Under the pieces are notes generated by a model that had not been told where the DNA came from, ran no database searches, and saw only the letters and a program-made list of their open reading frames with translations. A DNA stretch of 64,000 nucleotides, taken from the NCBI RefSeq assembly GCF_000058485.1, contig NC_008278.1, positions 5,202,962 through 5,266,961 on the forward strand, written 5' to 3'. Source of the DNA: Frankia alni ACN14a (lineage in GTDB: Bacteria; Actinomycetota; Actinomycetes; Frankiales; Frankiaceae). The position numbers and the translations under genes were made by a program. The number at the start of each line of letters is the position of its first letter. Position 1 is the stretch's first letter. Below, one piece after another: positions 1 to 64,000 of this stretch.

Positions 1-131
1 GGCCCCATCCGCAGGTAGTGGTCGGAACGGAAGAATCCGTCGAAGCCGGCGTCCTCGGCCGCCCTCGCCACGGCGAGCTGTCGCTCGTAGGAGGCGCCCT
101 GCTGAGGCTCGATGAAGATGCGCAGATCCAT
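1..131 (-). CDS. LLM class (luciferase-like) oxidoreductase, N-terminal fragment cut by the window edge
   Basis: Reading the minus strand from ATG at 131 gives 43 residues beginning MDLRIFIEPQQGASYE, then a helix with AEDAGFDGFFRSDHY. This is the usual first beta-alpha unit of bacterial luciferase-like, often F420-dependent, oxidoreductases. A GGGTGG stretch lies just upstream of the ATG. The rest lies outside the window, so cofactor and substrate cannot be judged. It is divergent from the TetR gene starting at 330, which could be its regulator (inference). Confidence 0.75.
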   Translation of the reverse strand, partial: MDLRIFIEPQQGASYERQLAVARAAEDAGFDGFFRSDHYLRMG

Positions 132-329
132 CCGTCCACCCTGGCAAACGGCCGCCGGATCCGCGCGGCGGCCCCCGGCCGGGAGGTGGGGTCGGACCCG
201 GGCGGGCGGCCCGCAGGTCGGTAGGGTGATCGTCCAGGTCTGCCGGGAGGCGAGGGGGCCGGGCTGGGCCTGGCCCACGGCTGGGTGACCAGGGCGAGGG
301 CGGCGCGAGGGCGGGGTGGAGGTGGCGCG

Positions 330-953
330 GTGACGGTCCCGGACGACCAGGACGACGAGCGGGAACTGATCATGGACGCCGCGTACCGGTGCCTGCTCGC
401 GAGCGCGGGCGTCTCCGTGTCGATCACCGACATCCTGCACGCCGCAGGCCTGTCGACGCGCGCCTTCTATCGCCACTTCGCGTCCAAGGACAGCCTGCTG
501 CTGGCACTGTTCCGCCGCGACTGCGAGCGCGTCACCGCCGAGCTGACCGCCTCGATCGCCGCGGCCCCGACCGCCCGCGAGGCACTGCGCCGCTGGATCG
601 ACGGCGTGCTGCACCTGATGTCGGCCGAGCCCCGCCGGCGCCGCGCGCTGATCCTGAGTTCCGAGGAGACCCGCCGGGCCCGCGGTTTCGCCGCCGAACG
701 GGAACGGTTCCAGACCGACCAGGAGGCGGCCCTCGCGGCGATCCTGCGCCGGGGTGTCGACGATGGCTCCTTTCCCCGGGCGGATGCGCGGGCCGACGCC
801 GAGCAGATCCAGGCGGTGCTCGGCCGGGCCCTGGATCGCCAGCTCCTGTGCCCGCCGGCCGAGCGCCCCGCCGAGACGGCGGACCGGATCGCCGACTTCG
901 TCTTCCGCGCCCTCGGCGCGTCCCCCGGCCGGCCCGCCCCCGGCGTGGGCTGA
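330..953 (+). CDS. TetR/AcrR family transcriptional regulator
   Basis: A 207-residue DNA-binding regulator. The N-terminal helix-turn-helix is clear: ITDILHAAGLSTRAFYRHF, then SKDSLLLALF, at about residues 35-65. The rest is an all-helical ligand-binding domain of normal length. I chose GTG at 330 because GGAGGT at 318-323 sits six bases upstream; an in-frame ATG at 285 lacks such a site. It lies between a divergent LLM gene and a co-oriented DUF2889 gene. The dyad at 1043-1059 is a candidate operator. The effector is unknown. Confidence 0.88.
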   Translation: MTVPDDQDDERELIMDAAYRCLLASAGVSVSITDILHAAGLSTRAFYRHFASKDSLLLALFRRDCERVTAELTASIAAAPTAREALRRWIDGVLHLMSAEPRRRRALILSSEETRRARGFAAERERFQTDQEAALAAILRRGVDDGSFPRADARADAEQIQAVLGRALDRQLLCPPAERPAETADRIADFVFRALGASPGRPAPGVG

Positions 954-1012
954 ACCCGCCAGCACTGCGCGGCTCCCGTGCGACGACCGCCGTCTCGGGC
1001 GCGGCGCCGGCG

Positions 1013-1041
1013 TTGACAGCCGGGCCCACGGGAACAATTCT
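1013..1041 (+). promoter_or_regulatory. Candidate sigma-70-type promoter for the DUF2889 gene
   Basis: A perfect TTGACA at 1013-1018 is followed after 17 bp by AATTCT at 1036-1041, in an otherwise very G+C-rich stretch. The -10 is a weak match. It faces the DUF2889 gene and leads directly into the dyad at 1043-1059. Confidence 0.5.
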
Positions 1042-1042
1042 C

Positions 1043-1059
1043 TGAAAAAGACGTTTTCA
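1043..1059. promoter_or_regulatory. Operator-like inverted repeat TGAAAA-n5-TTTTCA
   Basis: The sequence TGAAAAAGACGTTTTCA has perfect 6-bp arms and lies immediately after the candidate -10 box, where a bound repressor would block initiation. The nearest regulator is the TetR protein encoded just upstream, so autoregulatory or local control is a reasonable inference. Confidence 0.5.
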
Positions 1060-1175
1060 TTTACGTAGCCCCGAGCATGGCCACCAGCCGAGACGCGGCG
1101 GGCCCACCGGATCATCCGACGGGTGGGTCTCGTCGAGGTTCGGGAACGCACACCGAAAGGGAGGTGCATGCGCCG

Positions 1176-2312
1176 ATGACGACGGTTCCCCTGCGGACCC
1201 TGCATCCGCGGCACGGCATCCACGAACCGACCAGCGGCACGCTCGCCCGCGCGGCCGGCTCGGTCCGCCGCACCACCACGATCGACATGCTGCGCCCCGA
1301 GGGGTTCGGCGGCCCGCTGCACCTCGTCGGCCGGGGCCGCGACCTGCGTACCGCCGACGACCGGCCGGGCGGCGCCGGGAGGACCGGCGAGTGGCCGGGC
1401 GAACGGCCGGACGGCGACAGGGTGGACGGCGACAGGGTGGACGGCGCTGCAGCGGGCGCCGAGGTGCTGGGCGAGGCGGCGGTGCACGCCGTGGTGGACT
1501 TCACCGCCGGGCGGGAGCTGCGCCAGATCACCAGCGACCCGGCGCGGCCGGCGCTGACCGGGCTGGTCGGACGCTCGGTCGCCGCGGGCTTCCGATCGCG
1601 CCTCGACGAGGTCGACCCGGCGCTGGCCACCGAGGAGAACCTGCTCTACCTGCTGCTCGACGACCTGCCCGGCGCGGCGCTCGTCTCCGGCCACGCCTAC
1701 GGCGCCGCCGCGCAGGAGGCGCGGGAGACCGGCAGTCCGGCGATCCCGCCCCTGCGCCAGGGCGACTACCGCCACGTCGCGGACCTGTGCGCGGGCTTCG
1801 CCACGGGTGGGACGATCATGAACGAGGTCGAGGCGTTCGGCCACTCCCCCGTGGTGACCGGTCCGATCGCCCCGTCGCTCGATCGCCCCGGCGACCCGCT
1901 GGCCTGGCACGACACCCCGCCGCTGCCTGCGCGCGGCATGCGCCGGGCGCGCCGGGTCGACGTCCGCCTCGACGGCTCCGCCGCCCGGGCCCACGTCGAC
2001 GCCCTGTTCCGCGACTCCTACGTCCTGCCCGAGGGCGTGGCGACCGTCATCCACGAGTACACCGTGACCGCCGAGGTCGACACCGCCACGTCGACGTTCC
2101 TGCGCTGCGAGGCCACGCCCCGCGCGCTGCCGTTCGTCGAGTGCCCGGCCGCGGCCGCCAGCGCCACCCGGCTCGCCGGAATGCCGCTGGCCGGGCTGCG
2201 CCCGTTCGTGCGCCGGACCTTCCTCGGGACGTCGACCTGCACCCACCTCAACGACACGCTGCGCGTGCTGGAGGACGTCCAGGCGCTGCTCGGCGCGCTG
2301 CGGACCGGCTGA
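1176..2312 (+). CDS. DUF2889 domain protein
   Basis: 378 residues. The N-terminus (PLRTLHPRHGIHEP, then RRTTTIDMLRPEG, GGPLHLVGRGRDL) and the C-terminal section with CTHLNDTLRVLEDV match the DUF2889 family, whose function is unknown. I chose ATG 1176 because AGGGAGG lies at 1158-1164; the in-frame ATG 33 codons earlier has no such site. A charged insert (about residues 70-95) contains a duplicated GDRVD. The gene lies downstream of a good promoter and a dyad and probably forms an operon with the 68-residue ORF after it. A role in acyl or aromatic metabolism would be a guess. Confidence 0.8.
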   Translation: MTTVPLRTLHPRHGIHEPTSGTLARAAGSVRRTTTIDMLRPEGFGGPLHLVGRGRDLRTADDRPGGAGRTGEWPGERPDGDRVDGDRVDGAAAGAEVLGEAAVHAVVDFTAGRELRQITSDPARPALTGLVGRSVAAGFRSRLDEVDPALATEENLLYLLLDDLPGAALVSGHAYGAAAQEARETGSPAIPPLRQGDYRHVADLCAGFATGGTIMNEVEAFGHSPVVTGPIAPSLDRPGDPLAWHDTPPLPARGMRRARRVDVRLDGSAARAHVDALFRDSYVLPEGVATVIHEYTVTAEVDTATSTFLRCEATPRALPFVECPAAAASATRLAGMPLAGLRPFVRRTFLGTSTCTHLNDTLRVLEDVQALLGALRTG

Positions 2313-2347
2313 ACGCGTTGGCTTCGACGAGAGACGGAGAAGGACTG

Positions 2348-2554
2348 ATGAGCGACAACGTGATGTACGACTCGCCCACCGAGTTCCTGCACGAGGCCGC
2401 CAACTCCGGCGACCTGTGCGTGGCCCAGTCGGTGCGGCCGAACGACGACGGGACCTACGCCGTGTCCTGCTCGTGCGGGCGGTGGACGGCCAGCGCGCCC
2501 ACGATGGAGGAAGGTCTGCGGCTGGCCCGGGTACACACCGGCTCGCAGCGCTGA
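2348..2554 (+). CDS. Small conserved-looking protein of unknown function
   Basis: A 68-residue ORF with ATG at 2348 and a strong GGAGAAGGA ribosome-binding site at 2336-2344. It lies 35 bp after the DUF2889 stop, so it is likely cotranscribed. The protein reads as a compact domain: SDNVMYDSPTEFLHEAANS, then SCSCGRWTASAPTMEEGLRLARVHTG. CSCG recalls the start of small zinc- or DNA-binding domains, but two cysteines alone do not establish a site. Codon use is typical of the genome. Confidence 0.65.
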   Translation: MSDNVMYDSPTEFLHEAANSGDLCVAQSVRPNDDGTYAVSCSCGRWTASAPTMEEGLRLARVHTGSQR

Positions 2555-2662
2555 CCCTCGACTCGCGGAAAATCCGCACCGCCCCGACGCGAACAGCATC
2601 GTCGCCGCGGTCAGCGCCATCGTGACAGACGATCAGGGGGCACTGCGGGTCGACCACAGGGC

Positions 2663-5290
2663 TCAGCCGATGACGGCTCGGGCGCGCAGGTCCTTGATCT
2701 TCTCGTCGCCGTAGCCGAGCTCGTGCAGGATGGCCTCGGTGTGCTCGCCGGCCAGGCAGCCGCCCGGGCTGCGGGTGGCCGACCGGGAGAAGCGCACCGG
2801 TGGGCCCATGCGCAGGTGTTCGTCGAAGATGGGGCTCACGGCCGGCGAGGCGTATTCGGCGGCGAGCACCGGGTCGGTCTGGAGCTGCAGCTCCGCGTCC
2901 ATCTCGGTGACCTGGACGCAGCCCACGTCGGCGGCGGTCAGCCGCTGTTCCCACTCGGCGGCGGGGCGGGTGGCGAAGATCCGGCCAAGCGCGACGGCCA
3001 GCTCGTCATCGTGCTCGGCACGGGCGGCGGCCGTGGCGAACCGGGGGTCGACGGCCAGGGCGTCGGCAAGGGGGGCGGCGGCCAGCTCGACGGCCGGATC
3101 CGCCGCGAGGGTGGCGACGAGCGTCGCCCACTCCCGCGGCGTGGGCGCGGCGAGGAACACCCAGCCCCGCGCGGCCGGGTACATCCGGTAGAGCGCGGTC
3201 AGGCCGTGCCCACCCTCGTCGACGGCGGGCCGCGCCGGTCGGCCCGCGTACTCGACGACGTGCTCCAGCAGCGCGTGCATGCCCGTCGCGATCATCGTGA
3301 CGGTCATTGGGCCGAGGGGACGGCCGCGGGTGCGGGCCAGCAGGCCGAGCGAGATCGCCGAGGCCACGCCGAGCGCGGCGAGCCCGTCGGCCTGCAGACT
3401 TGTCACCGCCGAGGCCGACCTGATCCGCACGGAGGCGGACTTGATCTCCGCGAGTGAGGTGGCCTTCGCCGCGTTCGGCGCCTCGGTCAGCGCGATTCCG
3501 GTGGCCGCGCCGATCGACGGCGCATAGGCGGGCCTGTCCCCACAGGGGCCGTCGGTGCCGTAGCCGGGCGCGTTGACGTAGATCAGGTCCGGGTTGACCG
3601 CCCGCAGCGTGGCCGCGTCGACGCCGGCCCGCTCGGCGGCGCCGGCGCGGAACGCCTGCAGCACCACGTCGCTGCGCCGCGCCAGCTCGTGCACGATGCG
3701 CCGGCCCTCGTCGGTGCCGAGATCGAGGGCGATGCTCTCCTTGCCCTGCATGACCCGCACCGCGCCGAGCTCCGGGAAGGGCAGGATCCGGCGGATGGTG
3801 TCGCCCTCCAGCGTCTCGACCTTGATCACGCGGGCGCCGAGGTCGGCCAGCATGGTCGTGCCGAACGGGGCCGCGAACATCAACCCGAACTCCAGGATGG
3901 TGACACCGGCCAGCGGCGGACCAACCGGCGCCGACACGGCGGATTCGGCAGGCGGGTCGGCGGAGCGGCCGGCGGCGGAGCGGGTGGTGGCAGAGCAGGT
4001 GGTGGCGGAGCGGGTGGTGGCGGAGCAGGTGGTGGCGGAGTGTGGGGCGGCGGAGCGGGCGGCGGCGGCCTCGGCGCGCAGGTCGGCACCGTGCTCGTCC
4101 GGCCGGGGGGCGGGGCGCGGCGGCGTCAGCGGGGCGCCGTCGACGTGCACGAGGGTGGTGGGGCGGCGGACCGGGCCGTGCTCGGCGGTGTCGAGGACGA
4201 CGACACGGCCGTCATGACGGATCTGCGGATGGTCCAGCACGCCCGAGCCGACGGTGAACACCTCGGCGTTGATGTCCGGGTTGGTCGCGAAGACCTGCTG
4301 CCAGTCCGCGAGGGTGCGCTCCCCCACCTTGCGGATCATGATTTCCCAGAGCTCGGTGCGTAACTCCTGGGTCTCCAGGACGGGTAGGCCCGCCCACTTC
4401 GGGTCGGCGAGCAGCGGTGTGAGGCCGAACTCCGCCAGCATCGCCGCGAACAGGCGGGGCTCGACCTGGGCGAACTGCAACCAGTGGCCGTCCCTGGTCG
4501 GCGCCACGAGCAGGGGGTAGACCAGCGCGCTGACCGGATCGCCCGTCGGGGTGGTGGCATCGACGGTCCGGTAGGCGTCGGGGAAGCGCACCGCGACGAG
4601 ATGCTCGAACCAGCCCCAGGTGTCCATCATGCTGACGCCACGGACCAGGTCGGCCTCCACGTGCTGGCCGCGCCCGCTCGACTCCCGCTCGACCAGCGCG
4701 GCCACGATCCCCTGCACGGCGGTGTGGGCGGCGCCCCAGGTGGCGTAGGCGACCGAGCAGTACGCCGGGCCGGGCCGGGGAACCAGCCGCCGCTTGGCGT
4801 GGAACATGCCGAGCTTGGCCATGACCAGGGCCTCGTAGCCCTTCAGGTCCGCCCAGGGCCCGGCCGAACCCCAGCCCGTGATCGCCGCGCTGACCAGGCG
4901 CGGACGGTGCCGGGCGAGGTCGTCGGGGCCGAGGCCGAGGCGGCGGGCGGTCCTCGGGCGCAGCGTGGTCACCACGACGTCGGCCCCGGCGAGCAGCCCG
5001 TCGAGCACGTCCCGGTCGGCCGGGTGGCGCAGGTCCACGACGATGCTGCGCCGGCCGCCGCCGACAGCCGGCCAGGCCGGCGAGCGGCGCAGCGGGCTGC
5101 CCCCCGGCGGCTCGACCCCGACGACATCGGCGCCGGCGTCGGCCAGGAACTGGGTCGCCAGCGCTCCCGGCATCGTCGTCGACAGGTCGATCACCCGCAG
5201 TCCGGCGAGCGGCGGACTCGACACGGGCACCGGACTCGACACGGGCACCGGGCCGTCTGGTCCCGGCCCGAAAAGGGAGGCAGTGCTCAT
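2663..5290 (-). CDS. Tandem CaiB/BaiF (family III) CoA-transferase fusion
   Basis: 875 residues, about twice the length of a single family III CoA-transferase. Two homologous halves are visible: residues 25-400, starting PPLAGLRVIDLSTTMPGA, and 440-875, starting PPLAGVTILEFGLMFAAPF. Both share the early LADxGAxVxxVE motif. They are joined by a Ser/Thr/Ala linker made of a 15-bp minisatellite. Family members move CoA between acyl-CoA and a free acid. By eye, the expected catalytic Asp (GxxxxDxxTG) is missing in both halves: half one has SVAYATWG. The ATG has GGAG upstream. The upstream island contains the TACCTA/TAGGTA dyad. Confidence 0.88.
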   Translation of the reverse strand: MSTASLFGPGPDGPVPVSSPVPVSSPPLAGLRVIDLSTTMPGALATQFLADAGADVVGVEPPGGSPLRRSPAWPAVGGGRRSIVVDLRHPADRDVLDGLLAGADVVVTTLRPRTARRLGLGPDDLARHRPRLVSAAITGWGSAGPWADLKGYEALVMAKLGMFHAKRRLVPRPGPAYCSVAYATWGAAHTAVQGIVAALVERESSGRGQHVEADLVRGVSMMDTWGWFEHLVAVRFPDAYRTVDATTPTGDPVSALVYPLLVAPTRDGHWLQFAQVEPRLFAAMLAEFGLTPLLADPKWAGLPVLETQELRTELWEIMIRKVGERTLADWQQVFATNPDINAEVFTVGSGVLDHPQIRHDGRVVVLDTAEHGPVRRPTTLVHVDGAPLTPPRPAPRPDEHGADLRAEAAAARSAAPHSATTCSATTRSATTCSATTRSAAGRSADPPAESAVSAPVGPPLAGVTILEFGLMFAAPFGTTMLADLGARVIKVETLEGDTIRRILPFPELGAVRVMQGKESIALDLGTDEGRRIVHELARRSDVVLQAFRAGAAERAGVDAATLRAVNPDLIYVNAPGYGTDGPCGDRPAYAPSIGAATGIALTEAPNAAKATSLAEIKSASVRIRSASAVTSLQADGLAALGVASAISLGLLARTRGRPLGPMTVTMIATGMHALLEHVVEYAGRPARPAVDEGGHGLTALYRMYPAARGWVFLAAPTPREWATLVATLAADPAVELAAAPLADALAVDPRFATAAARAEHDDELAVALGRIFATRPAAEWEQRLTAADVGCVQVTEMDAELQLQTDPVLAAEYASPAVSPIFDEHLRMGPPVRFSRSATRSPGGCLAGEHTEAILHELGYGDEKIKDLRARAVIG
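3974..4063. repeat. 15-bp minisatellite inside the CoA-transferase linker
   Basis: Six consecutive 15-bp units of the type GGCGGAGCGGGTGGT, with small differences. On the coding strand they encode repeats such as SATTR and SATTC between the two transferase domains. Units are multiples of three, so the frame is kept. Confidence 0.85.
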
Positions 5291-5326
5291 GTCGACTCCA
5301 GACGCAACCGCGGATCCGTGGAGGAT

Positions 5327-5358
5327 TACCTAGAACACGTAGTGCTATATGTTAGGTA
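5327..5358. promoter_or_regulatory. AT-rich dyad TACCTA...TAGGTA between divergent genes
   Basis: A 32-bp island bounded by TACCTA and TAGGTA, with inner ACA/TGT matches, lies between the CoA-transferase and ABC exporter genes. It is much richer in A+T than its surroundings. The ACCTAG half-site recurs at 49666, 61827 (reverse) and 63258. A repressor site for the CoA-transferase promoter is the likely role (inference). Confidence 0.5.
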
Positions 5359-5476
5359 GATCACAGTAGCTGTCAAGGACCGAGATCGGCGCGCGGTCGG
5401 CACCATGACTGTTGTCATGCGGGACCGGTGACGCCCATGACTGGGACCGTCGGCGCGCGGCCGGGATTGTTGATCC

Positions 5477-6436
5477 ATGACGAGGAACCCCCCGCCGCCG
5501 GGCGCATCGCCGCCCAGCGTGCAGCTCGCCGGCCTGCGCAAGCGGTACGGCGGCGTGCAGGCCGTCGACGGCGTCGATCTGGTCGTGGCCCCGGGCGAGG
5601 TGGTCGCCCTGCTGGGCCCGAACGGCGCCGGCAAGTCGACGACGATCGACATGCTGCTGGGCCTGACCCGCCCCGACTCCGGCGAGGTCCAGCTGTTCGG
5701 CCGCTCCCCCCGCCAGGCGTGCACCGCCGGGCTGGTCGGCGCGATGCTGCAGAACGGTGGGCTGCTGCCCGAGATCACCGTGGGAAAGATGCTGGCGGCC
5801 GTGCGCGCCCTGTACCCCCGCGCGCTGCCGACCCGGGAGGTGCTGGCCCGCGCCGGGGTCGCCGATCTCGCCGACACCCGCACCGATCGGCTCTCCGGCG
5901 GCCAGCGCCAGCGGGTCCGCTTCGCCCTGGCCCTGCTCCCCGACCCCGACCTGATCGTCCTCGACGAGCCGACGGCCGCGATGGACGTGACGAGCCGCCG
6001 GGCGTTCTGGGCGTCGATGCGGGCCTGGGCGGCCGGCGGGCGGACCGTGCTGTTCGCCACCCACTACCTGGAGGAGGCCGACGCCTTCGCCGACCGGATC
6101 GTCCTGCTGCGCCGCGGCCGGGTCATCGCCGACGGCCCGGCCACGGAGGTCAAGGCGCTCGTCGGCGGCCGGACGATCCGGGCCACGCTGCGCGGGCTGG
6201 ACGCGGCCGGGCTCGCCGGGCTCGGCCGGCTGCCGGGGGTGGCCCGGGTCGAGGGCCGCGGTGACGCGGTCACGCTCACCTGCCCCGACAGCGACGCGGC
6301 CCTGCGTGCGCTGCTCGCCGCCCACCCGGCCGCCGAGGACATCGAGGTCGTCGGCGCCGGCCTGGAAGACGCCTTCGTCGCGCTGACCACCGACGACGCC
6401 ACCGACCCCAGCGCCCGACAGGAGATCACCCGGTGA
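5477..6436 (+). CDS. ABC-2 type exporter, ATP-binding subunit (DrrA/CcmA-like)
   Basis: 319 residues. Walker A GPNGAGKS is at residues 47-54, the signature LSGGQRQR at about 139-146 and Walker B LIVLDEPT at about 159-166, with a switch His in FATHYLEEAD. The C-terminal 90 residues resemble the accessory domain of drug or lipid export ATPases. Its stop overlaps the start of the permease gene by four bases (GTGA), so the two are translationally coupled. Similar pairs export antibiotics or lipids in actinobacteria; here the substrate is unknown. The nearby two-component pair may regulate it. Confidence 0.9.
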   Translation: MTRNPPPPGASPPSVQLAGLRKRYGGVQAVDGVDLVVAPGEVVALLGPNGAGKSTTIDMLLGLTRPDSGEVQLFGRSPRQACTAGLVGAMLQNGGLLPEITVGKMLAAVRALYPRALPTREVLARAGVADLADTRTDRLSGGQRQRVRFALALLPDPDLIVLDEPTAAMDVTSRRAFWASMRAWAAGGRTVLFATHYLEEADAFADRIVLLRRGRVIADGPATEVKALVGGRTIRATLRGLDAAGLAGLGRLPGVARVEGRGDAVTLTCPDSDAALRALLAAHPAAEDIEVVGAGLEDAFVALTTDDATDPSARQEITR

Positions 6437-7341
6437 CCGGCAACCCCGCAACCGCCTCCACCCCGGCGGCCAGCCCCAGGGCGGCAGACCCCACGACCAC
6501 CTCCGCCACGGCCACCTCCGCCACGGCCACCTCCGCCACGGCCGTCAGGTCCGCCGGCATCCGGGCCGGCGGCACCCAGACCGGCAGCGGCACCGCGGAC
6601 GCGGTGCTGACCTACGTCCGCTACGTCCGGTCCGAGATCACCCGGGTCTGGCGCAACACCCGACTGCTGATCTTCACCCTGCTCCTGCCGATCATCCTGT
6701 TCGGCGCGTTCACCGCCGGGAGCGCGGGCGACCGCCTCGGCGACCTCGCCGTCGCCCCCTACATCATGATCAGCATGGCGTCGTTCGGGGCGATGAACGC
6801 CGTCCTCGGCAGCGCCGGGCGGATCGCGACCGAGCGGTCGATCGGCTGGAACCGGCAGCTACGGCTGACCGCCCTGACCGGGCCGCAGTACGTGCTGGCC
6901 AAGGCGACCACCGGCTTCACCCTGGCGGTGCTGCCGATCGTCGCGGTGTTCGGGGCCGGCGACGCGATGCGGGGGATCCGGCTGTCGGCCGGGACGTACC
7001 TCGGCGCGGGCGCGTCGATCCTGCTCGGACTGGTGCCGCTCGCGGCCTTCGCGATCTGGCTCGGCTACCTCGTGCGTCCCGAGAACATGCAGGCGATCTC
7101 CGGTGGGGTGTTCAGCCTGCTGGCGCTGGCCGGCGGGATCTGGGTGCCGGTGGAGAACTTCCCGGGCTGGCTCGCCGACGTCGTGAAGCTGCTGCCCATG
7201 TACTGGTCGGCGCAGGCCGGGCGGGCGGTGCTCGCCGGCGGCTGGATCGGCGGGCGCGGCCTGGCGACCCTGGCGGTGTGGACCGTCGTGCTCGGCGCGG
7301 CCGCCGGCCGGGCCTATCTGCGGGACCAGCTCCGCACCTGA
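6433..7341 (+). CDS. ABC-2 type exporter, permease subunit
   Basis: 302 residues with about six hydrophobic segments, beginning at LLIFTLLLPIILFGAFTAG (about residue 75) and ending with AVWTVVLGAAAG. GTG at 6433 overlaps the ATPase stop. The first 50 residues are Thr/Ala-rich and come from a 15-bp repeat. The conserved middle section around ERSIGWNRQLRLTALT is typical of ABC-2 permeases. It works with the preceding ATPase in the cytoplasmic membrane. Confidence 0.88.
   Translation: MTGNPATASTPAASPRAADPTTTSATATSATATSATAVRSAGIRAGGTQTGSGTADAVLTYVRYVRSEITRVWRNTRLLIFTLLLPIILFGAFTAGSAGDRLGDLAVAPYIMISMASFGAMNAVLGSAGRIATERSIGWNRQLRLTALTGPQYVLAKATTGFTLAVLPIVAVFGAGDAMRGIRLSAGTYLGAGASILLGLVPLAAFAIWLGYLVRPENMQAISGGVFSLLALAGGIWVPVENFPGWLADVVKLLPMYWSAQAGRAVLAGGWIGGRGLATLAVWTVVLGAAAGRAYLRDQLRT
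6496..6540. repeat. Three 15-bp tandem repeats at the permease N-terminus
   Basis: Units of GCCACCTCCGCCACG, the first with one change, repeat three times without gaps and encode TSATA repeats ahead of the first membrane segment. Confidence 0.85.
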
Positions 7342-7403
7342 CCGGCGCGCACGCGGGAGAGGTAGCACTCACTCTCTTCCACTTTCAAGCTATAGCACAC
7401 TGG

Positions 7404-7422
7404 GGGGCTTGCGGCAAGACCC
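7404..7422 (+). promoter_or_regulatory. Rifamycin-associated element (RAE)
   Basis: GGGGCTTGCGGCAAGACCC is an imperfect dyad (CTTGC/GCAAG) that matches the 19-bp rifamycin-associated element known upstream of rifamycin-inactivating genes and helR in actinobacteria. It lies 59 bp before the leader ORF and just after the AT-rich TATAGC at 7391-7396, a possible -10 box. Drug-responsive induction of the downstream gene follows from knowledge of RAE genes; the trans-acting factor is not shown by the sequence. Confidence 0.85.
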
Positions 7423-7481
7423 GGGGCGTGCCGCAGAATCGCTGGCCGAGGCCAGAAGCTGCGGAAGAGGAGAGTCACGGA

Positions 7482-7550
7482 ATGCGGGTGTTGTCGTCGA
7501 CGACGAGGTCGCGCGGGGTCACGAGCCCCAGATCGGACCTGATGCCGTGA
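7482..7550 (+). CDS. 22-codon leader ORF coupled to helR
   Basis: ATG at 7482 is preceded by a strong AAGAGGAGAG site at 7465-7474. The ORF encodes MRVLSSTTRSRGVTS followed by PRSDLMP, and its TGA (7548-7550) overlaps the GTG start of helR at 7547. The helR start has no good ribosome-binding site of its own, so ribosomes finishing this small ORF probably re-initiate there. The peptide has no recognisable function. Confidence 0.55.
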   Translation: MRVLSSTTRSRGVTSPRSDLMP

Positions 7551-9802
7551 ACCCCCAGACCACCAGCGCGTTCGATCTGCCCGACCGCCTCGCTCCCAAG
7601 GCCGACCCGAAGCTGATCGCCGACGACGAACGGCACTTCACGGCCATCGCGGCGAGCCTCGAGCAGTCGATCGCCGACCTGGCCGGCCGCCTCGACGCCG
7701 AACGCAGGGCACCCGGCGGCACGGGCCAGCAGGCGTTGGACCGAGACCTGGAGATTCACCGGCTGACCGCTCGCCTGCGCGCCCTGCGTCGCTTCGGTCT
7801 GGACCTGTGCCTCGGGCACATCGTCCACGCCGACCATCCCGAGCCCGTGTACGTCGGACGCCTCGGCCTCGCGGACAGCGCGGGCCGCCGGCTGCTGCTC
7901 GACTGGCGCTCCCCCGCGGCCGAGCCGTTCTTCGGTGCGACCCACGCCAATCCGATGGGCCTGACAAGCCGCCGCCGGTATCGCTGGACCCGCGGCCGGA
8001 TCAGCGACTACTGGGACGAGGTGTTCACCCCGGACGGGTTCGACGGGCACGCCGCGCTCGACGACCAGTCCGCCTTCATCGCCAGCCTGGGCGGCGCCAG
8101 GTCGGCCCGGATGCGCGACGTGCTCGGCACCATCCAGGCCGACCAGGACGCCATCATCCGCGCCGGATCGGCCGGCGCCCTCGTCGTCGACGGCGGTCCG
8201 GGTACGGGCAAGACCGTCGTCGCGCTGCACCGCTCCGCCTACCTGCTCTATTCCGACCCTCGCCTCGGTCACCGCCGCGGCGGTGTGCTGTTCGTCGGGC
8301 CGCACCAGCCCTACCTGACCTACGTCGCCGACGTCATCCCCAGCCTCGGCGAGGAGGGCGTGCAGACCTGCACGCTGCGGGACCTCGTCGCCGAGGGAGC
8401 CTCGGCGACGATCGAGGCCGATCCGGACGTGGCGCTGCTGAAGTCGTCCGCGAACCTGGTCAAGGCGATCGAGACGGCCGTCCGGTTCTACGAGGAGCCG
8501 CCCACCAAGGGGATGACGGTCACGACCCACTGGAACGACATCTGGCTGAGCGCGGGCGACTGGGCCGAGGCGTTCGACGCACCGGCGCCCGGCACCGCCC
8601 ACAACGAGGCGCGCGGGGAGGTCTGGGCGGAACTGCTCACGATCCTGATCGACTCCCACGACGGTGACGCCCCGGCGGAGCTGCTGCGCAGGTCGCTGCT
8701 GCGCAACCGGGAGCTGCGTGCGGCGTTCAACCGGGCGTGGCCGCTGCTCGAGGCGGCCGACCTCGTCGCGGACCTGTGGTCGGTGCCCGCCTACCTGCGC
8801 ACGTGCGCTCCCTGGCTCAGCGCCGACGAGGTCGCGCGGCTCCAGCGCCCGGACGCGCGGGCCTGGACGGTGTCCGACCTGCCGCTGCTCGACGCGGCCC
8901 GCCAACGGCTCGGTGACCCGGAGGCGGCCCGCCGTCAGCGTCGGCATGCCGCCCGGGTCGCCGCCGACCGCGAGCACATGGCCAGGGTCGTGGACTCCTT
9001 CAGCGCGGCCGCCGACGACGAATACGGTGCGGGCCTGGTGACGATGCTGCGCGGCGAGGACTTCCACGACATCCTGGTCGACGAGAACGCCCTGCCCAGC
9101 ACCGACCCGGACCTGCTCGCCGGCCCCTTCGCACACGTCGTCGTCGACGAGGCGCAGGAACTGACCGACGCCGAGTGGCAGATGCTGCTGCTGCGCTGCC
9201 CGTCGCGAAGCTTCACCATCGTCGGCGACCGGGCCCAGGCCAGGCACGGGTTCACCGAGTCGTGGCAGGAGCGGCTCGGGCGGATCGGGCTCGACCGGAT
9301 CACGCTGGCCCCCCTGAGCATCAACTACCGGACGCCGGCGGAGGTCATGGCGCAGGCCGAGCCGGTCATCCGGGCCGTGCTCCCCGACGCCAACGTGCCG
9401 ACCTCCATCCGCAGCAGCGGCGTGCCCGTCGTGCACGGGTCCACCGCCGAGCTGGCTTCGATCCTGGACACCTGGCTCGCCGCGCAGCCCGACGGGATCG
9501 CCTGCGTCATCGGTACCGGCGACGGCAGGGACGCGGCGCTGCCGACGACGCCCCGCGTCCGGTCACTGACCCCGGAGCTGTCCAAGGGGCTCGAGTTCGA
9601 CCTGGTCGTCCTCGTCGACCCCGAGGCGTTCGGCGACGGCATCGAAGGAGCGGTCGACCGCTATGTCGCGATGACCCGGGCGACCCAGCAACTCGTCATC
9701 CTCCGGCGGACCGAACAGGCTGAACAGCCAGGGCCGACCGAACAGCCAGGGCCGACCGAGCAGCCAGGGCCGACTGAGCAGGCTGAGCGAGTGGGCGGGT
9801 GA
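7547..9802 (+). CDS. helR: HelR/HelD-type RNA-polymerase-associated ATPase (rifamycin resistance type)
   Basis: 751 residues, normal for actinobacterial HelD-like proteins. The N-terminus is a charged helical hairpin (about residues 15-90), followed by YVGRLGLAD and LLLDWRSPAAEPFFGAT, both family hallmarks. Walker A PGTGKT is near residues 218-223, and motor motifs include VVVDEAQELTDAEW and the C-terminal AMTRATQQL. HelR proteins use ATP to displace rifamycin from RNA polymerase; the upstream RAE supports HelR rather than a general HelD. GTG 7547 is favoured over the upstream frame by coupling to the 22-codon ORF. Its stop overlaps the kinase start. Confidence 0.85.
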   Translation: MNPQTTSAFDLPDRLAPKADPKLIADDERHFTAIAASLEQSIADLAGRLDAERRAPGGTGQQALDRDLEIHRLTARLRALRRFGLDLCLGHIVHADHPEPVYVGRLGLADSAGRRLLLDWRSPAAEPFFGATHANPMGLTSRRRYRWTRGRISDYWDEVFTPDGFDGHAALDDQSAFIASLGGARSARMRDVLGTIQADQDAIIRAGSAGALVVDGGPGTGKTVVALHRSAYLLYSDPRLGHRRGGVLFVGPHQPYLTYVADVIPSLGEEGVQTCTLRDLVAEGASATIEADPDVALLKSSANLVKAIETAVRFYEEPPTKGMTVTTHWNDIWLSAGDWAEAFDAPAPGTAHNEARGEVWAELLTILIDSHDGDAPAELLRRSLLRNRELRAAFNRAWPLLEAADLVADLWSVPAYLRTCAPWLSADEVARLQRPDARAWTVSDLPLLDAARQRLGDPEAARRQRRHAARVAADREHMARVVDSFSAAADDEYGAGLVTMLRGEDFHDILVDENALPSTDPDLLAGPFAHVVVDEAQELTDAEWQMLLLRCPSRSFTIVGDRAQARHGFTESWQERLGRIGLDRITLAPLSINYRTPAEVMAQAEPVIRAVLPDANVPTSIRSSGVPVVHGSTAELASILDTWLAAQPDGIACVIGTGDGRDAALPTTPRVRSLTPELSKGLEFDLVVLVDPEAFGDGIEGAVDRYVAMTRATQQLVILRRTEQAEQPGPTEQPGPTEQPGPTEQAERVGG
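9722..9775. repeat. Three 18-bp tandem repeats at the helR 3' end
   Basis: Units of GAACAGCCAGGGCCGACC, the third slightly diverged, encode EQPGPT repeats in the last 30 residues, after the motor domain has ended. Confidence 0.85.
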
Positions 9803-11211
9803 GGACGATGTCCGGGTCGGCCGGCTCGGGCGCGGTCGGGACATCCCCGCTGGGGGCACTGCGCCGCTGGCTGTTGCAGCCGGCGCTGCCGCAGCCGGTG
9901 CGGATGGATCAGCGGGGCGGCCTCCACCTGGACCCCTGGCGGTGGCGCCGGGTCGCCGGCATCTTCTTGATCTATCTCGGCTACGCCGTCTCGGACATGC
10001 TCGCCCTGCACGACGGCGCCGTCGTCGTCGTGTTCGGCTGCGCCGTGCTCGTCGGGTTCAGCCTGCTCTACCTGTGGGCGGTTCCGCTGGTCGCCTTCCG
10101 TGGCCGCCGGGAGCTGCGGAATCCGCTGCTGCTCGGCATGACCGCCTGCATCGCCGCCTACCTGCCGGTCGCCGGCGGCGGCGGCCTGGTGATGACGATC
10201 TACCTGGCCGTCGCCCTCGTCCTGCTGTTGCGTCCGGTCGTCGCCGTCCCGCTGATCCTCCTGATCGCCGCCGTCGACACCTGGCTGCCCGAGCACGTCA
10301 CGTGGTGGCACTCCCACGGTGAGCAGTGGTCGCTGTCCGGGCCCGTGCTGTTGGCCGCGGTGACCATGCTCGTGCGGGCGGGCGCGCGTAACCAGGTCGA
10401 GCTGTCCCGCGCCCATCGGGAGATCGAACGGCTGGCCAAGGAGCAGGAGCGGCTGCGGATCGCCCGCGACCTGCACGACCTGCTCGGCCACGCGCTCACC
10501 ACGATCACGGTGAAGGCGGAGCTCGCCTCGAAGCTGGCCGAGCGGGACCCGGCGCGCGCCGCCCGCGAGATGGCCGAGGTCGCCGCACTCGGCCGGCAGG
10601 GCCTGGCCGACGTGCGGGCCACCGTCGCCGGCTACCGGGAGGTCAGCCTGGTCACCGAGCTCGCCGCGGCCCGTGAGGTGCTCGCCGCGGCGGGCATCCG
10701 GGCCGAGCTGCCCGCATCCGTCGACGAGGTGCCCGGGGGCCTGCGGGAGCTGTTCGGCTGGGTGGTCCGCGAGGGCGTGACCAACGCGGTGCGCCACAGC
10801 GGCGCGCAGCACCTGCGCGTCACCGTCGACGACCGCAGCATCGAGGTGGTCGACGACGGCGCCGGCCCCGCCGACGCCGCGGGCCTCGACGCCCCGGGCT
10901 CCGGCGACGCCCCGGGCTCCGGCGGCGCCCCGGGCTCCGGCGGTGGCACAGGCGGTGGCGGTGGCTCTGGCGGGGCCGCGGGCCCTGGCGGTACCACGGG
11001 CCCTCGCGGGGGCACGGGCCTGGCGGGGCTCTCCGAGCGGGTCGCGGCGGCGAGGGGCCGGATCGAAACCGGGCCCGCGGCCGCGAGCGACCCCTCGCCC
11101 GGCTTCCGGCTGCGGGTCGTCGTCGCGCCACCGGCCCCCGCGGCTCCTGCGGACCCTCCGCTCGCGCAGGGGACCGGCGGCCCCGCGGAGCCGGCGGCGG
11201 CACGCTCGTGA
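9799..11211 (+). CDS. DesK/NarX-type sensor histidine kinase
   Basis: 470 residues. About five or six membrane segments (residues 52-195) are followed by a HisKA_3 domain with His226 in RIARDLHDLLGH, an N-box VVREGVTNAVRHS (321-333), a G1 box DDGAG (351-355) and a G2 box GTGLAGL (404-410). Between G1 and G2 lies an unusual Gly/Pro/Ala-rich run of almost 50 residues. GTG 9799 overlaps the helR stop; ATG 9808 is an alternative. It overlaps the response regulator gene by four bases and should phosphorylate that partner. Confidence 0.9.
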   Translation: MRTMSGSAGSGAVGTSPLGALRRWLLQPALPQPVRMDQRGGLHLDPWRWRRVAGIFLIYLGYAVSDMLALHDGAVVVVFGCAVLVGFSLLYLWAVPLVAFRGRRELRNPLLLGMTACIAAYLPVAGGGGLVMTIYLAVALVLLLRPVVAVPLILLIAAVDTWLPEHVTWWHSHGEQWSLSGPVLLAAVTMLVRAGARNQVELSRAHREIERLAKEQERLRIARDLHDLLGHALTTITVKAELASKLAERDPARAAREMAEVAALGRQGLADVRATVAGYREVSLVTELAAAREVLAAAGIRAELPASVDEVPGGLRELFGWVVREGVTNAVRHSGAQHLRVTVDDRSIEVVDDGAGPADAAGLDAPGSGDAPGSGGAPGSGGGTGGGGGSGGAAGPGGTTGPRGGTGLAGLSERVAAARGRIETGPAAASDPSPGFRLRVVVAPPAPAAPADPPLAQGTGGPAEPAAARS

Positions 11212-11813
11212 TCAGGGTTCTGCTGGCCGACGACCAGCATCTCGTCCGCGGCGCGCTCGCCGCGCTGCTCTCCCTGGAGGACGACATCGAGGTCGTCGGC
11301 CAGGTCGGGCGCGGCGACGAGGTGGTCGCCGCGGTCGGCGCGCTGCGCCCGGACGTCGTGCTGATGGACGTCGAGATGCCCGGCATCGACGGGCTGGCCG
11401 CCGCGGCGGCGGTGCGTGCCACCACGCCGACGACCCAGGTCCTGATCGTGACCACCTTCGGCCGCACCGGCTACCTGCGCCGGGCGATGGAGGCCGGCGC
11501 GCTCGGCTTCGTCGTCAAGGACGCGCCCGCCGAGGCCCTCGCCGCCGCGATCCGGCGGGTCGCCCGCGGGGAGCGGGTCGTCGACCCGACCCTCGCCGCC
11601 GCCACCCTCGCCGGCGGGGCGAGCCCGCTCACCGGGCGGGAACGGGACGTCCTCGTCGCGGCCCGCGACGGCGCGACCGTCGCCGACATCGCCGGGCGGC
11701 TGTTCCTCTCCGAGGGCACCGTGCGCAACTACCTGTCGTCCGTGATCGCGAAGACCGGCACCCGCAATCGGATGGAGGCCCTGCGCACCGCCGAGGAGTC
11801 CGGCTGGCTCTGA
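11208..11813 (+). CDS. NarL/LuxR-family response regulator
   Basis: 201 residues. The receiver domain begins IRVLLADDQHLVRGAL and carries the phospho-acceptor Asp54 in VVLMDVEMPG. The C-terminal LuxR-type helix-turn-helix reads LTGRERDVLVAARDG, then IAGRLFLSEGTVRNYLS. It is DesR-like and is the cognate partner of the kinase it overlaps. Likely targets are the exporter and helR in the same cluster, but no operator can be assigned. Confidence 0.92.
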   Translation: MIRVLLADDQHLVRGALAALLSLEDDIEVVGQVGRGDEVVAAVGALRPDVVLMDVEMPGIDGLAAAAAVRATTPTTQVLIVTTFGRTGYLRRAMEAGALGFVVKDAPAEALAAAIRRVARGERVVDPTLAAATLAGGASPLTGRERDVLVAARDGATVADIAGRLFLSEGTVRNYLSSVIAKTGTRNRMEALRTAEESGWL

Positions 11814-12115
11814 GTGCCCGCAGCAGCGGCGGCCCCGCCCCCGCGAGGAGGCGAGGGTGGAAGCACCATGAAGGCGCTCTCCCCTGCATCCTGGCTGTGC
11901 GGCCTGGGGGGTTGCGGGGTGGTTCGACTGTCGGCCGGGCGACGGAGGATTGCGCTCGCGGCGGCGAGGGCATGATCCTCGTCTGCAGAATGGGGCCGGT
12001 CCCGCTCCGTCCGATCTGGAGGAGTTCGATTCCGGAACGGTTCGGTTCCGGATCGGTTCGGGTTCGGGAGGGGGACGATCCCGAACGAGGACGATCCCGG
12101 AGGAGGACGACGGCC
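11814..12115. other. Intergenic region ahead of the GPP34 gene
   Basis: About 300 bp without a convincing gene. It holds a possible 35-codon ORF (ATG 11868) with a poor start context. At about 12028-12100 it has a run of GGTTCGG and GACGATCCCG short repeats, including GGAAC...GTTCC, that could be a regulatory site for the GPP34 gene. Confidence 0.4.
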
Positions 12116-12778
12116 GTGCTGCTCGCCGAGGACCTGCTGCTGCTCGCGCTCGACCCGGACCGCGGGACTCCGGTGAACTCCTCCCGCCAGCCGCTGGGCG
12201 TGGCGCTGTGCGGCGCGCTCGTCGCCGAGCTGGGGCTCGCGGGGCTGGTCGAGGAGGACGGCCGGCGGCTCGCGCCGATCGGTGCCCGACCCGCGCACCC
12301 GTTGCTCGCCGACGTCCACGCGACGCTCGGCACGGTCCGCGGGCGGCGGGCGGCCGACCAGCTCCGCCGCCTGGACGGGGCGATCGGCGGGGTCTGGTCC
12401 CGCACCGTCGACGGGCTCGTCGACGCCGGGGTGCTCGGGCGCCGGCGCGACCGGGTCCTGGTCGTGCGGATCACGCATCATCCCGTCCTGCGCGCCGAGG
12501 CGCGTGACGAGGTCGTGAAGCGGCTGCGGGCAGCCGCGGCCGGCGACGGTCCGCTGGACCCGCGCACGGGCACCGTGCTCGCCCTGTCCGGGCCGTCTCG
12601 TCTGCTGGAGGTGGTCGCTCCGCAGCGCGCCGACCGTCGCCACGCCAAGGCTCGCATCGCGGCCGCAACGGAGCAGACACCGATCGCGCCGATCGTCCGG
12701 AAGGTCATCCAGGAGGCGCAGCAGGCGGCCGCCGCCGCCGCGACCACCGCGGTCGTCGCCAGCACGGCATCGAGCTGA
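12116..12778 (+). CDS. GPP34 (GOLPH3-like) family protein
   Basis: 220 residues beginning VLLAEDLLLLALDPDRG, the typical opening of bacterial GPP34 proteins, followed by LGVALCGALVAELGLAG and a helical body ending with an Ala-rich helix. GTG 12116 has GGAGGAGG at 12099-12106. The eukaryotic family member binds phosphatidylinositol-4-phosphate at the Golgi; in actinobacteria the role is unknown, with membrane association the usual guess. It stands alone between the two-component system and the symporter operon. Confidence 0.88.
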   Translation: MLLAEDLLLLALDPDRGTPVNSSRQPLGVALCGALVAELGLAGLVEEDGRRLAPIGARPAHPLLADVHATLGTVRGRRAADQLRRLDGAIGGVWSRTVDGLVDAGVLGRRRDRVLVVRITHHPVLRAEARDEVVKRLRAAAAGDGPLDPRTGTVLALSGPSRLLEVVAPQRADRRHAKARIAAATEQTPIAPIVRKVIQEAQQAAAAAATTAVVASTASS

Positions 12779-12896
12779 TCACGGTACCCCGCGAAGGCCA
12801 CACGCCACGGGCCCGCTGCACCACAACCCACAAAGATCGCAACCTATAGTCATCATCCGACTCCCCTGTGCAATCTCTCCTCAGGAGTGACGCCGG

Positions 12897-13217
12897 ATGA
12901 CGCATGCCCGTGGCACCGCCGATCCCGGCGGTCGCCCCCGCCGATCCCACACCCCCCGCCGGTCGGGGCGGCCGCCCGCGTGGACGGGCGGGGTCGTCGG
13001 GCGGACCGTCGCCGCGGTCGTGCTCGCGGTGCAGGTCGTCGCCCTGCTGTTGGTCGGCACCTACGCGCGGCACGGGCCGCGGCTGTGGGGATTTCCGTTC
13101 TTCTACTGGTACACGCTGCTGTGGCTCCTGCTCGGTGCAGCCGGGATGGCCGGCTGCACCTGGCTGCTGGGCCGCACCAGCGGGCGGGAGACCGCCGGCG
13201 GCCGGGGGGACCGGTGA
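12897..13217 (+). CDS. DUF3311 small membrane protein
   Basis: 106 residues with a basic N-terminus and two hydrophobic helices (VAAVVLAVQVVALLLVG and FFYWYTLLWLLLG). DUF3311 genes usually sit immediately before sodium:solute symporters of the monocarboxylate type, as here. ATG 12897 has AGGAG nine bases upstream, and TATAGT at 12845-12850 is a possible -10. Its stop overlaps the symporter start (GTGA), so the pair is coupled. A subunit or assembly partner role is inferred from this linkage. Confidence 0.85.
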   Translation: MTHARGTADPGGRPRRSHTPRRSGRPPAWTGGVVGRTVAAVVLAVQVVALLLVGTYARHGPRLWGFPFFYWYTLLWLLLGAAGMAGCTWLLGRTSGRETAGGRGDR

Positions 13218-14989
13218 CGGCGGTCGGCGCCGGCCTGGCGCCGACCGCCGGTGCTCCGCTCGCCGCCGAGTCGCCGCACACCCCCTTCCACGGGGTGGAG
13301 TTCGCGGTGTTCACCACCCTGTTCGCCGCGGTGGCGATCCTCGGATTCGGCGCTGTCCGCTGGCGGCGCACCGGGCCGGGACCGTTGGCGAGCCTCGACG
13401 AGTGGGGGCTCGGCGGGCGCGGATTCGGCTCGTTCGTCGCCTGGTTCCTCATCGGCGGCGACATCTTCACCGCGTACACGTTCGTCGCCGTGCCCGGCGC
13501 GATGTACGCGGCGGGGGCCGTGTCCGGCTGGTTCGCCGTCGCCTACACCACCATCGTCTGGCCGATCGTCTTCGTCCTGATGCCCCGGCTGTGGACCGTG
13601 GCGCACCGGCACGGCTACGTCACCCCGGCCGATCTCGTCCGCGGCCGGTACGGTTCGCGTGCCCTGGCCCTCGCGGTCGCCGTCACGGGCATCGTCGCGA
13701 CCATGCCCTACATCGCCCTGCAGCTCGTCGGCATGCAGGCGGTGCTGGAGGTGATGGGCGTCGGGACGAACAGCGCCAACCCGGTCGTCCGCGACCTGCC
13801 GATCATCGTGGCGTTCGCTGTCCTCGCCGCCTGCACCTACACCGCCGGTCTGCGGGCGCCGGCGCTCATCGCGTTCGCCAAGGACCTGCTCATCTACGCC
13901 GTCGTGCTGGTCGCCGTCGCCGTCCTCCCGCACCGGCTCGGCGGCTTCGGCGCGATCTTCGACGCGGCCGAGCACAAGTTCGACGCGGCGAACGCCGCCG
14001 CGGCCGGGGCGGGGGCGGGCCACCCGGCGACGGCCGTGTTCATCCCCGGGCCGAAGGAGTTCCTCGCCTACGGCACCCTCGCCCTCGGCTCGGCGATGGC
14101 GCTGTTCCTGTATCCGCACGCGATCACCGGCGTGCTGGCGACCCGCAGCCGGGAGGTCATCCGCCGCAACACCGCCGTCCTGCCGCTGTACTCCCTGCTG
14201 CTGGCCTTCCTCGCGCTGCTCGGCTACGTGGCGATCGCCGCCGGGGTGCACACCACGAACCCGCGCCTGGCGGTGCCGCTGCTGTTCGAGCGGGAGTTCC
14301 CGGCGTGGTTCACCGGCGTCGCGTTCGCCGCGGTCGCGATCGGCGCGCTGGTTCCCGCCGCGATCATGTCGATCGCGGCGGCGAACCTGTTCACCCGCAC
14401 GATCTACGTCGGGCACCTGCGGCCGGGCGCGACGGCGGCCGAGCAGACCGCCGTGTCCAAGGTCGCGTCGCTGCTGGTGAAGGCCGGGGCGCTGCTGTTC
14501 GTCCTCGGCCTGGACACCCAGAACTCGATCAATCTGCAGCTGCTCGGCGGGGTGTGGATCCTGCAGACGTTCCCGGCGGTCGTCCTCGCCCTGTGGCGGC
14601 CCCGGCTGCACCGGCGGGCGCTGCTCGCCGGCTGGCTGGTGGGCATGTGCTACGGCACCGCGCAGGCGTACGGGCAGCACAGCGCGGCCGCCCGCCATTT
14701 CGGCGGGTCGCTGGCGACCGTGCCGGGGCTCGGCCATGCCGGCTACATCGCCGTGACGGCGTTCGCGCTCAACCTGGCCGTCGCCCTGCTCGGCACCCTG
14801 GTGCTGCGCGCCGCCGGCATCCCGAACGGACCCGACGAGACCGCCCTCGACTCCGACTCCTGCTCCGACGAACCCGATACCAGTGAACGCGACGCGAACG
14901 AACCTGATGCGCACACATCTGACGAGACCGTGCCCGGGCAGGCCCGTCAGGCGGTGGAGCCTGACGGCTCGGCGCCGTCACAGCGATGA
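13214..14989 (+). CDS. Sodium:solute symporter (SSS family, monocarboxylate permease-like)
   Basis: 591 residues with about thirteen hydrophobic segments. The conserved early section reads SLDEWGLGGRGFGSFVAWF, then DIFTAYTFVAVPGAMYA, and a later segment has YPHAITGVLATRSREVIRRN. This pattern fits the MctP/acetate-permease branch of the SSS family, which takes up short organic acids with sodium or protons. The last 60 residues are an acidic tail. The start overlaps the DUF3311 stop. Substrate is inferred only from family. Confidence 0.88.
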   Translation: MTAVGAGLAPTAGAPLAAESPHTPFHGVEFAVFTTLFAAVAILGFGAVRWRRTGPGPLASLDEWGLGGRGFGSFVAWFLIGGDIFTAYTFVAVPGAMYAAGAVSGWFAVAYTTIVWPIVFVLMPRLWTVAHRHGYVTPADLVRGRYGSRALALAVAVTGIVATMPYIALQLVGMQAVLEVMGVGTNSANPVVRDLPIIVAFAVLAACTYTAGLRAPALIAFAKDLLIYAVVLVAVAVLPHRLGGFGAIFDAAEHKFDAANAAAAGAGAGHPATAVFIPGPKEFLAYGTLALGSAMALFLYPHAITGVLATRSREVIRRNTAVLPLYSLLLAFLALLGYVAIAAGVHTTNPRLAVPLLFEREFPAWFTGVAFAAVAIGALVPAAIMSIAAANLFTRTIYVGHLRPGATAAEQTAVSKVASLLVKAGALLFVLGLDTQNSINLQLLGGVWILQTFPAVVLALWRPRLHRRALLAGWLVGMCYGTAQAYGQHSAAARHFGGSLATVPGLGHAGYIAVTAFALNLAVALLGTLVLRAAGIPNGPDETALDSDSCSDEPDTSERDANEPDAHTSDETVPGQARQAVEPDGSAPSQR

Positions 14990-15091
14990 CTCGATGACCG
15001 GACCGAACGAGGCCGCATCATGCCAGCGTCCCGGCCACCGGCTCGTCCTTCCGCCGCGATCCGGTGATCTGGCTGCGCCCCGCTGACGACG

Positions 15092-15502
15092 TCAGGCGTA
15101 CACCTCGATCGTGCAGGTGGCGACACCGCCACGCGCGATCCGGGCGTCGCTGGTGATCAGAGGAAGCCCCAGCGTCTCGGCGAGCGCGACGTACTGCGCG
15201 TCGTAGGCGCTGAGGGTGTGATGCAGCTCGCGGACGCGCCGCCACAGAACCAGGGTTTCGTGTCGCACCAGCGGCAGAAGCTGATAGTCGGCGACCGCCT
15301 TCCCCATCTCCCGCTCGGTCAGCTTGCCTCCCCGGCGCATCCCGAACAGTGCTGAAATCATCTCGTAGTCGAGCAGGCCGGGTGCCAGAAGCGACTCGAC
15401 ACCGGTGAGCCGACGGCGCACGGCAACGCCGCCCGTGCCGTGATCTGTCAGCGTTCGCACCAACGCCGAACAGTCGATGACCGCCGTCTCGCCGCCCCTC
15501 AA
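15092..15502 (-). CDS. vapC: VapC-type PIN-domain ribonuclease toxin
   Basis: 136 residues. The four acidic PIN residues are visible: Asp10 (AVIDCSALV), Glu47 (LLDYEMISALF), Asp101 (SAYDAQYVALAE) and Asp119 (LITSDARIAR). It should cut RNA when freed from the antitoxin. The start is TTG at 15502, overlapping the vapB stop. The gene ends about 100 bp from the convergent symporter gene. Confidence 0.88.
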   Translation of the reverse strand: MRGGETAVIDCSALVRTLTDHGTGGVAVRRRLTGVESLLAPGLLDYEMISALFGMRRGGKLTEREMGKAVADYQLLPLVRHETLVLWRRVRELHHTLSAYDAQYVALAETLGLPLITSDARIARGGVATCTIEVYA

Positions 15503-15729
15503 CGGCGCTCCCTGCCCTCGTCGATCGCGGCGAGGATGTCCGAGGTATCGACGTCGGACTGCGTCTCGCGGTCAAGGCGGGCCATCATGTCCGCCAGGCT
15601 CGGCGTCCGTGCCTCACGGGTGACCAGGTCGAGCAGGTAGGCCTGCAGGCTCCGCCCGCTCTGGGCGGCCTTGACCTTCAACGCCGCGAGAGTCGAATCT
15701 GACACGTCACGAATGGTGATCGCGGTCAT
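15499..15729 (-). CDS. vapB: VapB/FitA-type ribbon-helix-helix antitoxin
   Basis: 76 residues. The N-terminal ribbon-helix-helix reads TAITIRDVSDSTLAALKVKA followed by SGRSLQAYLLDLV, and the C-terminal tail (SDVDTSDILAAIDEGRE) would wrap the toxin. It overlaps vapC at its 3' end and the truncated VOC ORF at its 5' end (ATGA). Like other antitoxins it probably represses its own promoter. Confidence 0.88.
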   Translation of the reverse strand: MTAITIRDVSDSTLAALKVKAAQSGRSLQAYLLDLVTREARTPSLADMMARLDRETQSDVDTSDILAAIDEGRERR

Positions 15730-15968
15730 GACTGCATTCTAGCTGCCGGACCTGCATTATGCAGGCGTGGCGACCTGTTCCGACTGCCGGCCTCGTGCAG
15801 GTCGAGCTTCAGCCGGCCGAAAGCCAACGGCCAACGGCCGCCGGCCGCCGACCGCCGGCCGCCGCTGAATGTCACCGGCGTCATCCTCAGGACCCGCGCG
15901 TACCGGTCAACGGTGCGTTCGACGTCGGCCACGGTCAGCACGAGGTGGTCGATGCGGTCGACGTGCAT
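15726..15968 (-). pseudogene. Truncated VOC (glyoxalase/dioxygenase superfamily) remnant
   Basis: The first 62 or so residues read as a normal VOC module: MHVDRIDHLVLTVADVERTV, then DRYARVLRMTPVTF and LAFGRLKLDLHEAG. Intact relatives run about 130 residues; here the frame degenerates into SRNRSPRLHNAG and stops at 80. A purine-rich insert made from repeats of CGGCCAACGGC and CCGCCGGC interrupts the middle. The stop overlaps the vapB start, suggesting vapBC arrived here and cut the gene. Confidence 0.65.
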
Positions 15969-16144
15969 AGTGGTCTGCCGCCGCAGTCGGCTGATCCCAC
16001 GGCTACCGTAGGTCCGCCACCGACCACGGCGGGATGATCATCCGACGCGGGTTCGCCACACTCTCGTGCAGGCTCAGTCCGGGCACCGTCGCACCTCACC
16101 GGTGGTCGAGCCCTTCCCCTCCCCGCCCACCGAGAGGACCAGCC

Positions 16145-17392
16145 ATGTCCGTGCTCGACGACGCGCGATCCCTGTCGGACGACCTCGTGCACCTGCGGCG
16201 TCGCCTGCACCGCGAGCCGGAGATCGGCCTGGATCTGCCGCGGACGCAGGACAAGGTCCTCGCCGCCCTCGACGGGCTCCCGCTGGAGGTCACCACCGGC
16301 CGCGGCGCGAGCTCGGTGACCGCGGTCCTGCGCGGCACCGGCGAGGGCGCGGGTCCGGGGCCGGCGCCGGCGGTGCTGCTGCGCGGGGACATGGACGCGC
16401 TGCCGGTGCAGGAGAGCACCGGGTTCGACCACGCCTCGACCGTCGAGGGCGTGATGCACGCCTGCGGCCACGACCTGCACACCGCCATGCTGGTCGGCGC
16501 GGCGCACCTGCTCAGCGCGCGCCGCGACCGGCTGCCCGGCGACGTCGTGTTCATGTTCCAGCCCGGCGAGGAGGGCTGGGAGGGTGCCCAGCAGATGATC
16601 GACGAGGGGGTGCTCGACGCCTCCGGACGGCGGGTGTCGGCGGCCTACGGGCTGCACGTGTTCTCCGCGGCACTCCCCCGCGGGCAGTTCGGCGGCCGGA
16701 CGGGCGCGATCACCTCGGCCTCGGCGATGCTGCGCGTCACCGTGCGCGGCGAGGGCGGCCACGGCTCCATGCCGCACCGCGCGCACGACCCGGTCGTCGC
16801 CACCGCCGAGATGGTCCTCGCCCTGCAGACGATGGTGACGCGCCGGTTCGACGTGTTCGACCCGGTGGTGCTGACCGTCGGCGTCCTGCGGGCCGGTACC
16901 CGACGCACCGTGATCCCCGACGAGGCGTACTTCGAGGCGACCGTGCGCACCTTCTCCCCGGCCACCGGCGAGCTGGTCGAGCAGGCCGCCCGCCGGCTGC
17001 TGCGGGGCATCGCCGACGCACACGGTGTCACCGCGGACGTCGAGTACGTGCCCGAACGCCCGGCGACCGTGAACCATCCGGCCGAGACGGCGCTCGCCGC
17101 CCGCGCCGTCGCCGAGACGTTCGGCGAACGCCGCTACACCGCCCTCGCGCACCCGCTGGCCTGCTCGGAGGACTTCTCCCGGGTGCTGGCGCAGGTGCCC
17201 GGCAGCTTCGTCGCCCTCGGCGCGACCGCCGCGGGCGCCGACCCGAACACCGCGCCGTTCAACCACAGCCCCCGCGCCCGCTTCGACGAGACCGTCCTGC
17301 CCGACGGCGCCGCGCTCTACGCCGAGCTCGCCACCCGCGCCCTCGCCGCCGCCGGCGACCCGGACCTGACGGCGACGACGACCCGGACCTGA
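16145..17392 (+). CDS. M20D-family amidohydrolase (aminoacylase/IAA-amino-acid hydrolase type)
   Basis: 415 residues. The metal-binding peptidase core shows LLRGDMDALPV, MHACGHDLHTAM and FQPGEEGWEGA, with a lid domain near VRGEGGHGSMPHRAHDP. These proteins hydrolyse N-acyl or N-aryl amino acids. ATG 16145 has GAGAGGA at 16131-16137, while the upstream frame has no start signal. The last residues (DPDLTATTTRT) are encoded by the tandem repeat that runs on into the intergenic region. Confidence 0.9.
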   Translation: MSVLDDARSLSDDLVHLRRRLHREPEIGLDLPRTQDKVLAALDGLPLEVTTGRGASSVTAVLRGTGEGAGPGPAPAVLLRGDMDALPVQESTGFDHASTVEGVMHACGHDLHTAMLVGAAHLLSARRDRLPGDVVFMFQPGEEGWEGAQQMIDEGVLDASGRRVSAAYGLHVFSAALPRGQFGGRTGAITSASAMLRVTVRGEGGHGSMPHRAHDPVVATAEMVLALQTMVTRRFDVFDPVVLTVGVLRAGTRRTVIPDEAYFEATVRTFSPATGELVEQAARRLLRGIADAHGVTADVEYVPERPATVNHPAETALAARAVAETFGERRYTALAHPLACSEDFSRVLAQVPGSFVALGATAAGADPNTAPFNHSPRARFDETVLPDGAALYAELATRALAAAGDPDLTATTTRT

Positions 17393-17435
17393 CGGCGACG
17401 ACCCGGACTTGACGGCGACGACCCGGACTTGACAA
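17353..17435. repeat. Tandem repeat spanning the amidohydrolase stop codon
   Basis: Four copies of GGCGACGACCCGGACTTGAC, of about 20 bp with one shorter and one longer form. The first two lie inside the gene and the last two just after its stop. The final copy supplies a TTGACA hexamer at 17429-17434. Confidence 0.75.
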
Positions 17436-17441
17436 CGGGAG

Positions 17442-17456
17442 TTGCCGGCACGGCAA
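17442..17456. promoter_or_regulatory. Palindrome TTGCCG-GCA-CGGCAA ahead of the XRE-cupin gene
   Basis: A perfect 6-bp dyad with a 3-bp centre, ten bases before the ATG of a helix-turn-helix regulator. The position suits autoregulation. A TTGACA hexamer lies just upstream. Confidence 0.5.
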
Positions 17457-17465
17457 ATGGGCCCC

Positions 17466-18083
17466 ATGGCCGACACCGACCCGCAACCACCGGGACGCGA
17501 GGTTCTCGACCGGGTGGGCCCGCGGCTGCGGGCCCTGCGCCGCGCCCGCCGGACGACCCTCGCCGAGTTGTCCGCCGCGACCGGGATCTCGGTGAGCACG
17601 CTGTCGCGGCTGGAGTCCGGCGGGCGGCGAGCGACCCTGGAGCTGCTGCTCCCACTCGCCCGGGCACACCAGGTGACCCTCGACGAACTGGTCGACGCGC
17701 CGGCGACCGGAGATCCCCGGATCCACCCGCGGCCGACCGTCCGCGACGGAGTCGTCTTCCTGCCGATGACGCGACGCCCGGGCGGCCCGCGCGCCTACAA
17801 GATGGTCTACCCGGCGCATTCCCCGGCGGGCCCGCCCGACCAGCGGGTGCACGAGGGTTACGAATGGCTGTACGTGCTGTCCGGGCGGCTGCGGCTGGTG
17901 CTCGGCGAGCACGACCTGCTCCTCGGGCCGGGCGAGGCGGCGGAGTTCGACACCCGCACACCGCACTGGTTCGGCAATCCGGACCCCGCCCCGCTCGAGC
18001 TGCTCAGCCTGTTCGGTCCCCAGGGCGAGCGGATGCACGTCCGAGCCCGGCCCACGGCGACCGGCGCCGCGGGTGGCCGCTGA
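17466..18083 (+). CDS. XRE-family regulator with C-terminal cupin
   Basis: 205 residues. The N-terminal XRE helix-turn-helix (about residues 14-75) contains TLAELSAATGISVSTLSRLES. A cupin (about residues 110-195) follows, with VHEGYEWLYVLSGRLRLVLG and a second motif TPHWFGNPD. Such proteins sense small polar ligands and control nearby metabolic genes. ATG 17466 has no clear ribosome-binding site; the ATG eight codons earlier is less likely. The amidohydrolase just upstream is a plausible target. Confidence 0.88.
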   Translation: MADTDPQPPGREVLDRVGPRLRALRRARRTTLAELSAATGISVSTLSRLESGGRRATLELLLPLARAHQVTLDELVDAPATGDPRIHPRPTVRDGVVFLPMTRRPGGPRAYKMVYPAHSPAGPPDQRVHEGYEWLYVLSGRLRLVLGEHDLLLGPGEAAEFDTRTPHWFGNPDPAPLELLSLFGPQGERMHVRARPTATGAAGGR

Positions 18084-18306
18084 GGGCCACGGTCCGCGGC
18101 GGCGTGGTGACCACGCCGCCGCCCGGCACAGTGTCCGGGACCGACCGCCGACCCGTTACCCGGCCGTCAACACCCGGCCGTCAACGCGGCATGACCGGCG
18201 GTCGCGCCAGAGAAAGGCAGCGCCCGTGCCATCATGAGGCCGTGGGGTTCGGGGACCGGCCGAACGTCCGACCACCCCGGCCACGCACCGACGACGAGCA
18301 CCCACG

Positions 18307-18345
18307 ATGAGTACGGACAATGAGTACCGATAATGAGTACCGACG
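18307..18345. repeat. Three 13-bp tandem repeats directly before the Nudix start
   Basis: ATGAGTACGGACA, ATGAGTACCGATA and ATGAGTACCGACG follow one another, and the Nudix ATG at 18346 takes the fourth phase. Each unit begins with an ATG but 13 bp is not a multiple of three, so only one copy is in frame at a time. Confidence 0.8.
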
Positions 18346-18909
18346 ATGAATGAGGATTACAGATTGAACGATCGGGTGATCTCCGTGCTTCGGGACTATC
18401 TGGTCGCGTACCCGACGGAGGCCGAGGGGCTGATCCCGCTGCTCGACCTGGCGGCCACCGCGGCGCCGGTCACCGCCCGCACCACCCTGCCAGGCCACGT
18501 GACCTGCGGAGCGATCGCCGTGGACACGACCTTTCGCGTCCTTCAGGTCCGCCACCGCACCCTCGACCGCTGGCTTTTCCCGGGCGGTCACGTCGACGAC
18601 ACCGACGCCACCCTCGTGGCCGCCGCCCTGCGGGAACTCGCCGAGGAGACCGGCGTTCTTCCCTCGGCGGTCCGGCCCCTGCGCGGTCTTCCGGTCGACA
18701 TTGACGTCCACGCGATTCCCGAGAATCCGGAGAAGGGCGAGCCGGAACACACCCACTACGATTTCCGGTTCATTTTCCAGATCCTGCGGTCCACCGGTCC
18801 GGGCACGGTGGACCTGCGCCTCGACGAGGTCACCGATCACCGGTGGATCCCGGTGTCGGATCTGGGCGGGCTCACCGGGGCGAGAATCTCCGCCGTGCTT
18901 GCGGGCTGA
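18346..18909 (+). CDS. Nudix hydrolase
   Basis: 187 residues with a complete Nudix box: [19 protein letters not shown] continuing into AEETGV at about residues 79-103, where the RE-x2-EE core binds the metal. It should hydrolyse a nucleoside diphosphate linked to another group; the exact substrate cannot be told. The ATG lies at the end of a 13-bp repeat array and lacks a ribosome-binding site. Its last 73 bases overlap the end of the convergent DedA gene. Confidence 0.88.
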
Positions 18910-19721
18910 CCTACCGCGTCACGGTCGCCCGCCCACGCACGCCCGCCCCGCGCCCGTTTTCCCCGCGCGCGCCCGGCCCGCGGGTCGTCGGCCCCGTGCT
19001 CGTTTCCCCCGTGCTCGTTTCCCCCGTGCTCGTCGGTCTCACGCTCGTCGGTCTCACGCTCGTCGGCCCCGCCGTCGCCCGCTGCTCGGTCATCGTGGGG
19101 ATGCCGTCGCGACCACAGCCACCGGCCGCCCTCGATCGCCACGGTGACCGTCCCCGCGAGCCCGAACGCGAGGATGAAGCCCTTCCACGGCGCGTCGGTG
19201 AAGGTGGAACCGCCCACAAAGCCGAGCAACGCGTTGTAGCCGCTCCAGCCGATGGCGCCGACCGCGGCCGCCGGCACGAAACGTCGGTAGTCGAAGTGGG
19301 TGGTACCCGCCACCAAGGTGGTGGCGGTCCGGCCGCCCGGCACGAACCTGGCGGCGATGATCAGGGTGACACCGCGGCGGTCGAGGGTGCGCCGGGCCCA
19401 GTCGAGCGTTCGCTCCCCGCGCGGTCCCCGGACGACCAGGCGGGCGACGCGCTCACCGAACAGGCGCCCCAGGCCATAGGCGAGGTTGTCGCCCGCGAAC
19501 GCCCCGACGGCCCCCACAACCATGATCAGGATGAGGTTGAGGTCGCCGGAGCTCGCGAGCACCCCGCCGGTGATGACCATCGTCTCGCTGGGGACGACCG
19601 GCAGGACCGCGTCAAGCAGGCAGATTCCCCAGACCAGCAGGTAGGTCCACCAGGCACCGGACATCGCGTCCACAAGTTGGTCGAACACACCCCAGGTCGT
19701 TTCCCACCGGAGCCCGCGCAA
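18837..19721 (-). CDS. DedA-family membrane protein with repeat-derived tail
   Basis: Up to 294 residues. The core (about residues 20-205) is a DedA/SNARE-associated protein: [33 protein letters not shown] and [17 protein letters not shown]. DedA proteins act in the membrane as lipid transporters or scramblases. The last 90 residues are low complexity ([20 protein letters not shown]) from 15-bp repeats, and they overlap the Nudix coding end. The start is uncertain: TTG 19721, or GTG 19688. It lies 18 bp after the epimerase-like gene, so the two are probably cotranscribed. Confidence 0.85.
19010..19075. repeat. 15-bp repeats in the DedA tail
   Basis: GTGCTCGTTTCCCCC occurs in tandem and grades into ACGCTCGTCGGTCTC copies. 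On the coding strand they encode DERET and EHGGN repeats. Confidence 0.75.
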
Positions 19722-19739
19722 TCCGGTTGCGCGGCACGG

Positions 19740-20594
19740 CTACCGCTCGGGACGGAAGGCCGACGCGTGATCCGCGACCCAGGTGGCAAAGGTGCGCGCC
19801 GGCCGACCCGTGACGGCGGCGACGGTGTCCGAGACCGCTACCGGCCTGCCGTCGCTGTCCGCCTGGTACCGCAGCAGCGTGTCGGCAATCCCGGGCCAGG
19901 CCGACGGGCCCATCTGCGCCAGCAGCTGCTCCCGGGCCTCGTCGAGCGGGACGGCCTCGAAGCGCAGGGGACGGCCGATCACCTCGCCGATCACCTCGAC
20001 CTGCCCTCGTGCCGGCAACGACTCCGGGCCGGTGAGGGCGTAGCGCTGTCCCTCGTGGCCGGGTTCGAGCAGCGCGCGGGCGGCCACCTCGGCCATGTCC
20101 CGCTCGTGGATCGGCGCGGAGTGGGACTCGGGATACGCACCGCGCACCACGCCCTGGGCCCGGATCGACGGCGCCCAGGCCAGCGCGTTCGTGGCGAACG
20201 CCCCGGGCCGGACGAAGGTCCACGCCAGCCCGGACGCCGCGATCGCCTCCTCCACCACCACGTGGCGGTGGGCGATCGGGTTCGAGCGATCGGGCTCCTG
20301 CGCCGACTGCGAGGACAGCAGCACGATCCGTTCGACCTTCGCGGCCGCGGCGGCGTCGAGAAAACCGTCGATGCCCGCCGGCTCCGCGTAGAGGAACACT
20401 GCGCGGACGCCGTCGAGCACCGCCGGGATCGACTCCGGCCGAGCCAGGTCTGCCGCCGCGACCTGCACGCCCGCCGGCACGTCCGCCTGGGCCGGATCCC
20501 GGCTCACCACGCGCACCGGCGCGTCCACGGCCAGCAGTTCGTCGATCAGCGCGCGGGCCACCGAACCGCGCCCACCCGTCACCAGAATCGTCAT
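19740..20594 (-). CDS. NAD(P)-binding NmrA/SDR-atypical family protein
   Basis: 284 residues beginning MTILVTGGRGSVARALIDEL, an NAD(P)-binding Rossmann fold, followed by VRVVSRDPAQAD and VFLYAEPAGIDGF. The middle has HRHVVVEEAIAASGLAWTFV, as in NmrA-like proteins and quinone reductase 2-type proteins. ATG 20594 has GAGGAGGA upstream; the longer frame to 20717 has no start signal. Substrate unknown. Confidence 0.85.
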   Translation of the reverse strand: MTILVTGGRGSVARALIDELLAVDAPVRVVSRDPAQADVPAGVQVAAADLARPESIPAVLDGVRAVFLYAEPAGIDGFLDAAAAAKVERIVLLSSQSAQEPDRSNPIAHRHVVVEEAIAASGLAWTFVRPGAFATNALAWAPSIRAQGVVRGAYPESHSAPIHERDMAEVAARALLEPGHEGQRYALTGPESLPARGQVEVIGEVIGRPLRFEAVPLDEAREQLLAQMGPSAWPGIADTLLRYQADSDGRPVAVSDTVAAVTGRPARTFATWVADHASAFRPER

Positions 20595-20800
20595 GCGAAT
20601 CCGTCCTCCTCGCGATACCCAGACTGATCCAGCCCGTCGGTCCCGACCGCTCCCGCATCCGGCAGCACGCTCGGCGGCCATCGCCACCTGACGCGCCGCC
20701 GGATCCGCCATGACCACCAGCCCGGCCAGTCCCCGTCGTCTCCAGCCTTCACGATGAAGTCCTGTTCATGTCCACCCGACGCGCCGGATAAGTTTGTCCG

Positions 20801-21258
20801 GTGGACACAGTCGAGTTCCGCATCGAATCCGCGGCGTTCCCGACCGGGCCGGACACTGCCGTCGAACCGTGGGTGAACGGAGTCCGCGTGCGGGATCTCG
20901 CCCGCACAATCGAGCGTCCGTTTGCCGAAGCGAAGGGGCACCGAATCGGGCGGGCGCCTACGCGGGTCTGGGCACCGACCGCGACGTGCGTTGGCCAAGC
21001 CGGCACTTCCTCGGCGAACCGCGGATCTCGTGGTTCGGCGACGGCGATACCGTCCTGCTCGGCTGTCGCTGCGGAGAACCAGGTTGCTGGCCGCTGACCG
21101 CCGACATTGTGGTGACCCCCGAGACGGTCGGTTGGCAGCATTTCCGAAACGGCCATCGATCCTGGGACCTCCATGCTCTCGGGCCGTTCCGATTCGCCGC
21201 CTCGGACTACCTGGCCGCCCTCGAGCGGACCGGCGACGGGCCCGGTTCGACCCGGTGA
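20801..21258 (+). pseudogene. Frameshifted gene of unknown function
   Basis: One frame from ATG 20801 reads DTVEFRIESAAFP, then VNGVRVRDLARTIERPFAEA. The coherent protein continues one base back in another frame: GLGTDRDVRWPSRHFLGEP, LLGCRCGEPGCWPLTADIVV and WDLHALGPFRFAASDYLAALE. The joined protein of about 150 residues resembles widespread uncharacterised actinobacterial proteins with a CxCGExGCWPL motif. The switch lies near 20932-20950, where a GGGG run may have lost a base. Recent inactivation and a sequencing error are equally possible. Confidence 0.7.
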
Positions 21259-21331
21259 CGGACCTCCCGTCCGTCAGGGTCGACGAGGTCGCCGCGTGGC
21301 ACGACGCCCCCTGCGGTACTACCGTTCAGGC

Positions 21332-21640
21332 ATGGTGCGGCCGGCTTCCGTAATCGTGGCGAACGGTGCGGTGGCGCCCGCGGAGGCGGAGGCGGCGCTG
21401 CGCGGGCAGGGCCTCGACCCGCAGCGCTGGTCGGCCGGCCCCGGCACCTGGTTCGCCGCCCATGCACACCCGGAGCACAAGGTGCTCGTCTGCACAGCCG
21501 GGGAGATCACGTTCTTCGTGGGCGACGAGCGGTGGCCGATGGCCCCGGGCGACCGGCTCGACCTGCCCGCCGGGACGCGCCACGAGGCGTCGGCCGGGCC
21601 GGCCGGCGTGACCTGCGTCGAAGCGTACCGACCCGAATAG
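21332..21640 (+). CDS. Small cupin-domain protein
   Basis: 102 residues forming a single cupin: WFAAHAHPEHKVLVCTAGE (first motif with metal-type His/Glu) and PGDRLDLPAGTRHEA (second motif). It could be a small isomerase, dioxygenase or ligand-binding protein; no neighbour fixes its role. It lies 28 bp from the convergent PPOX gene. Confidence 0.82.
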   Translation: MVRPASVIVANGAVAPAEAEAALRGQGLDPQRWSAGPGTWFAAHAHPEHKVLVCTAGEITFFVGDERWPMAPGDRLDLPAGTRHEASAGPAGVTCVEAYRPE

Positions 21641-21668
21641 CCGCGCCGTCGAGAGCGCCCGGTCGGCG

Positions 21669-22205
21669 TCAGGGAGCGCGGTCGGGCGGCGTCGGCGTCC
21701 AGACTCCGGCGTGGCGCTCGACGACGACGGGAAGGAGGCCAAACGGATCCGGGTGCAGGCGGCGGGTGAAGTCCATCAGCTCCAGCCGCAGGGGGTCGAG
21801 CCGCAGCAGCACGAAGTCGTCCCCGAGCGGGCCGGCGGGGAAGAAGGCGGCCAGACCGTCCTCCCATTTCGCGGCGCGCTCGCGCTCGTCGTCGACCACG
21901 CTGACGGTCGCCGCGACACTCAGGTAGGCGAAGGCCGCCCGGTCCTCGACCGCGTAGATCACCTGGATGTCGGGGTTCGCGGCGATGTCGGCAACCTTGC
22001 GGGAGCGCGGGCTGGTGCCGATCCACACGACGAGGTCGTCGGTCACGGCGAGGTGTTGGACGAGCCGGACGTGGGGGGCAACCCCGTGGGAGCCCAGGGT
22101 GGCGAGGAAGCCGTAGGCATTGCTGCGCAGCAGGGCCCGCGCCGCCGCCAGGGCCTCCTCGACGGGCCCCGCCCCCGGCGCGGGGTCGGCAACGACATCG
22201 GCCAT
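21669..22205 (-). CDS. Pyridoxamine 5'-phosphate oxidase family protein
   Basis: 178 residues with the split-barrel flavin/F420-binding fold: YGFLATLGSHGVAPHVRLVQ, then VWIGTSPRSRKVADIAANPDI and FAYLSVAATVSVVDDE. It resembles general-stress-protein-26-like PPOX proteins. ATG 22205 begins a sensible MADVVADPAPG and is preferred over the longer frame. It is divergent from the alcohol dehydrogenase gene. Confidence 0.85.
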   Translation of the reverse strand: MADVVADPAPGAGPVEEALAAARALLRSNAYGFLATLGSHGVAPHVRLVQHLAVTDDLVVWIGTSPRSRKVADIAANPDIQVIYAVEDRAAFAYLSVAATVSVVDDERERAAKWEDGLAAFFPAGPLGDDFVLLRLDPLRLELMDFTRRLHPDPFGLLPVVVERHAGVWTPTPPDRAP

Positions 22206-22370
22206 GGAACGGACGATAGCGACCGGCCGGGGCAACCGCCGCGGCGCCCCGATCGTCCCGGATCGGATAGCGTCCTGATGGCAGGTACGGTTCCGTCCGG
22301 GCCACGGTCGGAGTGCACCGCGACCGCGGCGGGTCATCGCCGCGACGATGCGTCAGGGAGGCATGGGGCT

Positions 22371-23411
22371 GTGCGAGCGACCCTGCTGGAGGACGTCGGG
22401 AAGATCGCGCTGCGGGAGTTCCCCGACCCGGTCGTCCAGCGCCCCACCGACGCGGTGGTGCGCGTGACCGCGAGCTGCATCTGCGGCTCCGACCTGCACC
22501 CCTACCGCGGTAAGACGCCCAGCGTGTTCCCGAAGCGCATCGGGCACGAGTTCGTCGGCGTCGTCGAGGACATCGGCGACGAGGTCACGACCGTGCGGCC
22601 GGGCGACGTGGTCGTCGCCCCCTTCCTGATCAGCGACGGCACCTGCCGGTACTGCCGCGCCGGCCTGCACACCTCCTGCGAGAACGGCTCGGTCTGGGGA
22701 ACCGACGACGGGTCCGGCGCCCGCTCCGACGCCTGCCAGGGCGACCGGATCCGCGCGCCGTTGGCCGACGGGACCCTGGTCCGGGTCGGCACCGAGCTGC
22801 CCGAGGCGTTGCTGCCCGACGTCCTGGCGCTGTCCGACGTCATGGGCACCGGTCATCACGCCGCGGTCTGCGCGGGGGTGGGTCCGGGTTCCACCGTCGT
22901 GGTCGTCGGCGACGGCGCGGTGGGCCTGTGCGCGGTGCTCGCGGCCCGCCGCCTCGGGGCGGAACGCGTCGTGGCGATGTCGCGGACGCCGAGCCGGCAG
23001 AAGCTGGCGGCCGAGTTCGGCGCCACCGACATCGTCGCCGGTCGGGGCGCCGAGGGCATCGCGCAGGTGGGCGAGCTGCTCGGCGACGGGGCCGACGCCG
23101 TCCTGGAGTGCGTCGGCTCGCAGGAGTCCCTGGAGCAGGCCGCCGCGGTCGCCCACCCCGGTGGACGGCTGGGTTGCGTCGGCGCCCCCCTGGGCAACCT
23201 GCCCCTGGGCCCGTTGTTCATGAAGAACGTGCGGCTGGCGGGCGGGGTGGCGCCGGCGCGCGCCTACCTGCCCGAGCTGCTCGACGACGTGCTTGCCGGC
23301 CGGGTGCGACCCGGGCGCATCTTCGATCTGGAACTGCCGTTGGACGAGGTCGCCGAGGGCTATCGGGCGATGGACGAGCGCCGGGCGATCAAGGTGCTGC
23401 TGCGTCCCTGA
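22371..23411 (+). CDS. Zinc-dependent alcohol dehydrogenase (MDR superfamily)
   Basis: 346 residues. Catalytic zinc residues are seen in SCICGSDLHPYRG and RIGHEFVGVV, and the nucleotide-binding loop in VVVGDGAVGLCAVLAARRLG. The structural zinc lobe reads SDGTCRYCRAGLHTSC: an Asp stands where most relatives have the first of four cysteines, a variant common in this branch. GTG 22371 has GGGAGG at 22356-22361. The reaction is NAD(P)-linked oxidation of an alcohol; substrate unknown. Confidence 0.9.
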   Translation: MRATLLEDVGKIALREFPDPVVQRPTDAVVRVTASCICGSDLHPYRGKTPSVFPKRIGHEFVGVVEDIGDEVTTVRPGDVVVAPFLISDGTCRYCRAGLHTSCENGSVWGTDDGSGARSDACQGDRIRAPLADGTLVRVGTELPEALLPDVLALSDVMGTGHHAAVCAGVGPGSTVVVVGDGAVGLCAVLAARRLGAERVVAMSRTPSRQKLAAEFGATDIVAGRGAEGIAQVGELLGDGADAVLECVGSQESLEQAAAVAHPGGRLGCVGAPLGNLPLGPLFMKNVRLAGGVAPARAYLPELLDDVLAGRVRPGRIFDLELPLDEVAEGYRAMDERRAIKVLLRP

Positions 23412-23789
23412 GGGCTGCGGCGTTCTCACTTCTCAGCGTGCCTCAGGCCGCACCGTCCGTGCGGCGTTTCACCGGGCGTGGCGATGGACTGGACCCCGGC
23501 AGGGGCATACCGTTGGTTCATGCGCGGGGATCCCACTCTGGTCTGCCGCCTGCACGTCGATTTCGCCCGGGTGGCCAGCGCGCTGTGTCGCGCCCCGCGC
23601 CGCTCGGTGTCCCCCTGACCGGTGCCGCGGCTGGCCCGTCGAGCGGCTGATTCACCGACAGGATCGCGGGACACACGTCCACCGGTCCGGACGCACCGCC
23701 GATGCGCACCTCAGGCCGCCGATTCCTGGCTCAGGCCCGCCGATCCGCCCCTCGCCCGCCCCTCGCCTCCGGCCATCCGGGAGACTCGC
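23412..23789 (+). promoter_or_regulatory. ssuD upstream control region with leader ORF
   Basis: 378 bp separate the alcohol dehydrogenase from ssuD. The region holds the short cysteine-containing ORF at 23520-23618. A weak -10-like TACCGT lies at 23510-23515, so close to the ATG that a leaderless transcript is plausible. The 170 bp between the leader stop and ssuD are G+C rich with many possible hairpins, as an attenuator would need; I could not pick one terminator by eye. Confidence 0.5.
23520..23618 (+). CDS. Cysteine-containing leader peptide ahead of ssuD
   Basis: 32 codons from ATG 23520 to TGA 23616-23618. The peptide contains CRLHVDFARVASALCR, which fits the pattern of the actinobacterial 'putative leader peptides' found upstream of sulfur-assimilation genes (R-x-HVD-x2-R-x2-SA-x-C). 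The last Cys is encoded by TGT, uncommon in this genome. The alignment with the leader at 41034 is position for position. Translation stalling when cysteine is scarce could control ssuD (inference from family). Confidence 0.75.
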   Translation: MRGDPTLVCRLHVDFARVASALCRAPRRSVSP

Positions 23790-24923
23790 GTGAGCGTGCA
23801 CGCCCACTGGTTCCTGCCCACCTCGGGGGACAGCCGCAACCTCGACGCCGCCGCGGTGAGCGCCAAGGAAACCCCCCACCTGCAACCGGCCGCCCAGCGG
23901 CCGCCCAGCATCGGCTACCTCGCCCAGATCGCCGCCGCGGCGGAGTATCTCGGGTACGAGGCCGTGCTCACCCCGACCGGGACCTGGTGTGAGGACGCCT
24001 GGCTCACCACCGCGGCCCTGCTGCGCGAGACCACCCGGCTGCGTTTCCTCGTGGCGCTGCGGCCCGGTTTCCTCAGCCCCACCCTCGCCGCGCAGATGGC
24101 GGCGACCTACCAGCGCATCTCCGGCGGACGGCTGCTGCTCAACGTGGTCACCGGCGGCGACGCCGACGAGCAGCAGCGCTTCGGCGACTGGCTGAACCAC
24201 GACGCCCGCTACCGGCGTACCGAGGAGTTCCTGCAGGTCGTCCGGGGGGCGTGGACGGGCCGGCCGTTCACCTACGACGGCGAGCACTACGCGGTGCGGG
24301 GCGCCACCGTCCGCGAGCGTCCCGAGCCGACGCCACCGATCTTCTTTGGCGGCGCCTCCCCCGCGGCCGAACTCGTCGCCGCCCGGCAGGCCGACACCTA
24401 CCTGCTCTGGGGTGAGCCGCCGGCCGCCGTCGCCGAACGGCTCGACCGGATGCGGGCCCTGGCCAAGGACCAGGACCGGGAGCTGCAGTTCGGCATCCGG
24501 CTGCACGTCATCACCCGGGACACCGCCGACGCCGCCTGGGCGGTCGCCGACGAGTTGCTCGCCCAGCTCGACCCGGCGGCGATCGCGGCGGCGCAGCGGC
24601 GCTTCGCCGGGACCGAGTCCGTCGGGCAGCAGCGGATGGCGGCCCTGCACCGCGGCAGCCTCGACGCGCTGGAGATCTCCCCGAACCTCTGGGCGGGATT
24701 CGGCCTCGTCCGCGGCGGCGCCGGCACCGCGCTCGTCGGCAGCCACGCCGAGGTCGCGGACCGCATCGCCGAGTACCACGATCTGGGCATCGAGCACGTC
24801 ATCCTCTCCGGCCATCCCCATCTCGAGGAGGCCTACTGGTTCGCCGAGGGCGTCCTGCCCCTGCTGCGACACCGGGGACTGCTCGCGCCCGTCCCGGGGC
24901 CGGCCGCCGCACTCTCGTCCTGA
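23790..24923 (+). CDS. ssuD: FMNH2-dependent alkanesulfonate monooxygenase
   Basis: 377 residues, collinear with E. coli SsuD: HWFLPTSGDSRNL, LTPTGTWCEDAWLTTAALL (conserved Cys), FLVALRPGFLSPTLAAQMAA, then SVGQQRMAALHRGS, LEISPNLWAGFGLVRGGAGT and LSGHPHLEEAYW. It releases sulfite from alkanesulfonates using reduced FMN and oxygen. GTG 23790 has GGGAG six bases upstream. No ssuABC transporter or ssuE reductase is adjacent, so flavin supply must come from elsewhere. The leader ORF upstream suggests cysteine control. Confidence 0.93.
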   Translation: MSVHAHWFLPTSGDSRNLDAAAVSAKETPHLQPAAQRPPSIGYLAQIAAAAEYLGYEAVLTPTGTWCEDAWLTTAALLRETTRLRFLVALRPGFLSPTLAAQMAATYQRISGGRLLLNVVTGGDADEQQRFGDWLNHDARYRRTEEFLQVVRGAWTGRPFTYDGEHYAVRGATVRERPEPTPPIFFGGASPAAELVAARQADTYLLWGEPPAAVAERLDRMRALAKDQDRELQFGIRLHVITRDTADAAWAVADELLAQLDPAAIAAAQRRFAGTESVGQQRMAALHRGSLDALEISPNLWAGFGLVRGGAGTALVGSHAEVADRIAEYHDLGIEHVILSGHPHLEEAYWFAEGVLPLLRHRGLLAPVPGPAAALSS

Positions 24924-25148
24924 CGACCAGGGCCGCGCGCGCCCCTCCCGACCACGAACCTTCACCGGTGGCGGCCGGTGCGGCGCACGCGACAGGCACT
25001 GCGGTGCGTCGGGCCCGCTGCGCAGGCCCTGACCGTGCACAACGCACCGCATCCGGCCCTGGCCCGGTTTCGGCCGCGGGGACGGGATACGTACCGGATG
25101 CACCCGCTCCCCCACCGCAGGCGCGCGGTCACCCACTAAGGTGATTCC

Positions 25149-26057
25149 GTGACAATCCGCCAAGAAGACGGGCATGACGCGACTGAGGGCACCGGCTTCG
25201 ACCTGAAGGTCGACGTGCCGCATCCCGCCCGCATGTACGACTACTTCCTCGGCGGCAAGGACAACTTCCCCGCCGACCGGAAGACCGCGGAACAGGTCCT
25301 CGGCGTGTTTCCGAACTCCCGGATCGTGGTCCGGCAGAACCGCCTGTTCATGACCCGGACGACCCGCTACCTGGCCGCCGAACTCGGCGTGCGGCAGTTC
25401 CTCGACATCGGCACGGGCATCCCGACCTCGCCGAACCTGCACGAGGTCGCCCAGGCTGTGGCCCCCGACGCGCGGATCGTCTACACCGACAACGATCCGA
25501 TCGTGCTCGCCCACGCCCGCGCCCTGCTGGCCAGCACCCCACAGGGACGCACCGCCTACATCGACGCGGACCTGCGCGACACCCGCCGCATCCTCACCGC
25601 CCCCGAGCTGCACCAGACCCTCGACCTGACCAGCCCGGTCGCGCTGTCCCTCATCGCGATCTTCCATTTCATCCCGGACGGCGACGACCCGTACGGGATC
25701 ATGCGCCACCTCGTCGACCTGCTCCCGTCGGGCAGCTACGTCTCGCTGACCCACCTGACCGCCGACCACGACCCGGCGATGCGCGAAGTCGAGCGGGCCT
25801 ACCTGGCCAGCGGAGTCCCCATGCACCTGCGCACCCGCGCCCAGGTCGAGCGCTTCTTCGACGGCCTGGAGCTCGTCGAGCCCGGACTGCAGGTCGTGCA
25901 CCGCTGGCGGCCCGAGCTCGCCGACCCGGCCGAGACCGACCCGGCCGGCGACGGCGCGACCGCGACAGACCCGGCCGCCCGGGTGAAGGCCATCCCGCTG
26001 TCGGAGCTGACCGACGCCCAGGTGAGCATCTACGGCGCAGTCGCCTACAAGCCCTGA
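25149..26057 (+). CDS. SAM-dependent methyltransferase, DUF574/Methyltransf_19 family
   Basis: 302 residues. Family signatures are PHPARMYDYFLGGKDNFPADR at the start, FLDIGTGIPTSPNLHEVAQ (SAM-binding loop) and IVYTDNDPIVLAHARAL. This family is greatly expanded in Frankia and Streptomyces and its substrates are mostly unknown. GTG 25149 is the start. A close paralogue lies at 39465-40457. It converges on the LLM operon, separated by three 15-bp repeats. Confidence 0.9.
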   Translation: MTIRQEDGHDATEGTGFDLKVDVPHPARMYDYFLGGKDNFPADRKTAEQVLGVFPNSRIVVRQNRLFMTRTTRYLAAELGVRQFLDIGTGIPTSPNLHEVAQAVAPDARIVYTDNDPIVLAHARALLASTPQGRTAYIDADLRDTRRILTAPELHQTLDLTSPVALSLIAIFHFIPDGDDPYGIMRHLVDLLPSGSYVSLTHLTADHDPAMREVERAYLASGVPMHLRTRAQVERFFDGLELVEPGLQVVHRWRPELADPAETDPAGDGATATDPAARVKAIPLSELTDAQVSIYGAVAYKP

Positions 26058-26089
26058 GGGCGGGCCCAGCGCCGGGCGCCGGCGGGATC

Positions 26090-26132
26090 GACGGGGACCG
26101 GGTCGACGGGGACGAGGTCGACGGGGACGAGG
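26090..26132. repeat. Short 15-bp tandem repeats between convergent genes
   Basis: GTCGACGGGGACGAG-type units occur about three times just before the stop of the minus-strand LLM gene. The preceding GCGCCGGGCGCCGGC could fold as a hairpin and help termination. Confidence 0.6.
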
Positions 26133-27494
26133 TCAGGTCGACGCTACGGAGCGGGAGGCGTAACGGCTCGGTGGGCGCGGGAGGCCTAGGTGCTCGCGCA
26201 GGGTGCGGCCGGTGTAGGCGGTGCGGAACAGGCCGCGGCGGCGCAGCTCGGGGATGACCAGATCCACGAAGTCGTTCAACGCGTCCGGCAGATACGGGAA
26301 GATCACGTTGAAGCCGTCGGCGGCGCGCTGGTCGAACCACTCCTCGATGTGGTCGGCCACGGTCGTCGGCGTGCCGACCAGCGTCCGGTCGTCCCGGGCG
26401 ATCTGGTCGGCGAGCTGGCGGATGGTCAGGTTGTTCGCCCGCGCCTGGTCCACGATCTGCCGCTGGCCGCTGAGGCTCTGGTTGGACGGCGGCAGCTCGG
26501 GCAGCGGGCCGTCGAGCGGGAACGCGGTGAGATCGAACCCGCCGAGCCGGTAGCTCAGGTCGGCGAGCGCGACCCGCGGGTCGAGCAGCGAGCGCAGCGC
26601 GGCGATCTTGTCCTCGGCCTCGGCCTGGGTCCGCCCCACGATCGTGGACAGCGCGGGCAGCACGATCACGTGGTCGGGGTCGCGTCCCGCGGCCGCGGCC
26701 CGTGTCTTGATGTCGGCGTAGTACGCCTGCGCCCCCGGCAGGGTCGGATGCGCGGTGAAGATCACCTCGCCGACCCGGGCCGCGAGGTCCCGGCCCGTCT
26801 CGGACGCGCCGGCCTGGACGACGACCGGGCGGCCCTGCGGCGGCCGGGCGATGTTCAGCGGCCCGCTGACCCGGAAGTGCGTCCCGGCGTGGTTCAGCCA
26901 GTGGATCTTCTCGGGGTCGAAGTAGACCCCGGCGGTCTGGTCGTGCCGGAAGGCGTCGTCGTCGAAGCTGTCCCACAGCCCGGTCACCACGTCGTGGAAC
27001 TCGGCGGCCCGGGCGTAGCGCAGCTCGTGCTCGACGTGGCTGTCCAGCCCGAAGTTCTGCGCCTCCGCGTCGTTGAGGGAGGTGACGAGGTTCCAGCCGG
27101 CCCGTCCACCGGACAGGTGGTCCAGCGAGGCGAACGTCCGGGCCAGGTGGTAGGGCTCGTTGTAGGTCGTCGACGCCGTCGCGACGAGACCGATGCGGGT
27201 GGTGGCGGTGGCGAGCGCGGCGAGCAGGGTCGTCGGTTCGAAGGAGTCGTTGACGACGGAGACGCGGGAGAGCACCTCCTGGCTGGTCAGGGGGACGCCG
27301 ACCAGGTCGGCCAGGAAGATCGCGTCGAAGGTCCCCCGCTCGGCGGTGCGGGCCAGCTCGATCACGTGCCGGATGTTCACCCCGGCGTCGGCGACGGCGT
27401 GGGGGTGCCGCCAGGCGGCGAGGAACTCCCCCGGCGGCTTGAGGAAGGCGTTGAGATGGACCTGACCGCTGCGGCGAGGCTGCGTCGACGTCAT
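26133..27494 (-). CDS. NtaA/SnaA/DszA-family flavin-dependent monooxygenase (second copy)
   Basis: 453 residues. Family hallmarks are AWRHPHAVADAGVNI, AERGTFDAIFLADLVG, STTYNEPYHLARTFASLDHL, SGGRAGWNLVTSLND and PVVVQAGASETGRDLAARV. Members oxidise nitrilotriacetate, dibenzothiophene sulfone or related sulfones using FMNH2. ATG 27494 overlaps the upstream gene by four bases. This is the last gene of the eight-gene operon, and context points to an organosulfur substrate. It is about half identical by eye to the preceding gene, so they may form a heteromeric or sequential pair. Confidence 0.9.
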   Translation of the reverse strand: MTSTQPRRSGQVHLNAFLKPPGEFLAAWRHPHAVADAGVNIRHVIELARTAERGTFDAIFLADLVGVPLTSQEVLSRVSVVNDSFEPTTLLAALATATTRIGLVATASTTYNEPYHLARTFASLDHLSGGRAGWNLVTSLNDAEAQNFGLDSHVEHELRYARAAEFHDVVTGLWDSFDDDAFRHDQTAGVYFDPEKIHWLNHAGTHFRVSGPLNIARPPQGRPVVVQAGASETGRDLAARVGEVIFTAHPTLPGAQAYYADIKTRAAAAGRDPDHVIVLPALSTIVGRTQAEAEDKIAALRSLLDPRVALADLSYRLGGFDLTAFPLDGPLPELPPSNQSLSGQRQIVDQARANNLTIRQLADQIARDDRTLVGTPTTVADHIEEWFDQRAADGFNVIFPYLPDALNDFVDLVIPELRRRGLFRTAYTGRTLREHLGLPRPPSRYASRSVAST

Positions 27495-28993
27495 CGGATT
27501 CCCGCCCCGCTCGTCTCGACGCCGGACGCGGCGCCCGATGGGGTGCCTGGCGGGGTGCTGCCTGGCGGGGTGCTGCCTGGCGGGGTGCCGGGTGCCGTGC
27601 CTGGTGGAGCGCTCGGCGCGGCCGGGAGGGAGCCGTCGCGGTGGGCGGGGTCGTCCCGCCGCGGGGCGGCGACCGGGCGCGGCAGCCCGAGATGCCCGCG
27701 CAACGTGGTCTCGGTGTAGGACTCGCGGAACAGGCCGCGGCGGCGCAGCTCCGGCACGACCTGGTCGACGAAGTCCTCGGCGGCGCCGGGCAGGTAGGGG
27801 AAGCCGACGTTGAAGCCGTCCGCGCCGCGCCCGGTGAACCATTCCTCGACGTGGTCGGCGATCGTCTCCGGCGTGCCGGTGATCATGCCGCCGCCGGAGG
27901 ACCGCCGGGCGAGCCCACGGATCGTCAGGTTCTCGCGGCGGGCGAGGTCGAGCATCTGCTCGGAGCGGCTACGGCTGCGGTTCGTCTCGCCGACCTCGGG
28001 CAGCGGCCCGTCCAGCGGATACCCGGAGAGATCCACGTCGCCGACGGTGTCCTGGACGAGGCGACGGGCGACGTCGTCGTGGATGAGCTCCAGCAGCTCG
28101 TCGCGCCGCGCGCGGGCGGCGGCCTCGGTGTCCCCGACGATCGGCGCGAGGACCGGCCAGACCAGCAGGTGGTCCGGGTTGCGCCCGTGCGCCGCGGCCC
28201 GCGCCTTGACGTCGGCGTAGAACCGCTGGGCACCGGCGAGGGTGCCCTGCCCGGTGAACACCACCTCGCCGTGACGGGCGGCGAAGTCCTTGCCCGCCTC
28301 CGACGAACCGGCCTGGAAGATGACCGGGTGGCCCTGTGGGGGTCGGGAGATGCTCAGCGGACCGCGCACGGCGAAGTGCTCGCCGCGGTGGTGCGGGGTG
28401 CGCAGGCCGGCGGGGTCGTAGTAGCGACCCGCGGCGGTGTCGCGCCGCACGGCGCCGTCGTCGAAGCTGTCCCACAGCGCGCGGACGACCTCGACGAACT
28501 CCTCGGCGCGCCGGTAACGCAGCCCGTGTTCGAGGTGGGCGTCGCGGCCGAAGTTCGCGGCCTCCTGCGGCAGCACCGAGGTCACCGCGTTCCAGCCGGC
28601 GCGCCCGGCGGACAGGTGGTCGAGCGAGGCGAACTTGCGGGCGACGTGGAACGGCTCGCCGTAGGTCGTGCTGGCCGTGCCGACCAGGCCGATCCGCTCG
28701 GTCACCGTCGACAGCGCGGCCAGCAGGGTCAGGGGCTCGAACCGGACCGACCGGGCTGTGCGGTGCAGCGCGTCCAGGTCCGTCCCCGAGATCGCGACGA
28801 CGTCGGCGATGAACAGGGCGTCGAAGGTGCCGCGTTCCAGCGTCTGGGCGACCCGGAGGTGATGGTCGAGGTCGAGTTCGCCGTCGGGCGGGGACAGCGG
28901 GTGGCGCCAGCCGGCGATGTGACCGCCGGCGCCCTGCAGCACGGCGCCGAGCGTCAGCATCCGCCGCGAACGCCCGTCGGAGGTGGTGGTCAT
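27491..28993 (-). CDS. NtaA/SnaA/DszA-family flavin-dependent monooxygenase (first copy)
   Basis: 500 residues. It has the same hallmarks as its downstream neighbour: GWRHPLSPPDGELDL, LERGTFDALFIADVVA, STTYGEPFHVARKFASLDHL and PVIFQAGSSEAGKDFAAR. The last 55 residues are a Pro/Gly/Ser tail (PPGSTPPGSTPPGTPSG) encoded by a short tandem repeat. Both ends overlap neighbouring genes by ATGA. The reaction is likely C-S or C-N bond cleavage with FMNH2; the substrate is not visible. Confidence 0.9.
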   Translation of the reverse strand: MTTTSDGRSRRMLTLGAVLQGAGGHIAGWRHPLSPPDGELDLDHHLRVAQTLERGTFDALFIADVVAISGTDLDALHRTARSVRFEPLTLLAALSTVTERIGLVGTASTTYGEPFHVARKFASLDHLSAGRAGWNAVTSVLPQEAANFGRDAHLEHGLRYRRAEEFVEVVRALWDSFDDGAVRRDTAAGRYYDPAGLRTPHHRGEHFAVRGPLSISRPPQGHPVIFQAGSSEAGKDFAARHGEVVFTGQGTLAGAQRFYADVKARAAAHGRNPDHLLVWPVLAPIVGDTEAAARARRDELLELIHDDVARRLVQDTVGDVDLSGYPLDGPLPEVGETNRSRSRSEQMLDLARRENLTIRGLARRSSGGGMITGTPETIADHVEEWFTGRGADGFNVGFPYLPGAAEDFVDQVVPELRRRGLFRESYTETTLRGHLGLPRPVAAPRRDDPAHRDGSLPAAPSAPPGTAPGTPPGSTPPGSTPPGTPSGAASGVETSGAGIR

Positions 28994-30135
28994 CGTTTCC
29001 TCCCAGGTCCGGCGGAGGTCCCCAGGCCGGCCGGTGCCGGCGGGCCGGGCGGGGGCGGGGACGGTGGCGGGTCGGGCACGCGCGGCGCGGCGGGCACGGG
29101 TCCGGCCGCGGGTCGCCAGCCCAGCGCCGGGGCGATCTCGGTGGCGATGAGCTCCATGCGGCGCAGGGTCGCGTCGAGGTCGGCCGCCGCGCCGGCCTCG
29201 CCCTGCACCGCGGCGATGAAGTAGGACACGGCGGCGGGGCCGACCGGGTTCGTCGCGAGGCTGTGGATCACCACGCCGACCGGGCCGTGGTGGACGTTCA
29301 TCGCGTCGAGCGCGGCGCCGTCGTCGAGGTCGGCGGGGAACCCGAAGTTCTCCAGCCAGGGGCGAAACCGGGCGATGTCGGGAGCCAGGTCCACCCGGGC
29401 GGCCAGGCGGTCCGGCCCCGGGAACACCCCGTGCGAGACGGCGAGGCGCGCGCCCGCGGGATCCCCGCCGACGGCGTGGTGGGCGGCCTGGTGGGCCGCG
29501 AGGTAGACGTCGGCGAGGGGACGCTGCGCGGACCCCGCCGGGCCGATGCCCAGCAGCAGCCCGTCGCCGGCCCGCGCCGCCGCCCGCGCCCCGTCGGCGC
29601 TCGTCGTCGAGTCCCAGAACCGGCTGGCGAGGGTCGGCGCGGGCGGGTGCAGCCGCAGCCCGTCGGTCCCGGCGATCGGCTGCCCGGCCAGCAGCTCCCG
29701 CAGCCGGCCGCGCGCGGCGTCGAACAGCTCCCGGCGGCGGGCGACGTCCCGGTCGAAGGCGCCGAAGGCGGGCGCGCTCGGGCCGCCGGTGCCGAGCCCG
29801 AGCTGCAGGCGTCCGCCGCTGAGCGCGTCGAGGACGGCGGCGTCCTCGGCGAGTCGGACCGGATCCTCCAGCGGCAGGACCACGACGGCGGTGCCCAGCT
29901 CGATGCGCCGGGTCGCCTGGGCGGCCGCGGCGAGCAGCAGCAGCGGCGACGGCAGCCGGCCGTAGTCGGGAGAGAAGTGGTGCTGGGCGAGCCAGCCGCC
30001 GTCGAACCCGAGTTCCTCCCCGGCGACGAACAGCTCCACCACCTCGCGGTAGACGGCGCCGGCCGGGCGGCCACGGCCGTGCACATGGGTGAGGAAGCCC
30101 AGCCTGAACGGGCCGGGGCCGCCGGGTGCGGGCAT
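28990..30135 (-). CDS. LLM class flavin-dependent oxidoreductase
   Basis: 381 residues: GFLTHVHGRGRPAGAVYREV, LGFDGGWLAQHHF, ATRRIELGTAVVVLPLEDPV and LDALSGGRLQLGLGTGGPS, all typical of the FMN-dependent luciferase-like fold. ATG 30135 is preferred because GGAGG lies just upstream; the in-frame ATG eight codons earlier has no such site. The C-terminus is a Pro-rich tail. Its link to an oligopeptide-type ABC transporter suggests that it acts on the imported compound. Confidence 0.88.
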   Translation of the reverse strand: MPAPGGPGPFRLGFLTHVHGRGRPAGAVYREVVELFVAGEELGFDGGWLAQHHFSPDYGRLPSPLLLLAAAAQATRRIELGTAVVVLPLEDPVRLAEDAAVLDALSGGRLQLGLGTGGPSAPAFGAFDRDVARRRELFDAARGRLRELLAGQPIAGTDGLRLHPPAPTLASRFWDSTTSADGARAAARAGDGLLLGIGPAGSAQRPLADVYLAAHQAAHHAVGGDPAGARLAVSHGVFPGPDRLAARVDLAPDIARFRPWLENFGFPADLDDGAALDAMNVHHGPVGVVIHSLATNPVGPAAVSYFIAAVQGEAGAAADLDATLRRMELIATEIAPALGWRPAAGPVPAAPRVPDPPPSPPPPGPPAPAGLGTSAGPGRKR

Positions 30136-30195
30136 CGCATCCTCCTGGTCGAACCTCATCGGACTGCGGCGAACCTCATCCCCTGCATGCGCCGG

Positions 30196-31095
30196 TCAGG
30201 GCGGCGGCAGCCGTGGCACGGCGGCGAGCAACGCCCTCGTGTACGGGTGGGCCGGCCGGGACAGCACGTCGCCGGTCGCACCCTGCTCGACCAGCGTGCC
30301 GCCGCGCATGACGGCGATCTGGTCGCAGAGCCGGGATACCACGCCGAGATCGTGGGAGACCAGCACGAGGCCGAGGCGGTGCCGCGCGGCGAGCTGGCCG
30401 AGCAGGTCGAGGATCTGGGCGCGGACGGCGACGTCCAGGGCGCTGACCGGTTCGTCGCCGACGAGGACCCGCGGCCGGGGCGCCAGCGCCCGGGCGATGG
30501 CGATGCGTTGGCGCTGGCCGCCGGAGAACTCGTGCGGGTAACGCCCGCGGACGCCGGGGTCGAGGTCGACGGCCCGCAGCACCTCGTCGACCCGCTCGTC
30601 ATGGTCGCCGGGAACGCCGAGGCAGACCAGCGGTTCCGCGACGGCCGCGCCGACGGTCATGCGCGGGTCGAGCGAACCGGCCGGATCCTGGAACACGACC
30701 TGGACCTCGCGGCGAAACCAGCGCAGCGCCCGGGGACGACCGGGGACGACCGGCCGGCCCCGGTAGCGGACGGTGCCGGCGTCGGGCCGGTCCAGCCCGA
30801 GAAGCAGGCGGACGAGGGTCGACTTGCCCGACCCGGACTCGCCGACGATGCCGAGCGCCGCCCCGTCGGCGAGGCGCAGGGTCACGTCGCGCACGGCGTG
30901 GCGGACGCCGGGTGGGCCGAACGGCGACGTGCGTGGCAGGCGGTAGCTCCGCCGGAGCCCGGTGGCCTCGAACAACGGCCCGGCGGCGTCCAACGACGGA
31001 TCGGCGGCGTCCAACGACGGCCCGGTGGCGTCCAACGACGGATCGGCGGCGTCCAACGACGGATCGGCGGCGTCGAACAGCGGATCGGCGGTCAC
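30196..31095 (-). CDS. Oligopeptide/nickel-type ABC transporter, ATPase F
   Basis: 299 residues. Walker A GESGSGKS, Q-loop VQVVFQDPAGSLDPRM, signature FSGGQRQR and Walker B VLVGDEPVSALD are all present, and the C-terminal PYTRALLAAVP is typical of Dpp/Opp ATPases. The first 40 residues are five copies of a seven-residue repeat (DAADPSL) from a 21-bp minisatellite. GTG 31095 overlaps the partner ATPase gene. Confidence 0.92.
   Translation of the reverse strand: MTADPLFDAADPSLDAADPSLDATGPSLDAADPSLDAAGPLFEATGLRRSYRLPRTSPFGPPGVRHAVRDVTLRLADGAALGIVGESGSGKSTLVRLLLGLDRPDAGTVRYRGRPVVPGRPRALRWFRREVQVVFQDPAGSLDPRMTVGAAVAEPLVCLGVPGDHDERVDEVLRAVDLDPGVRGRYPHEFSGGQRQRIAIARALAPRPRVLVGDEPVSALDVAVRAQILDLLGQLAARHRLGLVLVSHDLGVVSRLCDQIAVMRGGTLVEQGATGDVLSRPAHPYTRALLAAVPRLPPP
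30980..31086. repeat. 21-bp minisatellite at the ATPase F N-terminus
   Basis: About five 21-bp units of the type GGCGGCGTCCAACGACGGATC encode DAADPSL and close variants directly after the start codon. Confidence 0.85.
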
Positions 31096-31976
31096 GCGAT
31101 CGTCCCCGTTGTCGTCGCCTCGGACGCCGGGGTGGGGACATCCGACCCGCGCGCGGTCGGCGCCACCGCGCCGCCGCCGGCGGCGGGGAGATCCCCCTGA
31201 GTCAGCCGCGCCGCCGCCAGCAGCGCGCGGGTGTACGGATCCGCGGGGGCCCGCAGCACGTCGTCGGTCGCACCGGTCTCCACCACCCGCCCACGGCGCA
31301 GCACGGCGAGCCGGTCGGTGCCGGCCGCGACCACCGCGAGGTCGTGCGTGATGAACAGCAGGGCGGTGCCGGTGTCGTCGACGAGCCGGCCGAGCAGGGC
31401 GAGGATCTCGGCCTGGACGGTGACGTCGAGTGCCGTCGTCGGCTCGTCCGCGAGCAGCATCGCCGGTCGGCACGCCAGCGCCGCGGCGATGCAGACCCGC
31501 TGGCGCTGGCCGCCGGAGAGCTCGTGCGGATAGGAGCGGACGAGCCGCTGCGGGTCCGGCAGCCCGACCGCCGCGGCGAGTTCGACCGCGGCCCGCGCCG
31601 CCGCCTGGCGGGAGTACCCGCGGTGCAGCCGCAGTGGTTCGGAGATCTGGCGGCCGACCCGCATCAGCGGGTTCAACGCGGTCGACGGCTCCTGGAAAAT
31701 CATCGCCAGGTCGCGTCCACGCAGCCGGGACAGCTCCCGGTCCGAGCCGCCGAGCAGTTCGCGGCCGTGCAGGCGAACGCTGCCGGTGACGCTCGCGCCC
31801 GGTGGCAGCAGGCCGAGCACGGCGAGCGCGGTCAGCGACTTGCCCGACCCGGACTCGCCGATGAGCCCCACCCGCTCACCCGCGGCCAGGGCGAAGCTGA
31901 CGCCGTCCACCACGTCGACGCCACCGAGCCGCACCCGCAGATCGGTGACCTCCAGCACCGCCGCGCCGGTCGTCAT
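31092..31976 (-). CDS. Oligopeptide/nickel-type ABC transporter, ATPase D
   Basis: 294 residues with Walker A GESGSGKS, MIFQEPSTALNPLM, signature LSGGQRQR, Walker B MLLADEPTTALD and the C-terminal DPYTRALLAAARLTQGDLP. The D and F ATPases form a heterodimer powering the two permeases. It overlaps neighbours at both ends by four bases. Confidence 0.92.
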   Translation of the reverse strand: MTTGAAVLEVTDLRVRLGGVDVVDGVSFALAAGERVGLIGESGSGKSLTALAVLGLLPPGASVTGSVRLHGRELLGGSDRELSRLRGRDLAMIFQEPSTALNPLMRVGRQISEPLRLHRGYSRQAAARAAVELAAAVGLPDPQRLVRSYPHELSGGQRQRVCIAAALACRPAMLLADEPTTALDVTVQAEILALLGRLVDDTGTALLFITHDLAVVAAGTDRLAVLRRGRVVETGATDDVLRAPADPYTRALLAAARLTQGDLPAAGGGAVAPTARGSDVPTPASEATTTGTIA

Positions 31977-33025
31977 GTCCGGCCCTCCCCGCGGACCCGG
32001 TGCCAGCGCGCTCGCGGAACGGCCCCGGCCATGAGCCCCGCCGAGGCCGAGGCCGCGGGCGCTGCCGGCGCCGGGGGCACGTGCGCCGCAGGGGGAGCGG
32101 GCGCCGCGGGGGGAGCGGGCGCCGCGGGGGGAGCGGGCGCCGCGGGGGCCGCGTGCGGGGCGCCGTCGGAGTCCGCGGCCGGGCGCTCGCGCAGCCGCGG
32201 GTCGCCGGCCTCGCGCAGGCCGTCCCCGAGCAGGTTGAAGCCGAGGACCGTCAGCACGACCGCGAGGCCGGGCCACAGCAGCGTCAGCGGTCGCAGGGTG
32301 AGGTACGGCTGGAGTTCGGCGAGCATCCGTCCCCAGGACGGCGTGGGCGGCGGGGTGCCGAACCCCAGGTAGGACAGCGCCGCCTCGGTCAGCACGGACA
32401 GACCGAGGATGAGCGAGAGCTGGACCCACACCGTCGGCGCGATGTTCGCCAGCACGTGCCGGCGCACGATCCGACCGGTGCCGGCGCCGGCGGCCCGCGC
32501 GGCGAGCACGTAGTCGGCGCCGAGCACCCGGCGGACCTCGCCGCGGGTGACCCGGCCCAGCCCGATGCCCGCCCCGACGCCGATGGCGACGATCGCGGTC
32601 CAGCGCGAGCCGCCGTACACGGCCGCGAGCACCATGGCGAGCAGCAGCACCGGGAACGCCAGCAGCACGTCGACGAGGTGCGCGACCCCCTCGGAGACCG
32701 GGCGCGGCGGCAGGGTCGCCAGCAGCGCGAGCCCCACCCCGACGACCGCGGCGATCGCCGTGGCCGCCACGGCGACGACCAGGGTGGTGCGCGCGCCGAC
32801 GAGAACCTGGCTGAACAGGTCCCGGCCGAGCCGGTCCGCGCCGAACCAGTGCGCGGTCCCGACCGGTGCCCAGGACGCCGCCGGATCCACCCGGGACGGG
32901 TCGTACGGCGTCCAGACCAGCGACACGACGGCCGCGACGACGACGAGCCCGGACAGGACCGCGCCGAGGCGCCCGGACCGGCTGCCCCACACGCCGCGGG
33001 CCAGCGCCCGCACCGAGCCGGTCAC
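31973..33025 (-). CDS. Oligopeptide/nickel-type ABC transporter, permease C
   Basis: 350 residues. Six or so hydrophobic helices start at LGAVLSGLVVVAAVVSLVW, with the inner-membrane motif GADYVLAARAAGAGTGRIVRRHVL. It contains AHWFGADRLGRDLFSQVLVG, typical of DppC/OppC. The C-terminal 60 residues are a low-complexity Ala/Pro tail (PPAAPAPPAAPAPP) from an 18-bp repeat at about 32090-32160. GTG 33025 overlaps the permease B gene. Confidence 0.9.
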   Translation of the reverse strand: MTGSVRALARGVWGSRSGRLGAVLSGLVVVAAVVSLVWTPYDPSRVDPAASWAPVGTAHWFGADRLGRDLFSQVLVGARTTLVVAVAATAIAAVVGVGLALLATLPPRPVSEGVAHLVDVLLAFPVLLLAMVLAAVYGGSRWTAIVAIGVGAGIGLGRVTRGEVRRVLGADYVLAARAAGAGTGRIVRRHVLANIAPTVWVQLSLILGLSVLTEAALSYLGFGTPPPTPSWGRMLAELQPYLTLRPLTLLWPGLAVVLTVLGFNLLGDGLREAGDPRLRERPAADSDGAPHAAPAAPAPPAAPAPPAAPAPPAAHVPPAPAAPAASASAGLMAGAVPRARWHRVRGEGRT

Positions 33026-33972
33026 CGGGCGCCGCGCAGCCGCGGATCGAGCAGCCGGTGCGCCAGGTCGACGCCGAAACCGACGACGAGCACGGCCGTG
33101 GTGACCAGCAGCACCGTGCCCTGCACCTTGACCAGGTCACGGTTGCCGATGTCGGCGACGAGCATCCCGCCCAGCCCGGGCAGCGCGAACACGTTCTCGA
33201 CCACCACGGCACCGAGCAGCAACGTCGCGAACTCCAGGCCGAGAATCGACACCACCGGCAGGGCCGCGTTGCGGATCCCGTGCCGGCGCAGCGCCTGCCC
33301 GCGGGTCAGGCCCTTCGCCCGGGCGGTCCGGATGAAGTCGGCGTGCAGCACCTCCAGGGTCGCCGAGCGGACGAAACGCAGCAGCACCGCGGCCTCCACC
33401 ACCGCCAGGGTGACCACCGGCAGCACGAGGGCGCGTACGGCCGCGACCGGATCGGCCCAGCCGTCCGCGGGGAACCCGCCGGCGGGCAGCAGCCGCCAGT
33501 CGACCGCGAACACCGTGACCAGCATCAGCCCCACCCAGAACGTCGGGACCGCGAGGCCGAGCTGGCTCAGCGCCGACAGGGCGACCCCGGAGGTCCGCCG
33601 GTGGCGGGCGGCCGCCAGGACACCGAGCGGCGCGGCGACCGCGAGCGCCAGCACGGTGGCGGCGCCGACGAGCGGGGCGGTCACGGTCAGCTTCTCGGCG
33701 AGCTCCCCCGACACCGTGGCCCCGTTGAGCGCCGAGACCCCGAAGTCCCCGGTCAGCACGCCGCCGATCCAGTCCAGGTACTGCGCGGGCAGGGACCGGT
33801 CGGCGCCGATCTCGTGGCGGATCCGCAGCACCTGGTCGGGCGAGGCGGACGTCCCGGCCAACACGTCGGCGGCGTCACCGGGCAGCAGCCGCAGCAGCGC
33901 GAACACGAGCAGGCTGGCGACGACCAGGGAGACCGCCAGCAGGCCCAGCCGCCGCAGGAGGATCATCGCCAT
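33022..33972 (-). CDS. Oligopeptide/nickel-type ABC transporter, permease B
   Basis: 316 residues of standard DppB/OppB length: MILLRRLGLLAVSLVVASLL, an extracytoplasmic loop with PAQYLDWIGGVLTGDFGVS, and the motif DFIRTARAKGLTRGQALRRH. The last helix reads VLLVTTAVLVVGFGVDLAH. It pairs with permease C. Confidence 0.92.
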   Translation of the reverse strand: MAMILLRRLGLLAVSLVVASLLVFALLRLLPGDAADVLAGTSASPDQVLRIRHEIGADRSLPAQYLDWIGGVLTGDFGVSALNGATVSGELAEKLTVTAPLVGAATVLALAVAAPLGVLAAARHRRTSGVALSALSQLGLAVPTFWVGLMLVTVFAVDWRLLPAGGFPADGWADPVAAVRALVLPVVTLAVVEAAVLLRFVRSATLEVLHADFIRTARAKGLTRGQALRRHGIRNAALPVVSILGLEFATLLLGAVVVENVFALPGLGGMLVADIGNRDLVKVQGTVLLVTTAVLVVGFGVDLAHRLLDPRLRGAR

Positions 33973-34018
33973 CGGCGCGCCGCCCCACCCCCACGGCCGC
34001 GACCACCACCCGGGCAGG

Positions 34019-35539
34019 TCACGATTTCACAACCTCGATCTTCGACAGGTCGTAGGTCGCGGAGACGTTGTCGGTCGGGTAACCGGTGACGCCGACCCGG
34101 GCGACCTGCCGCGCCTTGGCGAGCAGGAGCCAGTCGGCGATGGCGTCCTCGGAGTAGCGGCGGGCGAGGCCACGCAGGGCCGTGTCGCGCTCGGCGTCGG
34201 AGGCGGCGGTGGCACCGGCCTTCGCGAGGTCGCGGGCCTGCGGGGAGCGGTCGCCGAAGTAGTAGCCGGGCTTGACGTAGAAGGCGAGGTCACGCGCCTC
34301 GGCGTGGTCGACGATGCTCAGGTCGTAGTCGTGCTTGGTGTAGACGCCGGTGAGCCAGGCGGGGAACTCGACGCGGTGCAGGTCGACGGTGACGCCGATC
34401 TCGCGTAGCTGGGAGGTGACGTAGTCGCCGATGCTCGGCGGGTAGATGTTCGGGACGGTGAGGCCGAGGCGCAGCCCGCCGCCGTGCCCCGCCTGCGCGA
34501 GCAGCCGGCGCGCGCTCGCCGGGTCGTAGCGGTCGATGCTCGTGAGGTCGGAGTACCACGGGTCCAACGGCGGCACGGGCGAGCCGATCCGGGTCCCGGC
34601 GCCGAGCACCTTGATCAGCCCGTCCTTGTCGATGCCCTGGCGGATCGCGTGCCGGACCCGGGCGTCGGCCAGCGGCCCACGGTCCTGGTTGAACGCCAGG
34701 GTGAACTTGTCGGTGGTCGTGCCCTCCGCGATGGTGAACTTCGGGTTGCCCCGGTAGGCCTCGATCAGGTCGTTGTCGGAGATCACCCCGACGTCGACCT
34801 GACCGGTGCGCACCGCGTTGTTCTGCGCGTTCGCGTCGGTGAGGTAGCGGAAGACCACCCGGGCGACCTTGGCCTTCGGCCCCCGGTAGGCGTCGTTGCG
34901 CACGAGGGTGATGCTGTCGCCGCGCCGCCAGGAGTCGAACCGGAACGGCCCGGTGCCGTCGGGATGACCGTCGAGGCCGGTGGCGCCCTCGCGCACGACG
35001 ACGCCGGCCGGGCCGGTCAGGTTGAACAGCAGCCCGCTGTCACGTTCTTTCAGCGTCAGGACCACCGTGCGCGGGTCGGGGCTGGTGACCGCGGAGAGGG
35101 AGGCCAGGTCGCTGGCGTGCGGGTTCGTCGAGTTCGGCCCGATCACCTTGGTCAGCGACGACACCACGTCCGCGGCGCGCACCGGGGCGCCGTCCTGGAA
35201 GGCGGCGTTGCCCGCGAGGGTGAACGTGTACGTGAGGCCGTCCGGGGAGATCGTGTAGGACGTCGCGAGCGCCGGGCTCACCACCCCCTTCTGGTCCCGT
35301 TTCACCAGCCCCTCGTACACGTTGCCGAGCAGGATCTGGCCGACCGCGACCCCGCTGGTGCGGGTGATGTCGAGGCTCGTCGGTTCGAGGACGGCGCCGA
35401 TGGTCACGGTGGCGTCGGGATGGGCGCGACCGCCGGTCGACGCCGGGCCGCCGGTCGGGCCGTCCTCGCCGTCCGACCCGCAGGCCGCCAGCGCCAGGCC
35501 GGCGACGGCGACAGCGGCGGCAAAGGTTCTGATTCTCAT
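34019..35539 (-). CDS. Family 5 extracellular solute-binding lipoprotein
   Basis: 506 residues. A lipoprotein signal peptide (RTFAAAVAVAGLALAAC, lipid-modified Cys20) is followed by a family 5 peptide/nickel-type binding domain: YEGLVKRDQKGVVSPALATS, DGLTYTFTLAGNAAFQDGAP and the hinge NDAYRGPKAKVARVVFRYL. ATG 35539 has AAAGGGG upstream. It is the first structural gene of the eight-gene operon. The ligand is unknown; linkage to three monooxygenases and to metY suggests a sulfur-containing organic compound. Confidence 0.92.
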   Translation of the reverse strand: MRIRTFAAAVAVAGLALAACGSDGEDGPTGGPASTGGRAHPDATVTIGAVLEPTSLDITRTSGVAVGQILLGNVYEGLVKRDQKGVVSPALATSYTISPDGLTYTFTLAGNAAFQDGAPVRAADVVSSLTKVIGPNSTNPHASDLASLSAVTSPDPRTVVLTLKERDSGLLFNLTGPAGVVVREGATGLDGHPDGTGPFRFDSWRRGDSITLVRNDAYRGPKAKVARVVFRYLTDANAQNNAVRTGQVDVGVISDNDLIEAYRGNPKFTIAEGTTTDKFTLAFNQDRGPLADARVRHAIRQGIDKDGLIKVLGAGTRIGSPVPPLDPWYSDLTSIDRYDPASARRLLAQAGHGGGLRLGLTVPNIYPPSIGDYVTSQLREIGVTVDLHRVEFPAWLTGVYTKHDYDLSIVDHAEARDLAFYVKPGYYFGDRSPQARDLAKAGATAASDAERDTALRGLARRYSEDAIADWLLLAKARQVARVGVTGYPTDNVSATYDLSKIEVVKS

Positions 35540-38687
<3,148 letters not shown>

Positions 38688-38908
38688 GCCCGGCGGGCCC
38701 GCAGGGTTCCCCTTCCGTGCTGGCGACGACCCGCCGGTTCCTCGGGGTTGCCCGACAGAGGCGCTGCCGCCCGACCGGCGGGATTGAATCCGCTTTCGCC
38801 GGGCGATAACGGACTCGCGTCGGGCGGGCCGAACGCTCTCCTGGGCGCCGCCCGCCCGCCCCGGGGGGTGTGCCCGACGGGTCCGTACAGAGCTGGCGAG
38901 GAGATGGC

Positions 38909-39442
38909 GTGTTCGGCATCAGGAAGGTGATCGGGCGGGGTCGGGAGGTGGTCGAGCCGTCCGTGCGGCTGATCAAGCCGGGCCTCGGGGGCTTCAAGCA
39001 GTTCCTCATGCGCGGGAACATCGTCGACCTGGCCGTCGCGGTGATCATCGGTACCGCGTTCACCGCCGTCGTCAAGGCGATGGTGGACGACCTGCTCACG
39101 CCGCTGATCGCCGCGGTCGGCGGAAAGCCGGACTTCGCCGGGTTGTCCTTCAGCATCAACCACAGCGTGTTCCGCTACGGACTGTTCCTCAACACCGTGG
39201 TGACCTTCCTGCTCGTCGCCTCGGTCGTCTACTTCGTGGTCGTCCTGCCGCTGGCGAAGGCCAACGAACTGCGCAGGCGCGGCCATCCCGTACCCGACTC
39301 CGAGCCGGCGATCAGCGACGAGACGCGCCTGCTCACCGAGATCCGCGACCTGCTCGCCGGCGACGGCCGGCGTCTGCCCGAGCAGCCGAGCGAGGCGACG
39401 CAGGCGGGCGCGGTGATCGCCGCCGAGGAGACCCAGCACTGA
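38909..39442 (+). CDS. mscL: Large-conductance mechanosensitive channel
   Basis: 177 residues. The MscL core reads GGFKQFLMRGNIVDLAVAVI, then IGTAFTAVVKAMVDDLLTPL, with a second membrane helix at LNTVVTFLLVASVVYFVVVLP. It opens under membrane tension. GTG 38909 has GAGGAGA just upstream. About 27 extra residues precede the usual N-terminal amphipathic helix, so it is longer than the 130-150-residue norm. It converges with the methyltransferase gene 22 bp away. Confidence 0.93.
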   Translation: MFGIRKVIGRGREVVEPSVRLIKPGLGGFKQFLMRGNIVDLAVAVIIGTAFTAVVKAMVDDLLTPLIAAVGGKPDFAGLSFSINHSVFRYGLFLNTVVTFLLVASVVYFVVVLPLAKANELRRRGHPVPDSEPAISDETRLLTEIRDLLAGDGRRLPEQPSEATQAGAVIAAEETQH

Positions 39443-39464
39443 CCCCCACCCCAGCGGGCGGCGC

Positions 39465-40457
39465 CTACGACTTGCGGGCGATCAGGGCGTAGGCGCTGAT
39501 GTCGGCGTCGGCGATGAGGTCCGGGTCGCTGCCGGGCTCGGGGCGCCAGCGGTGCAGGACCTCGACGCCGGGCTCGACCAGCTCCCACCCGGCGGGCAGC
39601 AGGGCGGTGAGCTCGGCGCGGTCGCGGGTCTGGAACGGGATGCCGCGGCCGTTGTAGACCTCGGCGACCCGCGCCGCGGCCTGCGGCGCGAGCTCGGCCG
39701 TGCCATGGCTGACGACGAGGAAGCTGCCGGCGGGCAGCCGCTCGCACAGCCGGGCGACGATGTCCGCGGGCCGGTCGGCGTCGGGGAAGAAGTGCAGGAT
39801 CGCGATCAGCGACAGCGCGATCGGATGCGCCGGGTCGAGGGTGGCGGCGAACTCCGGCACGGCGATCATCTCGTCGGGGCGGCGCAGATCCGCGTCGACG
39901 TAGGCGGTCCGGCCCTGTGGCGTTCCGGTCAGCAACGCCCGCGCATGGACGAGCACGATCGGGTCGTTGTCGACATAGACGATGCGTGCGTCCGGGGCGA
40001 CCCGCTGCGCGATCTCGTGCAGGTTCGGCGAGGTCGGGATGCCCGTGCCCACGTCGACGAACTGCCGCACCCCGGCCTCGGCCGCCAGGTACCGCACGGC
40101 CCGGTGCAGGAAGGCCCGGTTCTGCCGGGCGTAGGTGCGCAGGTGGGGAAAGACCGCCAGCGCCTGCTCGGCCGCCTCCCGGTCCGCCGCGTAGTTGTCC
40201 TTGCCGCCGAGGTAGTAGTCGTACATGCGGGCCGAGTGAGGGATGTCCTCCCGCAGGTCGACCGATCGCGCACGTCCGCTCGTCCCCGCGTCTGCCTGCA
40301 CGTCCCGCCCCGCCCCTCTGCTCCCCGGCACGTGGCCGTGGCGGCCACGCCCCGGCGCGTCGTCCGCCCAGACCGGATCTTTCCATCCCTGCGGGCGGCG
40401 CGGTCCACCGGGCAGGACCGGCGCAGACGCGACGTCCGTGGGAGCGATGTCCCTCAT
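39465..40457 (-). CDS. SAM-dependent methyltransferase, DUF574/Methyltransf_19 family (second copy)
   Basis: About 330 residues; the conserved domain starts near residue 65 with DIPHSARMYDYYLGGKDNYA, then FVDVGTGIPTSPNLHEIAQ and IVYVDNDPIVLVHARALL. It is a close relative of the protein at 25149. The start is uncertain: ATG 40457 is my choice, but the open frame runs to 40691 through repetitive sequence. No ribosome-binding site is clear. Substrate unknown. Confidence 0.85.
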   Translation of the reverse strand: MRDIAPTDVASAPVLPGGPRRPQGWKDPVWADDAPGRGRHGHVPGSRGAGRDVQADAGTSGRARSVDLREDIPHSARMYDYYLGGKDNYAADREAAEQALAVFPHLRTYARQNRAFLHRAVRYLAAEAGVRQFVDVGTGIPTSPNLHEIAQRVAPDARIVYVDNDPIVLVHARALLTGTPQGRTAYVDADLRRPDEMIAVPEFAATLDPAHPIALSLIAILHFFPDADRPADIVARLCERLPAGSFLVVSHGTAELAPQAAARVAEVYNGRGIPFQTRDRAELTALLPAGWELVEPGVEVLHRWRPEPGSDPDLIADADISAYALIARKS

Positions 40458-41033
40458 CCGGGCGCGCCCTGGAGGGGAGGGTGATCCCTTCCAGGGCCTC
40501 CGCGGCCCGCCGGCCGGCCGGCGGTAGACGCCTCGGCCTGCCGGCGCTCCGCCACCTGCGAATGGGGCGCCACGTCCAGACCGGCCGCCACGTCCAGACC
40601 GGCCGCCGCGTCCGAGTCGGGCGTCAGGTCCGAGTCGGGCGTCCCCCTCGCCAGGGAGGCCCCATCCGCCCAGGGACATCATTCGCAACAACCCAGGGAC
40701 ATCATTCGCAACAATGAGTGTCAGTGCTGGTGTAGCCCACCCCGCCGAACCCCGGTAGGCGGCCGTCGTACCCGGAAGGGCCGCTGGAGCCGGAAGGGCC
40801 GCGGGACCCCAGTAGGCCTATGGACATAGTCGACTTTCGCGATTAGGTTCACCCTGGTCAGGCCTCTGCGCCGGGCCCCAGGGGGGTGCCTCGGGCGGAC
40901 CGCTCGGTTCCCGGTCGCGGCCGGTCGATCGCCGGCGGTCCTGCGGCGGCTTGGCCGCGTTCCCCAGCGCCCCACGCACGAGCCGGATCCGTGGCCCGGG
41001 TCGAGCGCGGGCCCGAGTCGAGGGAGTGGTGAG
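40458..41033. other. Intergenic repeat-rich region between methyltransferase and leader ORF
   Basis: No gene is supported. Contents are tandem CACGTCCAGACCGGCCGC and GTCCGAGTCGGGCGTC repeats (40568-40650), an exact 23-bp tandem duplication (40669-40714), a CTATG-GA-CATAG dyad at about 40810-40822, and AT-richer sequence nearby that may be a promoter. Confidence 0.5.
40669..40714. repeat. Exact 23-bp tandem duplication
   Basis: Two identical 23-bp copies, 40669-40691 and 40692-40714, each beginning CCCAGGGACATC and ending CGCAACAA, stand directly side by side upstream of the methyltransferase gene. Being identical, they look recently duplicated. Confidence 0.9.
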
Positions 41034-41171
41034 ATGCCGGCGGCATCCGATCGGCGTCCCGCGGACGCACGGTGGGGCCTGCCGCGCAGCCGGTCCACCC
41101 GGTGGCGGCTCACCCGGCGGCTCGTGATCGATCTGCGGCGTTCGTCCAGCAGCCGCTGTCCCGGTCCCTGA
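41034..41171 (+). CDS. Cysteine-containing leader peptide ahead of the MsnO8-type gene
   Basis: 45 codons from ATG 41034, with GGGAG upstream, to TGA 41169-41171. The C-terminal part RRLVIDLRRSSSSRCPGP aligns without gaps to the ssuD leader: R-L, then V-D or I-D, an Arg three positions on, a Ser-rich stretch and a Cys encoded by TGT. It ends 310 bp before the LLM gene. Attenuation by cysteine supply is inferred. Confidence 0.6.
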   Translation: MPAASDRRPADARWGLPRSRSTRWRLTRRLVIDLRRSSSSRCPGP

Positions 41172-41481
41172 CCGGCCCGGCGACGGTCCGGACCGCCGCG
41201 CCGCATCACCCGACCGTCCCCAGAGCCGGGCCGCCCACCGGTGGAAGCCTCCGCGACAAGACCGGCCGCACGGCCGCGCGGGGCCCGGCGCGTCGCGGCG
41301 GCCAGCGGCTGGACCGCAGGGCTGGCCGGGGCCGCGCCGATCTCCCGCCCGCAGTCCATGCCGCCGCGATCGGCACCCCGTGCCCGGACGACCGTCGGAG
41401 CGACGCCCACGCCCTCGGTCGCACCGCGGCGGCGGCCCGGCACCGGCACCAGCCCCACCCGCCTCGACCGAAAGGCCAGAC
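41172..41481. promoter_or_regulatory. Leader-to-gene region of the MsnO8-type gene
   Basis: 310 bp, extremely G+C rich, with many GCGCGG/CCGCGC complementary stretches able to fold as alternative hairpins. No protein-coding frame with family resemblance is seen. If the leader acts as an attenuator, the terminator/antiterminator would lie here. Confidence 0.35.
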
Positions 41482-42786
41482 ATGGCAGACATCCCGTTGG
41501 CCGTCCTCGATCTCGTTCCGGTCAGCGCCGGTGACAGCCCGAACGACGCGCTGCGCAACACCGTCGACCTGGCCCGGCAGGCCGAGGCGTTCGGGTACCG
41601 GCGGTACTGGTTCGCCGAGCATCACCTCAACCCCGGCCTGCTCGGCGTGTCCCCCGCGGTGGCGATCGCGCTGGTGGCCGGGGCGACGTCGACGATCCGG
41701 CTCGGCTCGGCGGGCGTGCAGAGCGGGCACCGCACGCCGCTGGCCGTCGTCGAGGAGTTCGGGCTGATCGACGCGCTGCACCCCGGCCGCCTGGACCTCG
41801 GCATCGGCCGCTCACCGGGCCGGCCGGCCCCGAAGAACGGCGCGACGCCCAACGGCGCGACCCCCAACGGCGCGGCCCCGGCCGGCGCGGACGGCGGACC
41901 CGGCGACGGCGGACCCGGCGACGGCGGACCTGATGGCGGCGGACCCGGGGACGGCGCGGCGACTCCCACCCCGGCGCCGGCCCTCGTCTCGGCCGCGGCG
42001 GCCGCCTATCAGGCCAGCCTCGGCGGGGTCGACCACAGCACCGACCAGCGGGCCGCCAACGGCCTGCTGATCCCCCGCCGGTTCGACTTCAGCAGGCTGC
42101 TCGGCTCGCCCCGGCTGGGGGTGACCCTGTCGCTGCTGCAGCAGCCGGGCGCCTACACCCCCGAGTACGCCGACCAGGTCGACGACATCCTCGCCCTGCT
42201 GCGCGACACCTACCACACCGCCGACGGCCAGACGGCCCGCGCCTGGCCGGGGACCGGCGCGGCGCTGGAGGTGTGGATCCTCGGGGCGTCCGGCGGGTCG
42301 AGCGCCTCCGTGGCGGGTTCGCGGGGGCTGCGCTTCGCCGCCTCCTACCATCACAGCCCCAGCACGGTGCTCGACGCGGTCGAGGCGTACCGGGCGGCGT
42401 TCGAGCCGTCGGCGGATCTCGCCGCGCCCTACGTCTCGGTCTCCGCCGACGTCGTCGTCGGTGAGGACGACGCCAGCGCGGCCCGACTGGCCGCCGGCTA
42501 CGGGCTGTGGGTCCGCAGCATCCGCAGCGGTGCGGGGGCGATCCCGTTCCCGACTCCCGAGCAGGCCGCCGCGCACACCTGGAGCGACGCCGATCGGGAC
42601 CTGGTCGCCGACCGGGTCGCCACCCAGCTGGTCGGCTCCCCGTCGACCGTCGCCGACCGGCTCGAACAGCTCGCGGCGGCGACCGGCGCGGACGAGCTGG
42701 CCGTCACCACGATCACCCACCAGCACGCCGACCGGGTGCGCTCCTACGAGCTGCTGGCCGCGGAGTGGACCCGCCGGCACGGCTGA
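41482..42786 (+). CDS. MsnO8-family LLM oxidoreductase
   Basis: 434 residues: IPLAVLDLVPVSAGDSPNDA, YRRYWFAEHHLNPGLLG, STIRLGSAGVQSGHRTPLAV and FGLIDALHPGRLDLGIGRSPG are typical of MsnO8-like luciferase-family oxidoreductases. ATG 41482 has AAAGG six bases upstream. A low-complexity insert (about residues 115-157) made of NGATP and GGPGD repeats interrupts the barrel. It uses reduced flavin; the substrate is unknown, but the leader ORF ties it to sulfur or cysteine status. Confidence 0.9.
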   Translation: MADIPLAVLDLVPVSAGDSPNDALRNTVDLARQAEAFGYRRYWFAEHHLNPGLLGVSPAVAIALVAGATSTIRLGSAGVQSGHRTPLAVVEEFGLIDALHPGRLDLGIGRSPGRPAPKNGATPNGATPNGAAPAGADGGPGDGGPGDGGPDGGGPGDGAATPTPAPALVSAAAAAYQASLGGVDHSTDQRAANGLLIPRRFDFSRLLGSPRLGVTLSLLQQPGAYTPEYADQVDDILALLRDTYHTADGQTARAWPGTGAALEVWILGASGGSSASVAGSRGLRFAASYHHSPSTVLDAVEAYRAAFEPSADLAAPYVSVSADVVVGEDDASAARLAAGYGLWVRSIRSGAGAIPFPTPEQAAAHTWSDADRDLVADRVATQLVGSPSTVADRLEQLAAATGADELAVTTITHQHADRVRSYELLAAEWTRRHG

Positions 42787-42913
42787 GGCCTCCCCCGGGG
42801 CGAACGGGACCGAACCGGGTGACGCGGTGACGGGTCCGGCGCCCCGGCCGACGATGCGGAAGGTGACGGCGACGACCGTTGTTGAAGCGGACCGTCGACG
42901 CGGACCGTTGGAC

Positions 42914-42934
42914 CGGACCGCGGGCAGCGGTCCG
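42914..42934. promoter_or_regulatory. Inverted repeat CGGACCGC-n5-GCGGTCCG
   Basis: Perfect 8-bp arms around GGGCA, 34 bp before the quinone oxidoreductase start, set in further CGGACCGTTG repeats. It could be an operator or a hairpin in the 5' untranslated region. Confidence 0.45.
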
Positions 42935-42968
42935 TTGACGTGGACCAGTGACGAAGGGAAGGACTACG

Positions 42969-43916
42969 GTGCCGAAGGCATACGTCTATACCGCGAACGG
43001 CGGCCCCGAGGTGGAGACGTTCACCGATCTGCCGGCGCCCGAGCCCGGCCCCGGTCAGCTGGCGATCGCGGTGCGCGCGGTGGGCGTCAACCCCGCGGAC
43101 TGGAAGCTGCGCGACGGGCTGTCGATCCCCGGACTGCCCGACCCGGTGTTCCCCGTCGTGCTGGGGCTGGAGGCGGCCGGCGTGGTCACCGGCCTGGGCC
43201 CCCAGGTAACCGGGTTCGCGGTGGGCGACGAGGTCCTCGGGATCACCGTCGGCGGCGCCTACGCCGAGCACGCCCTGCTCGCGGCGGCGCTGGCCACGCA
43301 CAAGCCGGCCGCGGTGAGCTTCCGCGACGCGGCCGCCCTGCCGGTCGCGGCGGCAACCGCGTACGACGGCGTGCACCAGTTCGCGCTGCCGCCCGGCGCG
43401 ACCCTGCTGATCACCGGCGTCGGCGGCGGGGTGGGCGTGGCCGCCGCGCAGATCGCCCGGCACGCCGGGCTCACCGTCGTCGGCACGGCCAGTGCCGGGA
43501 AGAAGGACCTCGTCGAGTCCCTCGGGGTCGCCTGGGTCGAGCCGGGACCCGGCGTCGTCGACCGGGTCCGCGCGGTCGCGCCGCAGGGCGTCGACGCGAT
43601 CTACGATCTCGTCGGCGGTGCGGCGCTCGAGGAGATCGCCGGGGTGCTCCCCCCGGCGGCCGGGGACGCCGCCGCCGACGCCCCGCCGCGGCTGGTCACG
43701 GCCGCGGACACGGCGACGGTCACCCGCCTCGGCGGGGTGGCCGTGCAACGGGCCCGCAACGCGGACGTGCTCGACGCCGTCGCCGGCCTCGTCGCGGCCG
43801 GCGTGCTGGACCCCCACGTCAGCGACGTCTACCCGCTGGACCGGGCGGACGCGGCCCTGCGGGCGGTGGAGACCGGTCACGCCCGCGGCAAGATCGTGAT
43901 CGAGGTCGCCGGGTGA
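42969..43916 (+). CDS. NADP-dependent quinone oxidoreductase-like MDR protein
   Basis: 315 residues: KAYVYTANGGPEVETF, VGVNPADWKLRDG, VLGLEAAGVV and the nucleotide-binding LLITGVGGGVGVAAAQIARHAG. No zinc-binding cysteines are present, as in zeta-crystallin-type reductases. GTG 42969 has AAGGGAAGGA at 42953-42962, better than the in-frame GTG at 42948. It overlaps the GNAT gene by four bases, so these genes form an operon. Confidence 0.88.
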   Translation: MPKAYVYTANGGPEVETFTDLPAPEPGPGQLAIAVRAVGVNPADWKLRDGLSIPGLPDPVFPVVLGLEAAGVVTGLGPQVTGFAVGDEVLGITVGGAYAEHALLAAALATHKPAAVSFRDAAALPVAAATAYDGVHQFALPPGATLLITGVGGGVGVAAAQIARHAGLTVVGTASAGKKDLVESLGVAWVEPGPGVVDRVRAVAPQGVDAIYDLVGGAALEEIAGVLPPAAGDAAADAPPRLVTAADTATVTRLGGVAVQRARNADVLDAVAGLVAAGVLDPHVSDVYPLDRADAALRAVETGHARGKIVIEVAG

Positions 43917-44683
43917 CGAACCGGCACGTCCTGGACAATCCTGCCCGCTCGGCCCTGCTCGGCCCGCAGGCGCACCTCGCCGAGCGGCGCGGGGAGGTGC
44001 TGCGCTACCCGGCGGATGTGTGCCCGTTCATCGCCCTGCCCGACGAGCCGGACGAGAACACCTGGCGGGACCTGGCGACGCTGCTCGGTCCGGGCGCCCT
44101 GGTGCCGTTCACCGGCGTCGACGCGGACCTTCCGCCCGGCTGGGAGGAGGTCGGCTTCGGTCCGGGGGTCCAGATGATCGACGCCGGCGTCGACGCGGTC
44201 GGCGACGACGACGCGGTGCGCCTCGGCCCGGCGGACGTCCCGGAAATGCTCGACCTGGTGGCCCGCACGCGCCCCGGCCCGTTCCTGCCCCGCACCATCG
44301 CGCTGGGCACCTACCTCGGCATCCGCCGCGGCGGGGCGCTGGTCGCCATGGCCGGGGAACGGCTGCACCCACCGGGCTGGACCGAGATCAGCGCCGTCTG
44401 CACCGATCCGGATCAGCAGGGGACGGGGCTGGCGTCCCGGCTCGTGCGGGCGGTCGCCGCCGGGATCCGCGCCCGCGGCGAGATCCCCTTCCTGCACGCC
44501 GCCGCGACGAACACGAACGCGATCCGCCTCTACGAGGCCCTCGGTTTCCGGCTGCGGCGCACGGTGACCTTCCGCGCCGCCCGGGTCCCTGGCGCCGCGG
44601 GCGTGCCCGTGCCCGCCCAGGCCGACGCCAACGCCGACGAGCCGTTCGCCGCGCGCCCGGGCGCCGGGGAGCCGGCGGTGTGA
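43913..44683 (+). CDS. GNAT-family N-acetyltransferase
   Basis: 256 residues. The acetyl-CoA-binding section reads WTEISAVCTDPDQQGTGLAS (QxxGxG/A loop), followed by IPFLHAAATNTNAIRLYEAL and GFRLRRTV. The N-terminal 110 residues are a less conserved domain. GTG 43913 overlaps the oxidoreductase stop and its own stop overlaps the M20 gene, so the three are coupled. The substrate amine is unknown; an acetylated amino acid later deacetylated by the M20 partner is a possibility. Confidence 0.85.
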   Translation: MTNRHVLDNPARSALLGPQAHLAERRGEVLRYPADVCPFIALPDEPDENTWRDLATLLGPGALVPFTGVDADLPPGWEEVGFGPGVQMIDAGVDAVGDDDAVRLGPADVPEMLDLVARTRPGPFLPRTIALGTYLGIRRGGALVAMAGERLHPPGWTEISAVCTDPDQQGTGLASRLVRAVAAGIRARGEIPFLHAAATNTNAIRLYEALGFRLRRTVTFRAARVPGAAGVPVPAQADANADEPFAARPGAGEPAV

Positions 44684-46026
44684 GCGCTGCCGACCTGTCG
44701 GCGGGGCGGCGGGTCGCCGCCCGCGAGGCGGTGGCGATGGCCAGCGACCTCATCGCGTTCGACACCAGCAACCACGGCGACCCGCACGTCCGGGGCACGG
44801 AGCGGCCCGCGGCCGAGTACGTGGCCGGCCGGCTCGCCGACGTCGGCTACGACGTCACCTACCTGGAGTCCGGCGCACCCGGGCGCGGCAACGTCGTCGC
44901 CCGGCTGCCCGGCGCCGACCCGTCGCGGGGCGCCCTGCTTCTGCACGGTCACCTCGACGTCGTCCCGGCGGACGCGGCCGACTGGTCGGTGCACCCGTTC
45001 TCCGGCGAGGTGCGCGACGGCTACGTGTGGGGACGCGGCGCCGTCGACATGAAGGGCGCGGTGGCGATCATGCTGGCGGTGGCTCGCCGGCTGCGCCGCG
45101 AGGGAGCCATCCCGCCGCGGGACCTGATCTTCGCGTTCGTCGCCGACGAGGAGGCCGGCGGCTGGCACGGCGCCCGCTGGCTGGTGGACAACCGCCCCGA
45201 CCTGTTCGAGGGCGCCACCGAGGCGATCGGCGAGGTCGGCGGCTTCTCCGTCACCCTGGGCTCCGCCACCGGCGGCGAGGACGTGCGCGCCTACCTGGTC
45301 CAGACGGCGGAGAAGGGCAGCATGTGGCTGCGGCTGGCGGCTCGCGGCCGCGGCGGGCACGGTTCGATGCTGCACGACGACAACGCGATCGCGACCCTGG
45401 CGGCGGCCGTCGCCCGCCTCGACGTCCACCGCTTCCCGCTGGTGCTCACCGAGCCGATCCGGGCGCTGCTCACCGGGATCGCGGACATCACCGGAATCCC
45501 GTTCGACGAGGCCGATCCGCAGTCGGCCGTCGACCGCCTCGGCCCGCTGGCGCGCCTGATCGGGGCGGCGCTGCGGGACACCGCGAACGTGACCCTGTTC
45601 GACGCCGGCTACCGCTCCAACGTCGTTCCCGTCACGGCCCACGCCACCGTGGACGGCCGGTTCCTGCCCGGGCGGGAGGAGGCGTTCGGCCGCGAACTGG
45701 TCGAGGTGCTCGGCCCGGGGGTGCGGGCCGCGTGGGACACCCTGCCGCCCGTCCGGACGGACGTCGACGGCGCCCTGATGGCGGCGATCGCCGCGGCGAT
45801 CGAGGCGGAGGACCCGGGCGCGCGGGTCCTGCCGTACCTGCTGGCCGCGGGGACGGACGCGAAGTCGTTCCAGCGGCTGGGGATCCGCCACCTCGGGTTC
45901 ACGCCGCTGCGCCTGCCGCCGGAGCTGGATTTCAGCGCCCTGTTCCACGGGGTCGACGAACGGGTTCCCGTCGCGGCCCTGGAGTTCGGCACCCGCGTGC
46001 TGGATCGGCTGCTGCGAACCTGCTGA
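44680..46026 (+). CDS. M20-family zinc metallohydrolase (ArgE/DapE/ACY1 type)
   Basis: 448 residues: LLLHGHLDVVPADAADW (first metal site), VWGRGAVDMKGAVAIML, AFVADEEAGGWHGARWLV (catalytic Glu) and a lid domain near ARGRGGHGSMLHDDNA. Members hydrolyse N-acyl amino acids or dipeptides. GTG 44680 overlaps the GNAT stop. Confidence 0.9.
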   Translation: MSAADLSAGRRVAAREAVAMASDLIAFDTSNHGDPHVRGTERPAAEYVAGRLADVGYDVTYLESGAPGRGNVVARLPGADPSRGALLLHGHLDVVPADAADWSVHPFSGEVRDGYVWGRGAVDMKGAVAIMLAVARRLRREGAIPPRDLIFAFVADEEAGGWHGARWLVDNRPDLFEGATEAIGEVGGFSVTLGSATGGEDVRAYLVQTAEKGSMWLRLAARGRGGHGSMLHDDNAIATLAAAVARLDVHRFPLVLTEPIRALLTGIADITGIPFDEADPQSAVDRLGPLARLIGAALRDTANVTLFDAGYRSNVVPVTAHATVDGRFLPGREEAFGRELVEVLGPGVRAAWDTLPPVRTDVDGALMAAIAAAIEAEDPGARVLPYLLAAGTDAKSFQRLGIRHLGFTPLRLPPELDFSALFHGVDERVPVAALEFGTRVLDRLLRTC

Positions 46027-46202
46027 CGCACCGCGTGCGGCACCGACCGGACGGGCACACCCGTGCCGGAGGGCCCGGCAGGCGGACGACGATCGGCCCT
46101 GAACTCCCGATGCGCACCGACCTACCGTCGAACCGGGCATCGCCGAAGCGGTCCGGGCGCCCCGTCGGTCCGGACGCCCACCAGCGGACGAGGGGAAGAC
46201 AC

Positions 46203-46676
46203 ATGACATCGACGAGTGTGGGCGCGCCAGGTTTCACCGCCAGCGCCAGCGACAAGACCACCGTCACCCTCGACCATGCCGGAGGTGGTGTCCTGCCCGC
46301 GGCCACCTGCCTGTGGCTGCTCGCCGGCGAGCAGGTGGGCCGGGTCGCGTTCCGCGCGGACGGGGAGATCCTCGTCCTGCCGGTGAACTACGTGCTGGAC
46401 GGGGACGCGATCGCGTTCCGCACGGCCACCGGCTCCAAGCTGGCCGCGGCGCTCGAGGAGGACGCCGTCGGATTCGAGGTCGACGGCCACGACCCGGTGG
46501 CCCGGGCGGGCTGGAGCGTCCTGATCAACGGCAGGGCGGTGGCGGTCACCGACCGGCAGACCCTGGCCCGGCTGGAGAAGACCGGGCTCGCCCCGTGGGC
46601 GGACCGCATCGAGCACCCGCACTGGGTGCGCATCCTGCCCGAGTCGATGACCGGCCGGGTCGTCGCCCACTCCTGA
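46203..46676 (+). CDS. Pyridoxamine 5'-phosphate oxidase family protein
   Basis: 157 residues: CLWLLAGEQVGRVAFRADGE, VLPVNYVLDGDAIAFRTATG, SKLAAALEEDAVGFEVDGHD and HPHWVRILPESMTGR. This matches small flavin/F420-binding split-barrel proteins common in actinobacteria. ATG 46203 has GAGGGGAAG at 46190-46198. It stands alone after the M20 operon. Confidence 0.88.
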   Translation: MTSTSVGAPGFTASASDKTTVTLDHAGGGVLPAATCLWLLAGEQVGRVAFRADGEILVLPVNYVLDGDAIAFRTATGSKLAAALEEDAVGFEVDGHDPVARAGWSVLINGRAVAVTDRQTLARLEKTGLAPWADRIEHPHWVRILPESMTGRVVAHS

Positions 46677-46765
46677 CCCGCCCACACCTGACCCCCACGC
46701 GCCCGCGCCGGGCGGCCGGCCGGACGGGCGGACGAGCGGCCGGGCGGACGGCAGCCGAGCGGGTG

Positions 46766-48565
46766 TCAGTCCAGGCCGACGGCGAGCAGGCAGACGTCGT
46801 CGTCGCGCCCGGCGGGGGTGGTGATCTCGGTGAGGATCCCGTCGCACAGGTCCTCCAGGCCACCGCCGCGCCCGGGCTGGCCGTCCGCGCCGGGGCCGGA
46901 TGCGGCCCCGGCGCTGGCAGCGGCGGCGAACGCGTCGAGGCCCAGCGACAGCGACGCCCCCCGCCGCTCCACCAGCCCGTCGCTGTAGAGCAGCAGCCGG
47001 CAGCCGGGCGGCAGCGACAACTCGCTCTGTCCGTACTGGTGACCCGGCACTGCGCCGAGAATCGGACCGTGCACCTGTTCGAGGTAGCGCGTGGACGATC
47101 CGGCGATCAGCAGCGGCGGCGGGTGGCCCGCGCAGGACCAGGTCAACCACCGCTCGCCCGGCGTGAGGTGGGCGACGACGGCGGTGGCCAGCGTCTCGTC
47201 GCCCTGACCGGCGAGGTTCGCGGCGAGCTGGGTGGTGATCTCGGCCGGGCTCCGGCCCTGCAGCGCGTATGCCCGGGTGGCCTGGTGGAGCTCCGCCATG
47301 ATCGCGATCGCGCCGAGGCCGTGGCCCCCGACGTCGCCGACGACGACCATGAGCGCGCCGTCCGGCAGCACGATGGCGTCGTACCAGTCGCCGCCGATGC
47401 CGACGTCCCGACTCGCCGGCAGGTACCGGGCGCTGAGTCGCACTCCGACCGGATCGGGCAGCCGCTGCGGCAGGATCGCCCGTTGCAGGACGGCGACCAG
47501 TGTCGTCTGGCGCTCGTACAGCCGGGCCCGTTCGAGGGCGTGGGCGCAGATCCCGGCGAGGGTCTGCAGGAAAGCCTGATCACCCGGGTCGAAGTCGCGG
47601 GGCAGGTTCCAGACGAGCACGAGGACGCCGATGAGCCGGCCGGAGACGACCAGCGGCAGGTGGGCGCTGGCGTTCAGCCCGAGGACCCGCACCGTCTGGA
47701 CCCGGTCCGGGTAGTCGGCGAGGTACTCGGCCCGGCTGCGGTGATAGCGGGGCCGCCGGTCGCGCACGACGTCGGCGGCGGCGGCCGGCCCGCGGATCGG
47801 CAGGGCCTGCCACATCGCGAGGACCGGCGAGGTCTCCGGGTGCACGATGCTGCGGTAGAGCTCGCCGTCCTCACCGTGGAGCATGACCGCGGCGAAGACG
47901 ATCCCGAGGTCGGCGGCGGCGGTGTGCACGACCACGTCGCCGAGTTCGTCGACGGTCAGGGCCTGCCCGATCGCGTGGGTGAGGTCGAGCAGGCGGGCGG
48001 CACGCCACAGCGCGGTGGAGCCGGGGCCCCCGCCGTCGCGGTCCGTCTGCACCGAGCTGACGTCGCCGACCAGCCCGACCATCCGCGCCGCGCCGTCCGT
48101 GCCGTCCCGTACCACGGCCCCGCGGGCCTGGATCCAGCGGATCGAGCCGTCCGGGCGCAGGATCCGGTACTCCTCCAGGACGGCGCCGGCGGTGCGGGCG
48201 GCGTCGGACAGCGTCGTGCGCACGTCCGCCACGTCCTCCGGGTGGACCGTGGCGAGGGCGGCGTCGATGGTCCCGTCGAACTCGCCCGGGGCGAGACCGC
48301 ACAGCGCGGCCGCCTGTTCGTCGCAGACGAGCCGACCACTGGCCGGCTCCCAGCTCCACACGCCGATCCCGGCGCCGGCCAGGGTCAGCGACAGATCGGC
48401 GACCTCGGCGGTGGGACGCACCACCGCCGGGCCCGCCGGGGCGGTGTGTCCGGCGGTGGTGCGTCCGGCGACGGCGTCGGCCAGATACCGCGGGTCGCCC
48501 GGGCGGCTTCGTCCCGGCCAGCGGCCCCGCAGTGCACGGACCGCGCGACCTGCCCGCAGTCCCAC
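46766..48565 (-). CDS. PAS-GAF-SpoIIE (PP2C) serine phosphatase
   Basis: About 599 residues. PAS (about 55-170) has GIGVWSWEPASGRLVCDEQA and YRILRPDGSIRWIQARG; GAF (about 195-350) has ADLGIVFAAVMLHG and LPLVVSGRLIGVLVLVW. The SpoIIE domain (about 370-599) follows, with VGIGGDWYDAIVLPDG, VVVGDVGGHGLGAI and RDDDVCLLAVG, whose Asp residues bind metal. It probably dephosphorylates an anti-anti-sigma factor. GTG 48565 is my choice, but the start is uncertain between 48420 and 48600. Confidence 0.88.
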   Translation of the reverse strand: MGLRAGRAVRALRGRWPGRSRPGDPRYLADAVAGRTTAGHTAPAGPAVVRPTAEVADLSLTLAGAGIGVWSWEPASGRLVCDEQAAALCGLAPGEFDGTIDAALATVHPEDVADVRTTLSDAARTAGAVLEEYRILRPDGSIRWIQARGAVVRDGTDGAARMVGLVGDVSSVQTDRDGGGPGSTALWRAARLLDLTHAIGQALTVDELGDVVVHTAAADLGIVFAAVMLHGEDGELYRSIVHPETSPVLAMWQALPIRGPAAAADVVRDRRPRYHRSRAEYLADYPDRVQTVRVLGLNASAHLPLVVSGRLIGVLVLVWNLPRDFDPGDQAFLQTLAGICAHALERARLYERQTTLVAVLQRAILPQRLPDPVGVRLSARYLPASRDVGIGGDWYDAIVLPDGALMVVVGDVGGHGLGAIAIMAELHQATRAYALQGRSPAEITTQLAANLAGQGDETLATAVVAHLTPGERWLTWSCAGHPPPLLIAGSSTRYLEQVHGPILGAVPGHQYGQSELSLPPGCRLLLYSDGLVERRGASLSLGLDAFAAAASAGAASGPGADGQPGRGGGLEDLCDGILTEITTPAGRDDDVCLLAVGLD

Positions 48566-48759
48566 CTCCGCGCCGCCCTCTCCCCTCGCAACGACGCCCG
48601 GCCCGTGGCCGCGACCTGGGCGGGCCGGAACCGATGCTCCGGCCTGCCCGGTAATCCTCCCCCGGCGCACCCCTGGGCACACTGTGGGGCCCGTAGCCGA
48701 CCGACCCGGCAGCGACGCTCGCGTCGGCGGAACCGAGCGTGGGCCCGCTGCGCGCGGGA

Positions 48760-49557
48760 CTATTCGAGAATGTCGATGACACCGGCCGCGTCGAAGCCCC
48801 GCAGCAGCGACTCGTTGGCGGAGATCAGGTGGCGACGCCAGAACCGCTCGGCCTCGTCCGCCTCGCCGGCGCGGACCAGGCTGATCAGCTTCTCGTAGGC
48901 CCGGACCGCCCGGCGGTACTGCAACTGCACCTCGTCCGGCTCGGACTCGAAGTGCGACCTCGTCGCGGTCGCCATGTGCCGGGCGAGGATCTCCTGGATC
49001 ATGCCGGCCGTGACCACGAGCGCCCGGTTGCCGGACTGCTCGACGACGACCTCGTGGAACCGGGCGAAGCCGGCTCCGACGGCGCCACCGCTGTCGTCCT
49101 GGGCCAGGTTGGCGGTCAGGTCGTCGAGCGCCGCGACGAGCGCCGCGATCGCGTCGTCGGAACCCCGGTCGGCGACCAGCCATGCGGCCAGCGGTTCGAT
49201 CCCGAGGCGCGCGACGAGCACCTCACCGAGGGTGGTGCCCGCGACGGCGAGCAGCAGCCCGGCCGGGCGGGCGACCATCTCGGGGCCCGGTACCCGGATG
49301 CGGGCGCCGGTGCGGGAGCCACGACGGACCTCGACGAGGGACTCGGCCTCCAGCACCCGCACGGCCTCGCGCAACGTCGGGCGGGAGACGCCGAAGTGAG
49401 CCATGAGCTCCGCCTCGCGGGGCAGGTAGTCGCCGTCGCGCAGCTCGCCCGTGACGATCATGCGGCGCAGTCTGCGGGTGAGCAGTTCGGCCGTCTTCGG
49501 GGACCGCACGTCCGCCCCGGACCGGCCCTCCGGCAGAGAGAAGACCGGCGCGGCCAT
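48760..49557 (-). CDS. FadR-type GntR-family transcriptional regulator
   Basis: 265 residues. A winged helix-turn-helix (about residues 15-85) reads LRDGDYLPREAELMAHFGVS followed by RPTLREAVRVLEAESLV. An all-helical FCD domain follows, with ARFHEVVVEQSGNRAL carrying the metal-type His. ATG 49557 has GAGGAG upstream. FadR-type members sense acyl-CoA or organic acids; the crotonase-like gene upstream is the likely target, together with its own promoter. Confidence 0.92.
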   Translation of the reverse strand: MAAPVFSLPEGRSGADVRSPKTAELLTRRLRRMIVTGELRDGDYLPREAELMAHFGVSRPTLREAVRVLEAESLVEVRRGSRTGARIRVPGPEMVARPAGLLLAVAGTTLGEVLVARLGIEPLAAWLVADRGSDDAIAALVAALDDLTANLAQDDSGGAVGAGFARFHEVVVEQSGNRALVVTAGMIQEILARHMATATRSHFESEPDEVQLQYRRAVRAYEKLISLVRAGEADEAERFWRRHLISANESLLRGFDAAGVIDILE

Positions 49558-49650
49558 GGGATCGACTCCTCGCATTGCACAGAACGTCGGACGCCGCGGA
49601 TGACCGCCGCACTTCCGGTCAGGGCCGCGGGATCGCGGCAACACAGCCAT

Positions 49651-49676
49651 GCTACTACAGAGTAAACCTAGTTAGC
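49651..49676. promoter_or_regulatory. AT-rich operator-like site ahead of the GntR gene
   Basis: The stretch begins GCTACTACAGAG and ends ACCTAGTTAGC; the ends GCTA/TAGC are complementary. The octamer ACCTAGTT is shared with the sites at 61803-61827 (reverse) and 63258-63282. Confidence 0.5.
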
Positions 49677-49778
49677 TTTGAGGCGATTGCGACCCCGGTG
49701 ACCCGTGATGCGTGCCCGGTCGCAAAACGATACCTGCCGGATCGGACCGGGCGGCGGGCGCGCCCGACGACGTGACCA

Positions 49779-50564
49779 TCACCGCACCTCGTACCCGCCG
49801 CGGGTCGTCGGCTGGGTGCGTGACGTGCCCGGCGGGGTCGCGACCTGCACGTAGAGCAGGCCGGTGCGCAGGGCCTGCGTCCGTGTGGAGTCCAGGGACT
49901 CCCAGATCGCCCGCACGGTCTGCTGGACCGCCACGGTCGGATGGCGGGCGATGCGCTCCGCGATGTCCTGCGCCCGCGACCACAGCTGGTCACGGGGGAC
50001 GACCTCACTGACGAAACCGATCTCGTGGGCCCGCCTGGCCGACATCCGCTCGTCGTTACCGAGCAGCGCCATGCGCAGCACCTCGCCGATCGGGATGCGC
50101 CGCGCCAGCCCGATCGGCTCCAGCGCCGCGGTCATGCCGAAGGTGACGTGCGGGTCGAAGAAGGTCGCACCCTCGCCGGCGATGATGATGTCGGCCTCGT
50201 TCAGCCAGTACAGCGCCCCGCCCGCGGCCATGCCCTGCACCGCGCACACGAGCGGCTTCCAGCACTGGTTGAACTTCGGGGAGAGGTAGGCGGCCGGGTC
50301 GACCTGCTTGAGGGGCTCCTTCGCGAGGTCGTAGCCCTCGACCACGTCGACGCCGGTGCTGAAGGCGCGCTCCCCCTGCGCCCGCAGGACGACGACGTGC
50401 ACGTCGTCGGTGACGGCGGCGAAGTCCCAGATCGCCCGGAAGTCGTCCAGCACCTCCTGGTTGAACGCGTTGAGCCGGTCAGGCCGGTTGAGGGTCAGGG
50501 TGAGGACATGATCATCACCGAGCGTGACGAGGACGCTCTTCAACACGGGTACCTCGGCCGGCAT
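49779..50564 (-). CDS. Enoyl-CoA hydratase/isomerase (crotonase) family protein
   Basis: 261 residues with the crotonase fold: LTLTLNRPDRLNAFNQEVLD, VVVLRAQGERAFSTGVDV and the oxyanion section VCAVQGMAAGGALYWLNEAD. The two glutamates of true hydratases seem absent: the first position is Leu/Tyr in GGALYWL and the second is His in FFDPHVTFGM. It may therefore be a thioesterase, isomerase or other crotonase-fold enzyme. ATG 50564 has GAGGAGG upstream. It is followed by the GntR gene. Confidence 0.87.
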   Translation of the reverse strand: MPAEVPVLKSVLVTLGDDHVLTLTLNRPDRLNAFNQEVLDDFRAIWDFAAVTDDVHVVVLRAQGERAFSTGVDVVEGYDLAKEPLKQVDPAAYLSPKFNQCWKPLVCAVQGMAAGGALYWLNEADIIIAGEGATFFDPHVTFGMTAALEPIGLARRIPIGEVLRMALLGNDERMSARRAHEIGFVSEVVPRDQLWSRAQDIAERIARHPTVAVQQTVRAIWESLDSTRTQALRTGLLYVQVATPPGTSRTQPTTRGGYEVR

Positions 50565-51098
50565 GGCGTTGCCTCCTCGTATCGGCGATCCGCCGGCGCC
50601 TCGGCGGGCCAGACGGCGCACAGGGCGCGGCCCCTACGGCGACGCACTCGAGGAACATATATAACTCAGTAGGCGAAGACGGTTCAACCCTTCCGGGTCG
50701 GTGCCCTCACGGCGACCTGCGCCCGCCGCCGCAATCGTCCTCCCTACGGGCTTCCAGGTAACCTTTCCCGCCAGCCCGCCGAATGTCCTGCCGGACGGAC
50801 GGACGGACGGGCGGGCGGCCCGGCCGGCCAGGCGGCTCTGATATGCGAAGTTCTCGGCGGGCCCACCGCGCGACGCAACTCGCCGGATCAGTACGTACCT
50901 CCGTGATCAGCGAAACCGACCGGGCCCGTCGGGATGAATCACACAGGCCGGACAACTCGCCACACTCTGTGCCACCGCCACACCGGCGAGAGGTCCCGAT
51001 TTGCCGCCGCAGTCGGCGTCGCGCACCACCGACGGGCTCGGAACCGCCTCGCCGGCACCACATTCTCGACAGCAGCCCACCCAAACCTCGACGGACGG
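50565..51098. other. Intergenic region upstream of the crotonase gene
   Basis: 534 bp without a supported gene. It contains an AT-rich island (GAACATATATAACTCAGTAG at 50652-50671) that is probably the crotonase promoter or operator, and a tetranucleotide run of GGAC repeats at about 50795-50812. Sequence nearer 51098, after the glycosyltransferase stop, is less G+C rich than the average. Confidence 0.5.
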
Positions 51099-52304
51099 TC
51101 AGCCACGATCCGGATGGAACACCCACGCCCGCAGGAGCATAAACCGGACGATAGTGGCCAGAACGCCGCTGGCCAGCACGGTGACTATCTCCGAGAGCAC
51201 CCCCGAGGTCTGCCACAGCAGATGCAGAATGGCCAGCGCCGCACTGGAGATGATCAGGCCCACCCCGAAGACCATCGCGGACTCCACGAACTGGCGTGCC
51301 CACCGCTGACGGCCGGTGCGACGGAACGTGAAGCGGCGATTCGCCCAGGTGTTTCCCACCACCGTGACGCACAGGGCGAGGAGGTTGGCGTCGAATGCCG
51401 ACAGGACTGCCCTGAGTAGGGCGTAGAGGACGACGTACGACAGGGTCGAGATGGTTCCGATGATCGCGAACGGGCCGAGCTGGGCCCTCATCCGGGCCGG
51501 CAGCCGCGCCGAGGCCAGCTCGGCCGGCAGCTCGACGCGCCCCCGACCAGCGAGGATGCGCAGCCCCACCCCCCACATCCCACGCAGGTCCTCCAGTGCG
51601 GTGGCGACGACGTCGACCCGCGAGTCCGGGTCGTCCACCCAGTCGACGGGCACCTCGTGAATCCGCAACCGATTACGGTCGGCCAGCAACAGCAGCTCGG
51701 TGTCGAAGAACCAGTTATCGTTGCGGACCGCGGGCAGCAGTATCCGGGCCACGTCTGACCGCATTGCCTTGAAACCACACTGGGCATCCCGGAACGAGCT
51801 CCGGAAGAATACCCGAAGCAGACTGTTGTAGCAGCGGGAGATGATTTCCCGCTTCGGGCCGCGGACGACTCGGGCGCCGCGCCGAAGTCGGGATCCTATG
51901 GCAATCTCGGAATGCCCGGACAACAACGGTGCCGTCAGCGGGAGGAACGCATCGAGATCGGTGGAAAGGTCAACGTCCATGTAACAGACAATATCGGCGT
52001 CCGATGCCGACCACGCCTCGCGCAGCGCCAGACCCCGACCTTTGACATCGAGATGACGAACCTGGACTCGAGGCAGTTCCTCTGCCAACCGGTCGGCGAC
52101 GATCAGTGTTCGATCCGTACTGGCGTTGTCGACGATCGTGATGCGCCACTCATAGGGATACCGGTCGGTCAGATAGGTGTGCAGGCGACGCACACTTTTT
52201 TCCAGCACCGCCTCCTCGTTGTAGACCGGAATCATCACCTCGACGAGGTTCAGGGCGGGGGGTTTCGACGTGCGCGGCGCAACCGCGCCAGTCAGCGACT
52301 GCAT
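51099..52304 (-). CDS. Polyprenol-phosphate glycosyltransferase (GT2, DPM1-like) fused to GtrA
   Basis: 401 residues. The GT2 domain (1-250) has VEVMIPVYNEEAVLEKSVRR, VDNASTDRTLIVADRL and the metal-binding CYMDVDLSTDLDAF. The GtrA-type membrane domain (about 275-400, four helices) has FAIIGTISTLSYVVLYALLR and TWANRRFTFRRTG. It should load a sugar onto undecaprenyl-phosphate and help flip it. ATG 52304 has a perfect AAGGAGG. Its codons are visibly less G+C rich than those of neighbours. It is paired with the GT39 gene, as in ykcC-ykcB. Confidence 0.9.
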   Translation of the reverse strand: MQSLTGAVAPRTSKPPALNLVEVMIPVYNEEAVLEKSVRRLHTYLTDRYPYEWRITIVDNASTDRTLIVADRLAEELPRVQVRHLDVKGRGLALREAWSASDADIVCYMDVDLSTDLDAFLPLTAPLLSGHSEIAIGSRLRRGARVVRGPKREIISRCYNSLLRVFFRSSFRDAQCGFKAMRSDVARILLPAVRNDNWFFDTELLLLADRNRLRIHEVPVDWVDDPDSRVDVVATALEDLRGMWGVGLRILAGRGRVELPAELASARLPARMRAQLGPFAIIGTISTLSYVVLYALLRAVLSAFDANLLALCVTVVGNTWANRRFTFRRTGRQRWARQFVESAMVFGVGLIISSAALAILHLLWQTSGVLSEIVTVLASGVLATIVRFMLLRAWVFHPDRG

Positions 52305-52453
52305 GGTTCCTCCTTGGGCGGCCAGATGGCCGGGGCCGGCATTTACGGCCGGCGAAGGCGGGCGGCGAAGGCGGGCGGCCCGGGACGGCCGATGGGGACG
52401 GCTGGGATCACCAGCCGAACGAACGCGGGCGAGGCCGGTCGATCCGGGTCGGC

Positions 52454-54760
52454 CTAGGCCGTCGGCGCCTGGCAGTCGTAGAGGTTCAGCGAGAAGGCGT
52501 CCGCGAGAATGCGGAAGTCCTGCAGGAGTTCCACCGGCGAAATGTCGATGGCGGGCTTCGGGATCCCGCCGGCACCGAACGGCGAGGCCGGCGCACCACC
52601 CGTTGCGGCACCCCCGACGCCAGGGACACCCGGCGCACCACCCGGTGCCGCCTGGCCGAGCAGCGACACCAGGCCACTGCCCCCGCCGTACTTCGCCGCG
52701 GGCACGAGGGTGCAGGAGTGCCGCACCCAGGCGTCCCGCTCCCCGGCGATCGGCGCGGCCAACGCGCTTATCAGGCTCCCGCCGGAGGCACCCCCGCCGA
52801 GCAGCAGCACGTGGCGCAGGGCATGGGAACGGACGAGGGCGGCGAGACCAGAGACGGTCGGCGCCGGGTCGCTGCCGAGGAAGCCGCCCATCGGCATCAC
52901 CGCCTCGCCGGTGTGGGCGATGGTCGGCGCGGCCAGCGGATCGGTGTCGACCGCGACCAGGAACTTCGCGCCCTCTCGGTGGGCCCGCAGGTAGGCGAGC
53001 AACGAGGGGGTGACCAGGTCGACGGACAATCCCCTCGTCACCGGCTGCGCCGACCGGGTGAGCTGGGGGAACGCCTCGGTGAGCTGACGCAGCGCACGGA
53101 GGGCCGGGTTGTCCGCCAGCTGCGCCGGAAGCGCGAGGTCGAGTGGGCTGGACGTGGTCCTCGGCGGGCCGACGACGGGGTCGCTGCCCTGGCTCGGATG
53201 GCGCAGCGGGGTGAGTGCGAACGCCGTGGGCGCGGCCAGCACGACGGCCAGGGCGAGCACGCCGGCGAGGGCCGCGGTGGCCGGTGCCGCGCGCCCGCGC
53301 GCCGGTTCGCCCGGGCCCCCCGCGCGCCGGGCGGCCCAGGCGGCGAGCGCCAGCATCCCGGCGCTGATCACCGCGGCGACGATCAGAGTGGGCCGCAACC
53401 AGGCGTTCCACGTCGGGGTGCGCCGCAGGACCAGCACGGCGACGGCCACGGTCGAGACCAGGCCGGCGACGGCGGCCAGGGTGGTGGGCACCCGCCCGCC
53501 GGCACCCACGCCCCCGGCCGACCAGGCCGCCGCGGCCAGGGCGAAGCCCACGCCGACCAGAGCGGCGAACGCCGGGGCCGCCTCCCCGACGTAGTACGGG
53601 TGGAACGCGCCCCGGGCGAAGCTGAGGACCAGCCAGCACAGCAGCGCCCAGGTTCCCCAGAGCAGCACCGCCGCGCGGGCCGGGTCGGTCCGCGGGGCCC
53701 GCCGGCGCTGCCACAGGCCGAGCAGCGCCGCTGCCACCGCCACCGGGATGAGCCAGGCGATCAGGCCGCCGGTGGTGGCGTCGAAGAACCGGCCCGGCCC
53801 CCGCCGGGAGCCGAGCACCGCACCGAAGGCGCCCTGGCCGCCGCTGCCGTCGACCCGCCCCAGCCCGTTGTAACCGAAGACCAGATCCCGGACGGTGTTG
53901 TCGGTCGAACCGCCCACGAACGGGCGGTGTGCCTTCGGAGTCAGGTCGACCAGGGCCATCCAGGCCCCGCTCGCCACCACCAGCGCGAGCGTGGCGGCGC
54001 CGAGCAGGGCCAGCCGGCGGCGCAGCCCGCCCGGGGCCGCAACCAGGTAGACCAGGCCGAGGGCGGGCACAACGAGGTAGGCCTGCAACATCTTCGCGTC
54101 GAACGCGAGGCCCACGCAGACGGCGGCCAGGGCGAGCAGCCGGCCGCTGTCCTGGCGCACGGAGGCGACCAGCGCCCAGGCCGCCAGCACCAGCAGCATC
54201 ACCATGAACGGGTCGGGGTTGTTGAATCGCGCCGTGCTGACGAACACCGGGGTGACGGTCAGGGCGAGGGCGGCGACGAGCCCGCCCAGGGCGCCGACCT
54301 GCGCGCGCACCGCGTGGTACAGGGCGAACACCGTCACAGTCCCGGCGGCGGCGGCCGGCACCAGCAGGCTCCAGCTCGACAGGCCGAACATCCACACGCT
54401 CGCCGCCTGCACCCACAACGCGAGCGGCGGCTTGTCGACGGTGATGAAGCCGGCCGGGTCGAGAGCGCCGAACACATAGTTGTGCCACGAACCACTCATC
54501 GAACGGGCCGCGGCGGCGTAGTAGACGTTGCCGTAACCGTTGCGGTCCAGCCGCCACAGATTGAGCACCGCTCCGAAGATCAGGACTGCGGCCAGTGCCG
54601 CCCATTCCACCGGGCGACTCAGGCGGATTCCCGTGCATCCGCTCGCTTCGTCGCCCGCCGGCTCGGAAAATAAGGACGGGCGCTCATCGGATAGCCTGGT
54701 AGAGCTGTTTTCACCGCCGGCCCTCGCGTCGGTGATCTGCGTGTCCCGGGTGGCCTTCAT
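52454..54760 (-). CDS. GT39/ArnT-like membrane glycosyltransferase (YkcB-like)
   Basis: 768 residues. After a cytoplasmic N-terminus, about twelve membrane segments (65-520) include NGYGNVYYAAAARSMSG with the catalytic-type acidic loop and ITVDKPPLALWVQAASVWMF. An extracytoplasmic domain (about 560-768) contains LVAVDTDPLAAPTIAHTGEA and MPMGGFLGSDPAPT. It would transfer the polyprenol-linked sugar made by the GT2-GtrA partner to a cell-envelope acceptor. ATG 54760 has AAGGAG five bases upstream. Confidence 0.9.
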   Translation of the reverse strand: MKATRDTQITDARAGGENSSTRLSDERPSLFSEPAGDEASGCTGIRLSRPVEWAALAAVLIFGAVLNLWRLDRNGYGNVYYAAAARSMSGSWHNYVFGALDPAGFITVDKPPLALWVQAASVWMFGLSSWSLLVPAAAAGTVTVFALYHAVRAQVGALGGLVAALALTVTPVFVSTARFNNPDPFMVMLLVLAAWALVASVRQDSGRLLALAAVCVGLAFDAKMLQAYLVVPALGLVYLVAAPGGLRRRLALLGAATLALVVASGAWMALVDLTPKAHRPFVGGSTDNTVRDLVFGYNGLGRVDGSGGQGAFGAVLGSRRGPGRFFDATTGGLIAWLIPVAVAAALLGLWQRRRAPRTDPARAAVLLWGTWALLCWLVLSFARGAFHPYYVGEAAPAFAALVGVGFALAAAAWSAGGVGAGGRVPTTLAAVAGLVSTVAVAVLVLRRTPTWNAWLRPTLIVAAVISAGMLALAAWAARRAGGPGEPARGRAAPATAALAGVLALAVVLAAPTAFALTPLRHPSQGSDPVVGPPRTTSSPLDLALPAQLADNPALRALRQLTEAFPQLTRSAQPVTRGLSVDLVTPSLLAYLRAHREGAKFLVAVDTDPLAAPTIAHTGEAVMPMGGFLGSDPAPTVSGLAALVRSHALRHVLLLGGGASGGSLISALAAPIAGERDAWVRHSCTLVPAAKYGGGSGLVSLLGQAAPGGAPGVPGVGGAATGGAPASPFGAGGIPKPAIDISPVELLQDFRILADAFSLNLYDCQAPTA

Positions 54761-55184
54761 GAAACTCCTTCCGTACCCCTCGCATACCGCTGAGACGGTA
54801 GAGCGACGGTGTGACCCGCCGCATCCGAAGGAACCCCGTTCGGGGTAGGAATCAGGATCCTCATCCGGGTCTTCCCCGCCCCTCCGCGGGAGTCTGTTCT
54901 CGCACATCGGAGCGGGCGGCATTGACGGCATGGCCAGGCTGCGGGATAACCTTTTCGATGTAGCCGACAGTGGGGTCCGGTGAAGGCATGCCGAGCCCGG
55001 GTGGAGTGGGTGTGGCGGCGCACTCACTCCACCCGGGGCCGGATCATGCACGGCCTCCCACAAAGGTGGTGTACGGCTGATCCCCTGCCCGACCCTCGGA
55101 TGAATTTCCGGACTGTCGGCGATGGGCCGGTGATGCTCCTCCGGAGCGGTCGGGTAAACCGGAGTGGACAGGGAGAGGAGCACG
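54761..55184. other. Divergent regulatory region with a large hairpin
   Basis: 424 bp between the GT39 gene and the LuxR-type gene. It contains a small CCCCGTTCGGGG hairpin near 54834-54845 and the long inverted repeat at 54996-55037. I see no protein gene. Confidence 0.55.
54996..55037. promoter_or_regulatory. 17-bp inverted repeat (hairpin) upstream of the LuxR-type gene
   Basis: Left arm CCCGGGTGGAGTGGGTG and right arm CACTCACTCCACCCGGG pair in 16 of 17 positions around an 8-base loop. There is no U-rich tail on either side. Placed 148 bp before the LuxR-type start, it could be a 5' untranslated structure, a small RNA or a regulator site. Confidence 0.6.
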
Positions 55185-55652
55185 ATGGGCCCAGTGGTTT
55201 CGGACTCGTCCGCCGTGCAGGTGCGCCTGCACCGGACGATGACCGCCGCCGGCTTCGACCGAGCGTCGGGTCCTTTCACCACCGAGAACCAACCGACCGA
55301 CGCGCGGACCCAGCGGGAACGGGTTCGCCTGGCCCAGATCGAGCTGTTGGAGCTCAGCGCGCAGCTCACAACGCCCCACCTGCGACGCCAGATCCTGCGC
55401 ATCTACTCGCTGCTACGCAGTGAGCCGGTGACGCAGAGTCCGGCGAAGCCACCGCCCTTCCGTCTCACTCTGCGTGAGATGGAGGTGCTCACTCTGGTGG
55501 CCACAGGCTGCTCCAACGTCGAGGCGGCGGAGCAGCTCACCATCCGGGCCGAGACGGTCAAGACCTACATGCGCAGCATCATGCGCAAGATGGGCGTCCG
55601 GAACCGGACCGCGGCGGTGCACACCGCCCGGCAGATCGGTCTGCTGGACTGA
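55185..55652 (+). CDS. LuxR-type helix-turn-helix regulator without receiver domain
   Basis: 155 residues. The C-terminal 65 residues are a clear LuxR/NarL DNA-binding domain: LTLREMEVLTLVATGCSNVE, AAEQLTIRAETVKTYMRSIM and RKMGVRNRTAAVHTARQIG. The N-terminal 85 residues have no receiver or sensor motif but contain a helical LAQIELLELSAQLTTPHLRR. ATG 55185 has GGGAGAGGAG before it. It is divergent from the GT39-GT2 pair and may control it. Confidence 0.85.
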   Translation: MGPVVSDSSAVQVRLHRTMTAAGFDRASGPFTTENQPTDARTQRERVRLAQIELLELSAQLTTPHLRRQILRIYSLLRSEPVTQSPAKPPPFRLTLREMEVLTLVATGCSNVEAAEQLTIRAETVKTYMRSIMRKMGVRNRTAAVHTARQIGLLD

Positions 55653-55954
55653 GCAGTCTCCGATCGGGTCGGCGAGGCGGTACAACTCCCACCGCCGGCG
55701 CCGCCCCATCTCAGCAACACCGGCATCTCAGTGCCACCGGCACCACCGGCACTGGCAGGCGCCACCACCGACGGGCCACCGCAGGCACCGCCCCCCGCGG
55801 GCCACGCCGCGATCCGTCGGTCCGCTCCGGCACCCCCTCCATGCCGGATCGCGACCACTCCGGAACATGACACAGGGCTCGGATCGGACGACGTCGTCCG
55901 ATCCGAGCCCCGGTCGTCGGCGCCCGAGGGCACCGACGGGCGCGACGGCCCTGG
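55653..55954. other. Convergent intergenic region
   Basis: 302 bp between the LuxR-type gene and the solute-binding protein gene. It holds many GCCACCACCG-like short repeats and a long perfect palindrome (55875-55910). No gene is supported. Confidence 0.6.
55875..55910. terminator. Perfect 36-bp palindrome, likely bidirectional terminator
   Basis: Left arm GGGCTCGGATCGGACGAC meets its exact reverse complement with no loop bases. It lies between two convergent genes, where a factor-independent hairpin would serve both. The flanks lack U runs, as is common for G+C-rich actinobacteria. Confidence 0.7.
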
Positions 55955-57241
55955 CTAGCCGGCGGCGAACAGGCTGGCCGCGTCGACCGTCTTGACGTCG
56001 GTCGCCTTGGTGCCCTTGAGGGTCGCCTCGACGGAGCTGGCCGAGCACAGCGCCTTCAGGCTGGGGATGGCGCTGCCGTCGCAGGAGAACGTCAGCCCGT
56101 GACCGGCGGGCATCGCGATGTTCTTCGCCGCCTTCAGAGTCGAGGTCACCGAGGCCGGGGTGACGTCGCCGCTGATGCCCTTGAGCGCCCGCGCGAGGCC
56201 GAGCACCGTCTGGTAGCCGGTGACCGCGTAGCCGTCGGTCTGCGTCTTCGGCGTGTACTTGGCCATCACCGTGCGGTACAGCTTCGCCTCCGTGTCGTCG
56301 GAGTCGGTGTCCGACGGCGTGAACAGGACGGAGCCGTCGAGCGCGCCCGGCGCCGCGTCGTCGACGGCCTTCGACACACACGGCTGGATCACGAACTTCG
56401 GCTGGGTCGCCCCCACGGCCTGGAATGCCTTGAACACCGAGGTGCAGTGGGTGGCGTCGCCGACGAGCGCGAGGGCGTCCGGCTTCTTGGCGATCGCCGA
56501 GGTCACCTGGGAGGTGGCGTCGGCCGCGCCCCGGGGGATGGAGATCACGTCCAGGTCCACGCCGGACTTCTGGAACACCGGCTTGCCGAGCGCGTTCGCC
56601 CCGGTGATGGCGGCAGGCACGTCCGTGACGAACAGCGCCACCCGCTTGTAGCCCTTCGCCTTCGCGTAGCTCGCCATCGTGCCCAGCGTGGCGGGGAAGG
56701 CCCCGGTCCAGGAGAACACGCCGTCGGTGGCGAACTCGGAGCCGGCGGTCGCGGTGCCCGTCACGTACGGGATCTTCGCGCCGGCGATGATCGGCACGAG
56801 GGTGTCCCCGAAGCCGGTGGTTCCGGTGCCGACCGCGATGACCTTCTGTTCGACCATGTCGTTGGCGCAGGTGCGGGCGGAGGCCGCGTCCTCCTGCGAC
56901 TTGCAGACGACGAGCTGGATCGGCCGACCGCCGATGCCGCCGAGATAGTCGTTGGCGTAGGCGGCGGCGGCCTGGGCGCCCTCGCGGACCTCGGGCAGGG
57001 AAACCGCGCTGCCACCCTCCGCGGTGATGAAGCCGATCTTCACCGCCGCACCGGCCGCCTTCGTGCCCGGCGGCAGCGTCACGGCGGCCGCGGTGGCCCC
57101 GGCCGAACCCCCCGAGTCGCCAGCGTCGCTGCCGCTGCTGCCGCAGGCCGCCGGTAGCACTGCCAGGCCGAGGACTAAGAACGCCGCTCCCACCCGCACG
57201 CCGCGGCGTCCGTCATGTCTATGCCTGATCCTCGTGCCCAC
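55955..57241 (-). CDS. Branched-chain amino-acid-type ABC transporter solute-binding lipoprotein
   Basis: 428 residues. A lipoprotein signal ends in LAVLPAAC (Cys33). The type I periplasmic fold has VKIGFITAEGGSAVSLPEVR, EGAQAAAAYANDYLGGIGGR and PIQLVVCKSQEDAASARTCA. It delivers an organic acid or amino acid to the Liv-type permeases encoded upstream. GTG 57241 has GGAGGAG upstream. Four cysteines may form disulfides. Confidence 0.9.
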   Translation of the reverse strand: MGTRIRHRHDGRRGVRVGAAFLVLGLAVLPAACGSSGSDAGDSGGSAGATAAAVTLPPGTKAAGAAVKIGFITAEGGSAVSLPEVREGAQAAAAYANDYLGGIGGRPIQLVVCKSQEDAASARTCANDMVEQKVIAVGTGTTGFGDTLVPIIAGAKIPYVTGTATAGSEFATDGVFSWTGAFPATLGTMASYAKAKGYKRVALFVTDVPAAITGANALGKPVFQKSGVDLDVISIPRGAADATSQVTSAIAKKPDALALVGDATHCTSVFKAFQAVGATQPKFVIQPCVSKAVDDAAPGALDGSVLFTPSDTDSDDTEAKLYRTVMAKYTPKTQTDGYAVTGYQTVLGLARALKGISGDVTPASVTSTLKAAKNIAMPAGHGLTFSCDGSAIPSLKALCSASSVEATLKGTKATDVKTVDAASLFAAG

Positions 57242-57686
57242 TGCTCCTCCATCTCACGTCGGGCCACCCGACAGCAGGCGGGTGGCCCCGCCCACCGAGC
57301 GGCCCGGTCAGCCCTGGTCAGTCCTGGTCAGTCCTGGTCCGGCCCGTCCTCGCCGGCAGCGGGGGCCGCAGCCACCCGAAAGCGCAACATAGCTTACTTG
57401 GTGAGCTATGTTATTGGGGTCACCGAATTCGTCAAGGGAACGGAGGCGATGACCGCCATTTCGCGCAGGACTATCCGCGCCAACCGGGACGCGCTCATCC
57501 CGGTTGGGACATCGGCGGTCGCTCGACACGAAAGTCCCCCGCCACGCCGGCACCGCCGAGCCAAAACGACCCGTCGGCCGGCACGCCTCCGGCCCGCACT
57601 CCGGCAGGCACTACTGAAGCACTACCGAAGAATGACCCCGACCCAAAAGCAGTATTGGCGACCCACCGAAGGCAATACGCCAACGC
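57242..57686. other. Regulatory region of the solute-binding protein gene
   Basis: 445 bp between livF and the solute-binding protein gene, both on the minus strand. It contains the large dyad at 57386-57412 and, near 57310, a triple repeat of GTCCTGGTCA. A plus-strand ORF (ATG 57449) is present but looks non-coding. Confidence 0.6.
57386..57412. promoter_or_regulatory. 27-bp operator-like dyad, AACATAGCTTAC / GTGAGCTATGTT
   Basis: Twelve-base arms match in 11 positions around a TTG centre. The size and symmetry are typical of TetR-family operators. The 25-bp core lines up with related sites at 61803-61827 and 63258-63282. It lies about 145 bp upstream of the solute-binding protein start. 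Confidence 0.7.
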
Positions 57687-58415
57687 TCAGGCGGCTACCT
57701 CCCGCGGAGCATGCCGCTCGCTGAGATAGGCCCGTTCCAGCAGCTCGGGATTTGCCCGCAGCTCGGCCGCCGGTCCGGACAGCACCTCCTCGCCGTGCGC
57801 GAGCACGATCGCGTGGTCGGCGATGCCCATGACGAGGTGCACGTGCTGCTCGACGAGCACCACCGCCGCCGACGTGTCCGTGGCCACCGCTCGCACGACC
57901 GGCAGGAGCTCCTGCACGATCACCGGGGCGAGACCCATGCTGAGCTCGTCGATCAGCAGGATGCGCGGGCGCTGCACGAGCGCCCGTCCGATCGCGAGCA
58001 TCTGCTGCTCACCGCCGGAGAGCATCCCCGCCCGAACGTCGAGCCGCTTGCGCAGCGCCGGAAAGTAGTCCAGCACCTCGTCGACGCTCAGCCCACCCTT
58101 GACCCGCCCGAGCTGGAGGTTCTCCCGGGAGGTCAACGTGGTGAACAGGGACCGGTCGTCGGGCACGAGCACCACGCCGAGCCTGGACAGCGCGCGCGGG
58201 CTGGCCCGGTGCACGTCCTGCCCGTGCACGGCGACCTCGCCGCCGAGCGCGGGCAGCAGCCCGGCGAGCGTCAGCAGGACCGTGGTCTTGCCCGCGCCGT
58301 TCGGCCCGAGCAGGGCGACGACCTCGCCCTCCCGCAGCGTCAGCTCGAAGCCGCGCACCACCGGCACCCGGTCGTAGCCCGCGTTCAGTCCGCGGGTCTG
58401 CAGCAGGACGCTCAA
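57687..58415 (-). CDS. livF: Branched-chain-type ABC transporter ATPase LivF
   Basis: 242 residues, normal for LivF: LNAGYDRVPVVRGFELTLRE, Walker A GPNGAGKTTV, signature LSGGEQQMLAIGRALVQRP and Walker B ILLIDELSMGLAPVIV. ATGs overlap so that translation is coupled to the upstream fusion gene. It pairs with the LivG domain at the end of that fusion. Confidence 0.93.
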   Translation of the reverse strand: MSVLLQTRGLNAGYDRVPVVRGFELTLREGEVVALLGPNGAGKTTVLLTLAGLLPALGGEVAVHGQDVHRASPRALSRLGVVLVPDDRSLFTTLTSRENLQLGRVKGGLSVDEVLDYFPALRKRLDVRAGMLSGGEQQMLAIGRALVQRPRILLIDELSMGLAPVIVQELLPVVRAVATDTSAAVVLVEQHVHLVMGIADHAIVLAHGEEVLSGPAAELRANPELLERAYLSERHAPREVAA

Positions 58416-61400
58416 CCGACGCTCTCCTTCTCCAGCGGTGCCGACGGTCCGGGCGGGGTCGCCGCGGTGGACGTGGTCGTACCGGCGCCGGCGTCCGCCG
58501 GGTCGGCGGCCGCGCCGGCCGACGCGGACACCTCACCGGCCGACGCGGCCGCATCGGCGGGCGCGGCCGCATCGGCGGGCGCGGCGGCGGGCGCGTCTGC
58601 CGCCGTCGCGGACTGCGACGCGACGGGCGCGCTGCCGAGGTACGCCTCGGCGACCGCCGGATGGTTCTTGATCTCCTCGGGCGTGCCGCTGGCGATCACC
58701 GCGCCGAGGGCCAACACGACGATCCGGTCGCAGACGCCGAGCACGAGGTTCATGTCGTGGTCGACGAGCACGATCGTCACCCCGGTGCGGGCCACCTCCC
58801 GCAGCCGTTCACCGAGCCAGAGGCTCTCGGTGCTGTCCAGACCGCCGGCCGGCTCGTCGAGCAGGAGCACCCGCGGCCGGCCGGCGAGCGCTCGGGCGAT
58901 CGAGACGAGCTGGCGGTGGCCCTGCGACAGCTCGCGGACGGGGCGCTCGCGGACCTCGTGCAGCTGCAGCGCGCGGTAGAGCCGGTCGAGGTAGTCGGCG
59001 TGGTCGGCGGGCAGCCGCCCGCCGCCGCCGCGGGCCGCGGTCTCCCCGACGGAGACGTTTTCGGCGACCGAGAGGTCCTCGTACAGCTCGATGCCCTGGA
59101 AGGTACGGCCCAGACCCTTGCGGATCCGGTGGTGCGGCTTGAGCCCGTCGAGCCGGACGCCCTCGAACTCGACCTCGCCGCTGGCGGCGGTGAACCCGCT
59201 GATCGCGTCGATCAGAGTGGTCTTGCCCGCGCCGTTCGGACCGATCAGGCCGATGACCTGGCCATGGCCGAAGTCGAGGCTGACGTCCTGCACGGCCCGC
59301 ACGCCGCCGTACTGCACCCCGACCGAGCGCAGGGTGAGCAGGATCCGCTCGGCGTCGGCGCTCGCCGCCGCCGCGACGGAGGCGGCGGCGACCGGCACCA
59401 CCGCGGGGGCCGCACCCGGCTCGGCGGCCGAGGCGGGCTCGGACGCCAGAGCGGGCTCGGACGCCAGAGCGGGCTCGGTGGCGGGTTCGGCGGCGGCGGG
59501 GGCGGGTTCGGGGGCGGGTTCGGCGGGGGCGGGGGCGGGTTCGGTGGCGGGGGTCGATGCGGTCGCCGGGGCGGCGGCGTCGGCCGGTTCGCCCGCCGGG
59601 ATGATCGCCGGGATGGCGTCGGCGGTGGGCAGGACCGGCGGCTCGGCGCGCAGCCGCTTCGCCCGCTGCGCCGACCACCAGGCGTGCACCGGGCCGACGG
59701 CGCCCTCCGGGTTGAGCAGCACCGACAGGACCAGGGCGACACCCGTGATGACCTGGTACCAGCTCCCGAGGTCGACCGCCTTGTCCAGCGCGACGAACAG
59801 CAGACCGCCCGCACCGAGCACGCCGGCGAGCAGACCGCCGGAGACCGAGGTGATGCCGGCCAGGTAGGCGGTGGCGAACAGGGCCAGGCCGCCGACGACG
59901 GAGAAGGACTCCGCGTCCACGAGGGTCTGCTGGTAGGCCATCAGCGCGCCGCCGAGGCCGGCGATGAACGACCCGATCGCGAAGGCCGCGATCTTGACTC
60001 GGGCGACGTCGATGCCGGCGGCCGCCGCCGAGCGTTCGTTGGCACGCACGGCGAGCATGGCCGCGCCGAGCCGGCTGCGCCGAAGCTCCGCGACAGCCAG
60101 CCCGACGAGGATGAGGACCACCAGGCAGAGCAGGCCGAACTGGATGCGAGGGTAGTTCTCGCCCGCGCCTATGCGCAGGTTGAGCCCCCACAGCTTCGGG
60201 TCGGCGACCTTCGCTCCGCCGGTCCCGCCGTTGACGTCCGGGTTGCGGAACCAGATCGACTCGACCGCCATACCCAGGGCGAGCGTCACCACGGCGACCG
60301 GAAGGCCGCGGATGCGCAGCGCGGGCAGGCCGACGACAACCCCGATGATCATCGCGCCGAGCGCGGCGAGCAGCGGGGCGAGAGGGAACGGGATGTTCCA
60401 GTCCGTCGACATCCGGCTGACGAGGAAGCCGCCGACCCCGGCGAGGGTGAGCTGCGCGAGCGAGACCTGGCCGGCGTAGCCGGTGACGACCACCAGGGAC
60501 AGCGTGACGATGCCGAGCAGCATCGAGGTGACGACCGCGGCCCGCATCGAGCCCGAGGTGACGACCAGCAGCACGACCGCGACCGCGGCCGGGATGACGA
60601 CGTTGAGCAGCCGGTGCCGCGGCCGGGGGGCCTGGCCGAGGTTGGCGCGGATGAGCATGCCACGCGTCGGCAGCGGTCGGCCGCGCAGGACCAGGTACCC
60701 CAGGATGACGACGAGCGGAACGAGCTGGCCCAGGCCCTGCTGCGGCAGCCAGGAGTGCTGGGACTGCAGGTACTGCAGCTCGGACTGCACCATCCCGATG
60801 AGCAGACCGGCGCCGACGGCGAGGCCCAGGGAGTTGAAGCCGGCCACCAGCGCGGCGGCGAGCGCCGGCACGATGAACAGGGTGTAGGAGACCGGGATGA
60901 GCGGCACGATCGGCGAGATCAGGATGCCGGACAGGCCGGCGACCACGGCGCCGATCGCCCAGTTGGCCAGCGCGATGCGGTCCGGCGACAGGCCGGTGAC
61001 CAGCGCGCCCTTCTCCGTCTCGGCGGCGGCCCGGGTGGCCAGGCCGAAGCGGGTGAAGCGGAACACGCCGGCGAGGGCGATCGCGAGGACGACGATCGTC
61101 AGCGCGAACCACAGCTTGTCACCCTGGATGCGCAGGTCGCCGATCGTGTAGTTGTCGCTGGGCAGGATCCGCTTCACCGACACGGGCGTCGTGCCGACCC
61201 GCTGGGCGAGCAGCGCCTGGAACACGATGAGCAGCCCGATCGAGGCCACGGCCTTGGCGACCGGCGGCGCGGCGCGCAGCCACCGGAACACCAGCACGTA
61301 GAGCAGGACTCCGAGCAACGCGGCGATGACCAGCGAGACGCCCAGGGCGGGCCACAACCCCCAGTCGGAGCCGACGGAGACGGTCTTCGGTAAGCCGGGG

Positions 61401-61585
61401 ATCGGCAGCAGCAGCTCGCCCCGGCGCAGGAACGCATACGTGTAGGCGGTGTAGAGGGCGATCGCGCCGGTGGCGAAGTTGACCACGCCCGAACTGCGAT
61501 AGGTGACCACCAGGCCGAGCGCGAGCGCCCCGAAGACGGCTCCGCTCCCCAGCCCCAGTAGCAGGAAGACTATGTGTTGGGTCAT
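58412..61585 (-). CDS. LivH-LivM-LivG triple-fusion ABC transporter subunit
   Basis: 1057 residues containing three normally separate subunits. LivH (about 1-305) starts IVFLLLGLGSGAVFGALALG and has a SGVVNFATGAIAL motif. LivM (about 325-630) has LVVVTGYAGQVSLAQLTLAG and LRIRGLPVAVVTLALG. An Ala/Pro/Glu linker (650-745, PALASEPALASEP repeats) follows. LivG (748-995) has Walker A GPNGAGKTT (782-790), Walker B VLLLDEPAGGLD (906-917) and a degenerate signature LSQGH (886-890). The tail is Ala-rich. It imports an organic acid or amino acid with LivF. Confidence 0.92.
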   Translation of the reverse strand: MTQHIVFLLLGLGSGAVFGALALGLVVTYRSSGVVNFATGAIALYTAYTYAFLRRGELLLPIPGLPKTVSVGSDWGLWPALGVSLVIAALLGVLLYVLVFRWLRAAPPVAKAVASIGLLIVFQALLAQRVGTTPVSVKRILPSDNYTIGDLRIQGDKLWFALTIVVLAIALAGVFRFTRFGLATRAAAETEKGALVTGLSPDRIALANWAIGAVVAGLSGILISPIVPLIPVSYTLFIVPALAAALVAGFNSLGLAVGAGLLIGMVQSELQYLQSQHSWLPQQGLGQLVPLVVILGYLVLRGRPLPTRGMLIRANLGQAPRPRHRLLNVVIPAAVAVVLLVVTSGSMRAAVVTSMLLGIVTLSLVVVTGYAGQVSLAQLTLAGVGGFLVSRMSTDWNIPFPLAPLLAALGAMIIGVVVGLPALRIRGLPVAVVTLALGMAVESIWFRNPDVNGGTGGAKVADPKLWGLNLRIGAGENYPRIQFGLLCLVVLILVGLAVAELRRSRLGAAMLAVRANERSAAAAGIDVARVKIAAFAIGSFIAGLGGALMAYQQTLVDAESFSVVGGLALFATAYLAGITSVSGGLLAGVLGAGGLLFVALDKAVDLGSWYQVITGVALVLSVLLNPEGAVGPVHAWWSAQRAKRLRAEPPVLPTADAIPAIIPAGEPADAAAPATASTPATEPAPAPAEPAPEPAPAAAEPATEPALASEPALASEPASAAEPGAAPAVVPVAAASVAAAASADAERILLTLRSVGVQYGGVRAVQDVSLDFGHGQVIGLIGPNGAGKTTLIDAISGFTAASGEVEFEGVRLDGLKPHHRIRKGLGRTFQGIELYEDLSVAENVSVGETAARGGGGRLPADHADYLDRLYRALQLHEVRERPVRELSQGHRQLVSIARALAGRPRVLLLDEPAGGLDSTESLWLGERLREVARTGVTIVLVDHDMNLVLGVCDRIVVLALGAVIASGTPEEIKNHPAVAEAYLGSAPVASQSATAADAPAAAPADAAAPADAAASAGEVSASAGAAADPADAGAGTTTSTAATPPGPSAPLEKESVG

Positions 61586-61802
61586 CGCAGGCGATGTCTC
61601 CCCTCACCCTCCGTCGGCACGGCCGCGAAGTGATCGAGTGCAGTGGGTCCGGGCGGCCTGACGCGCCGGCCCGCACGCCGCAGGGACGCCGGGGCCGGGT
61701 GGATGGAAGTCCGGTTCGGGCCGGGCGCGCGGCGATCCGATCGGGACGGGGCGGCCCCTCGGGGATCGACGCGTCCGGTCGACGATCGGTGAGACGTGCG
61801 GC

Positions 61803-61830
61803 ACACCGCTATCTTTGTAAACTAGGTAGC
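61803..61830. promoter_or_regulatory. Operator-like site upstream of the Liv fusion gene
   Basis: The core GCTATCT...AGGTAGC (61808-61830) is an imperfect dyad. The 25-mer 61803-61827 agrees by hand alignment at 18 of 25 positions with the dyad at 63258-63282, and at 16 of 25 with that at 57386. ACCTAGTTTAC is read on the minus strand. Confidence 0.6.
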
Positions 61831-61919
61831 CGATCTGGTCAAGCGAGCGGCGATCCGTCGTGCCGCGCCTGAGGGGCTGGCCGGGCCGCCTACCAGGGCG
61901 TTCGACCCCAAAACGGCAA

Positions 61920-61963
61920 ACGTCCCCACCGGGCGAAGGACTGCCTTCGTCCGGTGGGGACGT
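61920..61963 (-). terminator. Intrinsic terminator of the dehydratase gene
   Basis: Twenty-base arms (ACGTCCCCACCGGGCGAAGG and its partner, with one G-T mismatch) around ACTG. On the minus strand the hairpin is followed by TTTGCCGTTTTGG, a U-rich tail. It lies 18 bp after the dehydratase stop. Confidence 0.85.
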
Positions 61964-61981
61964 CTCACGTGCCCGGGAGCG

Positions 61982-63259
61982 TCAGGAGCCGGCGTCCGCC
62001 TCCGCCGCGATGCGGTCCATCTCGTAGCGGACGATGCCCTCGGCGGAGTCGGCCGGCGGGGCGGGCAGGATGACCTGGCCACCCGTCCGGCTCGGCAACA
62101 GCACCACCGCCTTCGCCGGCGACGTCGTCACCCCCCGCTGGTTCTCCGCCCACACCTCGACGTCGACCTCGTTGCGGACCTCGGCCCCGTCAGGCCCGGG
62201 CACCTGCCGCTTGTCCGTCACCCGCCCCTTCAACCACGTCGTGTCCCCCACGAAGTTGAACCGGCGGTGCTGCACCGACAGCTTCCACAGCCAGCCCTCG
62301 TCGCCGATCCAGTCGGTCAGCAGATGGCACAGCCACGTCTCCCGCATGCCGCCGTAGTCGTAGGACGTCGGCAACCCCAACTCCTGCGCCCGCGCCGGCT
62401 CCCAGTGCAACCGCTGCACCGTGTCGGGAACGTTCAGGGCGTTCGCCGGATACAGCCCCGGCGCCTTCGCCCGCACCCGGTACGCCAGCCGGAACGCACC
62501 CGGCGGAGTGAGCTGCATCCCCCAGCCCAGGTGCCACACCACCACGTCCGTCGTCGTCAACGGACCCTTGACCTTCGTCGGCAACTCCTCGCCGACCACC
62601 ACGTCCTCGAAGTACCGCGGCTGCCCACCCCGCCGCGACTCCGCCGCGTACAGGGCGTCGATCTGCGCCAACTGCTCCGCCGAGTACGGCTCCGGCAGAT
62701 CGTGCTCCTTCTTCCGCTCCCGCGACGTGTGCCGCTCGGCGTTGATCCAGGTGCCGCGCTGCAGGCAGGTGGGCTCCCCGTGCTGGTTGGCGAAGATGAA
62801 GTCGTGGGTGACGTGCGCGGTGCGCCCCCCGAAGGAGCTGGGCTTGGCCGCCACCCCGACCTGGGTACGCAGGCAGCGCGCCCGGTCACCGAGGGCGAAC
62901 GGCCGCCACCACTCGAACTCCATCACCGCCTGGTAGGACCCCAGCCCCGCGAACGGGTCGCCCCTGAGCAGCGCCTTCGTCTCCGGATCCGGCCTGGGCG
63001 CCGCGTCCTCACCCATCGTGTACAGGAAGGTCGGCGGCGCGATGAGCGTCCCCCAGCGGGTGCCCTTGCCGTAGTCCGGATCGCAGTACAACGGGTTGTC
63101 GTCGCCGTAGCCGTAGGCGAAGTGCCGGGAGGCGTCCCAGGTCACCTCGTAGTTGTGCGGCGGGTTCGGCAGGGGCTGCGGAACCCCGATCCGCCTGCGC
63201 GACCGCTCGAAGGCCGCGTCCGTCAGGACACCGAAGCGCTCAGCACTCTCATCCACCAC
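61982..63259 (-). CDS. MaoC/FAS1-like dehydratase-domain protein (double hotdog)
   Basis: 425 residues. The first hotdog has FAYGYGDDNPLYCDPDYGKG and PPTFLYTMGE; the second half has RYFEDVVVGEELPTKVKGPL and TTTDVVVWHLGWG. This arrangement is seen in acyl-CoA dehydratase/hydratase proteins of actinobacterial lipid and steroid catabolism. The start is GTG 63259 or the next codon, GTG 63256. There is no ribosome-binding site, and TATAAC lies about ten bases before the GTG, so the mRNA may be leaderless. The operator dyad overlaps the start codon. Confidence 0.88.
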   Translation of the reverse strand: MVDESAERFGVLTDAAFERSRRRIGVPQPLPNPPHNYEVTWDASRHFAYGYGDDNPLYCDPDYGKGTRWGTLIAPPTFLYTMGEDAAPRPDPETKALLRGDPFAGLGSYQAVMEFEWWRPFALGDRARCLRTQVGVAAKPSSFGGRTAHVTHDFIFANQHGEPTCLQRGTWINAERHTSRERKKEHDLPEPYSAEQLAQIDALYAAESRRGGQPRYFEDVVVGEELPTKVKGPLTTTDVVVWHLGWGMQLTPPGAFRLAYRVRAKAPGLYPANALNVPDTVQRLHWEPARAQELGLPTSYDYGGMRETWLCHLLTDWIGDEGWLWKLSVQHRRFNFVGDTTWLKGRVTDKRQVPGPDGAEVRNEVDVEVWAENQRGVTTSPAKAVVLLPSRTGGQVILPAPPADSAEGIVRYEMDRIAAEADAGS

Positions 63260-63282
63260 CTAGTTATAACAGATAACTATGT
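63258..63282. promoter_or_regulatory. 25-bp operator-like dyad overlapping the dehydratase start
   Basis: ACCTAGTTAT and ATAACTATGT pair in nine of ten positions around AACAG. The minus-strand TATAAC inside it can serve as the -10 box, so a bound repressor would block the promoter. It is related to the sites at 57386 and 61803. Confidence 0.7.
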
Positions 63283-63618
63283 CCTCATCCCGGCTCTCCA
63301 GGGAGAGCGCCAGGAGACGCCGGGGATGTCCCGTCCCTCCCGGCCGGCGCACCCTCCCGGCCGACACAGCCACCTGGAGCCCGGCCGTCCGCGGGGATAT
63401 GACTGCCCGGCATCACAGATCCCTTGTCGTAGGATCGATCAAGGCTTACTAAGTTACCTACGTTATGACGGTGCGCCGGCCGCTTGGATCACTCCCTCCG
63501 ATGGGCGTCCCCGCCGTGGCAGGCACGACCGGACGGGGAACGACCCCGCGCACCAGCGCCCGGTACCTCGCCAGCACCAGCACCAGCACCAGCACGGCCA
63601 TCGTCTCCAGGGGGATCT
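63283..63618. other. Divergent region before the second solute-binding protein gene
   Basis: About 335 bp. An AT-rich island (GGCTTACTAAGTTACCTACG at 63443-63462) probably holds the plus-strand promoter or operator; GCTTACT is shared with the dyad at 57386. Later, CAGCACCAGCACCAGC repeats occur at 63570-63596. No gene is supported. Confidence 0.55.
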
Positions 63619-64000
63619 GTGTCTTCGTCTCGGAAGGGCCGCTTACGGTTGGCCGCCGGCATCCTCGGCCTGCTCGTGGTGGGCGCCGGGTGCTCGACGG
63701 CCAGCCCGCCGGACGCCGACGGATCCTGCACCTCCCCCGGAGTCACCAAAGACCAGATCAAGCTGGGATTCATCTACCCCGACACCGGAGTCGGGTCGAC
63801 GCTGTTCGCCTCGGCGAGGGCTGGCGTCGACGCCCGGCTGGGACTCGCGAACGCCGAGGGCGGGGTGAACGGCCGCCGCGTCACCTACGAGTGGCGCGAT
63901 GACGCGGCGGACCCGGACACGAACGCGCGGGTGGCGCGCGACCTCGTCGAGGACGCCGGAGTCTTCGGGTTGATCATGTCGTCCACGAACGTCTCGGGCA
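63619..64000 (+). CDS. Branched-chain-type ABC solute-binding lipoprotein, N-terminal part (runs off the window)
   Basis: 127 residues are visible from GTG 63619, with AGGGGGA just upstream. A lipoprotein signal (LRLAAGILGLLVVGAGC, Cys25) precedes the type I binding fold: VTKDQIKLGFIYPDTGVGS, FASARAGVDARLGLANAEGG and VNGRRVTYEWRDDAADPD. It is a second binding protein for the Liv-type transporter or for another one further right. It is divergent from the dehydratase gene and separated from it by operator-like sites. Confidence 0.88.
   Translation, partial: MSSSRKGRLRLAAGILGLLVVGAGCSTASPPDADGSCTSPGVTKDQIKLGFIYPDTGVGSTLFASARAGVDARLGLANAEGGVNGRRVTYEWRDDAADPDTNARVARDLVEDAGVFGLIMSSTNVSG

Follow-up and report, generated by a model that had tools for sequence, protein, structure and literature searches.

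The stretch of Frankia alni ACN14a DNA analysed here (64,000 nucleotides, the window) carries on its forward strand a 32-codon open reading frame, from ATG to TGA, that encodes MRGDPTLVCRLHVDFARVASALCRAPRRSVSP. The peptide includes RLHVDFARVASALC and has two Cys residues in all. The GTG start of an ssuD-like gene lies 171 nt beyond the leader stop codon. The best NCBIfam models for the ssuD product, NF001939 (458.2 bits, cut-off 510) and TIGR03565 (447 bits, cut-off 518.2), are both alkanesulfonate monooxygenases, yet both cut-offs were missed, including the equivalog score of TIGR03565. The features of the region are listed in the table.

Features of the leader-ssuD region (positions in the window)
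Feature	Position	Strand	Basis
Possible -35 hexamer TGGACT, 17 nt before the -10	23485..23490	+	Sequence; invariant in 6 Frankia; weak match to TTGACA
-10 element TACCGT (TAnnnT), 6 nt before the ATG	23508..23513	+	Sequence; TACCGT or TACGGT in 6 Frankia
Leader peptide ORF, 32 codons	23520..23618	+	Sequence, NCBIfam
Conserved core LVCRLHVDFARVASALC	23538..23588	+	0/17 codons with amino-acid change in 6 Frankia; family columns
Proposed control codon: terminal Cys codon UGU (C23), next base C	23586..23588	+	Family codon and next-base counts
C-rich, G-poor stretch, candidate Rho-loading region (excess of C over G reaching 22 in 78 nt)	23690..23776	+	Skew computation
GGGAG, likely Shine-Dalgarno of ssuD	23779..23783	+	Sequence
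ssuD-like FMNH2-dependent monooxygenase	23790..24923	+	NCBIfam, Pfam searches

The leader ORF and its conservation

The original prediction had described a cysteine leader peptide with the motif RLHVDFARVASALC in this ORF. The ORF and its motif are confirmed by the sequence, by a family match and by conservation among Frankia. When the 32-residue peptide was searched against NCBIfam, residues 5-23 matched all 19 positions of NF042934 ("putative leader peptide") with 27.4 bits against a cut-off of 27 (E 1.8e-6). The profile search with known leader peptides that had been proposed as a check thus supports family membership narrowly: as a peptide the ORF passes the cut-off, marginally. In a six-frame NF042934 search of the whole genome, the site fell slightly short of the cut-off, at 26.2 bits (E 8.8e-5). 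Its placement, as a short ORF closely upstream of a metabolic gene on the same strand, also agrees with NF042934. The ORF could alternatively open at a GTG 14 codons upstream, giving 46 aa. The conserved -10 is placed for the ATG, and therefore the 32-codon start is favoured. The NF042934 score drops to 26.4 bits with the longer start and to 22.9 bits without the first six residues. No Pfam match was obtained for the peptide, and a single Rfam match, on the other strand at E 7.1, was rejected as chance. The peptide is not a member of Ms4527A (NF042936; 19.8 bits, cut-off 45), and it gave no match to Ms5788A (NF042933); a terminal run of Cys codons is also absent. The window leader is thus one more member of the catalogued actinobacterial leader family. 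It has the core motif of NF042934 and likewise precedes a likely sulfur gene, but its tail is longer: 9 codons follow the terminal Cys, where the family median is 3 (202 leaders). The name of the model gives no mechanism.

The core is identical in five other named Frankia, where the terminal Cys codon lies 185-206 nt before ssuD and the ORF ends 151-172 bases before it. Comparison of the six sequences shows four synonymous changes in the 17 core codons and none that alters an amino acid; in the tail, 8 of 9 codons have an amino-acid change. The ORF is short and its family score marginal, as would be expected of a chance ORF, but the unchanged core and the genome-wide E-value make that reading hardly credible.

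SsuD loci from named genomes were examined for leaders in the best 80 of at least 580. Where DNA was available upstream, 23 of the 80 have a leader on the same strand. Eight of these leaders lie at 173-206 bases (five in Frankia; L054, L076 and L105 in the Streptomyces group). The other 15 lie at 1.06-2.96 kb, 11 of them at 2.8-2.96 kb. Upstream DNA of at least 2.6 kb was present for 72 of the 80 loci, so more distant leaders would be missed. From whole genomes of the host's family, 30 SsuD loci out of 37 matches were examined, the window's own included and five probably repeating named strains. The same core is found directly upstream at six and a weak match (14.5-16.6 bits) at three, and 21 are without a leader directly upstream.

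It had also been claimed that ssuD stands here without its usual transporter. Locally this is true, for ssuD comes straight after the leader. A Nik/Opp-type ABC transporter, however, is found 1.2 kb beyond ssuD on the other strand. Four SsuA-like matches occur elsewhere in the genome, all under the curated cut-off (best 159.8 against 163.5). Ten Streptomyces or Actinacidiphila loci have the leader 2.8-2.96 kb upstream of ssuD, a gap which, judged by spacing alone, has room for a transporter operon. The transporter genes beyond ssuD belong to a cluster at 26133-35719 (-), in which Nik/Opp-type ABC transporter genes and three LLM monooxygenases stand in a row, possibly an organosulfur scavenging cluster. 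The genome-search matches (E up to 10) include no family leader before it.

The -10 element lies at the spacing of a leaderless transcript, with a predicted start at the ATG, and this position is conserved in the six Frankia. A generic sigma-70 scan found no promoter at the leader. In the leader family, TAnnnT at leaderless spacing precedes 58 of 355 in-frame starts against 4 of 285 out of frame, and it is present in 65 of 135 leaders (one of 136 non-redundant leaders was dropped from this test). A promoter of the leader's own is thus plausible.

Codon and peptide constraint in the leader family

A peptide profile applied over 331 loci yielded 202 distinct leaders; two rows were dropped and near-duplicates removed, leaving 136. 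The terminal Cys codon is UGU in 200/202 leaders and in 134/136 of the non-redundant set, and a motif search without the profile gave 210/212. UGU makes up 11% of 406 Cys codons in coding-like ORFs of the same loci (Fisher 8e-84 against the terminal Cys) and 6% of 67 in those of the window. With residues numbered negatively from the terminal Cys, the other core Cys codons of the non-redundant leaders are UGU in 12/85 (14%; Fisher 7e-43), including 4/44 at -7 and 6/32 at -2. Past the terminal Cys the preference declines, to 16/22 at +1 and 7/17 at +2. The leader searches used amino acids, and hence neither Cys codon can have been favoured. The terminal UGU is mostly followed by a pyrimidine, with G as next base in 2/136 against 48% of 196 ORF Cys codons.

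One tRNA-Cys gene, with anticodon GCA, was found among 45 tRNA places in the genome, so UGU is read by G:U wobble. NNC codons are described as mostly read faster than NNU, Cys tRNA being cited among others, an effect that is clearest for codon pairs served by a single G34 tRNA (PMC4046918). At the leu leader, changing CUA codons to CUG is reported to have reduced sensitivity; the same source regards an explanation by codon rarity as oversimplified and accounts for control-codon choice by isoacceptors and selective charging (PMC1183508). Selective charging needs several isoacceptors, and with one tRNA-Cys the theory leaves UGU unexplained. Suppressor work suggests that the base 3' of UGU may also weaken decoding. 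The terminal Cys codon of the leaders thus appears to be a rare, slow UGU, almost always the same.

Conservation runs from -16 to the terminal Cys, an edge at -16 that is partly built in because the profile covered 17 positions. R(-13) and D(-9) are each present in 136/136 non-redundant leaders and R(-6) in 133/136, both arginines being specified by six different codons. A plain amino-acid attenuator has no need for such invariant residues, and these counts argue for constraint at the peptide level. S(-3) is AGC in 85/108 (79%, background 28%) and D(-9) is GAT in 39/136 (29%, background 8%); some RNA- or codon-level constraint therefore also exists. The original prediction had seen in the Cys-containing motif a hallmark of actinobacterial leaders of sulfur genes. 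The family match and the relatives before sulfur genes bear this out, although the hallmark is more than Cys codons and comprises a peptide motif with one particular UGU. Neither the UGU rule nor the R-D-R motif was found among the papers listed by the literature searches, and either may be in print; within that scope, codon rule and peptide constraint can count as new.

Counted from the residue before UGU, R, D and R stand at -12, -8 and -5. The essential residues W12, D16 and I19 of TnaC, the leader of the E. coli tna operon, have the same offsets from P24, as described in PMC10941005. The Asp is in the same place, and a Rho step, described for TnaC, is suggested here too. Trp and Pro have no counterpart, the places of W12 and P24 being taken by R10 and L22 in the window leader, and for this reason homology with TnaC is not claimed. 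The coincidence was noticed after the fact and by our own estimate has a chance of roughly 1 in 140 (286 choices of 3 out of 13 places, two registers). The likeness suggests similar tunnel contacts. The systems differ in the predicted stall codon, which is a stop codon in TnaC and a Cys codon in the leader; the model for the leader invokes no ligand, and its logic is opposite.

A closer parallel to TnaC would be a ligand-sensing arrest peptide, in which the nascent chain binds cysteine, sulfide or another sulfur metabolite in the tunnel, as TnaC binds tryptophan. The shared offsets and the conservation up to the terminal Cys are in keeping with this, but the UGU rule points to Cys decoding as the sensed step and a stall induced by cysteine would switch a scavenging gene in the wrong direction, and we consider such sensing improbable. 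Peptide-level conservation might also reflect a small protein acting in trans. Against this stand the end of conservation at the terminal Cys, past which the tail varies, the 15 copies in the genome, and a UGU constraint not expected of such a protein, all of which render the idea very remote. The evidence fits better with an actinobacterial leader of the NF042934 type that, judged from sequence, probably acts in cis on ssuD in response to cysteine.

Proposed signal path from leader to ssuD

A terminator scan of 23380-23850 found no terminator-like site. Over the 80 bases after the leader stop, the C>G skew of the family is 0.199 and positive in 92% of 134 leaders, against 0.072 upstream of 360 other gene starts (p 3e-16). 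Two of the 136 leaders were dropped from the skew and folding tests and three from the pairing test. The RNA between leader and ssuD folds worse than shuffles (z +1.74 and +2.17), and no stable or conserved structure was found there. Across the family, the RNA after the stop folds slightly better than shuffles (mean z -0.53; 10% of 134 leaders below z -2), and some members may use hairpins. The output step may accordingly differ between members.

Rho has been proposed for mycobacterial cys leaders, in a prediction called rather weak (PMC1262725), and at TnaC the stalled ribosome is described as blocking Rho (PMC10941005). For the link from leader to ssuD, Rho is perhaps to be preferred to translational control, with a confidence somewhat short of even. 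The C-rich stretch starts about 70 nt after the leader stop and C23 lies 30 nt before the end of the stop, so a ribosome paused at C23 would not cover the C-rich part. This distance, together with the post-stop folding of the family, makes the Rho step the least certain.

Translational attenuation would dispense with a role for the nascent chain: slow Cys codons would refold the RNA and free the ssuD ribosome site, as in mycobacterial polycysteine leaders. The M. smegmatis cases are indeed described as attenuation of translation in a review (PMC9031893) and a research paper (PMC13236596), and CUCC precedes GGGAG in 6/6 Frankia. A hairpin at the ssuD ribosome site is however unsupported as a common fold, with z from -0.87 to +1.62 and structures differing among the six Frankia. 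Leader segments pair with downstream RNA hardly better than shuffles do (mean z -0.34 to +0.04 in 19 windows, 133 leaders), and the invariant R, D and R are left unexplained. On balance this mechanism seems rather unlikely here, though it is the strongest of the competing accounts. A classical transcription attenuator with an intrinsic terminator fares far worse. Such attenuators have been predicted for trp operons of Corynebacterium and Streptomyces, and codon changes in the S. coelicolor ilvB leader are stated to have had no effect (PMC1262725). The window lacks a terminator-like site in the region scanned, just 36/134 leaders show a T-rich octamer at a distance of up to 150 nt from the stop, and the control codons are not in a run, so that the leader falls outside the class and the explanation is very unlikely.

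Under the preferred reading of a cysteine-responsive leader in cis, the transcript would be leaderless, beginning at the ATG, with immediate translation of the leader. A shortage of charged tRNA-Cys would hold the ribosome with C23, the UGU codon, in its A site at a distance of 9 codons from the stop, a pause probably lengthened by the nascent chain with R10, D14 and R17 in the upper exit tunnel. The paused ribosome near the end of the leader would let RNA polymerase reach ssuD. When cysteine is sufficient, the ribosome would reach the stop and leave, and the C-rich untranslated stretch would be open to Rho. SsuD frees sulfite from sulfonates, and with the paused ribosome letting RNA polymerase through, its gene would be expressed under cysteine shortage. 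To the extent that sequence can tell, the ORF had been recognised rightly and most of its interpretation holds, with cysteine-responsive control of ssuD as the predicted part.

Classic attenuators use runs of control codons, and the single conserved control codon of this leader family speaks against our best explanation, as does the lack of a leader directly upstream at 21 of the 30 SsuD loci examined in the host's family. We tentatively suggest, as a possibility for the whole family that we hold to be somewhat less than evenly probable, a hybrid of attenuator and arrest peptide, in which the nascent chain (R at -12, D at -8, R at -5) makes the ribosome hypersensitive at a single wobble-read UGU and the readout is mainly through Rho. 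With such a hybrid a single conserved Cys codon would be enough, and the Cys codons further inside would be under no pressure to avoid UGC. If it is true, a lone codon could report the charging of Cys-tRNA. The near-invariant UGU and the three residues name the exact codon and side chains to mutate.

Related leaders in the genome and across actinobacteria

What is known of actinobacterial cysteine leaders comes mainly from mycobacterial polycysteine cases, in which the run of Cys codons offers an easy explanation. Many relatives of the window leader carry, as it does, a single conserved Cys codon. The window leader shares with the mycobacterial polycysteine leaders (Ms5788A, Ms4527A) an R-x-[HA]-[VI]-D-L-x-R core in a short ORF with Cys near the stop, and differs from them in having no run of Cys codons. 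Polycysteine leaders of three further genomes (L166, L189 and L191) share an R-x-A-V-D-L-C-R-V core. A peptide of this type scores 38.6 bits with NF042934 and 44 with Ms5788A (cut-off 45). About 0.63 kb after the Cys codon of these three leaders lies a gene which we take to be CysA2-like. In mycobacteria, a Cys-ended small ORF upstream of cysA2 is described in PMC4633059, and the polycysteine leaders are given as leaderless and Cys-responsive in papers that cite Canestrari 2020. L166, L189 and L191 thus appear to link the mycobacterial polycysteine cases to the NF042934-type family.

The whole-genome NF042934 search (one contig, 7,497,934 bases, E up to 10) gave 26 matches, of which 15 were accepted as leaders by inspection. 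At this threshold 10 of 14 control genomes also matched, none over the cut-off. The other 11 matches (L016-L026, E 0.46 and above) were dropped, sequence having been inspected for L016-L019 only. Five of the 15 accepted leaders pass the NF042934 cut-off, the window leader not being among them. Downstream genes include a nitrite/sulfite reductase type (L002), a mercaptopyruvate sulfurtransferase-like gene (L004), LLM monooxygenases (L001, L006, L014) and Nik/Opp/glutathione-type binding proteins (L003, L008, L015). A carbonic anhydrase-like gene follows L009 and an amidohydrolase L011. Genes not clearly linked to sulfur are an SDR (L007), a ROK regulator (L013), a weak hydrolase (L010) and a weak AAA ATPase match (L012); for L005 no downstream gene was found. 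The targets of L013, L007, L012 and L005 are possible unrecognised sulfur genes. The pattern of UGU and residues provides a simple finder for such leaders and their targets, some of which are poorly annotated sulfur-scavenging genes.

In the host's family, each of the 35 genomes searched gave one or more matches exceeding the cut-off. In even genome samples at E 1e-4, a match was found in 8/149 of the phylum and 177/295 of the class. None of the 14 control genomes matched in the family, phylum and class searches.

A second family leader in the window, at 41106-41159 (+), reads RLTRRLVIDLRRSSSSRC with a terminal TGT (14.9 bits) and precedes an MsnO8-type LLM monooxygenase at 41380-42786. Elsewhere, leader pairs occur on opposite strands of one short stretch (L233 and L288; G015:C611 near 1749 and 2012), and these perhaps serve divergent operons.
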